From: Alteromonadaceae bacterium | GTDB taxonomy: Bacteria; Pseudomonadota; Gammaproteobacteria; Pseudomonadales; Cellvibrionaceae | Length of the DNA: 35,498 bases | Assembly (NCBI GenBank): GCA_002746115.1 | Contig: NVXL01000004.1 | Location: forward strand, 1 to 35,498 | Direction of reading: 5' to 3' | In this document: piece by piece, positions 1 through 35,498 of the stretch | Numbering within the stretch: the stretch's first letter is position 1 | Layout of the letters: every line of letters starts with the position of its first letter | Position numbers and translations under genes: made by a program | The notes under the pieces: model-generated | What the model was told of the DNA's origin: nothing | Databases searched by the model: none | The model's input: the letters and a program-made list of their open reading frames with translations, nothing else

Positions 1-1773
1 AAAGATCATTAAATTACTACGACGAAGCTGTGAGGTGTTGGTTCGAAAGAGGCGCCCGAAAAACGGTATATCACCCAAAAGTGGGACTCGCTGCTCTCGT
101 TGGCTAACGCTCTCTTGGATCATCCCTCCCAATACAATAATGGCGCCATCACGAGTCATCACTTGAGTTTCGACTTTACGTTGATTAGTAATAACGTCAG
201 AAGCACCAGAGGCATCTTGAGACAAGCTTGAAATTTCCTGAGAGATTTCTAACAGAATCTGATTGCCTTCGTTAATTTGCGGTTTCACTTTAAGGGTAAT
301 GCCAATATCTTCACGTTGAATGGTCTGGAAAGGGTTATTACCACCACCACCGTTTGAACTAGTAAAGCTACCCGTTACAAACGGTACATTCTGCCCCACG
401 GAAATAGACGCTTCGTTATTATCCATAGTGAGCAACGTTGGCGTTGATAGAATATTGGAGTTCGTTGCGTTATCTAGCATCGTCGCCAAAACCAAAAACT
501 CTTCACCCGCAACATCTCCAGCGGTACCAATTGAAGTACCTACTGGCAAACCTAACAAACCAGTAGCCAATGATGTAAGCGCATCCTCACCAGCGTTAAA
601 TACGCCACTAGCAATACCGCCAATACCTCGATTAGAGGTGTTGGCACCAAATACCCCAGCCCCTGTATTTTGGAACATCCACTCGATTCCAAGTTGCTGA
701 TTATCACCTATATCAATTTCAGCAATAATGGCTTCAACCAAGACCTGTGCACGACGAATATCCAAGCGCTCGACCACAGATAATAGCGAGGTCAGTACAT
801 CACCTGAAGCGGTAATGAGTAGTGCGTTAGTTGCCTCATCCGCTTCAACTGTAGCTTTATTCGAACTACTCGAGCCACCCTTACCCCCGCCCGGCGAGAG
901 CTTCGCAAGGTTCTGCACAACTTTGGTCAGCACTGCAGCAACATCCTTCGCATCGGCGTAGTCAAGGTAAACTACACGCACGTTGCCGGATTGTTTCTGA
1001 GGTCGATCCAGCCGTGCTACAAGCTCCCGTATTTGAGCGCGCTTCATATCCTCGCCACTCAATAAGATAGCGTTATTACGTTTATCGGCCACCATTACCA
1101 TACGCTTCGATGATGCGCCTTTAGAGGTAGAACCTTGAAGCTTGGTGAGCGTCGCAACCATATTCTCGGCATCGGCATATTTCAGTTGAATAATTTCAGT
1201 AGTCGATAAGGCTGCACGGTCAATCTTATCGATCACTTCACGTATACGTTTAATGTTAGCCACGGTGTCAGAGATAACGATTGCGTTACTTGGGTCGTAG
1301 GCGGCAAAATGTGAATGCTGCGGAATCAGTGGTCGCAAAACAGGCAATACCTTAGCTGCTGCGACATTTTTCAACTGGATGACGTGAGTGACAAACTCAC
1401 TATCATCACCCTCACTTTTATTAACCGAGATCGGTGAGGTTCGGGCTTCTTTTAATGGCAGAATACGAACAACATTCCCCACTTCAACGACAGTAAAATC
1501 GCTTACCTCCAAGATAGAACGAAACAGAGAGTAAAGCTGTTTTTGATTTTGCGATTCGCTGGAAAGTACCGTAATCCGCCCTTTTACTCGCGGGTCAATT
1601 ACCATTGTTTTCCCTGTGATGTCAGCAACGAATTTGATGACCTCATGAATATCAGAGTCTTTAAAATTAACGGTCCACGTCTGCTCTTGTGCTCCAGTCT
1701 GAGCCCGTAAGGAGTGGGCAGAGGAAATAGCTAACACTGCCGTTATTGTTATTATCCAGATTTTTTTTAACAC
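1..1773 (-). CDS. gspD: Type II secretion outer-membrane secretin GspD, C-terminus cut by window edge
   Basis: GspD forms the outer-membrane channel through which folded periplasmic proteins leave by type II secretion. I read it from a GTG at 1773, four bases after the gspC stop, with GGTGGG in the gspC tail as ribosome-binding site. The frame stays open for 591 codons to the window edge. The N-terminus is a signal peptide (LKKIWIITITAVLAISSAHS), followed by an N0-like domain (VNFKDSDIHEVIKFVADITGK) and the repeated N1-N3 domains. One of these carries a Gly/Ser-rich loop near residues 291-304 (SPGGGKGGSSSSNK). The last visible residues read VPLLGDIPFFGRLFR and then SNLMIF, the conserved end of the secretin core. 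The missing part is therefore short, probably the S domain. Gene order gspC-gspD matches type II secretion operons. Identification is secure; the GTG start is an inference. Confidence 0.95.
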   Translation of the reverse strand, partial: MLKKIWIITITAVLAISSAHSLRAQTGAQEQTWTVNFKDSDIHEVIKFVADITGKTMVIDPRVKGRITVLSSESQNQKQLYSLFRSILEVSDFTVVEVGNVVRILPLKEARTSPISVNKSEGDDSEFVTHVIQLKNVAAAKVLPVLRPLIPQHSHFAAYDPSNAIVISDTVANIKRIREVIDKIDRAALSTTEIIQLKYADAENMVATLTKLQGSTSKGASSKRMVMVADKRNNAILLSGEDMKRAQIRELVARLDRPQKQSGNVRVVYLDYADAKDVAAVLTKVVQNLAKLSPGGGKGGSSSSNKATVEADEATNALLITASGDVLTSLLSVVERLDIRRAQVLVEAIIAEIDIGDNQQLGIEWMFQNTGAGVFGANTSNRGIGGIASGVFNAGEDALTSLATGLLGLPVGTSIGTAGDVAGEEFLVLATMLDNATNSNILSTPTLLTMDNNEASISVGQNVPFVTGSFTSSNGGGGNNPFQTIQREDIGITLKVKPQINEGNQILLEISQEISSLSQDASGASDVITNQRKVETQVMTRDGAIIVLGGMIQESVSQREQRVPLLGDIPFFGRLFRTNTSQLRRSNLMIF

Positions 1774-1777
1774 GCTT

Positions 1778-2770
1778 TTACCCACCACTGTCCAAACTAA
1801 TATGAATTGATTCCGCACTGCCATCACGAAGTATCGTCAGCTGCGCTTCAGTTGCTGTCTTAAGCGACTTATAAACACTGCGTATCTGTTTAGGGTCGTT
1901 GACCTCAATACCATTCACCGAGGTAACAATATCATTGGCTTTTAAACCAAACTGCTCGAATAACTTGCGATCTCTTCCCGGACGCACACGATAACCTTTC
2001 ATTTCGCCGCCTTCACGATGAACACTAAACCGAACCACGTCGCCAATGGATTTAGGGATTTGATTCGCTTTAACGCGTGCATGCACTGGTGAGGGCGCCT
2101 TATTCCGATTGTTAGCTTGAGCGCGCTTCGAGTTCCGCGTCGAAACTCGGCGAGAAGTGCTACGCCCTTTATTCGGAGATTTCTTGAAATCTTCTTCAGA
2201 ATACAGCCAAAGCGACTCGTGCTTACCCCGATTATCGAGAATAACACGCTGCTCTAACACCTTGGCTAACTTCACGCCCTTTTGTGAACCTATTTCGTCA
2301 CCAATACTGTAAAGCGACTGATCATTGCCATCGGCAATAATCGCACTCCCTTTACTTGGATCACTACTGCCAATCACACCTTGTAATTTAAGGTTCAGCT
2401 TGGTTGCAGCAATGTCGACATCGTCATCAGGTATCTCTGGTTTAGGCGCTACTACAACAGGAGCCTTGCTATCAACAGTGCCAAAGATGCCACGTAGTGT
2501 TCCCAGAAGACTTTTATCTACGCCTGATTCAGAGCTGACGCTTACTTGCGTCACAGGCGTCGCTAGGGTTTTGGGCTGTTCAAGCTCCGGCGTTGGAAAA
2601 ACCAACCAAAAAAGCCCAGCAAAACTATGTACTAGCCACAACAAGCACAAAAATAACACCAAGTAGCGCCATACCGATACGGGTAAGCCCCCGAGGTATT
2701 TCACCACCCCTTCGAGCTTGTCCTGAGCCGTTACAAGCATCGGATTTTCAGCCAATTGAAGTGCGGTCAA
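1778..2770 (-). CDS. gspC: Type II secretion inner-membrane protein GspC with PDZ domain
   Basis: GspC links the inner-membrane platform to the GspD secretin and helps select substrates. The 330-residue protein has one membrane segment at about 35-58, a periplasmic homology region at about 110-195 (LNLKLQGVIG, then GDEI and ILDNRGKHESLWL), and a C-terminal PDZ domain at about 235-328 (GLKANDIVTSVNGIEVNDP). A strongly basic Ser/Arg/Asn linker at about 197-230 joins the last two. The start is a TTG preceded by GGAGAT at good spacing; an in-frame ATG at residue 11 is possible but has a weaker ribosome-binding site. It is the first gene of an operon continuing into gspD four bases later. The family assignment rests on domain order and on the neighbouring secretin. 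Confidence 0.92.
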   Translation of the reverse strand: MTALQLAENPMLVTAQDKLEGVVKYLGGLPVSVWRYLVLFLCLLWLVHSFAGLFWLVFPTPELEQPKTLATPVTQVSVSSESGVDKSLLGTLRGIFGTVDSKAPVVVAPKPEIPDDDVDIAATKLNLKLQGVIGSSDPSKGSAIIADGNDQSLYSIGDEIGSQKGVKLAKVLEQRVILDNRGKHESLWLYSEEDFKKSPNKGRSTSRRVSTRNSKRAQANNRNKAPSPVHARVKANQIPKSIGDVVRFSVHREGGEMKGYRVRPGRDRKLFEQFGLKANDIVTSVNGIEVNDPKQIRSVYKSLKTATEAQLTILRDGSAESIHISLDSGG

Positions 2771-3149
2771 TGTACATCTCCAGTGGTATCAAGTTAGCTC
2801 TATTTGAAATAGAAGACATTTAAAATATCGTGATCAAGCCACGCCCAAAACAAAAGAGCCGGGAATCAACTCTACATTTATCAAATAGTTTATACAGCTG
2901 CCGCTGATATTGATACGTATGTGCCCCAGAGTCCACAGTTGTTTCACAATCTATTAAAACGTGAACAGCACAGTATTACACGGCTTGAAAAAACGAATTA
3001 TGCTTGAGATATTATGGTTGACTGGGTATGATTTGGCTCTTTTAAATCAGCCTTTTCCTCATGTTTCTGCAGAGTTTTTGAGCTGGCGGACATCGATTTG
3101 TGCGCCTACCTCCATGAAGCAGACGAACAGCATTATAGATCAAAGACGC
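2771..3149. other. Intergenic region between gspC and the 117-residue unknown gene
   Basis: About 380 bases separate two divergent genes and should contain promoters for both. I see a sigma-70-like promoter pointing right at 3018-3046 (separate entry) but no convincing one for gspC. A reading frame open from 2961 runs into the unknown gene. Its first 63 codons do not look like conserved protein, and they would lie largely upstream of the predicted transcription start. Confidence 0.5.
3018..3046 (+). promoter_or_regulatory. Candidate sigma-70 promoter for the gene at 3150
   Basis: TTGACT at 3018-3023 and TTTAAA at 3041-3046 are separated by 17 bases, matching 5/6 and 4/6 of the housekeeping consensus. 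Transcription would begin near 3053, about 100 bases before the chosen start at 3150. Prediction by eye only. Confidence 0.4.
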
Positions 3150-3503
3150 ATGACCGACGTATATCTACTCCAAAATCAACGCAATGAATTTTTCAGCAAA
3201 TCGGGGGATTGGCTAGAGAGCGGCGATAGCAAAACCCTCTATCGCACCCAGTACAAAGACGAAGCCATCAACCAAAAGGTTGAGTTCTCAGTTAAAAACC
3301 CCGAGCTGCGCGTAAGCCTAGTAAAAGGCATTGCAAAGAATAACGGGCGCGTAATAGTAGAAGGCTTTTGCTCCGCTGCGATAACAGAACCAACACCCAA
3401 AACTCTGGATAGCGCCCCCCTCACGCACGAACAAGATAAAGACATTACGGAACTTCACGACAATACTGAAGCCTTAACCTGCGGCAACGACGGCAACAGC
3501 TAG
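3150..3503 (+). CDS. Conserved-looking small protein of unknown function upstream of gshA
   Basis: I do not recognise a named family. Starting at the ATG at 3150 gives 117 residues beginning MTDVYLLQNQ. The first 75 residues are a compact mixed-charge domain (GDWLESGDSKTLYRTQYKDE, then QKVEFSVKNPELRVSLVKG). The last 40 are acidic and probably disordered. No signal peptide or membrane segment is visible, so it is likely cytoplasmic. The frame is open from 2961, but I chose 3150 because the domain starts there and a candidate promoter lies at 3018-3046; the ribosome-binding site is weak either way. It is followed 69 bases later by gshA on the same strand and may be cotranscribed. A role in glutathione metabolism would be guesswork. 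Confidence 0.6.
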   Translation: MTDVYLLQNQRNEFFSKSGDWLESGDSKTLYRTQYKDEAINQKVEFSVKNPELRVSLVKGIAKNNGRVIVEGFCSAAITEPTPKTLDSAPLTHEQDKDITELHDNTEALTCGNDGNS

Positions 3504-3572
3504 AAACCTACACGCCAAAAATCACCCTAACAGAAACCGGCCCCGCACCACCCAATTACGGATTTATCAAGA

Positions 3573-5165
3573 ATGTTCAATATTGAATCAATGCCCAGTG
3601 CTCTTTCGGCTCCATGTAACGCCCCCCTACTCACAGGCATTCTACGCGGAGCGGAGCGCGAAGCGCTGCGCGTCAACGCTAAGGGCGAACTTGCTACCAC
3701 ACCACACCCTCCAGGGCTTGGCTCAGCGCTTATGCACCCGCAAATTACCACCGATTTTAGCGAGTCACTGCTTGAGTTCATTACCCCACCAAGCCACCGC
3801 ATTGAAGATTTATTCGAACACCTCGAAAGCACGCAGAGCTACGCCCTTGCACACATGCAAGACGAGTTCATATGGACAAATAGCATGCCTTGCATACTGG
3901 GTACCGACAACAATATCCCGGTGGCTCAATACGGCAGCTCCCATAACGGACGGATGAAAACCGTTTACCGAACAGGTCTCGGACACCGCTATGGCCGCGC
4001 CATGCAAACCGTATCCGGCGTACATTATAACTTTTCCCTGCCGCGCGCCTTCTGGGCGTTTTTGGCACGAGAGCGCAACGCCTTTGATGACCTGAAAACA
4101 TTTACCGACCAAGGCTACTTCAGTCTAATTCGCAATTTTAGGCGCCATTACTGGCTGTTAATATACCTATTCGGCGCCTCTCCAGCGCTTTGCTCAAGCT
4201 TTGTCAAAGGCAGAGACCACGGGCTTGATCAAATGCCCAATTCACCATTTACCCTATACAAACCCTACGCAACATCTCTTCGCATGGGGGATCTGGGCTA
4301 CCAAAGTTCGGCGCAAGAGTCGCTCGAAGTGAATTACAACGACCCAGACAACTACATTAAAACTTTGTGCTGCGCTATTACTCGTTCACATAAAGAATAT
4401 ATGGACATCGGCATCAAAGATGACGACGGCCAACATCAACAACTCAACGCGAGCTTGCTGCAAATTGAGAATGAGTTTTACAGTGCGGTTCGCCCCAAAA
4501 GAACCGCACATGCAGGCGAAACCGCACTGACCGCGCTACTCAACAGAGGCGTTGAGTACATTGAGGTTCGCTGCTTGGATATCGATCCGTTTACCCCCCT
4601 AGGCATCACCAAAGAACAAGTTCACTTTTTAGACACTTTTTTGGTTTACTGTGCACTAAAAGAAAGCCCTATGAGCAACGCCGAAGAAAGCTCACAAATT
4701 CTAAAAAATCAAAAAGAGGTCGTCAATCGGGGTACAGACCCCACCCTAACGCTAAAACATTACGAGCACGGCAATATCCTCGCGAGAGATTGGGGAGCAA
4801 GCCTAATGGAAGCCTTAGCACCTGTCGCCAAAATGCTCGACAACGCCAACCAAACAAATGCTTATGCTGCATCTCTCGCAGCACAAAAAGAGAAGCTGCT
4901 AGACTCCAGCAAGACCCCGTCGGCACAGATGATTAGGGCGCTTAGCGAAGGAAATGCCAACTTTAGTGAGCTAACACTTGAATCATCTCAGGCTCACTCG
5001 CAAACGCTACGCTCTATAGTATTACCGGAGAACCTGAAGGTACGCCTAGAAGAAATGGCAGAGGAATCCATTGCGGAGCAAAAAGCACTAGAAGAGTCTT
5101 GCGAAGGAAGTTTTGATGACTTTGTTGCCGACTACTACCGCCAGTACCAAATCTGTAAAGGTTAA
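3573..5165 (+). CDS. gshA: Glutamate-cysteine ligase (first step of glutathione synthesis)
   Basis: GshA joins glutamate and cysteine with ATP to make gamma-glutamylcysteine in the cytoplasm. The 530-residue protein is close to the E. coli enzyme (518). The N-terminal catalytic signature is clear: RGAEREALRV at about 25-34, then GSALMHPQITTDFSESLLEF at about 50-69. Later class I features include YGRAMQTVSGVHYNFSLP, the FGASPALC segment, and GVEYIEVRCLDIDPF. The ATG at 3573 lines up with the usual N-terminus. The gene ends at a large inverted repeat (5218-5263) facing the convergent FliL-like gene. gshB is not in the window. Confidence is very high. Confidence 0.97.
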   Translation: MFNIESMPSALSAPCNAPLLTGILRGAEREALRVNAKGELATTPHPPGLGSALMHPQITTDFSESLLEFITPPSHRIEDLFEHLESTQSYALAHMQDEFIWTNSMPCILGTDNNIPVAQYGSSHNGRMKTVYRTGLGHRYGRAMQTVSGVHYNFSLPRAFWAFLARERNAFDDLKTFTDQGYFSLIRNFRRHYWLLIYLFGASPALCSSFVKGRDHGLDQMPNSPFTLYKPYATSLRMGDLGYQSSAQESLEVNYNDPDNYIKTLCCAITRSHKEYMDIGIKDDDGQHQQLNASLLQIENEFYSAVRPKRTAHAGETALTALLNRGVEYIEVRCLDIDPFTPLGITKEQVHFLDTFLVYCALKESPMSNAEESSQILKNQKEVVNRGTDPTLTLKHYEHGNILARDWGASLMEALAPVAKMLDNANQTNAYAASLAAQKEKLLDSSKTPSAQMIRALSEGNANFSELTLESSQAHSQTLRSIVLPENLKVRLEEMAEESIAEQKALEESCEGSFDDFVADYYRQYQICKG

Positions 5166-5217
5166 GACTACGCTTAAGCAAAAACGGTTATCGCCGATAT
5201 AATCCTAAGCTTTAACT

Positions 5218-5263
5218 TAGTCACATTAATAGCTATTCAGTCATACGGCTATTAATGTGGCTA
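5218..5263. terminator. Long inverted repeat between convergent gshA and the FliL-like gene
   Basis: Arms 5218-5233 and 5248-5263 pair over 16 positions with one G-U, including a perfect 12-base core (CACATTAATAGC / GCTATTAATGTG) around a 14-base loop. There is no following T-tract on either strand, so it is not a textbook intrinsic terminator. Its position between two convergent genes suggests a shared transcript end or mRNA-stabilising stem. Confidence 0.55.
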
Positions 5264-5314
5264 TGCATGGGACTATAGCGGCGCTGAAGGCAGGCTCAAC
5301 TCGCGACAAGCATA

Positions 5315-5812
5315 TTACTTCTGAACAATAAACGAGGTAAAGAAAACATCGACAACGTCCTCGGGCAAAACATCATCCTCCTCCTCAGCAATAATCTTCC
5401 GAATCTCCTCTAGCGCCTTTATACGAATCATGTTTTTACCTTCCTGCGAACTTACAGACTCATTCGTTTGTGACGCAAACAGCATCAGAATATTGTTCCG
5501 AACAAACGGCAGATGACGCCTAACTGCACTTGCCGCCCTAACATTCGCCAAACGCACACTCACCTCAACTTTTAGATACTTTAAGCGCCCCTTACCGCCA
5601 TAATTAACAACGAACTGCGGCTTAATTGGTAAATAGATCGCTTTCGATTTAGCCACGCCCTCTTCGCCGTCAGCCTCACTGATTGCAACCTCCTCAACCG
5701 CTTCATCTTCTGCATATACACTGCCGGGAAACAAGCAAAAGCACGAGATCAAAGCCATGAAAAGAGCTCGCCCAAATATATCTCCCAATTGCGGCACTTT
5801 AAAAAAAATCAT
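5315..5812 (-). CDS. FliL-family protein with signal peptide, outside any flagellar operon
   Basis: The C-terminal 100 residues resemble the flagellar FliL domain. They include YLPIKPQFVVNY and LKVEVSVRLANVRAASAVRRHLPFVRNNILMLF, then IRIKALEEIRKI and VVDVFFTSFIVQK. FliL is a membrane-anchored periplasmic protein that supports the flagellar stator. Here the N-terminus looks like a cleavable signal peptide ending SVYA at residue 34, followed by an acidic stretch. The product would then be soluble in the periplasm, or anchored if not cleaved. Length (165) fits the family. No flagellar gene is nearby; the gene stands alone, convergent with gshA. A non-flagellar or accessory role is possible. Family confidence is good, function uncertain. 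Confidence 0.8.
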   Translation of the reverse strand: MIFFKVPQLGDIFGRALFMALISCFCLFPGSVYAEDEAVEEVAISEADGEEGVAKSKAIYLPIKPQFVVNYGGKGRLKYLKVEVSVRLANVRAASAVRRHLPFVRNNILMLFASQTNESVSSQEGKNMIRIKALEEIRKIIAEEEDDVLPEDVVDVFFTSFIVQK

Positions 5813-6172
5813 TCTAAACCCACTCTTTTTTGTAGCGAATAATTATTACGCTTCGAACTAGCCGTTATCATTATGAAAAGATCAGCCCTTGCTTATTCAG
5901 CCCTTACTTATAAAGTTATAGACGTTTTTTCCCTACTACAGGTATATTTCGCTTTCCTATACTTGACCCCCACCAATTATTTCAGTTCACAATATCTGTT
6001 AAGCACCAACAATTCACGCATAAAGCCAGAAGCCTCTTGCTCTCGCGGTGCCGATAATCTAAGGTGGTTACCGGTGAACGTTTTTTAAATTACAATCAGA
6101 AACACAATCATCAATAATTTTATAGAATTTACATACAACTGAATTAAAAGATAAACTTTAAGGTCTTCACTG
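5813..6172. other. AT-rich intergenic region upstream of rsd
   Basis: This 360-base gap lies between the divergent FliL-like gene and rsd and must hold both promoters. A 71-codon open frame at 5873-6088 has no family resemblance or ribosome-binding site and is not called. I see no clear -35/-10 pair, repeat or RNA gene. Confidence 0.4.
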
Positions 6173-6643
6173 ATGTTAGAAAATTGTAAGTCCGCACAAG
6201 AAAGATGGGGTGGTGTAAGTAATATTATTGATCGGTGGCTGGTCGAACGCCAGGATTTGCTAGTGCAATACTGCGAACTCTCTGAAGCAGCCGGCTCAGT
6301 AACGAATTACAAAAATTGTGGCTCGCAACTTCAGTCGCTATGTCAAATTCTGGTAGATTACATTTCGGCTGGACACTTTGAAGTGTATGACCAACTGATG
6401 CGTGAAGGTCGTGATTTTGACGATCAAGAAGGCCTTAAACGTGCAAGCAAATCTTTTGAAATTGTTGATTCAAGCACCGAATACATATTAGATTTTAACG
6501 ACAAGTATCAAGAAACCGATGATACAGACGACTTAATTGAAGACTTATCCCACCTTGGAGAAGTCCTCGCCAGCCGCTTCGAGGCAGAAGACAGCATGAT
6601 TAAGGTCTTACACGTCGCCCATAAAGATCAAGCAACCACTTAG
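6173..6643 (+). CDS. rsd: Rsd/AlgQ family regulator of RNA polymerase sigma factor
   Basis: Rsd binds the housekeeping sigma-70 factor and shifts polymerase toward alternative sigma factors in stationary phase; the Pseudomonas homologue AlgQ also affects alginate and virulence genes. The 156 residues match the family throughout: N-terminal ERWGGVSNIIDRWLVERQDLLVQYCEL, central LCQILVDYISAGHFEVYDQL, and C-terminal LSHLGEVLASRFEAEDSMI. E. coli Rsd is 158 residues. The ATG is preceded by AAGG about ten bases upstream. FKBP and AlgP-like genes lie nearby, as around Pseudomonas algQ, but a WD40 lipoprotein gene follows directly. High confidence. Confidence 0.93.
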   Translation: MLENCKSAQERWGGVSNIIDRWLVERQDLLVQYCELSEAAGSVTNYKNCGSQLQSLCQILVDYISAGHFEVYDQLMREGRDFDDQEGLKRASKSFEIVDSSTEYILDFNDKYQETDDTDDLIEDLSHLGEVLASRFEAEDSMIKVLHVAHKDQATT

Positions 6644-6809
6644 ATCTCTCCATATGCGATTAATCGCCATGATGACCAGCAGGGTAAATCTAGCCCTGCG
6701 CCTTTCAAAGCAAATCCCACCCCAATCGCGTTTTGATAACGTGTTAGCTTCCTTTTCACCTAGCAAATTGGCAGCATCAATTTCTAACACAACATCTCTT
6801 TTTAAGAAA

Positions 6810-7829
6810 ATGGGCTTATTGTCAACTCATCGCACGTTAATCAAAGTTGTAGCTCTCACGACACTACTAAGCGCATGCGAACTAAGCAGTCCGCCACTTA
6901 ACAGTCTTGAAGTTGCCAGCAAGGGTATTCACGCAGCAGCACTTAGTGATGATGGCCAGCACGCACTGATTGGTTCGATCTATCATGGCGGGAGCTTATG
7001 GAACATTGCCGACAGTGAGCGCCTGTACAACTGGAATCACACTAACGAAGAGCCAAGCTCTTTAGTTGCTGCCGACTTCTCCAATGATGGGCGCTGGGCG
7101 CTGAGCGCCGACAATCACACACTGGTATTGTGGGATGTTACCAGCGGAAAGGCTGAGCGATACTGGGTCGCTCCCGGGGAAATACTCGACGCAAAGCTAG
7201 GCCCCAACGCCGACACCGCACTCCTTGGCCTAGACAATAACACCGCCGTAATCTTTGATATCCGCAAAGGTGGAATTAAAAGCACCTTCATCCACCAAAG
7301 TCGCGTCCGCAGTGTCGACTATAGTCGAGATGGCCGATACGCCCTAACCGGCTCTGAAGATTACACCGCGAGCCTCTGGGATACACATAGTAGCGAGAAA
7401 CTATTTACATTCAAACATAACGACGATGTTCAATTAGTTAAGCTATCGCCCGACGGAAGCCTCGCGTTAACGGTCAGCAAATACGACAAGGCGCTATTAT
7501 GGGAAACAAAAGAAGGAAAAGTACTTAACGAAATTCCGCTCAGCGCCCAACACTTGCGCAGCGGCACACGCTACATTAGCGCTCAATTCAGCAACGACAG
7601 CAAGTATTTACTTACAGGCAGGCCTGACCGGCTAGCCGAACTATGGAAAACTGACGATTTATCACGCCTAGCCCGATGGAAAGTCCCCAAAAGACAAGCC
7701 TGGAAACCAACAAGTTCCGCTGTAATTGCGGTCTCGTTCTCAACAGAGGCTAATACGTTTTTTGCTGTTACCTCTAACGGCTTCGTACATAAATTGAGGC
7801 GAGATGACGCAACCGCTGAAACTCCATAA
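6810..7829 (+). CDS. WD40-repeat beta-propeller lipoprotein
   Basis: From the ATG at 6810 the 339-residue product begins with a lipoprotein signal peptide ending LLSAC, so Cys23 would be acylated. The rest is a series of WD40-type blades with recurring pairs such as FSNDGRWALSADNHTLVLWD, YSRDGRYALTGSEDYTASLWD and LSPDGSLALTVSKYDKALLWE. I count about six or seven, enough for one propeller. The frame is open upstream to 6654, but those residues are unconserved in look and would bury the signal peptide. The lipid anchor implies a periplasmic or outer-membrane face; propellers usually bind partner proteins. The gene begins 166 bases after rsd on the same strand and may share its transcript. The partner is unknown. 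Confidence 0.88.
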   Translation: MGLLSTHRTLIKVVALTTLLSACELSSPPLNSLEVASKGIHAAALSDDGQHALIGSIYHGGSLWNIADSERLYNWNHTNEEPSSLVAADFSNDGRWALSADNHTLVLWDVTSGKAERYWVAPGEILDAKLGPNADTALLGLDNNTAVIFDIRKGGIKSTFIHQSRVRSVDYSRDGRYALTGSEDYTASLWDTHSSEKLFTFKHNDDVQLVKLSPDGSLALTVSKYDKALLWETKEGKVLNEIPLSAQHLRSGTRYISAQFSNDSKYLLTGRPDRLAELWKTDDLSRLARWKVPKRQAWKPTSSAVIAVSFSTEANTFFAVTSNGFVHKLRRDDATAETP

Positions 7830-7919
7830 CAAACTACTGCAATCAGTTTTATACCAATCGCCTCACAGCACTTAACAACATAATTAAAGCGCCTAACACC
7901 TCAAGTAGTGCGACCAAAA

Positions 7920-8624
7920 TTATTCACCGACAGATAACAACTCCATGTCGAATATAAGCGTCTGGTTTGGGCCAATCCGACCATTACCGCCCGAACCATA
8001 AGCAAGATCGGAAGGCACAAAAATTTCCCATTTCGAACCAACTGACATCAAGGGTAACGCTTCAACCCAACCCGGAATCAACTGATTAACAACAAAACTG
8101 GTTTTTTCACCTTTATCAAACTTGGTACCGTCAACCAACGTGCCCGCATAGTTAACAGTAACCTTATCCGTTTCACTTGGCTTTGCACCAGTTCCTGCGG
8201 TCACCACTTTATACTGCAAACCACTAGCCGTGGTTACAACACCTTCTTTCGCGCCGTTATCAGCAAGAAATTCCTGCCCCTTAACACTGTTCTCTTCCAA
8301 TGACTTAGCGTGCTCTGCCTGAAGCCTCTCTTGCAGCTGCACCTGGAAAGTCTGCATGGTCGCCCCCATTTCCTCGTCGGTCAGAGGTGGCTCGACACCA
8401 CCATTCACATCTTGAACCGCTTTTTCCATCACCGCGCCATCCAATACAAAGTCACCCGCCTGCAACTGCTTCGCCGTATTGTAAGCAATCACGTAACTAA
8501 CACGCTGTTCAAGAGTCTCCACTTTTAGCTCAGTAGGAACCTCCTCTTTGACCACTTCCTCGTTACAACCTGCTGTCATTAATACGGTAGCGGCCAATGT
8601 GATCGCCATAATTTTATTTTTCAT
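7920..8624 (-). CDS. FKBP-type peptidyl-prolyl isomerase, lipoprotein form
   Basis: This isomerase speeds proline cis-trans folding steps, probably in the periplasm. The start at 8624 (MKNKIMAITL) has AGGTG upstream and opens a signal peptide ending LMTAGC, so Cys20 is probably lipidated. An FkpA/Mip-like N-terminal helical dimerisation part spans about 30-120 (LEQRVSYVIAYNTAKQLQ). The FKBP domain covers about 130-232, with GLQYKVVTAGTGAKP, VTVNYAGTLVDGTKFD, VIPGW-like LIPGWVEALPLM, and DLAYGSGGNGRIGPN. Most active-site positions of the FKBP pocket appear present. It lies between the rsd/WD40 pair and the algP-like gene, the order recalled around algQ-algP in Pseudomonas. Upstream in-frame codons to 8735 do not look like protein. 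Confidence 0.93.
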   Translation of the reverse strand: MKNKIMAITLAATVLMTAGCNEEVVKEEVPTELKVETLEQRVSYVIAYNTAKQLQAGDFVLDGAVMEKAVQDVNGGVEPPLTDEEMGATMQTFQVQLQERLQAEHAKSLEENSVKGQEFLADNGAKEGVVTTASGLQYKVVTAGTGAKPSETDKVTVNYAGTLVDGTKFDKGEKTSFVVNQLIPGWVEALPLMSVGSKWEIFVPSDLAYGSGGNGRIGPNQTLIFDMELLSVGE

Positions 8625-8853
8625 GAGGCACCTATTCGAATGCAGAAATAATTGAACGCGCAGTATATCCAAGCTCACGAAGGACTGACAAGGTAGTAGT
8701 GTTGCCCGAACCAATGAACAACATCGAAAATTCACGTATCAACATCCCGCTAGCAGCGCCTAAAAACGATAAAAAATGCCTTATATGCATGCGCGATCTA
8801 CATTAGAAGAACTATGGTGCTGTTTATCTATTTTTTTCTTGGCAAATGGCAGC

Positions 8854-8859
8854 TATAAT
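8854..8859 (+). promoter_or_regulatory. Candidate -10 box for the algP-like gene
   Basis: A perfect TATAAT lies 57 bases before the ATG at 8916. The hexamer 17 bases upstream is a T-run rather than TTGACA, so the promoter would be weak or need an activator. Prediction by eye. Confidence 0.35.
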
Positions 8860-8915
8860 CGGACGAGGTAGACTAAATCTAAATTATTTCATGGAAACAA
8901 CATCAGGTATTCGAC

Positions 8916-9869
8916 ATGGCCGCAAAAAACAACGCTATCGACTTAATAGCGGAAATAGAAAAACAAATTGCTACGCTCGATTTAAAGCTTGAGAAAGCTC
9001 GAGCAAAAAAACTCGCCACTGCCGAAAAATACGCTAGCACTGCGCTAACCAAAGCTGGCAAGGCTAAACAAAAGCTAGCCGCACTAACGATAAAAGCAAA
9101 GTCAGCGGGTTTAGCAGCTAAAGCGCGCAAAACAAGCGCAGCCTTAAGCCGGGCGGAAAAAGCCAAAGCAGCAGCAGCAGCGCAAAAAGAGTTACTGACC
9201 GTACTCAAAGAAGATGCAGCAACAGCCAAGGAAGAGTTAGCCGAGCTTAAATCAGGGCAACGTCAGCGCGCCAAACTTGCCAAAATCTCCGCAATCACCG
9301 AAAAAGAACTCGCCCGCACCAATGCGCGCAAAGGCGAAGCAAAAACAAAAACAAAAGCAACTCCAGCAAAGAAAGCTGCTGCTAAGAAAGTTCCAGCTAA
9401 AAAATCTACGCCTGCTGCCAAATCAAAACCGAAAAAGGCGGCTGAAAAAACAACGCCTAAAACCACTCCGAAAGCAGTGGCCGAGGAAACAGCTGAAGAC
9501 TTACCGCTAGCAGCAAATACTGAAGTGACTGAGCAGCAAGAAGCTACGCCAATCATCGAAGAAACGCCGCCCACATCTTCAAACGATGGCAATGCCAGCA
9601 GCACAGAAACCGAAGCGACTACAGAGGTAACAGCGATCGAACCTAGCGCAGTAGAGGATGATAGTGATTCCGAAGCAAGCTCTGAAGAGACCTCTACCGA
9701 AGTAGAAGCAGAAGTAAAGCAAGAAGACAGCGCTAACACCGACGCCGAAGAAGAGAAACAAGAAGAAGCGACCAGTGAAGATAACTCGGGCGAGCAAAGC
9801 TCAGATTTATCCAGCGATTCAGACCTTAAAGACGACTCAAACTCAGCGCCGAGCTTGTTTGATAGCTAA
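8916..9869 (+). CDS. algP: AlgP-like histone-H1-type protein with acidic tail
   Basis: AlgP of Pseudomonas is an H1-like, Lys/Ala/Pro-rich DNA-binding protein described as an alginate-gene regulator. This 317-residue protein has three zones. Residues 1-150 are a Lys/Ala-rich probable coiled coil (AEIEKQIATLDLKLEKARAK). Residues 150-190 are a H1-like KKAAAKKVPAKKS / KSKPKKAAEKTTPK tract. Residues 190-317 are strongly acidic and Ser/Thr-rich, ending SAPSLFDS. AlgP as I recall it has a long KPAA-repeat tail without such an acidic end. The gene sits next to the FKBP gene and near rsd, matching the algQ-algP neighbourhood. I assign algP-like status from composition, coiled-coil start and synteny; sequence similarity is hard to judge in such biased protein. 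Confidence 0.75.
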   Translation: MAAKNNAIDLIAEIEKQIATLDLKLEKARAKKLATAEKYASTALTKAGKAKQKLAALTIKAKSAGLAAKARKTSAALSRAEKAKAAAAAQKELLTVLKEDAATAKEELAELKSGQRQRAKLAKISAITEKELARTNARKGEAKTKTKATPAKKAAAKKVPAKKSTPAAKSKPKKAAEKTTPKTTPKAVAEETAEDLPLAANTEVTEQQEATPIIEETPPTSSNDGNASSTETEATTEVTAIEPSAVEDDSDSEASSEETSTEVEAEVKQEDSANTDAEEEKQEEATSEDNSGEQSSDLSSDSDLKDDSNSAPSLFDS

Positions 9870-9903
9870 GACTTATGCAGGCTTAATTGCCAGCGAATAA
9901 GTC
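9870..9903 (+). terminator. Hairpin directly after the algP-like stop codon
   Basis: GACTTAT (9870-9876) pairs with ATAAGTC (9897-9903). Inside, GCAGGC (9877-9882) pairs with GCCAGC (9889-9894) apart from one A-A mismatch, with loop TTAATT. AT-rich DNA follows but no T-run, so it may be a weak terminator or 3' stabilising stem. Confidence 0.45.
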
Positions 9904-9965
9904 ATTATAATATTAATACCACGGACGGTAACCAAAGAACGGCAAGCAGTGGGCAACTGGATTTT

Positions 9966-10002
9966 TAATACTTGCTGAGTTCGATGAACCCAGCAAGTAT
10001 TA
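9966..10002. terminator. Hairpin overlapping the stop codon of the TIGR02444-like gene
   Basis: TAATACTTGCTG (9966-9977) pairs perfectly with CAGCAAGTATTA (9991-10002). The inner GTTC/GAAC extends the stem after one mismatch, leaving a three-base loop. The right arm contains the stop codon of the minus-strand gene. Neither strand has a T-run after it. Likely a shared transcript end between convergent genes. Confidence 0.5.
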
Positions 10003-10530
10003 CCCTATCAGCATCTCAACGGGTCTCAACTCTACCGCCTCCAACATACTCTCACTCAGAGCATCTGCGCTAGGAATCCCTAAAAAATCTAGGTAATACC
10101 TCAGATCAAGCAGTCCGTCATCACCTAACGAACCAGCCTTCGACTCAACAAAGCCTTTCGTTAAATCCTGTAAGCGGTTCAGTAATATTTTTTCAGCGAC
10201 CAGCTCGGCTTTAAGGATGTGCTTAGTAATTGACTGTACTTGGACACGAGTAAACCCTGTTGAGGTCTTTAACGCGGCTCGAACGCTACGCAGCTTAGAC
10301 ACCGTCATCTGACTAACACTATCAACACCAATCAATACATCAGTCAAACAACTAGCAGGTAAACGAATGCCTCGTGACGCTAACCAACAGCACCACAAAA
10401 CTATATTAACATTAGCGTGAAAGTCGTCCTGTAACTCTAAAGCAATCCTTTCAACTTCCGGGAGATCATATTTTTGACATGCATACTCCCAAAGTAATTC
10501 TTGCGATTTTAGACCAACCAACTCTCTCAT
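10000..10530 (-). CDS. TIGR02444-like conserved protein of unknown function
   Basis: The 176-residue protein resembles the TIGR02444 family, small cytoplasmic proteins of unknown function in gammaproteobacteria. It shows LLWEYACQKYDLPEVERIALELQDDFHANVNIVLWCCWLASRGI near the N-terminus, then a helical body (LRSVRAALKTSTGFTRVQ and later AELVAEKILLNRLQDL). There is no signal peptide or membrane span. I chose the ATG at 10530 because the conserved part starts just after it; a TTG eight codons earlier is possible. It is downstream of trmB on the same strand and ends in a hairpin facing the algP-like gene. Biochemical role unknown. Confidence 0.8.
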   Translation of the reverse strand: MRELVGLKSQELLWEYACQKYDLPEVERIALELQDDFHANVNIVLWCCWLASRGIRLPASCLTDVLIGVDSVSQMTVSKLRSVRAALKTSTGFTRVQVQSITKHILKAELVAEKILLNRLQDLTKGFVESKAGSLGDDGLLDLRYYLDFLGIPSADALSESMLEAVELRPVEMLIG

Positions 10531-10591
10531 TTTAAAAACGTCACTTTCCAGCAAGCACTGGCATTGTTAATTTATTGGTATTATTATTAAT

Positions 10592-11293
10592 TTATTTATA
10601 CTTTTTTGAAAAGATAATATCCCAAACACCATGCCCCAAACGCTTCCCCCTTGCCTCAAACTTAGTCAAAGGGCGATACGAGGGAGCCTCAGCAAAATGA
10701 TATTCACTAGCAGCATTTTCATACCCTTGAGAAAGATGCATAACCTCCATCATATGATCTGCATACGCCTCCCAGTCCGTCGCCATATGCAGCACACCAC
10801 CATCTAACAACTTTTGACGCACCAATGCAACAAAAGCGTTTTGCACGATACGACGCTTATGGTGCTTTTTTTTGTGCCACGGATCTGGGAAAAACAATTG
10901 AAAACGTTCAAGACTTTCGCTTGCAACGCAATCACTCAATACATCGACAGCATCAGCCATATACACACGTAAGTTTTTAACATCGGAAGTGCCTGCCTGG
11001 CTAATTAAACGGCCAACCCCGGGAGAGTGCACCTCTATACCAATGAAGTCTTTATCCGGCTCAGCTTTGGCCATGGCCAATAGGGAGTCCCCCATACCAA
11101 AACCAACCTCAAGCACTAACGGTGCATCGCGACCAAAAACTTCAAGCGGATTAATCTCACCATCAAACAAACTTAAGCCATAGTGAGGCCACCATAAATC
11201 AAAGGCTTTTTTTTGCCCTTCAGTCATCCGCCCTTTGCGAATAACAAAACTGCGAATGTCTTTTTTCTTATACTCTGGTCTTAAATCTACCAC
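10592..11293 (-). CDS. trmB: tRNA (guanine46-N7)-methyltransferase
   Basis: TrmB puts a methyl group on N7 of G46 in tRNA variable loops using S-adenosylmethionine. The 233 residues carry the SAM-binding motif LEVGFGMGDSL (61-71), FIGIEVHSPGV (83-93) and the family hallmark FFPDPWHKKKHHKRR (134-148). The C-terminus includes TDWEAYADHM and PLTKFEARGKRLGHGVWD. Length matches E. coli TrmB (239). The GTG start overlaps the end of the DUF423 gene by seven bases, which indicates translational coupling in one operon. Confidence 0.97.
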   Translation of the reverse strand: MVDLRPEYKKKDIRSFVIRKGRMTEGQKKAFDLWWPHYGLSLFDGEINPLEVFGRDAPLVLEVGFGMGDSLLAMAKAEPDKDFIGIEVHSPGVGRLISQAGTSDVKNLRVYMADAVDVLSDCVASESLERFQLFFPDPWHKKKHHKRRIVQNAFVALVRQKLLDGGVLHMATDWEAYADHMMEVMHLSQGYENAASEYHFAEAPSYRPLTKFEARGKRLGHGVWDIIFSKKYK

Positions 11294-11724
11294 GGGACTA
11301 CTTTAACCTCTTTAACTATAGCAATAATAAACAGTAACCATCCCAAAATAAAGCACACACCACCGAGAGGTGTGAAGGGGCCCAACCAAGAAGCGCCGCT
11401 TAAAGCCAGCAGGTACAAACTGCCTGAAAATAATAGAATTCCACAAAAAAAACATACCCCAGCAAGAAACAAGTAAACACTTCTACCCGGAAGCCTAATC
11501 TGCAATAGCACAACAGAGAGCATTGCTAAGGCATGATAAAACTGATATTTAACCCCTGTTTGATACGCCGCCATCATTTTTTCGCTCAGAATAGCTTTTA
11601 GAGCATGCGCGCCAAACGCGCCAAAAATCACAGCAAACATAGCCGCAACGAGCGCCAAGAGTAAAATCACTTTCGTAGACCGATCAACAATTAGCACTTT
11701 TTTATCAACAACTGAATTCTGCAA
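11287..11724 (-). CDS. DUF423 small membrane protein (YgdD-like)
   Basis: This 145-residue protein has four predicted membrane helices and the DUF423 features AVIFGAFGAHALKAILS near the N-terminus, then YQTGVKYQFYHALAML, and the later GSLYLLALSG and PLGGVCFILGWLLF. The family is widespread in bacteria; I know of no firm function. The start is probably the TTG at 11724, with a later GTG (codon 10) as alternative, since family members usually begin close to the first helix. Its end overlaps trmB by seven bases. A TATAAT -10 box at 11747-11752 suggests transcription begins only about 15 bases before the TTG. Confidence 0.88.
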   Translation of the reverse strand: MQNSVVDKKVLIVDRSTKVILLLALVAAMFAVIFGAFGAHALKAILSEKMMAAYQTGVKYQFYHALAMLSVVLLQIRLPGRSVYLFLAGVCFFCGILLFSGSLYLLALSGASWLGPFTPLGGVCFILGWLLFIIAIVKEVKVVPW

Positions 11725-11746
11725 AATTTCAACTCACGTATGAATC

Positions 11747-11752
11747 ATTATA
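11747..11752 (-). promoter_or_regulatory. Candidate -10 box for DUF423-trmB, next to a tandem 12-mer
   Basis: Read on the minus strand this is TATAAT, about 23 bases from the TTG start. The -35 region is poor. On the plus strand TATACCGGGCAA (11749-11760) and TATACCGGACAA (11761-11772) form a tandem repeat overlapping the box, which could be chance or a small operator. Confidence 0.35.
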
Positions 11753-11772
11753 CCGGGCAATATACCGGACAA

Positions 11773-11799
11773 TAAAAAAGCCGCTATATAAGCGGCTTT
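11773..11799 (-). terminator. Intrinsic terminator of rpoH
   Basis: On the minus strand AAAGCCGCT pairs with AGCGGCTTT around TATAT, and the stem is followed by six T residues. It lies 85 bases past the rpoH stop, before the DUF423 promoter, so rpoH and DUF423-trmB are likely separate transcripts. Confidence 0.85.
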
Positions 11800-11883
11800 C
11801 AAATTTAATCAACTGCAACTAGTGAACATAAATAGCAGAGCAATACACGAAGTAATACATAAGATTTAAACCTTAAACAAAAA

Positions 11884-12738
11884 CTATGCCTCGATATACG
11901 CTTTTACTTTTTTCATGGCGTTCTTTTCTAGCTGCCGAATGCGCTCAGCAGACACGCCATAAACAGCGGCTAAATCATGCAGTGTCGACTTGCTGTCGCT
12001 CAACCAGCGTTTCTGTAAAATATCGCGGCTACGCTCATCCAGCTTGTCCAGCGCAAGATTTAAACCCCCAACACTACTTTCGCTCCAGTTGGCCTTTTCA
12101 ACCATAGCCGAAGGATCATAACGCTTATCTTCAAGATAGTTAGCTGGTGCTTGGTACGCCACTTCGTCATCATCGTCAGCACCAGCATCAAAAGATGCAT
12201 CAAAAGCCGCTAAGCGACCTTCCATCTGCTGCACATGCTTAACTTCTACATTCAAATCTTCTGCGACAGCTTTGGCTTCGACGCTAGTGAGCCACGATAA
12301 CCGCTTTTTATGTCCGCGAAGATTGAAGAATAACTTGCGCTGCGCTTTGGTCGTCGCAACCTTCACAATACGCCAATTGCGTAATATGAATTCATGTATT
12401 TCAGCCTTAATCCAATGCACCGCGAATGAGACTAAACGTACACCTCTTTCTGGGTCGAAGCGCTTAACAGCTTTCATTAAGCCGACATTGCCCTCTTGAA
12501 CTAGGTCGCCCTCAGCCAAACCATAACCGGAATAGGACTTAGCGATATGAACTACGAAGCGCAAATGCGCCATAACAAGTTTACGCGCTGCGTCCAAATC
12601 ACCACCGAAGTAGAGCTCTTCAGCCAGCTTTTGCTCTTCCTCTACAGAAAGTACCGCAAAGCTGTTTACTGTTTGAATATAAGAGCCCAGGTTTTGACCC
12701 GGCGCTAATACATCAACAGTTTGTAAACTTTTCCCCAT
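11884..12738 (-). CDS. rpoH: Heat-shock sigma factor RpoH (sigma-32)
   Basis: RpoH directs RNA polymerase to chaperone and protease genes after heat stress. The 284 residues contain region 2 ([20 protein letters not shown] at 77-96, [20 protein letters not shown] at 104-123). The diagnostic RpoH box QRKLFFNLR sits at 133-141, and region 4 ends with [19 protein letters not shown]. Length equals E. coli RpoH (284). The ATG at 12738 has GGAGGA seven bases upstream. It follows ftsX on the same strand, as in other gammaproteobacteria, with a 281-base gap that holds a sigma-32-like promoter, and it ends at an intrinsic terminator. Confidence 0.98.
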
Positions 12739-12804
12739 AGGGATTCCTCCAAATAATTAGGCCAGCAAGTGTAACATCTCACACGCATGGCATCCATAGC
12801 AGAA

Positions 12805-12832
12805 ACTTGGGGCGAACAACTATTTTATCAAG
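12805..12832 (-). promoter_or_regulatory. Candidate sigma-32 promoter upstream of rpoH
   Basis: Minus-strand reading gives CTTGATA (12832-12826), a 13-base spacer, then CCCCAAGT (12812-12805). The recalled heat-shock consensus is CTTGAAA, 11-16 bases, CCCCATNT, so each box misses one position. Transcription would start near 12797, about 60 bases before the rpoH ATG. This would make rpoH at least partly self-activated. Prediction only. Confidence 0.5.
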
Positions 12833-13019
12833 CCCGAAGCACAACTTTCTTTAATAGTTTTAACAATTCGACCCATTTTCACTCTTCGTCCAAGCTACAG
12901 AGACCCAGTAGGCACCGCCATCTAACTCTTTAGACGGCAAGCTAGCGAAATGTTCCATAGGTATTGTTGAAAATAAGGATTGTTAAAAGATGAAACAGAT
13001 TATAGATGACAAACAGCTA

Positions 13020-14057
13020 TCATTCCGGCTCAATCTGAGCAAGGTGCCGCCAAACAGCTAACCACGCCCCTAACAAGCCCAGTACCGCACCAATTAACAG
13101 TAACTTAAAGGCTCCATATAGCCCCAGCCCCTGCAAAACAAATTCACTCTGATACAACAAAGAGAGCTTAAGGACAGCGGGCTGAACAAAGAGATAGCCC
13201 AAATAAACCAAAACTACTGCAAGCGCCCCCCCCAAACAGCCGTACCAACCGCCGGTATACAGAAAAGGCCGACGAACAAAGCCATTAGTGGCGCCAACCA
13301 GCTTGATCACAACAATTTCGCTGCGCCGATTTTCAATTGCAAGCCGAATAGTGTTCCCCAGCACCAACAATACCCCCAAACCAAGCAGTATCGCCAAAGC
13401 TAAGGCCAATTTACGACTCAGCAACATGATCTGCTGCAAGCGCTGCACCCAATCCATATCAAGATTAACACTATCAACAATTGCCTCCTGCTCAAACTCC
13501 GTTTTCAATCGCGACAAGGCGACTGAATCCAATGCAACTGACGCTGGTGTGACAACAAGTACTGCGGGCAGCGGATTACCAGAAAGCGAGGCGAGTACAT
13601 CACCCAAACCTGACGAACGCTGAAAATCTTCCAGCGCTTGTTGTGCCGAGATAAACTCAACTCGCTCGACATCAGGCAAACCCGAAAGGCGATCTCTTAA
13701 CTGCTCGACAGCCTGATCACGCGCTCTCACATTAAGGTAGAGTGAAATCTTAGGGCTAGCCTCCATACGCCCACTTAGACTTTGTAGATTACTAATCCCT
13801 AACAACAAAATGACCGGCAAAGCCAAGGCAATAGCGACAACAAGCACCGTCATTAATGACTGCAAGGGCTCGGCCAACAGGCGCGCTAAACTATCCAAAC
13901 AGCTAGCTCGATGATGCCGCCAATAACTTGCGAGCTTATCACTTGAGTAAGCCTTGCTTTGGGAGACGCCGGTGACAGATTTACGAGGGCTAGGCCGATC
14001 TGACTGCGAGGCAGTCTGTCGACGGGAAGCTCCCCGCTTTAAGATTTGATTTCGCAT
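13020..14057 (-). CDS. ftsX: Cell-division ABC transporter permease-like FtsX
   Basis: FtsX is the membrane half of FtsEX, which at the division site activates peptidoglycan hydrolases through periplasmic partners. The 345-residue protein has a basic cytoplasmic N-tail (about 1-60) and a first membrane helix at about 70-92. A periplasmic domain follows at about 100-205 (KISLYLNVRARDQAVEQLRDRL), with three C-terminal helices. The motif IRLAIENRRSEIVVIKLVGATNGFVRRPFL is typical of the family. The ATG at 14057 is forced by a stop five codons upstream, leaving an unusual 83-base gap after ftsE. It belongs to the ftsY-ftsE-ftsX series, with rpoH next. Confidence 0.96.
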   Translation of the reverse strand: MRNQILKRGASRRQTASQSDRPSPRKSVTGVSQSKAYSSDKLASYWRHHRASCLDSLARLLAEPLQSLMTVLVVAIALALPVILLLGISNLQSLSGRMEASPKISLYLNVRARDQAVEQLRDRLSGLPDVERVEFISAQQALEDFQRSSGLGDVLASLSGNPLPAVLVVTPASVALDSVALSRLKTEFEQEAIVDSVNLDMDWVQRLQQIMLLSRKLALALAILLGLGVLLVLGNTIRLAIENRRSEIVVIKLVGATNGFVRRPFLYTGGWYGCLGGALAVVLVYLGYLFVQPAVLKLSLLYQSEFVLQGLGLYGAFKLLLIGAVLGLLGAWLAVWRHLAQIEPE

Positions 14058-14140
14058 GCGCCCAATCGATTACCACCTAGATATTCAGTAGGTTCGAATA
14101 AATTCATAGTTCAGATAAACCCAAAGATAGCTGCGCCCAC

Positions 14141-14806
14141 TTAAAGTAAACCATCATGCACCAACTGCCCTCCAGCAAGACCAAGTACACGCTGCTGCAT
14201 ACGCTTGACGATACTTAAATCGTGACTCGCAATCAAAATCGTCACTCCTACTGCATTGAACTGTTGAAACAATTGCATAATTTCAGCCGAGAGCTCCGGA
14301 TCAAGATTACCCGTAGGTTCATCAGCAAGTAACAAAGGCGGCTTATTAACCACAGCACGAGCAATTCCAACCCGCTGCTGCTCTCCGCCTGAAAGCGCGA
14401 TAGGGTTATGCTTTTCTTTGCCTAACAACCCAACCTTATCCAACGCAGCCCGCACCTTTCGGCCAATTTCTTTAAGTTGAAACCCGGCTATTTGCAACGG
14501 CAATGCGACATTTTCATAAACGCTACGATCAAACAGTAATTGGTGATCTTGGAACACCACACCGACTTGCCGACGATGAAAGGGCACAGACCTCCCCGGC
14601 ATACGATTAAGGTTTTGCCCATCGACAAACACCTGCCCAGAAGTCGCTCGCTCCATTAGCATAATCAACTTCATCAGGGTACTTTTACCAGCCCCTGAGC
14701 GCCCAGTTAGAAAGACCATCTCTCCATCGGCAATATCAAACGACAAGCCGCTCAAAGCTTCCTGCCCGTTCGGGTATCGCTTGTTAACTTGGCTAAATTT
14801 AATCAT
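14141..14806 (-). CDS. ftsE: Cell-division ATPase FtsE
   Basis: FtsE is the ABC-type ATPase that drives FtsX at the division septum. The 221 residues show Walker [10 protein letters not shown] (35-43), a Q-loop region VVFQDHQLL, the signature [14 protein letters not shown], Walker [15 protein letters not shown], and the H-loop IASHDLS. Length matches the usual 222. It lies 29 bases after ftsY on the same strand and before ftsX, an operon order widely conserved in proteobacteria. Confidence 0.98.
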
Positions 14807-14835
14807 TGGATTAGCTTATTTGCGTAAAGCACCGG

Positions 14836-16059
14836 TCAGCCCTCGGCTTGCTCACCGAACAACGCTTCGGTAAATGCTTCAGCATCAAAAGGCTGCAAAT
14901 CATCTACTCCCTCACCAACACCAATAAAGCGTACGGGTATCTCGTACTTTTTACTTAAAGCGTAAATAACACCACCTTTGGCAGTACCGTCAAGTTTAGT
15001 GAGCACAAGACCGGTCACCCCTGCAGTCTCTTTGAACACCTTGGTCTGATTAATAGCGTTTTGTCCAGTACCGGCATCCAGCACTAACATCACCTCATGG
15101 GGTGCATTCCCGTCTAAACGACCAATCACCCGTCGCACCTTGTGCAACTCATCCATCAGATGACTCTTGTTATGCAATCGCCCGGCAGTATCGGCAATCA
15201 ATACGTCTATTTTTTTACTCTTGGCGGACTCGATCGCATCATAAATCACTGAGGCGCTATCGGCACCGGTATGCTGAGCAACCACAGGGACTTGGTTGCG
15301 CTGCCCCCATACCTGCAGCTGCTCAACGGCCGCAGCTCGGAAAGTGTCACCTGCGGCTAGCATCACCGACAGGCCTTCATTTTGAAAACGTTTTGTTAAT
15401 TTGCCGATAGTTGTGGTTTTACCCACGCCATTCACACCCACCACCAAAATAACGTAGGGCTGTGCTGAGGTGTCAATAATTAACGGAGCTTCAACACCCT
15501 TAAGCAACTCAGACAAGGCCACTTTTAAAGCCTCATAAAGCGCACCAGAGTCAGAAAGTTGCTTGCGCGCAACTCGATCGGTAAGATCATCAATAATATC
15601 GGTAGTCGCTTCCATGCCAACGTCTGCTGTGAGAAGAAGCGCTTCAATATCTTCCAGTAGCTCGTCATTAATTATCTTTTTGCCCAGTAATAAGCGCCCA
15701 AGGCTGATCGACAATTGCTGGCTAGTGCGGGACAGGCCACGCTTTATACGACCCAATATGCTCAATTTCTCCTGAGGCATTTCAACTTTATCATCAAAGT
15801 CGTCAGCGTCATCGGCCACGAAAGACTCATCGGTGACAGTTGAAGACTGGTCAGCGCTAGCGATTTCAAGATCTTCGGCGCGCTCATCTATGCTCATATC
15901 ACCAGATTGTTCAACAACTAACTCATCGCGATTTTCACCACTAACATCAGCGCCTTTATCACTTTCACTGTCACTAAGCGCGTCTTCAATTACGCCATCT
16001 TGTTCTGTGATTTGTTCAGAATCATCGTTTTGCTTGCTTTTTTTACGTCTAAAAAACAT
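14836..16059 (-). CDS. ftsY: Signal recognition particle receptor FtsY
   Basis: FtsY receives ribosome-SRP complexes at the inner membrane for co-translational insertion. The 407 residues comprise a short basic start (MFFRRKKSKQ), an acidic A region to about residue 95, the helical N domain (about 98-190) and the GTPase G domain. GTPase motifs are GVNGVGKTTT (208-217), DTFRAAAVEQL, DTAGR, and TKLDGTAKGG. The C-terminal GVGEGVDDLQPF is characteristic. The ATG at 16059 faces rsmD, which leaves in the opposite direction 67 bases away, the usual divergent pairing. Confidence 0.98.
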   Translation of the reverse strand: MFFRRKKSKQNDDSEQITEQDGVIEDALSDSESDKGADVSGENRDELVVEQSGDMSIDERAEDLEIASADQSSTVTDESFVADDADDFDDKVEMPQEKLSILGRIKRGLSRTSQQLSISLGRLLLGKKIINDELLEDIEALLLTADVGMEATTDIIDDLTDRVARKQLSDSGALYEALKVALSELLKGVEAPLIIDTSAQPYVILVVGVNGVGKTTTIGKLTKRFQNEGLSVMLAAGDTFRAAAVEQLQVWGQRNQVPVVAQHTGADSASVIYDAIESAKSKKIDVLIADTAGRLHNKSHLMDELHKVRRVIGRLDGNAPHEVMLVLDAGTGQNAINQTKVFKETAGVTGLVLTKLDGTAKGGVIYALSKKYEIPVRFIGVGEGVDDLQPFDAEAFTEALFGEQAEG

Positions 16060-16126
16060 GATAACTTAGAGCTTCCTAACATTTAGATGAATTAGCGCCT
16101 GATTCTATCACTCCGAGACCAACATT

Positions 16127-16729
16127 TTGCCGCCACGCAGAAAAAACCTAACAAAAACAGCCGAATCCAAGATAAGAATCATCTCAGGACAATGGCGAGG
16201 CCGAAAACTCCCCGTATTAGATGAGCCGGGGCTACGCCCAACCGGTAGCCGAACAAAAGAAACCCTGTTTAACTGGCTCAGCCTCTATATTGCCGACAGC
16301 CGCTGCCTTGATGCATTCGCAGGCTCTGGGAGCCTTGGAATGGAAGCGCTCTCCCGTGGCGCCGCACACACAGACTTCATCGATAATAATCGCGAGGTAA
16401 TACAAGTACTGCGCAGCAACCTTGCACTGCTAAAATGCAACAACGCTACGGTACAACATACCGACCCAGTCAGCTGGCTAAATAACAAAAAAGGCGCGCC
16501 TTACGACATCGTATTCATTGATCCGCCATTTAGCACGCCGCTTTGGCACAGCACGACTGAAGCCTTGGTAAACAGCAATATGCTTCAAAGTGACGCACTG
16601 ATTTACATTGAAAGCCCAAGGACAGAGGTAATCACGGTGCCTAAAAGCTGGCAACTCCATCGCCAGCTCGATGCCGGACAGGTATGCGCAAGACTGTATA
16701 AGTTTGATTCCACCGGCAACCAAGCATAA
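16127..16729 (+). CDS. rsmD: 16S rRNA (guanine966-N2)-methyltransferase RsmD
   Basis: RsmD methylates N2 of G966 in 16S rRNA with S-adenosylmethionine. The 200 residues include the N-terminal IRIISGQWRGRKLPV, GLRPTGSRTKETLFNWL, the SAM site CLDAFAGSGSLGMEALSRGA, and the catalytic IVFIDPPF. The start read here is a TTG at 16127; no ATG lies between it and the conserved domain beginning at residue 16. It is divergent from ftsY and followed by coaD, the same pairing seen in E. coli and Pseudomonas relatives. Confidence 0.95.
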   Translation: MPPRRKNLTKTAESKIRIISGQWRGRKLPVLDEPGLRPTGSRTKETLFNWLSLYIADSRCLDAFAGSGSLGMEALSRGAAHTDFIDNNREVIQVLRSNLALLKCNNATVQHTDPVSWLNNKKGAPYDIVFIDPPFSTPLWHSTTEALVNSNMLQSDALIYIESPRTEVITVPKSWQLHRQLDAGQVCARLYKFDSTGNQA

Positions 16730-16803
16730 GTCGCGGATGAACGAGACAATTGGCACTAAAGCACGCTAGAATGCACACCAACAAGTCCAATGCATTAAAA
16801 TAA

Positions 16804-17349
<546 letters not shown>

Positions 17350-17350
17350 C

Positions 17351-17378
17351 GCATAAATTAAATGCCATTAATTTATGC
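17351..17378. terminator. Perfect AT-rich inverted repeat after coaD
   Basis: GCATAAATTAA (17351-17361) and TTAATTTATGC (17368-17378) pair over 11 bases around a six-base loop, directly after the coaD stop. No T-run follows, so termination strength is doubtful. Confidence 0.45.
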
Positions 17379-17480
17379 AAATACTCGCACCAGTATCCAT
17401 AATAAAGAGATGTAAACATCAAACCAATTAAAAAACACCCGCTAAACAACACTTAACCATAAGTGATTTGAGAACAGTCG

Positions 17481-20384
17481 ATGACGCCAACGGTCATTAA
17501 TACAGGGAACCTAGAACAAGGCATTGATCGTCATAATCTAAACGTTTTAAAAAAACGTTTCTTATCGATCAATGCCAATCGTTTAGAGCGAATGCGCAAC
17601 GCTCTAAGCGAACGTAAACGTATCTTCCTCGATTTATTGCCGCTACTATTTCATACCAATCACGCAATGATGCCCGGCTTTGTCTCGCTCAATACGCCTT
17701 ATGGTGTTAGTAATTACCAGCCGGATAAAACGGAATTATCATTAGCAAAAACACTCGCGCTAAGCTTCACCCCCAGCAAGCTCACACCAGCAAAACAACA
17801 AGCAAGTATCTATGGTGTTTACGTGATGGGTAGTGTCGGATCGATCGCTCAGAGCGAACGTAGCGATCTCGACATATGGGTATGCCACGCACCCGACCTC
17901 CCGGCGGAAGCGCTTAACGAGCTAAACACAAAGTGCTTGCGCTTGACCAAATGGGCAGAGAGTTTACGCCTCGAAGCACACCTCTTCCCAATGAATCATC
18001 AAGCCTTCAAGGAAGGCCAGCTATGTGCTCTCGATGAAGAATCCAGCGGCAATACGCAGCGCTACCTTTTACTCGATGAATTCTACCGCACTGCCATATT
18101 TTTATGCGGCCGCACACCCTTGTGGTGGTTAGTCCCCTGCAATGAAGAAGTAAATTACCAGCAATATGCCGATGCGCTGATACAAAAGCGTTTCGTCCCG
18201 GAAAAAGATGTTCTCGACTTTGGCGGCATTCCGGAAATACCCTCGTCGGAATTTATTAGTGCAGGTATTTGGCAGCTTTATAAAGCCATTGAGTCGCCGT
18301 ATAAATCGACACTAAAACTGCTACTACTTGAAGCTTACGTCAACGACTACCCCAACATTAGGCCTTTAGCGCTAGTTTTCAAGCAGCAGGTGTACGAAGA
18401 TCAGAACGACCTCAACTTGATTGACGGCTACGTGATGATCTTCCGCTGCATCGAACGCTACTTAATCGAAAAACAAGACCCACAGCGCCTTGAACTAGCT
18501 CGCCGATGTTTTTATTTTAAAGTGAATAAACCACTATCAAAGACAGCAAAAGGACGAAAGGCTTCGTGGCAGCACGTGCTGCTCGAAAGTATTACAGGAG
18601 AATGGGGTTGGAGCAAAGATTATATAAGCTTTCTCGATAGCCGCTCACAATGGAAGGCGCCTTATGTAGAAGAAGAGCGACGCCACCTAGTACGGGAACT
18701 CAATCATAGCTATCGATTTTTATTAAACTTCGCCAGCGATCTTGGCGTTAAAAAGTCCCTTGCGCCAGAAGAGCTAACCATTCTAGGTCGCAAACTGCAA
18801 GCCGCATTTGAACGCAGCCCAGGCAAAGTCGAGTGGATAAACCCCGGCATATCGAAAGACCTAAGCGAAGCGAGCATTAACATCGAACGCACGATAAGCC
18901 CTGACGGTAATGCCAGCTGGTCCGCTGCTGTCACAGATAAAACAGAAAACCATAGCGGCACCAAGCAAATCAAATCATCGCCAAGCTTGAGCGAGCTGTT
19001 ACTGTGGTGTTATTTCAATGGCATCATTGATAAAACCACTCAACTCAACGTCAAAGGCGACGTAACAGCCAGTATTTATCAACTGAAAATGCTTCTAACG
19101 ATTTTCCGCACCTGGCTTCCAGAGCCACATACTCAACTGGCTCATAAAAACTTCGAGCAATCGGCTTATATCGAGTCCACACTCATACTGGTTAACGCCG
19201 AACCCAACGAACCTGGCGACTCCGACGAGCTGCGAATACACCAACTTCACGATAACGCTGACACACTCAGTTACGGCAACTTGGAAGAAAATTTAGTCTA
19301 TAACGTAGAAATGATCGCGCGCAATAGCTGGGGGGAAATCACCACCCGTTATTACCAAGAGCTCAACGCCTTGCTTGCCATGATCTGTGACTATTTATAT
19401 TTTTACATGCCCACCTTCCTCGGAGCAAAAACCAGCCCTAACACCGATGATACAGCCAAGCTCCCAGCACTCAATGTTGCCTGCATCAACAAAGCTCACA
19501 GCACAAGTATTAACCACAGAGTCACGCAGTGGGTGCAAAGCATTATCCAGTGCTTTGCCACAAGCGAACATAATGGGCACCAGCGTTACATATTCAAAAT
19601 TGCCCAACAATTACACTGCTTACAGTTTCGCGATAGAAAAAAACCTACTATATCAAACTACCACTCCGTCGAAGAACTACTCCAAGGTTTGGAGGTAGAA
19701 CAAGCCCAATTTAGCCCCATCATTCTCGATAGCCACGTACTACCTCGGCACGCCTTACGCTGTGTCGCCATGAACAGCCAAACAAATGCTCTCGATATCT
19801 TCTTCCGGCGCTTTGATCTTGGCGTAGAGATTTACCTGCTGGATGAAAAAGGCTCACTTAGCCATATTCGCTTGCGTGGTGATCGAGATTACAGCCCAAT
19901 CAGGAATTTACATCGGTTTTTGCGGGCAATTATCACCAGAAGGCAAGCCACCGAGCATAATTTCATTGCCGATTTTGGCGTCTACCCCATCAATTTCTTT
20001 GAGCTGGTTCCCAATCAGAACCAAGGGTATATTGCGACACCAAAAGCCATATCTACTGACAATCAGCAAAGCAGTGCTATAGAAATAAAAGCCATTGCCG
20101 AACGAAATGCCCGCGGCCTCATTGAGTATTCGTATTACTGCAACGAAGAGGAGTTTTCCCCCAGTCAATACGCCAGTAAAACACAACTACATGTCGCTCA
20201 GCACGTCCTATCAAAACGTAAAGACAAAAGCCATTACCCCTTATACATCTCAGACCTTGACCTAAGCCGCTGTCGAGACCAATTCACGCAAACCGGCAGC
20301 TTACAAACCTCTCACTACTTCCACGAAAAGAACCGTCTAGAACTACAGCTGAACCGCGCTATTGGAATACTGCTGCGTGCATGA
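17481..20384 (+). CDS. cyaA: Class I adenylate cyclase
   Basis: CyaA makes cyclic AMP from ATP for the CRP/Vfr regulators. The 967-residue protein has the class I nucleotidyltransferase core near the N-terminus: VMGSVGSIAQSERSDLDIWV at 115-134. The rest of the catalytic half includes LRLEAHLFPMNHQAF and NPGISKDLSEASINI-like segments. The long C-terminal half, which in enterobacteria has regulatory functions, ends with LSRCRDQFTQTGSLQTSHYF and LELQLNRAIGILL. Length exceeds E. coli CyaA (848) but is within the range I recall for Pseudomonas relatives. cyaY, often beside cyaA, is not here. Confidence 0.97.
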   Translation: MTPTVINTGNLEQGIDRHNLNVLKKRFLSINANRLERMRNALSERKRIFLDLLPLLFHTNHAMMPGFVSLNTPYGVSNYQPDKTELSLAKTLALSFTPSKLTPAKQQASIYGVYVMGSVGSIAQSERSDLDIWVCHAPDLPAEALNELNTKCLRLTKWAESLRLEAHLFPMNHQAFKEGQLCALDEESSGNTQRYLLLDEFYRTAIFLCGRTPLWWLVPCNEEVNYQQYADALIQKRFVPEKDVLDFGGIPEIPSSEFISAGIWQLYKAIESPYKSTLKLLLLEAYVNDYPNIRPLALVFKQQVYEDQNDLNLIDGYVMIFRCIERYLIEKQDPQRLELARRCFYFKVNKPLSKTAKGRKASWQHVLLESITGEWGWSKDYISFLDSRSQWKAPYVEEERRHLVRELNHSYRFLLNFASDLGVKKSLAPEELTILGRKLQAAFERSPGKVEWINPGISKDLSEASINIERTISPDGNASWSAAVTDKTENHSGTKQIKSSPSLSELLLWCYFNGIIDKTTQLNVKGDVTASIYQLKMLLTIFRTWLPEPHTQLAHKNFEQSAYIESTLILVNAEPNEPGDSDELRIHQLHDNADTLSYGNLEENLVYNVEMIARNSWGEITTRYYQELNALLAMICDYLYFYMPTFLGAKTSPNTDDTAKLPALNVACINKAHSTSINHRVTQWVQSIIQCFATSEHNGHQRYIFKIAQQLHCLQFRDRKKPTISNYHSVEELLQGLEVEQAQFSPIILDSHVLPRHALRCVAMNSQTNALDIFFRRFDLGVEIYLLDEKGSLSHIRLRGDRDYSPIRNLHRFLRAIITRRQATEHNFIADFGVYPINFFELVPNQNQGYIATPKAISTDNQQSSAIEIKAIAERNARGLIEYSYYCNEEEFSPSQYASKTQLHVAQHVLSKRKDKSHYPLYISDLDLSRCRDQFTQTGSLQTSHYFHEKNRLELQLNRAIGILLRA

Positions 20385-20471
20385 TGTAAATTAAGCCATC
20401 GGAAGTCACAATATTTGCCCAATATTCACCCACCACTTCACATTTTGTTGTTCAACTAACACTAAGAGTTA

Positions 20472-20500
20472 TTGGTTAACGCTAGGTGACGCGTTATACT
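20472..20500 (+). promoter_or_regulatory. Candidate sigma-70 promoter for lptM-lysA-dapF
   Basis: TTGGTT (20472-20477) and TATACT (20495-20500) are 17 bases apart, 4/6 and 5/6 matches to consensus. Transcription would start near 20507, giving a leader of about 100 bases that contains the stem at 20514-20541. Confidence 0.6.
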
Positions 20501-20513
20501 CCTCCATTGGTCT

Positions 20514-20541
20514 GCCCCGAATTTAGCTAAGGCTACGGGGC
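20514..20541 (+). promoter_or_regulatory. Structured leader stem upstream of lptM
   Basis: GCCCCG (20514-20519) pairs with CGGGGC (20536-20541), and inside it TAGC pairs with GCTA around TAAG, with AATT bulged on the left. It has no T-run and lies just past the predicted transcript start. It could stabilise the messenger or be the remains of a cyaA terminator. Confidence 0.45.
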
Positions 20542-20606
20542 GAAATAGAAATATTGAAGTGTATTAGATAGGTGGGTCATTGATTCAATTATTCGTAGGT
20601 AATCCA

Positions 20607-20789
20607 ATGAAGTCGATCAGTAAAATACCGCAAATATTGGCGGCATTGTTTGTCGGCGTCCTAATAGCCGCCTGTGGTAATCCAGGGCCGCTAGTTCTAC
20701 CTGGAGACGCCGCACCAAAACAAGCGACTCCAACACCAACAACGGAACAAGCACTGAAGACAGGAACAGCTCAAGACCAAAACAAATAA
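20607..20789 (+). CDS. lptM: LptM-family small lipoprotein
   Basis: LptM (formerly YifL) is a short lipoprotein that helps assemble the LptDE lipopolysaccharide translocon in the outer membrane. The 60-residue product has a signal peptide ending LIAAC (Cys23) directly followed by the family motif CGNPGPLVLPGD, then a Thr/Pro/Gln-rich tail. I chose the ATG at 20607 because AGGT lies six bases before it; an upstream TTG (20580) with its own purine-rich site would lengthen the signal peptide by nine residues. It precedes lysA and dapF, as lptM/lppL does in E. coli and Pseudomonas. Confidence 0.87.
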   Translation: MKSISKIPQILAALFVGVLIAACGNPGPLVLPGDAAPKQATPTPTTEQALKTGTAQDQNK

Positions 20790-20884
20790 AACCGCTTATC
20801 GATATCAGTCTCACTCAAAACCTAACTTAAGCTTTTAGACCTCAAATACTCAACCAACCCTACATTTAAGACAGCACATATATC

Positions 20885-22153
20885 ATGCAAGAATTCAGCA
20901 TCCAGGACCAACAGCTCACTCTCGAATCCGTCTCACTTGAAGACGTAGCCAATCAGTACGGCACACCATGCTACGTTTATAGTAAAGCCGCTCTCACCCG
21001 TAGCTACCTAGAGTACAGTCAAGCTCTTGGCGAACATCCTGGCAAAATATGCTTTGCAGTAAAGTCGAACTCCAACCTTGCCGTTTTACAATTACTGGCA
21101 AACCTAGGTGCGAGCTTTGATATTGTCTCAGGCGGAGAAATGGAGCGCGTGCTCCGTGCGGGAGGCAAAGCTGAGAACATTATCTTTTCCGGCGTTGGTA
21201 AAACCAAGCAAGAGATCATCCGAGCAATGGATGTAGGTATCTATTGCTTTAACGTCGAGTCCCAGCCCGAACTAGAAGTAATTTCTGAAGTTGCACACGC
21301 ACGCAATCAAGAAGTCAGCATTTCCATTCGAGTCAACCCAGATGTAGATGCAAACACCCATCCTTACATCTCAACTGGCCTGAAAGAAAACAAGTTCGGC
21401 ATTGACTTTGAAGCCGCTCCTGCCGTTTTTCAACGCGCTAAAGAACTCCCCGGCATTAAAGTGTCCGGCGTCGACTGCCACATTGGATCACAAATAACAG
21501 AGCTATCCCCATTTATGGATGCGCTAGATCGCTTACTGGTCTTAATCGACCAATTAGCTGAACTTAGCATCACCATTGAGCACCTCGACCTAGGAGGCGG
21601 TTTAGGCGTTACCTACAAAGACGAAGTGCTTCCGTCGATTGCCGAATATATCGCTAAAGTTAAAGAGCGCCTTGGAGACAGAAAGCTCGCCTTACTATTT
21701 GAGCCTGGCCGGTCCATCTCAGCTAACGCGGGTGCACTTATCACTGAAGTCATCTACACCAAGCTGACCGCCCACCGCAATTTTGCCATCGTAGACGCGG
21801 CAATGAATGACAACCTACGCCCCGCACTGTATCAAGCATGGCAAGAGATTAGACCCGTAACGACCGGCAGCGACGCTGAGGAGCAGCAATGGGATATCGT
21901 GGGACCGGTGTGTGAAACCTCAGATTTTCTCGCCAAAGATCGCGCCCTTTCAATCAAGGCAGGTGACCGACTTGCCCTCATGTCCGCTGGCGCTTACGGC
22001 TTCACCATGAGTTCTAACTATAATTCCAGAGGGCGTGCAGCAGAAGTTCTGGTAGATGGCGACAAACACTACCTAATACGTAAAAGAGAAAACTTTGAAG
22101 ATATTATCCAAGGAGAGTATCTGCTCGAAGAACAAATCACAGATACACCTTAA
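20885..22153 (+). CDS. lysA: Diaminopimelate decarboxylase
   Basis: LysA removes CO2 from meso-diaminopimelate to give lysine, using pyridoxal phosphate. The 422 residues contain the PLP lysine in CFAVKSNSNL (Lys60), CHIGSQITEL, LDLGGGLGVTY, the phosphate-binding EPGRSISANAG, and the partner-subunit active-site Cys in GPVCETSDFLA, then GAYGFTMSSNYNSR. Length is standard. It lies between lptM and dapF on one strand, 12 bases before dapF, so lysine and peptidoglycan precursor enzymes are encoded together. Confidence 0.98.
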   Translation: MQEFSIQDQQLTLESVSLEDVANQYGTPCYVYSKAALTRSYLEYSQALGEHPGKICFAVKSNSNLAVLQLLANLGASFDIVSGGEMERVLRAGGKAENIIFSGVGKTKQEIIRAMDVGIYCFNVESQPELEVISEVAHARNQEVSISIRVNPDVDANTHPYISTGLKENKFGIDFEAAPAVFQRAKELPGIKVSGVDCHIGSQITELSPFMDALDRLLVLIDQLAELSITIEHLDLGGGLGVTYKDEVLPSIAEYIAKVKERLGDRKLALLFEPGRSISANAGALITEVIYTKLTAHRNFAIVDAAMNDNLRPALYQAWQEIRPVTTGSDAEEQQWDIVGPVCETSDFLAKDRALSIKAGDRLALMSAGAYGFTMSSNYNSRGRAAEVLVDGDKHYLIRKRENFEDIIQGEYLLEEQITDTP

Positions 22154-22165
22154 GGCAAACGCTTT

Positions 22166-22996
22166 ATGCATCTTCGCTTCACAAAAATGCACGGCTTGGG
22201 CAATGACTTTGTCATGATTGACGGTGTCAGTCAGAAAGTCTCGATCACTCACGCTAAAGCCAAAAAGATCGCGGATCGTAACGAGGGAATTGGCTGTGAC
22301 CAGGTATTAGTCGTAGAGCCACCTACGTCACCCGACTCAGACTTTCGCTACCGCATCTACAACAGTGATGGCAGTGAAGTTGAAAACTGCGGTAACGGCG
22401 CTCGCTGTTTTGCCATTTTTGTGCGACAACGCAATCTGACCACCAAAACGACGATTAGGGTCGATACCGCTGGCGGCCCGCTGACGTTAAAAGTTATTGA
22501 TAACAAGCATGTGACTGTCAATATGGGGGAGCCAGAATTCACCCCAAGCCTGATTCCGTTTAACGCTAGCGAAGAGTCACTAACTTACCCTATTCAAATC
22601 GCTGACAACACCACCGAGATCTCCGCCATATCGATGGGAAACCCTCACTCAGTGGCCATTGTAGACAACGTCGACACTTATCCCGTTGAGCGGATTGGCC
22701 CAATCATCGAGTCTCACCCCTTGTTTCCCAAAAGAGTCAACGCAGGCTTTATGGAAATAATATCGCCAACAGAAGTAAAATTACGCGTATTTGAACGCGG
22801 CGTAGGCGAAACACGCGCATGCGGCACCGGCGCTTGCGCCGCGATGGTCGCAGGCCGCATGAGAAACTTACTCGATAAAACTGTTAAAATTCATTTACCT
22901 GGCGGCCACTTATCTATCAGCTGGGAAGGTAAAGGCCACCCAGTAATGATGACCGGGCCGACAACGACCGTATTCCATGGGCAAATCAGATTATGA
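22166..22996 (+). CDS. dapF: Diaminopimelate epimerase
   Basis: DapF converts LL- to meso-diaminopimelate, which feeds both peptidoglycan and LysA. The two catalytic cysteines are present: Cys75 in ENCGNGARCF and Cys219 in RACGTGACAAM. The N-terminus FTKMHGLGNDFVMID and the MGNPHSV motif are typical. Length is 276, as expected. The stop overlaps the start of the DUF484 gene by four bases (ATGA), indicating translational coupling. Confidence 0.98.
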   Translation: MHLRFTKMHGLGNDFVMIDGVSQKVSITHAKAKKIADRNEGIGCDQVLVVEPPTSPDSDFRYRIYNSDGSEVENCGNGARCFAIFVRQRNLTTKTTIRVDTAGGPLTLKVIDNKHVTVNMGEPEFTPSLIPFNASEESLTYPIQIADNTTEISAISMGNPHSVAIVDNVDTYPVERIGPIIESHPLFPKRVNAGFMEIISPTEVKLRVFERGVGETRACGTGACAAMVAGRMRNLLDKTVKIHLPGGHLSISWEGKGHPVMMTGPTTTVFHGQIRL

Positions 22997-23676
22997 GTGA
23001 CAGTATATTGACCTCCACTAGCGCCGCACCTACTGAGCAGCAAGTCACAGACTATCTCCGTAAAAATAAAAACTACTTTAGCTCTCACCCCGACTTACTC
23101 TCAGAGATCGAACTACCGCATCGTAATGGCAATACCATCTCGCTGGTAGAGAAGCAGGTCGCCGTATTGCGAGAGCGAAATATCGATATGCGTGATCGCT
23201 TAAACAACTTATTAGACAATGCTCGCGAGAATGACCGCCTGTTTGATAAAACCAAGCGCCTCGTACTAGCACTACTCGAAGCCAGAGATCTTCCCGTTGC
23301 GATTGACGCTTTGCTGAACAGCTTCAGCAAAGACTTTAACATTCACTACACTCGCATCATTCTATTTACCGAGCAGCCTGAAGCCTCAAGAGCTGTAATG
23401 AAAAGCTTAGCATCTGCGAGAACCGAACTTGGAAGACACTTAAAAGCAGGAAGAACCACTAGCGGGAACGTTGACCTTAGCGAAGCGCAATACCTGTTTG
23501 ATGATGACGCCGGTCATATCGGCTCTTGCGCCGTGACCATACTCAACGCGGATACACCGTTTGGTATATTAGCAATAGGCAATCAAGACCCAAGTTATTA
23601 CCACGCAACTATGGGTACTCTTTTTCTGTCATACATTGGCGAAGTACTTAACCGAGTATTGCCGAAGCTCATGTAA
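22993..23676 (+). CDS. DUF484 (YigA-like) GAF-type protein
   Basis: The 227-residue protein begins with the DUF484 signature: VTDYLRKNKNYFSSHPDLLSEIELPH, then ISLVEKQVAVLRERN. A coiled-coil stretch follows (about 55-85) and then a GAF-like domain ending FGILAIGNQDPSYYHATMGTLFLSYIGEVLNRVL. The function is unknown to me, though the gene is almost always next to dapF and the xerC recombinase. Here it starts inside the dapF stop (ATGA overlap), but xerC does not follow; the next gene is the convergent sutA. Confidence 0.92.
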   Translation: MSDSILTSTSAAPTEQQVTDYLRKNKNYFSSHPDLLSEIELPHRNGNTISLVEKQVAVLRERNIDMRDRLNNLLDNARENDRLFDKTKRLVLALLEARDLPVAIDALLNSFSKDFNIHYTRIILFTEQPEASRAVMKSLASARTELGRHLKAGRTTSGNVDLSEAQYLFDDDAGHIGSCAVTILNADTPFGILAIGNQDPSYYHATMGTLFLSYIGEVLNRVLPKLM

Positions 23677-23762
23677 TGTAATCCAGAGCCGGCTAGACGA
23701 GCTTCGATGACATACTGACACGAGCGCAGGATAAACCCTTGCGGCTCCCACCTACAACGCAG

Positions 23763-23996
23763 CTATTTAAGCTGGCCGCCATAATTAGATTCAGGTTTTT
23801 TAGGCGGCGAAGCTGTCACATTAGAATCGATATGGCTGATTTTACCGCCGCCACCTAGAAAAACCGCAATTTCATCGTCAAGCTTAAGCTGCTCAGACTC
23901 CTTACGGTGTAAAGAAATATCAACCACAGCGGACTCTTGATTGCCGTTTATTGGCGCTAAATCACTATAATTGCCATTATTTAAATCATCACTCAT
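23763..23996 (-). CDS. sutA: SutA-like transcriptional regulator (short form)
   Basis: SutA of Pseudomonas binds RNA polymerase and supports ribosomal and housekeeping transcription in slow-growing cells. The C-terminal half of this 77-residue protein fits the family as I recall it: LDDEIAVFLGGGGKISHID then NVTASPPKKPESNYGG (residues 40-74). The N-terminal 30 residues are Asn/Asp-rich and shorter than the acidic Pseudomonas N-tail, so the total is about three quarters of the usual 105. The ATG at 23996 has AGG eight bases upstream, part of which sits in the base of a long inverted repeat. The neighbouring glnK/amtB genes match recalled Pseudomonas order. It has no enzyme motif or membrane span. 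Confidence 0.8.
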   Translation of the reverse strand: MSDDLNNGNYSDLAPINGNQESAVVDISLHRKESEQLKLDDEIAVFLGGGGKISHIDSNVTASPPKKPESNYGGQLK

Positions 23997-24004
23997 CAGA
24001 AAAC

Positions 24005-24056
24005 CTATATATTTATCAAATAGAATACATTGAAGAATTATTTGATAAATTTATAG
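24005..24056 (-). promoter_or_regulatory. Long AT-rich inverted repeat in the sutA leader
   Basis: Arms 24005-24022 and 24039-24056 match at 17 of 18 positions, with a perfect 12-base core (ATTTATCAAATA / TATTTGATAAAT) and a 16-base loop. The gene-proximal arm ends eight bases before the sutA ATG and contains two bases of its AGG ribosome-binding site. It could be an RNA hairpin limiting translation or a DNA operator. Confidence 0.6.
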
Positions 24057-24262
24057 CCCAGACTAGTTAACCCCATAAGAAAAATATGCGATTTTTTTAG
24101 CCTGTTTTTTCATAAATACAGCCGCTATAGACAAAACCACGATAAGGCACAACATGTAAGCACCTAAACTCCCCTCCTGCACTACCCAGGCACTACTCAC
24201 CAAACAATACAGTCATCACACAATCTTCGAATTAGTGAGCAGTTCCAAAATACATCTTAGGT

Positions 24263-24637
<375 letters not shown>

Positions 24638-24780
24638 TCACCAAGTGCCTCTTAATTAGGCACCAACTGAAGCTGAGGTACCCGAGAGGATTCATTCATC
24701 GGGTAGTGGCCGTTAATTTACACCCACTACGTGACATTTTCAAAAATTAGCAGGCAAGTAAACGTGTTTTGATCAAAAAA

Positions 24781-24799
24781 CTGCCTAAATAGCACCAAA
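24781..24799 (-). promoter_or_regulatory. Weak candidate sigma-54 promoter for PII copy 1
   Basis: On the minus strand TTGGTGC and AGGCAG place the invariant GG and GC exactly ten bases apart (GG at 24796-24795, GC at 24784-24783). The flanking bases match the TGGCAC-N5-TTGCA consensus only partly. Nitrogen control by sigma-54 is usual for glnK, which raises plausibility. Confidence 0.3.
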
Positions 24800-24836
24800 A
24801 GCCCTCTTTAAGCGACGTTACCACGCAAAGCGAAGC

Positions 24837-24872
24837 AAAAAAAAGCTGGGACAAATATTGTCCCAGCTTTTT
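24837..24872 (-). terminator. Strong intrinsic terminator after amtB
   Basis: A perfect 14-base stem (24841-24854 with 24858-24871, core AGCTGGGACAA) closes a three-base loop. Read in the amtB direction it ends in eight T residues. It would also work in reverse with five T residues. Confidence 0.95.
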
Positions 24873-24929
24873 CAGACGTTCAAGGCGGCTCGCTAAGTAG
24901 ATGCCGAACCGCGCCGAAAGCTTAAACTA

Positions 24930-26204
24930 CTAGTTATTGGTGAATTCTGGGTAAGCTTCCATTCCGCACTCAGAGTGGTCAACACCATCGAACTCTTCTT
25001 CTTCAGTAACGCGAATACCCATGATGAGTTTCAACGCATACCAGACAGCAAAGCTTGTAATAAATACCCAACCGAAGATAACTACAGCACCAAGAATCTG
25101 CATGCCAAAGGACGCACTATCATTTGATAAGGGAACAACCATCAGTCCAAACAAACCAACAACACCATGAACCGAAATCGCGCCGACTGGATCATCAATT
25201 TTCAACTTATCTAAGCCAATAATTGAAAAGACCACGATCACACCACCAACAGCACCGATGGCAGAAGCGCCTAATGCACTTGGCGTATCGGGACCTGCCG
25301 TAATAGCCACCAAACCAGCCAATGCGCCGTTAAGTGCCATAGTCAAATCAGCCTTACCAAACAAGAGCCTAGCAATCGCCAATGCGCTTATTAGACCTGC
25401 AGCGGCAGCAGCATTTGTATTCATGAAGATTACAGCAACCGCGTTAGCGTCACCCACTGACGAAGTAGCCAACTGCGAACCACCATTAAAACCAAACCAA
25501 CCCATCCACAGAATAAACATACCAAGAGTCGCTAATGGTAAATTGGCACCAGGAATTGCGTTAACTTCGCCATTTGGCCCATATTTACCCTTACGAGCGC
25601 CAAGTACAAGAACACCAGCCAAAGCCGCTGCCGCACCAGCCATATGCACGATGCCTGAGCCTGCAAAGTCTTGGAAGTTAATAGAGTCAGCCATTCCTTT
25701 AATTTGGAACAAGCCAAAGACTTCCTGCTCACCCCAAGTCCAACTGCCTTCCATTGGATAGATAAAGCCCGTCATCACAACCGAAAATGCCAAGAAAGCC
25801 CACAGCTTCATACGCTCAGCTACAGCACCGGAGACAATCGACATTGCAGTGGCCACAAACACCACTTGAAAAAAGAAATCGGAAGCAGGTGCATAAGTCG
25901 CAGCCTCTTCCAAATAACCTACAAGATTACCTGCATCATCAAGGATACGCGCACCATCGCCAGTGATGGTGGTCAAAAAGAAATCCTTCCCGTACATGAT
26001 GGCATAGCCGCAAACAAGATACATAATGCACGCGATTGCATATAGTGCAATGTTTTTGGTAAGAATTTCAGTGGTATTTTTTGACCGAACCAGCCCCGAT
26101 TCCAACATGGCAAAGCCCGCTGCCATCCACATTACAAGCGCGCCACTCATTAAAAAGTAGAACGTGTCCATAGCGTACTTTAGTTCGAAAATTTGATTTT
26201 CCAT
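24930..26204 (-). CDS. amtB: Ammonium transporter AmtB
   Basis: AmtB is a trimeric inner-membrane channel that takes up ammonium and is blocked by GlnK. The 424-residue protein has about 11 membrane helices. It contains the family signature region (FVATAMSIVSGAVAERMKLWAFLAF), the twin pore histidines in GSGIVHMAGAAAALAG and GAISVHGVVGLFGLM, and NGALAGLVAITAG. I chose the ATG at 26204, seven bases after AGGAGG; the codon before it is a TTG. There is no separate cleavable signal peptide. It lies 38 bases after a PII gene in the common glnK-amtB order and ends at a strong terminator. Confidence 0.97.
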   Translation of the reverse strand: MENQIFELKYAMDTFYFLMSGALVMWMAAGFAMLESGLVRSKNTTEILTKNIALYAIACIMYLVCGYAIMYGKDFFLTTITGDGARILDDAGNLVGYLEEAATYAPASDFFFQVVFVATAMSIVSGAVAERMKLWAFLAFSVVMTGFIYPMEGSWTWGEQEVFGLFQIKGMADSINFQDFAGSGIVHMAGAAAALAGVLVLGARKGKYGPNGEVNAIPGANLPLATLGMFILWMGWFGFNGGSQLATSSVGDANAVAVIFMNTNAAAAAGLISALAIARLLFGKADLTMALNGALAGLVAITAGPDTPSALGASAIGAVGGVIVVFSIIGLDKLKIDDPVGAISVHGVVGLFGLMVVPLSNDSASFGMQILGAVVIFGWVFITSFAVWYALKLIMGIRVTEEEEFDGVDHSECGMEAYPEFTNN

Positions 26205-26242
26205 CAAAAATCCTCCTATATTGTTATATATGTTAAGAAGTA

Positions 26243-26593
<351 letters not shown>

Positions 26594-26627
26594 TTAATAT
26601 TTAATTATTGATAAAACTAAAAATCTA

Positions 26628-26656
26628 AAAGACAGTAACCTTGCTTCGCTGTCTTT
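26628..26656 (-). promoter_or_regulatory. Inverted repeat upstream of the glnK-amtB operon
   Basis: AAAGACAG (26628-26635) and CTGTCTTT (26649-26656) are perfect inverted arms around 13 bases. Read toward glnK the stem is followed by a T-rich stretch (TTTTAGATTTTT). It may be an attenuator, a second weak terminator for torF, or an operator. Confidence 0.4.
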
Positions 26657-26661
26657 CGGTA

Positions 26662-26687
26662 ATAAAAAAGGCCACTGATTAGCGGCC
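26662..26687 (-). terminator. Intrinsic terminator of the TorF-like gene
   Basis: Minus-strand reading gives GGCCGCT, loop AATC, AGTGGCC (seven pairs, one G-U), followed by six T residues. It lies just past the stop of the TorF-like gene and separates it from glnK-amtB. Confidence 0.8.
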
Positions 26688-26697
26688 CTTCATTTAA

Positions 26698-27354
26698 TTA
26701 CAAGTCAAATGACTTACTAAGATCCAAGACCATGTAACCATCGTTGTTTTCGCCGTCAGCCGCTTTTGCACCAATAGATAGTGTTGCGCTAATGCCTTCA
26801 ACAATGTCACCACTTACAGAGGCTTCGATCCATTGGTAGTCAGAGTCATCGATATCGTTAAACTCAAAGTGCCCTACAGTAATACCATAAGCTCCATGGC
26901 TGTAACCAAGTAATGCAATGCTGTAATCTTCAGCATCAGTATCCACGTCATCATCTTCACCAAGAACAAGATCAAGACTGAAGCCGGCTGCACCTAGGGT
27001 CAAAACAACTTCGTGCTCGAAATCATTGCTGTAAGTGTATTGGTAGTTGTTGTAGCCAATATTCCATGAAAAACTATCGCTTTCCTGACCGTAACCGATG
27101 TACCAATCGTTCTCCATACCATCGTTGCCACCAGTAGCATCATCGATCCACCAAGTACCGACGTAAAGGCCACTGTTCTCATAATCAAGTCCGGCGTACA
27201 CACCGCCATCACCTAAGTTTGCACCACGGAAGTAGTAATCAGAAACAAAACCAACATTACCGGAAAAAGATGGTTCCGCTTGAACAGGCATTGATGCCGC
27301 GAATGACAATGCAACAGCTGATGCAACCGATGTAACTAAGGTTAACTTTTTCAT
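26698..27354 (-). CDS. TorF-family putative outer-membrane porin
   Basis: The 218-residue protein has a signal peptide ending MPVQA at residue 26 and then the TorF/TIGR02001 pattern: FSGNVGFVSDYYFRGANLGDGGVYAGLDYE, GLYVGTWWIDD, FSWNIGYNNYQY, and a C-terminal LDLSKSFDL with a terminal aromatic-leucine pair typical of beta-barrels. Alternating hydrophobic residues throughout suggest an outer-membrane beta-barrel. The ribosome-binding site is GAGGT and a sigma-70-like promoter stands at 27419-27446. It is on the same strand as the glnK-amtB pair but has its own terminator. A role in letting small nitrogen compounds into the periplasm is an inference from position only. Confidence 0.87.
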   Translation of the reverse strand: MKKLTLVTSVASAVALSFAASMPVQAEPSFSGNVGFVSDYYFRGANLGDGGVYAGLDYENSGLYVGTWWIDDATGGNDGMENDWYIGYGQESDSFSWNIGYNNYQYTYSNDFEHEVVLTLGAAGFSLDLVLGEDDDVDTDAEDYSIALLGYSHGAYGITVGHFEFNDIDDSDYQWIEASVSGDIVEGISATLSIGAKAADGENNDGYMVLDLSKSFDL

Positions 27355-27791
27355 GCTTTCTTACCTCTAATTTTCAAATATTTTTGTGAAAGAGAATTTG
27401 TATTTTGTATTTTGTGTTTTTATACCGAACAACGCAGACTCAACAAGTACGCTACTTACCTCATAAGCTAATATACTAAATGCCAATGAATAGTTGTTTT
27501 CGGTAATACAGCTCACTTTACTTAGAGCTTGTTTATATTTGGTGCTACTGCACGCATTATGCCAACACGATCAAAATTAGCTTTAGCTATAAAAAACAAG
27601 ATGTTACGTAAGCCTCAGATAAACGCGACAATTATAGACATTTCGTCACGCATCATGCGAGTGCACCAAAGTGCAGCAAACCCCAGTAACGCACCGAGAT
27701 GCAGCATAAAGTTTTTTAGTCAAAAGTCCATTACTTGCTGATCGATTTGGAACTTTCTCGTACAATTTACTTATTTATTCGGATAGGCCAC
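27355..27791. other. Divergent intergenic region between the TorF-like gene and ubiK
   Basis: The 437 bases contain a sigma-70-like promoter for the TorF-like gene and, in its leader, a tandem of ACAAAAT-type repeats (about 27398-27420). A 70-codon open frame at 27529-27741 has no recognisable domain. AGG precedes the ubiK ATG. No RNA gene seen. Confidence 0.45.
27419..27446 (-). promoter_or_regulatory. Candidate sigma-70 promoter of the TorF-like gene
   Basis: On the minus strand TTGTTG (27446-27441), a 16-base spacer and TATAAA (27424-27419) match 4/6 and 5/6 of consensus. The start would be about 60 bases before the ATG. Confidence 0.5.
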
Positions 27792-28115
27792 ATGATTGAT
27801 AATTTAGCCAAGCAGTTATATGAAGACATCAGCCAGAAAATTGCCGACGTAAGCCAGTCTGCCAGCGCTCCAGCCTCACAGGTCCGTGCCATTGTCGAAA
27901 GCGCACTCAAAAAATTCAATTTAGTCACTCGTGACGAATTCGATGCACAACAAGCCGTCTTGCTGCGCACCAGAGAAAAACTCGAAGCTCTAGAAGCGCT
28001 TGTCGCGCAATTAGAAACTCAAATGAATGACGCGCCAAATAGTAACACTGAGAGCAGCGCACCAAGCGAGGGCGAAAATCTAAGCGCCGACACCGAAGCC
28101 AACACTAAAGAATGA
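27792..28115 (+). CDS. ubiK: Ubiquinone biosynthesis accessory factor UbiK
   Basis: UbiK (YqiC, BMFP family) is a small coiled-coil protein that assists ubiquinone synthesis enzymes together with UbiJ. The ATG at 27792, with AGG upstream, gives 107 residues beginning MIDNLAKQLYEDISQKI. The family core continues through VESALKKFNLVTRDEFDAQQAVLLRTREKLEALEALVAQLE. The last 30 residues are an acidic disordered tail. Frame upstream of 27792 does not look like protein. comM follows 91 bases later, as in Pseudomonas gene order. Confidence 0.92.
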   Translation: MIDNLAKQLYEDISQKIADVSQSASAPASQVRAIVESALKKFNLVTRDEFDAQQAVLLRTREKLEALEALVAQLETQMNDAPNSNTESSAPSEGENLSADTEANTKE

Positions 28116-28206
28116 GCACCTCTGCGCAGACTTTTTAAACATATTGCGCTAATATCACGCGATTCGGCGTTAACGGAACGCCCACCACCAAAACAAGGAA
28201 CGTTTT

Positions 28207-29706
28207 ATGTCGCTAGCTATCGCCTATACCCGTGCCCAAGAGGGCATCCATGCACCATCAGTCTCTGTTGAGGTGCACATATCCAATGGCTTGCCCTGCT
28301 TCACCATTGTGGGCTTACCGGAAGCTGCAGTAAAAGAAAGCAAAGATAGAGTCCGTAGCGCATTGCTCAATAGCCACCTCGACTTTCCACAACGGCGGAT
28401 TACCGTCAACCTCGCCCCCGCAGACCTCCCCAAAGAAGGTGGGCGCTACGATTTAGCCATCGCCATCGCCATCTTAGCCGCTAGCGGCCAAATACCCTCA
28501 GCACAGCTAGACCAATATGAGTTTATTGGTGAGCTCGCGCTATCTGGGCAACTGCGTTCAGTTCGAGGCTGCTTATCAGCCGCAATCGCCTGTGGCAAAA
28601 GCCAGCGTGCCCTTATACTCCCGGAACACAACGCTCGCGAAGCAACCCTTTGCAAACAGACCCAGCTCTATTCCGCTAGCAACCTTTTACGGGTCTGCGC
28701 GCATATCCATAATCGAGAAGCCTTACCTGCTCCCGTGGCAGATATCCAACAACAAGCTCAGTACGATAAAGATCTGAGCGACGTTAAAGGGCAATATCAG
28801 GCTCGCCGAGCCTTAGAAATTGCCGCAACTGGCGGCCATAACATTTTGCTGTTCGGCCCTCCCGGCACAGGTAAATCAATGCTTGCATCACGACTACCCA
28901 GTATTTTACCGCCACTGCAAGAAGAGCAAGCACTCGAAGTTGCGGCCATTCACTCCTTAGCCAAACAATATAAACGTGAACACTGGTTAACCCGAAAGTA
29001 CCGAGCCCCCCATCACTCAAGCTCCGCAGTTGCCTTGGTAGGCGGAGGTAGCCAACCAAGACCCGGTGAAATCTCACTTGCCCACCACGGCGTATTATTT
29101 CTTGATGAACTGCCGGAATTTCCACGCCGCGCTTTAGAAGTCCTTCGCGAGCCCCTAGAAAGCGGCCAGGTGAGTATCTGTAGAGCCCGTGCACAAGTCG
29201 ACTATCCTGCCGACTTTCAACTGGTAGCCGCAATGAACCCCTGCCCATGCGGGTTTGGGGACGACGGCAGCAACCGCTGTCGTTGCACCACCCTCCAAAA
29301 AACACGCTATCGCAACAAGATATCTGGCCCACTATTAGACCGCATCGACTTACATGTGCAAGTCAACGCAATTCCGATCACTGACCTACAAGGCAAACCC
29401 GAAGGCGAGTCAAGCGCCACAGTCCGTGCACGCGTTATAAAAAATCACGACACGCAACTTGCCAGACAAAGCACGCGTAATGCACGCTTAAGCGGTATGG
29501 AGTTACATCAGCATTGCTTACTTGGCCAAGCCGAGAAAACCCTACTGGCAGAAGCAATGGAACGCTTAAAGTTATCTGGACGTGCTTATGATCGTATTTT
29601 GCGAGTATCGCGTACCATTGCCGATATTAGCGGTAGTGAACGCATCGAAACGCCCCACATTAGCGAAGCCCTTGCTTATCGTAGCTTAGATAGGCAACCT
29701 TCTTAG
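28207..29706 (+). CDS. comM: ComM/YifB family AAA+ ATPase (Mg-chelatase-like)
   Basis: ComM is a hexameric helicase that promotes branch migration when single-stranded DNA is recombined into the chromosome, notably in natural transformation. The 499 residues have the N-terminal Lon-protease-like domain (FTIVGLPEAAVKESKDRVRSAL at 32-53), Walker A FGPPGTGKSML (216-226), Walker B GVLFLDELPEF, and the Cys-rich MNPCPCGFGDD / NRCRCT segment. The C-terminal helical part has RAYDRILRVSRTIADISG. Length is standard for the family. It follows ubiK and precedes rep. Confidence 0.97.
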   Translation: MSLAIAYTRAQEGIHAPSVSVEVHISNGLPCFTIVGLPEAAVKESKDRVRSALLNSHLDFPQRRITVNLAPADLPKEGGRYDLAIAIAILAASGQIPSAQLDQYEFIGELALSGQLRSVRGCLSAAIACGKSQRALILPEHNAREATLCKQTQLYSASNLLRVCAHIHNREALPAPVADIQQQAQYDKDLSDVKGQYQARRALEIAATGGHNILLFGPPGTGKSMLASRLPSILPPLQEEQALEVAAIHSLAKQYKREHWLTRKYRAPHHSSSAVALVGGGSQPRPGEISLAHHGVLFLDELPEFPRRALEVLREPLESGQVSICRARAQVDYPADFQLVAAMNPCPCGFGDDGSNRCRCTTLQKTRYRNKISGPLLDRIDLHVQVNAIPITDLQGKPEGESSATVRARVIKNHDTQLARQSTRNARLSGMELHQHCLLGQAEKTLLAEAMERLKLSGRAYDRILRVSRTIADISGSERIETPHISEALAYRSLDRQPS

Positions 29707-29808
29707 CCCCACAAGACATAGAAGCCTTAGCTATTTAGCAAGGGATTTCTGTTAAGATATCCAGCTCGAAGAAATAACCTTTACCTTCCGCCCTAATACG
29801 AGGTTTCA

Positions 29809-31911
29809 GTGGCCACCCTCAACTCCCGTCAAAATGAAGCCGTGCACTATGTGGACGGCCCATGCCTAGTACTTGCCGGAGCAGGCAGTGGTAAAACCAG
29901 CGTAATTACACGCAAAATTGTGTATTTAATTGAGTCATGTGGCATACCAGCGCGGCATATTGCAGCGCTGACGTTCACCAATAAGTCCGCACGCGAAATG
30001 AAAGAGCGCGTCACCAAACTGGTCAAAGGCAAAGCCTCGCGCGGCTTAACCGTATCAACCTTTCACAACCTCGGCCTAAATATTATCCGCCGTGAATACA
30101 AAGCCCTCGGTTATAAACCCGGCTTTAGTATCTTCGATTCCGACGACGCCCTCTCACTCATCAAAGAAATCATGATGAAAGACGGAGATGTCGATACTGA
30201 TTTGACCGCTCAAGTACAGAGCCAAATATCTAACTGGAAAAACGCACTCATCGAGCCCGAAAAAACCATCGACATGGCCGAAAGTACCGCCGAATTGATA
30301 TGGGCACGTGTTTATGAACGCTACAACCAAGCACTTAAAGCCTACAACGCCGTCGATTTTGATGATCTCATTTGCCTGCCATCACAGTTATTTAGCAACA
30401 ACCAAGAAGTATTATTACGCTGGCAAAAACGCATTCGCTATCTGTTAGTGGACGAATATCAAGACACCAACTCCAGCCAATACTCTTTAATCAAACAGCT
30501 GATTGGCCACAAAGGCGCGCTCACTGTTGTTGGCGACGATGACCAATCCATTTATTCATGGCGCGGCGCGCGGCCCGAGAATTTATCGCAATTAAAAGAA
30601 GATTTCCCGACTTTACATGTCGTTAAATTGGAGCAAAACTACCGCTCCACCGCCCGTATTCTTCGTGTCGCCAACCACCTTATTGGCCATAACCCTCACG
30701 AATTTGAGAAAAGTTTATGGAGCGACCTTGGCTTGGGCGAAACACTGCGCCTTATCCGCTGTAAAACCGAAGAAGACGAATGCGAACGCGTCGCCACTGA
30801 AATCCTCATGCAACGCATCCGTCGCCAAGGGCAGTTTCGGGACTTTGCCGTACTATATCGCGGCAACCACCAAGCACGCCTTTTGGAACTTAAGCTCCAG
30901 CACCATCAAATCCCTTACAGCATTAGTGGCGGCACCAGTTTTTTCTCGCGCCCGGAAATAAAAGATGTCATGGCCTATTTACGATTACTGGTCAATACCG
31001 ACGATGACAATGCGTTCCTGCGAGCTATCAATACACCTAGACGCCAAATCGGCACCAGCACCTTAGAAGCCCTCGGTAACTATGCAACAAGTCGTGAAGT
31101 CAGTTTGCTAAATGCCTGTGATGAAATAGGCTTAGAAGCGGTAATGCCGGGCAAAGGCCTTGATCGCCTGCGTGAGTTTGCGAATTGGTTTTCACGTGTA
31201 CGCGATAACTGCCATGGCAACAGCCTACCTAGCTCAAATACCAAAGAGCCTCTACTAGAAACTGCCAACGATACTAGCACCCCGCTAGGACAAAGCAGCC
31301 AAAGTGACTCAGTAAGCGGAATTAAAGAGATGCTAGGCGATATCAACTACGAAGGCTGGCTCCACCAAAATTCCAGCTCGCCCAAAATTGCTGAAAAGCG
31401 CATGGAGAACGTCTGGTTTTTGGTTGATTCAATCAAAAACACCCTCGACCGCAACGAAGATGATGACGGCGACAATGAAAAAAGCCTGACCGATGCCATC
31501 GCCAAGCTGCTCTTACAGGATTTACTAGAGCGCCAAGAAGAGGAGGATACCGCTGACCAAGTTCAATTAATGACGCTACACGCCTCCAAAGGTTTGGAGT
31601 TTCCGCATGTATTTTTGATCGGTATGGAAGAAGAGTTACTCCCGCATCGAAACAGCATTGAAGATAACAACATAGAAGAAGAGCGCCGCCTAGCCTATGT
31701 CGGTATTACGCGCGCTAAAAAAACCTTAACCATGTCACTGGCAGCAAGCCGTAAACAGTTTGGTGAAAAGCAGCAAACAACGCCGAGTCGTTTTATTGAT
31801 GAACTACCGGAAGAGGACGTGGATAAAGAAGGGTTTTCAACAGCAAGTACGGAGCAAATCGCTCGCAAAGGCCAGGAAACCCTGACCTCGCTTAGAAATA
31901 TGTTTGACTAG
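29809..31911 (+). CDS. rep: ATP-dependent DNA helicase Rep
   Basis: Rep is a 3'-5' superfamily 1 helicase that clears proteins ahead of replication forks. The 700 residues have Walker A AGAGSGKTS (24-31), TFHNLGLNIIR, motif II LVDEYQDTN, motif III VGDDDQSIYSWRGA, motif IV region LEQNYRST, motif V MTLHASKGLEFPHVFLIGMEE, and motif VI RRLAYVGITRAK. The start is a GTG with GAGG upstream. It is longer than E. coli Rep (673), mostly because of a Ser/Asn/Thr-rich insert at about 465-505. The gene is convergent with cytochrome c5, seven bases apart. Confidence 0.97.
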   Translation: MATLNSRQNEAVHYVDGPCLVLAGAGSGKTSVITRKIVYLIESCGIPARHIAALTFTNKSAREMKERVTKLVKGKASRGLTVSTFHNLGLNIIRREYKALGYKPGFSIFDSDDALSLIKEIMMKDGDVDTDLTAQVQSQISNWKNALIEPEKTIDMAESTAELIWARVYERYNQALKAYNAVDFDDLICLPSQLFSNNQEVLLRWQKRIRYLLVDEYQDTNSSQYSLIKQLIGHKGALTVVGDDDQSIYSWRGARPENLSQLKEDFPTLHVVKLEQNYRSTARILRVANHLIGHNPHEFEKSLWSDLGLGETLRLIRCKTEEDECERVATEILMQRIRRQGQFRDFAVLYRGNHQARLLELKLQHHQIPYSISGGTSFFSRPEIKDVMAYLRLLVNTDDDNAFLRAINTPRRQIGTSTLEALGNYATSREVSLLNACDEIGLEAVMPGKGLDRLREFANWFSRVRDNCHGNSLPSSNTKEPLLETANDTSTPLGQSSQSDSVSGIKEMLGDINYEGWLHQNSSSPKIAEKRMENVWFLVDSIKNTLDRNEDDDGDNEKSLTDAIAKLLLQDLLERQEEEDTADQVQLMTLHASKGLEFPHVFLIGMEEELLPHRNSIEDNNIEEERRLAYVGITRAKKTLTMSLAASRKQFGEKQQTTPSRFIDELPEEDVDKEGFSTASTEQIARKGQETLTSLRNMFD

Positions 31912-31918
31912 GTTCTGT

Positions 31919-32323
31919 TTACTTAGAACCTTCAACCATATAATCAACGGTTGCTTTGATTTCAGCATCAGAGCAATCGAAGCACAAGCCTTTAGGTGGC
32001 ATAGCGCCAAAGCCGCTAAGCGCACTGGTGTAAAGTGCATCGCTACCTTTTGCAATACGTGCGCTCCACGCAGCCGTATCACCTAGTTTAGGTGCATTAG
32101 CAGCGCCCGTGGCGTGGCAAGAAGCGCACTTGGAGTCGTAAACCGCTTGGCCTGAACGCCCAGCCGTTGTAACTGCTGCATCGTCGCTCTTAGTTTTCGC
32201 GCAATCTTCGCCAGCCATACACACAGAACCAACAGGCTTAGTGCGCTCTTGCATGGTATCAGCCACAACATTAAATGAGATTGTGACCAGCACCATAGCG
32301 GCTAGTTTGATAAAAAAATTCAT
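31919..32323 (-). CDS. Cytochrome c5-family protein
   Basis: This periplasmic electron carrier binds one covalent haem. The 134-residue precursor has a signal peptide ending NVVA|D near residue 22, a CASCH haem-binding motif, and the c5-type end GFGAMPPKGLCFDCSDAEIKATVDYM with the Met ligand and paired cysteines. A Cys-containing linker (VCMAGEDCAKTKSDD) precedes the haem domain. Ribosome-binding site AAGGTG lies seven bases before the ATG. The position next to rep matches recalled Pseudomonas order. A possible FNR-type site lies about 160 bases upstream. Confidence 0.93.
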   Translation of the reverse strand: MNFFIKLAAMVLVTISFNVVADTMQERTKPVGSVCMAGEDCAKTKSDDAAVTTAGRSGQAVYDSKCASCHATGAANAPKLGDTAAWSARIAKGSDALYTSALSGFGAMPPKGLCFDCSDAEIKATVDYMVEGSK

Positions 32324-32625
32324 TCTATATCACCTTAATTAAACATTTAGATTTGCTTGCTCTTGTCTAAAAGCGCAACCACGCCAGCAAGCACCAAAAA
32401 ATTGAGCAGGAATTATAGCCTCAAATGCTCGCCAAAACATCAGTAAAGGTTAACACATCAAAAATAAGCACCATTTTGATGCTAAACAAGTATTGCGCTG
32501 CTATTTGTTAAAATTGTTAAAAAGCAAAGTGATTTTGCCTTTTTTGCATAGACTATTAGTTAAGACCTAAGTATTATTACCCTCCTCGCTGATGGTAGTT
32601 TATCTGTTAAACCATAGCGCTCTGC
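32324..32625. other. Intergenic region between cytochrome c5 and tRNA-Arg
   Basis: About 300 bases without a gene. Visible elements are a candidate FNR/Anr site at 32476-32489, a tandem TTGTTAAAA at about 32506-32522, and a weak GCAAA/TTTGC hairpin with a T-run at about 32523-32548. It must also hold the tRNA promoter, which I could not assign. Confidence 0.4.
32476..32489. promoter_or_regulatory. Candidate FNR/Anr binding site
   Basis: TTGATGCTAAACAA matches the recalled FNR consensus TTGAT-N4-ATCAA at 9 of 10 positions. It lies about 155 bases before the cytochrome c5 start codon, plausible for oxygen control of an electron carrier. Confidence 0.35.
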
Positions 32626-32702
32626 GCACCCGTAGCTCAGCTGGATAGAGTAGGTGGCTTCGAACCACTTGGTCGGGAGTTCGAATCTCTCCGGGTGCGC
32701 CA
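32626..32702 (+). tRNA. tRNA-Arg (anticodon UCG)
   Basis: The 77-base gene folds fully. The acceptor GCACCCG pairs with CGGGTGC, D-stem GCTC with GAGT, anticodon stem GGTGG with CCACT (one G-U), and T-stem GGGAG with CTCTC (one G-U) around TTCGAAT. The loop CTTCGAA places TCG at 32660-32662, giving anticodon UCG for arginine CGA codons. CCA is encoded (32700-32702). It marks the point after which recognisable conserved gene order stops. Confidence 0.96.
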
Positions 32703-32853
32703 TTTTATACCGATAATCTAAAACTTCCCTAAAGCCTTAAAGCTGTGCCGCACTGGCAAACAGCCCACTCAAAGGCACGACAACCTTACTACTGCATGCT
32801 ACCATTCCGCCAAATATTTCCGCTCGTTTTTTGTTACTTTCTGAGGCTCCCTT

Positions 32854-33276
32854 ATGACACAAGTTCAAACCAAAATTGCTATAGTTGCAGCGCCATATTA
32901 TGACTGTGTACAAGAAATGATAGGGATTGTGGAGGAAGGCCTAAATAAGAATATTGCAAACCTAGAGACAGTTACGTTTTGCACCTCTGGGGCATTTGAG
33001 CTTCCGCTAATTGTCGCTAAGGTGCTTCAAGGTGATTTTGATGCTGTTGTTACGCTGGGTGCAGTCGAAAAGGGAGAAACCGGACATGGTGAAGCGATCA
33101 CCAATGCAGTGATTCCAGAATTGAGTCGCTTATCGGTTCAATATGAAAAGCCTGTAGTCCTAGGCATTATCGGTCCACGTGCTACTTTAGTGCAGATAGA
33201 TGCCCGAGCACAGAGTGTCGCGTCTGAAGCTGTCACTGCCGTCGTTACCCAGTTAAATATACTTCGCAGTTTATAG
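32854..33276 (+). CDS. Lumazine synthase, archaeal-looking type (RibH-like)
   Basis: Lumazine synthase condenses a pyrimidine and a four-carbon phosphate into 6,7-dimethyl-8-ribityllumazine, the riboflavin precursor. The 140 residues keep TSGAFELPLIVAKV (44-57), DAVVTLGAVEKGETGHGE (63-80) with the catalytic His78, and a phosphate-binding Arg in QIDARAQ (Arg118). However, GIIGPRATLVQIDAR replaces the usual bacterial GVLTTDTxEQAxxRA, and the GNKG motif is absent; the pattern resembles archaeal RibH as I recall it (GISGPGMTxxQAxxR). GAGG precedes the ATG. No other riboflavin gene is near, so this is probably a second, stand-alone copy. Activity is likely but unproven. Confidence 0.85.
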   Translation: MTQVQTKIAIVAAPYYDCVQEMIGIVEEGLNKNIANLETVTFCTSGAFELPLIVAKVLQGDFDAVVTLGAVEKGETGHGEAITNAVIPELSRLSVQYEKPVVLGIIGPRATLVQIDARAQSVASEAVTAVVTQLNILRSL

Positions 33277-33284
33277 CCCGAACT

Positions 33285-33312
33285 AATCGATCTTTCACGA
33301 TCAATTTTTTAT
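33285..33312 (+). terminator. Likely intrinsic terminator after the ribH-like gene
   Basis: AATCGATC (33285-33292) pairs with GATCAATT (33299-33306) except for one C-A mismatch, around a six-base loop, and runs into a six-T tract. Only eight bases after the stop codon. Confidence 0.6.
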
Positions 33313-33348
33313 TGGCTTATATTATAAATAATACTGTCAATAATCATG

Positions 33349-33364
33349 CGCCCGTTAACGGGCG
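33349..33364. terminator. GC-rich palindrome between the ribH-like and RNA methyltransferase genes
   Basis: CGCCCGTTAACGGGCG is a perfect 16-base palindrome (six-pair stem, TTAA loop). It lies 15 bases from the convergent methyltransferase stop. There is no clean T-run, so it may be a weak terminator or a protein site. Confidence 0.4.
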
Positions 33365-33378
33365 TACTACCATCAAGG

Positions 33379-33876
33379 CTAAGTATTATCGTGCTCAGTA
33401 CGCGGTAAAAACTTGTACTTATCAATCTTATTCGATGTCGTACAGCCTTTCATAAACCCATTCAAAACAATACCCGCAGCCACGGTGACATTGAGCGAGG
33501 CGCCGACACCAAACTGTGGAATAAATACACAGTAATCACACAATTCCAAAATGGAAGGTTTAATACCATCCCACTCATTGCCCAAAATAAACACTGTATT
33601 TTTGACAAAATCATGGGTATTAACATCAAAGCTGTTTTCTGTAATCTCCACCCCCACTATGTCATAGCCTTGCTCGTGATAGTGCAACGCAGCCTCTTCC
33701 ACTTTATAAAAATGACGAAATGGGGTGGCCTGTTGAGTATTTTGATTGCCGTAGGTGGAGAACTTCTTTTTGCCAATAATACAGATCTCCTCAGCACCTA
33801 AAGCATTGGCTGTTCTTATCAGCTGACCAATGTTTTTCCCTTTTGCGATATTGAACAATAAAAGTACAAATTTCAT
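33379..33876 (-). CDS. SpoU/TrmH-family RNA 2'-O-methyltransferase
   Basis: SPOUT enzymes methylate ribose 2'-OH in tRNA or rRNA. The 165 residues contain motif 1 KGKNIGQLIRTANALGAEEICIIG (about 12-35), motif 2 VFILGNEWDGI, and motif 3 IPQFGVGASLNVTVAAGIVLNGF, which form the knotted SAM site. The N-terminal RNA-binding extension of larger family members is missing, so it is a minimal domain form like TrmL. The conserved Asn and Arg of motif 1 are present. Target unknown. It stands alone, convergent with the ribH-like gene. Confidence 0.9.
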   Translation of the reverse strand: MKFVLLLFNIAKGKNIGQLIRTANALGAEEICIIGKKKFSTYGNQNTQQATPFRHFYKVEEAALHYHEQGYDIVGVEITENSFDVNTHDFVKNTVFILGNEWDGIKPSILELCDYCVFIPQFGVGASLNVTVAAGIVLNGFMKGCTTSNKIDKYKFLPRTEHDNT

Positions 33877-34001
33877 AAGCCAAATATATTGCTCTAGTTG
33901 CTTTCAACCGTAGGCATTCAATAAATTTATAGTCATATACCCATATACTGGCCGAGAAAAGCCTCCACCTAAGCCGTCGATTTTACGAAATCGATCAAAT
34001 C

Positions 34002-34517
34002 TTATCCTTGCGCTTGTTTTGCCTGCTTCTCCCGTTTACTACGTAAGTATTCGTCCCAAAGTAAAAACCCAACGCCAATCATAATCGCCACATCCGCGAT
34101 ATTGAAAATACCTGTTCGCAAAGAACCAATGCCTAAGTTAAGAAAGTCTACGACTGCACCATTATTGACCGCTCGATCATAAAAATTACTCACGCCACCG
34201 GAAAGTACCAGCGCCCAAGCCACTAAGGCCTCAGAGGTGTGCTTAGAGTAAATAAAGACAAAAAGCGTTAAGGCGCTCAAAAAACACCCAACTATCACGG
34301 TAAAAATTAGAAAGCGTAAGTCAGGCGATAAGTCGCTCCCCATCCCTAAAAAAGCACCCACGTTTTCTGCATAACCGATACGAAACAAGTCAAAGAAATA
34401 TGAGGTCATAGGGCCTCGCGCTAAATATTCACTCGCCAACCACTTCGTCCCTTGGTCTAACACGATTGACACCAAACATATAACGATAATCACCGACGCT
34501 CTATTCTTAAAACTCAT
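34002..34517 (-). CDS. lspA: Lipoprotein signal peptidase (LspA-type), outside its usual operon
   Basis: LspA is the membrane aspartic protease that cuts signal peptides from lipoproteins. The 171-residue protein has four membrane helices, DQGTKW (21-26), ENVGAFLGMG (51-60), the catalytic-site motif SGGVSNFYDRAVNNGAVVDFLNL with Asp124, and FNIADVAIMIG with Asp142. All family signature residues look intact. The C-terminus is a basic tail. GAGAG lies just before the ATG. The usual neighbours ileS, fkpB and ispH are absent, so this may be a second copy; I cannot see the rest of the genome. A hydrophobic frame overlapping its start (34514-34705) is not called. Confidence 0.93.
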   Translation of the reverse strand: MSFKNRASVIIVICLVSIVLDQGTKWLASEYLARGPMTSYFFDLFRIGYAENVGAFLGMGSDLSPDLRFLIFTVIVGCFLSALTLFVFIYSKHTSEALVAWALVLSGGVSNFYDRAVNNGAVVDFLNLGIGSLRTGIFNIADVAIMIGVGFLLWDEYLRSKREKQAKQAQG

Positions 34518-34812
34518 ATATCTCTCACAATCACCATGGCAATCACAGCCAAAAACCTCTTACCCAAAAACTTGGGAACCCTATTACAAATGTCGCAAGC
34601 ATAACATGCCAAGACCGCTACCGCAGTGCCCGCAGGGATCTTTCCCCAAAAGCATAAAACACCATACACGGTGATGCTTAGAGGGACTTTAACAAGAAAA
34701 TTCAATGTTGTTGATTCGTTATCTTGGCGTGATGATTTCGTGACATTTAGGCGGCTATTATGGGCACCAACTTAAGGCACTCCCAAATCAGACAGTATAG
34801 GAACTCTACCCA

Positions 34813-35498
34813 ATGAAAAATTTAGTTTTAAGCACTGCTTTATTAGGCTCTGCATTGTTCGCAGCCAACACTCAGGCGATCGAACTACAAGTTTCCATCA
34901 GCAACTTAACCCAAGGAATGTCGTTCACGCCACGATTATTAGTTGCCCATACAAGCGATGTCGATTTATACCAAACCGGAGTTGCCGCTTCAACGCCATT
35001 AGCTTGGCTCGCCGAATCTGGGTCAATTACCGATGCAAGCAACGCAGCCTCTGCTGGTGAAAATTTCGAGTGGATGTTAGAAACCACTGAGAATGCTCCC
35101 AACAATACTTGGCAGGTGTTTGGTGGCTTATTAGCACCAGCTACAACGTCTGCTGCTTATACCTTTGAAACCAATGATATGCCTTATCTATCGCTTGTTT
35201 CTATGCTGATTCCTACCAATGATGCATTCGTCGGTATGGACTCTATAGCCATTCCAAGCGCGCCAGGCACTTACAACTATTACCTTAACGCCTATGATGC
35301 TGGCACCGAATTAAATGACGAAATCAGCCCAGCAACCTCCACGGCTACTGAAGCTGGCAGCGGTGATGCACTCGGCGGCTACGGCGTACCGGGCATGGCT
35401 GGTGTGGGCGCACCGACCGTCAGTAACATAGGCTCGGCTGCAACCGGTGTTGCCGTTCAAATCGATGGTAGCAACCAAATTGCTGACGGCACCGATGG
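34813..35498 (+). CDS. Spondin-domain exported protein, cut by window end
   Basis: The frame from the ATG at 34813 is open for 228 codons to the edge. It begins with a signal peptide (MKNLVLSTALLGSALFAANTQA), followed by a Spondin_N-type domain: SNLTQGMSFTPRLLVAHTSDVDLYQTG, then MPYLSLVSMLIPTNDAFVGMDSIAIPS and YYLNAYDAGTELNDE. Many marine and environmental bacteria encode such proteins, exported and of unknown function; in animals the domain is in extracellular adhesion proteins. The visible end is Gly/Ala-rich. AGGA lies 11 bases upstream. Export by the type II system encoded at the other end of the window is conceivable but not shown. Confidence 0.88.
   Translation, partial: MKNLVLSTALLGSALFAANTQAIELQVSISNLTQGMSFTPRLLVAHTSDVDLYQTGVAASTPLAWLAESGSITDASNAASAGENFEWMLETTENAPNNTWQVFGGLLAPATTSAAYTFETNDMPYLSLVSMLIPTNDAFVGMDSIAIPSAPGTYNYYLNAYDAGTELNDEISPATSTATEAGSGDALGGYGVPGMAGVGAPTVSNIGSAATGVAVQIDGSNQIADGTD

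Follow-up and report, generated by a model that had tools for sequence, protein, structure and literature searches.

The flavophos cluster of Burkholderia encodes BsfB, a duplicate lumazine synthase (RibH) that confers immunity; flavophos inhibits the lumazine synthase of E. coli, and expressed BsfB protects E. coli (PMC12871164). According to the same report, overexpressed lumazine synthases from several organisms, even mutants of low activity, also protect, and for this reason an intrinsic insensitivity of BsfB is not demonstrated there. The string "archae" occurs twice in the main text of that paper, neither time in connection with BsfB. The roles and the numbering of the catalytic residues Phe22, His88 and Arg127 of the B. 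subtilis lumazine synthase are given in the same source (PMC12871164). Brucella, which has two lumazine synthases, cannot survive unless one or the other is present (PMC2828483). Our literature search, which covered titles and the beginnings of abstracts, with subscription papers mostly outside its scope, found no paper on a bacterial RibH replaced by an archaeal-like one.

Here we characterized a ribH gene located in the window, i.e., the whole 35,498-nucleotide stretch of DNA that was analysed. A tRNA-Arg gene with the anticodon TCG (32626..32702, + strand; ARAGORN, and Rfam RF00005 with 63.9 bits) is followed, after 151 bp and on the same strand, by an open reading frame (32854..33276) encoding a protein of 140 aa, which was assigned as an archaeal-like, BsfB-like lumazine synthase based on Pfam PF00885, sequence profiles, trees and a structural model. 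A GAGG motif, read by eye as a possible ribosome-binding site, is located 7 bases ahead of the ATG (32843..32846, + strand). The upstream neighbours, given for context, are a c-type cytochrome (31919..32323, - strand; Pfam PF13442, 64.1 bits) and a Rep-type helicase named by eye; downstream are a convergent SpoU-family RNA methyltransferase (33379..33876, - strand; Pfam PF00588, 96.8 bits) and signal peptidase II. None of the genes adjoining ribH belongs to riboflavin synthesis, as judged by open reading frames and Pfam matches in the window, and no FMN riboswitch reached the Rfam gathering scores in the window or in the analysed stretch of contig C86. The preliminary description of this DNA, which had placed a RibH-like gene with two quoted motifs just past a tRNA gene and without riboflavin neighbours, was accurate in both respects. 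On contig C262, from window position 34813 (L037 1814-3480), two adjacent, apparently secreted proteins were recognized by eye, the second containing collagen-like GDTGAQ repeats, with several ambiguous assembly bases around them.

Residues 6-137 of the window protein matched the Pfam family DMRL_synthase (PF00885) with an E-value of 7.9e-24 and 84.6 bits, at a cut-off of 26.7. An AlphaFold2 model, for which 49 archaeal homologues served as input, reached a pLDDT of 94.7, and the solved structures closest to it were lumazine synthases (E 1.1e-8 in Foldseek, and Z 21.5 for 136 residues at 1.5 A in the structural comparison with the PDB), followed by the archaeal riboflavin synthase, a relative, with Z 18.5. 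Since both the Pfam match and the model fit lumazine synthases, the open reading frame is not a chance reading. Identity with the archaeal riboflavin synthase (RibC) was rejected at 15.2 bits to TIGR01506, which has a cut-off of 100.55. Tyr15, His78 and Arg118 of the window protein align with the catalytic Phe22, His88 and Arg127. In the row alignment, His78 falls within codons 69-80, GAVEKGETGHGE (33058..33093, + strand), together with the signature residues E72 and G79, and Arg118 falls within codons 104-118, GIIGPRATLVQIDAR (33163..33207, + strand), along with an archaeal-type G-x-x-G-P turn. The Tyr15 position is aromatic in nearly all aligned rows (Phe or Tyr in 76/79 archaeal rows, Trp or Phe in 83/84 bacterial rows), and arginine occupies the Arg118 position in 79/79 archaeal and 77/84 bacterial rows. 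The aligned window protein lacks the lysine-bearing GTKAGNKG loop of bacterial enzymes.

For the NCBI equivalog model TIGR00114, the window protein scored 74.8 bits, under the cut-off of 84.6, which is a naming threshold and not an enzyme property. Three of the four BsfB-like proteins that were scored were also under this cut-off (80.8, 81.3 and 71.0) and one was over it (85.2); three archaeal proteins and the E. coli lumazine synthase exceeded it. This score, the missing lysine loop and the lack of riboflavin neighbours would fit a protein that makes another product, in a cell that lives on imported riboflavin or uses an unknown enzyme. We consider this very improbable, given that the catalytic positions are kept, that ribD, ribE and ribBA are present in a genome with no other PF00885 match, and that a BsfB-like gene is the only such match in two further genomes, G1135 and G1158, both with riboflavin synthase matches.

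By its sequence, the window protein is archaeal-like and BsfB-like and not an ordinary native RibH; we limit the claim to this likeness, and do not extend it to an origin from archaea, because the window row forms a long branch. When compared with profiles of 79 archaeal and 84 bacterial rows, the protein scored 97.4 bits for the archaeal versus 80.2 bits for the bacterial profile. Rows dropped before the counts were one that was too short (L092), two identical to kept rows (L120 and L168) and the window's own copies (L001, L037-L039 and L137). For held-out rows the difference between the two profiles was +50 to +146 bits in archaea and -173 to -51 in bacteria, so that the window protein, with +17 bits, lies on the archaeal side yet near the middle. 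A first scan of GTDB with the window protein alone as the query gave no matches. A further scan, whose patterns were deliberately weighted towards archaeal sequence, yielded 298 confirmed loci, of which 80 were kept, all of them archaeal, with an identity of at most 41% over 133 residues among the matches listed. In a common search, scores were 67-85 bits for the 80 archaeal loci and 40-60 bits for 35 ordinary loci, with 53 bits for one haloarchaeal locus and 57 and 69 bits for two BsfB-like loci. The archaeal-like RibH of the preliminary description is thus borne out by the profiles and by the GTDB loci kept, and of the two motifs that it had taken as archaeal, one proved archaeal-like and the other not simply so. 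In the GIIGP turn, G107 is found in 79/79 and P108 in 78/79 archaeal rows, and this glycine in 2/84 bacterial rows; the pattern G-[IV]-x-G-P, present in the window protein, occurs in 78/79 archaeal and 0/84 bacterial rows. The other motif, GAVEKGETGHGE, is not simply archaeal: its E72/G79 signature was found in 0/79 archaeal and 0/84 bacterial rows, and a third, bacterial group has it as well. The catalytic His is followed by Asp (H-D) in 79/79 archaeal rows, and the window protein has H-G.

No close homologue was found among the 389 other genomes of the order: the four matches at E <=1e-12 scored 49.5-51 bits, and in the tree they sit among bacterial RibH. In the class sample, three others among 369 genomes passed an E-value of 1e-13, with 58.8 bits at most. 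Phylogenetic analysis of 167 rows revealed a split of archaea, BsfB-like proteins and the window protein from all 84 bacterial rows, with a support of 99/93. The same partition (98/93) was recovered in a 58-row tree containing all seven BsfB-like rows, which consisted of a random draw plus chosen rows, with five long bacterial rows left out. With the BsfB-like rows left out, the window protein was placed on the branch between archaea and bacteria in two trees, one of which held 22 archaeal and 22 bacterial rows and omitted eight long rows as well. A long-branch warning applies to the window row in both the 167-row and the 58-row tree.

The AU test rejected a grouping of the window protein with nine rows of ordinary RibH from the same order (p 0.00016), and with it an ancestry inside ordinary native RibH, in agreement with the phylogeny that the preliminary description implied. 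Placement with the diverged RibH of genomes G002 and G016 (p 0.197) and on the stem of all bacterial RibH (p 0.285) was not rejected, and placement with archaea alone, BsfB-like proteins excluded, gave p 0.071. A grouping with three RibH2-like rows, a label assigned by us and not by a tool, was disfavoured (p 0.016). The two unrejected bacterial placements and the long end branch would suit a fast-evolved native or family-specific ribH that moved beside the tRNA gene and acquired its archaeal likeness by convergence and long-branch effects. We regard this explanation as distinctly unlikely, in view of the rejected same-order grouping, the archaeal G-P turn with the short loop, the signature residues common to a separate bacterial group, and the outlying third-position GC content (GC3) of the gene.

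A family search with PF00885 across the draft genome (6.28 Mb in 297 contigs, with an estimated completeness of 100%) revealed a single match, the window gene; scoring of all 7 initial candidates left this one match, and no second ribH was found elsewhere in the draft. RibH was present in 36/37 other relatives searched, the remaining genome being 75% complete, and the best copy per relative scored 118-203 bits in these 36, versus 84 for the window protein. The riboflavin genes are located on contig C86 in the order nrdR, ribD, ribE, ribBA, nusB, an AIR-synthase-type gene in the position of thiL and pgpA, with a separate GTP cyclohydrolase II gene further along the contig, past pgpA. The nusB start follows the ribBA stop after 67 bases, which contain no ambiguous letters and no ribH; a few ambiguous bases occur within the ribD sequence. 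Among the relatives, ribH adjoins nusB in 35/35 examined (35 of the 36 that bear RibH, with the main copy of G014 left out), and ribBA was seen on its other side in 31. Thus, the tested remainder of the pathway is in place, and the native ribH is absent from where it normally lies. In two other genera of the same family, represented by G002 (L131, C11:42843-43253) and G016 (L129, C2:483061-483474), the only RibH is of a highly diverged type (118-124 bits), still located between ribBA and nusB.

The preliminary description had looked to a second ribH accompanied by pathway genes, and had proposed a different lumazine-like product or a role under special conditions for the window gene. No such second copy was found in the genome, and its riboflavin operon has no ribH of its own; because of this, the window gene is most simply the housekeeping enzyme, and the proposal of a different product or of special conditions finds no support. 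That the window gene is the sole ribH, an outcome which the preliminary description had named as refuting, concerns the suggested role rather than the archaeal-like character of the protein.

The GC3 of the window ribH is 0.35, and a value as low was found in 1/76 other open reading frames (median 0.47), taken mechanically at >=150 aa from contigs C262 and C86. Comparison of the locus in 20 relatives revealed that 12 have a cytochrome c homologue in the ~5 kb past the helicase gene, 10 of them immediately next to it, and that 3 have a tRNA-Arg within ~5 kb of the helicase gene. The region beyond a tRNA-Arg (CCG) at this locus contains a gene for a tyrosine integrase in G004 and for a serine recombinase in G003; in G007, the tRNA-Arg, identical to that of the window in 77/77 positions, lies beyond the cytochrome c gene. 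Neither the integrase of G004 nor the recombinase of G003 had a match on the contig of the window, C262, where the tRNA 3' end is not repeated either; because of this, an insertion of ribH at the tRNA-Arg is only plausible. Acquisition of the gene, as suggested in the preliminary description, is probable, considering the lack of a close homologue in the order, the low GC3 and the integrase and recombinase genes of the two relatives. Carriage by a phage or plasmid was rejected, with best matches of 54 bits among 50,697 phage records and 64 bits among 72,556 plasmid records, and no relatives were confirmed in viral contigs. RibH-like genes were noted on large phages of Staphylococcus (H21 and H22) and on a large conjugative plasmid of Enterococcus faecium (L173), and their products share ~31-32% identity with the window protein across 100 residues. 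Just before its intact tRNA-Arg, G007 has two repeats of ~175 bp (L211 3939-4287) that are rich in short palindromes; the first 18 bases of each resemble the tRNA-Arg start, with full identity in one repeat and 89% in the other.

As delimited by sequence comparison, the BsfB-like proteins are the nearest bacterial kin of the window protein and occur rarely, in Burkholderia, Azospirillum and a small number of further Pseudomonadota. Members were identified in Burkholderia stagnalis (L044), Azospirillum (L045) and G551 (L138), and then in G1159, G1135, G1251 and G1158. BsfB-like genes are present in 5/367 genomes of the class of G551, with G551 counted, and among 398 genomes sampled from the phylum only two scores are exceptional, 214 bits for the window genome and 153 for G551, ahead of a next value of 72. 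The signature E-[KR]-G-E-T-x-H-G is common to the window protein and 7/7 members (8/8 in total) and occurs in 0/79 archaea and 0/84 other bacteria, an agreement that is partly by construction, as members were picked up through their similarity to the window protein or to profiles containing it. The window protein and the first three members formed a clade with a support of 98/92 in the 167-row tree; with all seven members, the support was 90/91 in the 58-row tree. In G551 (L234 5175-7253, C28), the stop codon of a cysteinyl-tRNA synthetase gene is immediately followed by the start of the BsfB-like ribH.

A parallel case was observed in genus g626, which we infer to belong to the alphaproteobacteria. 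In G1251 of this genus, nrdR and ribE are followed by a PF00885 gene of 56-57 bits and then by nusB. This in-operon gene (L249 1492-1926, C91) is an open frame that lacks the catalytic His and Arg in the alignment, and is possibly decaying or has taken a new role. In its genus-mate G1135, nrdR and ribE are followed by nusB, with no ribH between. Both genomes, each 87% complete, carry a BsfB-like RibH, which in G1135 is the only PF00885 match; the same is true of the BsfB-like gene of G1158 (95% complete, 6% contaminated). Riboflavin synthase matches were found in all three, that of G1158 as two halves in separate open frames, indicating a broken gene or a faulty assembly. The g626 genomes and G1158 support a predicted lumazine synthase function for the BsfB-like group, and the apparent loss of the native ribH alongside a BsfB-like copy in g626 shows the same outcome as in the window genome. 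A second RibH is kept in G551 and G1159; the in-operon RibH of G1159 (L244 1489-1947, C2), a genome that also has a BsfB-like copy, contains an Arg at the expected catalytic His.

The ribH of Burkholderia L044 is located on the opposite strand, among genes for a PEP mutase, a BKACE protein and an EamA transporter, and by gene content and orientation, not by sequence comparison with BsfB, the locus looks like the flavophos cluster. This kinship raises a possible cause for displacement, one that adds to it and does not exclude it: the window product would tolerate phosphonates such as flavophos, the sensitive native copy would have been dropped, and a resistance gene would have turned into a housekeeping gene. 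The presence of such a locus among the nearest bacterial kin, the common signature and the clade of the 167-row tree are consistent with this proposal. Arguing against it are the deep split with 38% identity, the decrease in support in the 58-row tree, and the protection by other overexpressed lumazine synthases in PMC12871164. Furthermore, four proteins of the L044 cluster have no homologue on contig C262 or on the 16-kb C86 stretch, and no phosphonate cluster was seen by eye in the fetched flanks of the other group members. We regard phosphonate tolerance as a tentative and, on balance, unlikely cause. A broader idea, slightly more doubtful still, is that phosphonate-tolerant, BsfB-like RibH moved among bacteria and more than once permitted the drug-sensitive native ribH to be lost from the riboflavin operon, here and separately in the genus of G1135 and G1251, which would amount to resistance by permanent target replacement.

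The reading that we prefer, with a probability of roughly 0.8, is that the window gene encodes the housekeeping lumazine synthase, acquired horizontally, and that the native ribH was then lost. It draws on the predicted fold, the key residues, the sole copy, the other pathway genes, the absent native gene, the non-native phylogeny, the 17-bit margin of the archaeal profile, the low GC3 and the parallel case of G1251 and G1135. The points against it are the TIGR00114 score under the cut-off, the absent lysine loop, the long branch with its two unrejected bacterial placements, the position between archaea and bacteria once the BsfB-like rows are left out, the lack of an integrase match or tRNA repeat on C262, and a draft in 297 contigs. 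If active, the window RibH would condense two substrates, 5-amino-6-ribitylaminouracil supplied by the RibD branch and the dihydroxybutanone phosphate made by RibBA, into 6,7-dimethyl-8-ribityllumazine, which RibE would convert into riboflavin. We infer that acquisition preceded deletion: a gene whose source was an archaeal-like (BsfB-like) lumazine synthase lineage would have entered, plausibly at the tRNA-Arg, and the foreign copy would have made the native ribH between ribBA and nusB redundant, leading to its deletion.

Displacement would mean that a core enzyme of a vitamin pathway was apparently exchanged for an archaeal-like counterpart that is deeply diverged and encoded at an unlinked locus, while the operon no longer holds the native gene. 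In G1251 and G1135, a second lineage seems to have been caught with a decayed and then a deleted ribH copy. Our analysis also points out a small group of lumazine synthases that mostly fall below the cut-off of the NCBI model. Should phosphonate tolerance be the cause, natural inhibitors of riboflavin synthesis would be linked to gene replacement, with the warning that lumazine synthase as a drug target can be swapped wholesale.

When compared with known systems, the window protein resembles the archaeal RibH of Methanocaldococcus, Thermoplasmata, Desulfurococcales and others, with up to 41% identity over the full length among the matches listed, the G-[IV]-x-G-P turn, a short N-terminus and no loop of the GTKAGNKG type. 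In contrast to archaeal RibH, it lacks the Asp after the catalytic His and the Ile, Val, Leu or Met at position 72, and in the trees obtained, where its row is a long branch, it did not appear inside the main archaeal branch. The ordinary operonic RibH of the order and of E. coli has the same fold and the same catalytic positions, but the ordinary loci reached only 40-60 bits with the window protein and a same-order ancestry was rejected. RibH2 of the Brucella type is likewise a divergent second lumazine synthase; however, it represents another sequence type, and the grouping was disfavoured. A further comparison is with BsfB, represented by its B. stagnalis homologue L044, which has in common with the window protein the PF00885 domain, the short loop, the GIxGP turn, the E-[KR]-G-E-T-x-H-G signature and the conserved aromatic, His and Arg residues, at an identity of only 38%; the trees place the two as probable sister groups, subject to the long-branch warning. 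BsfB is encoded within a phosphonate cluster as an additional copy, whereas the window gene is the sole RibH of its genome, alone beside a tRNA gene.
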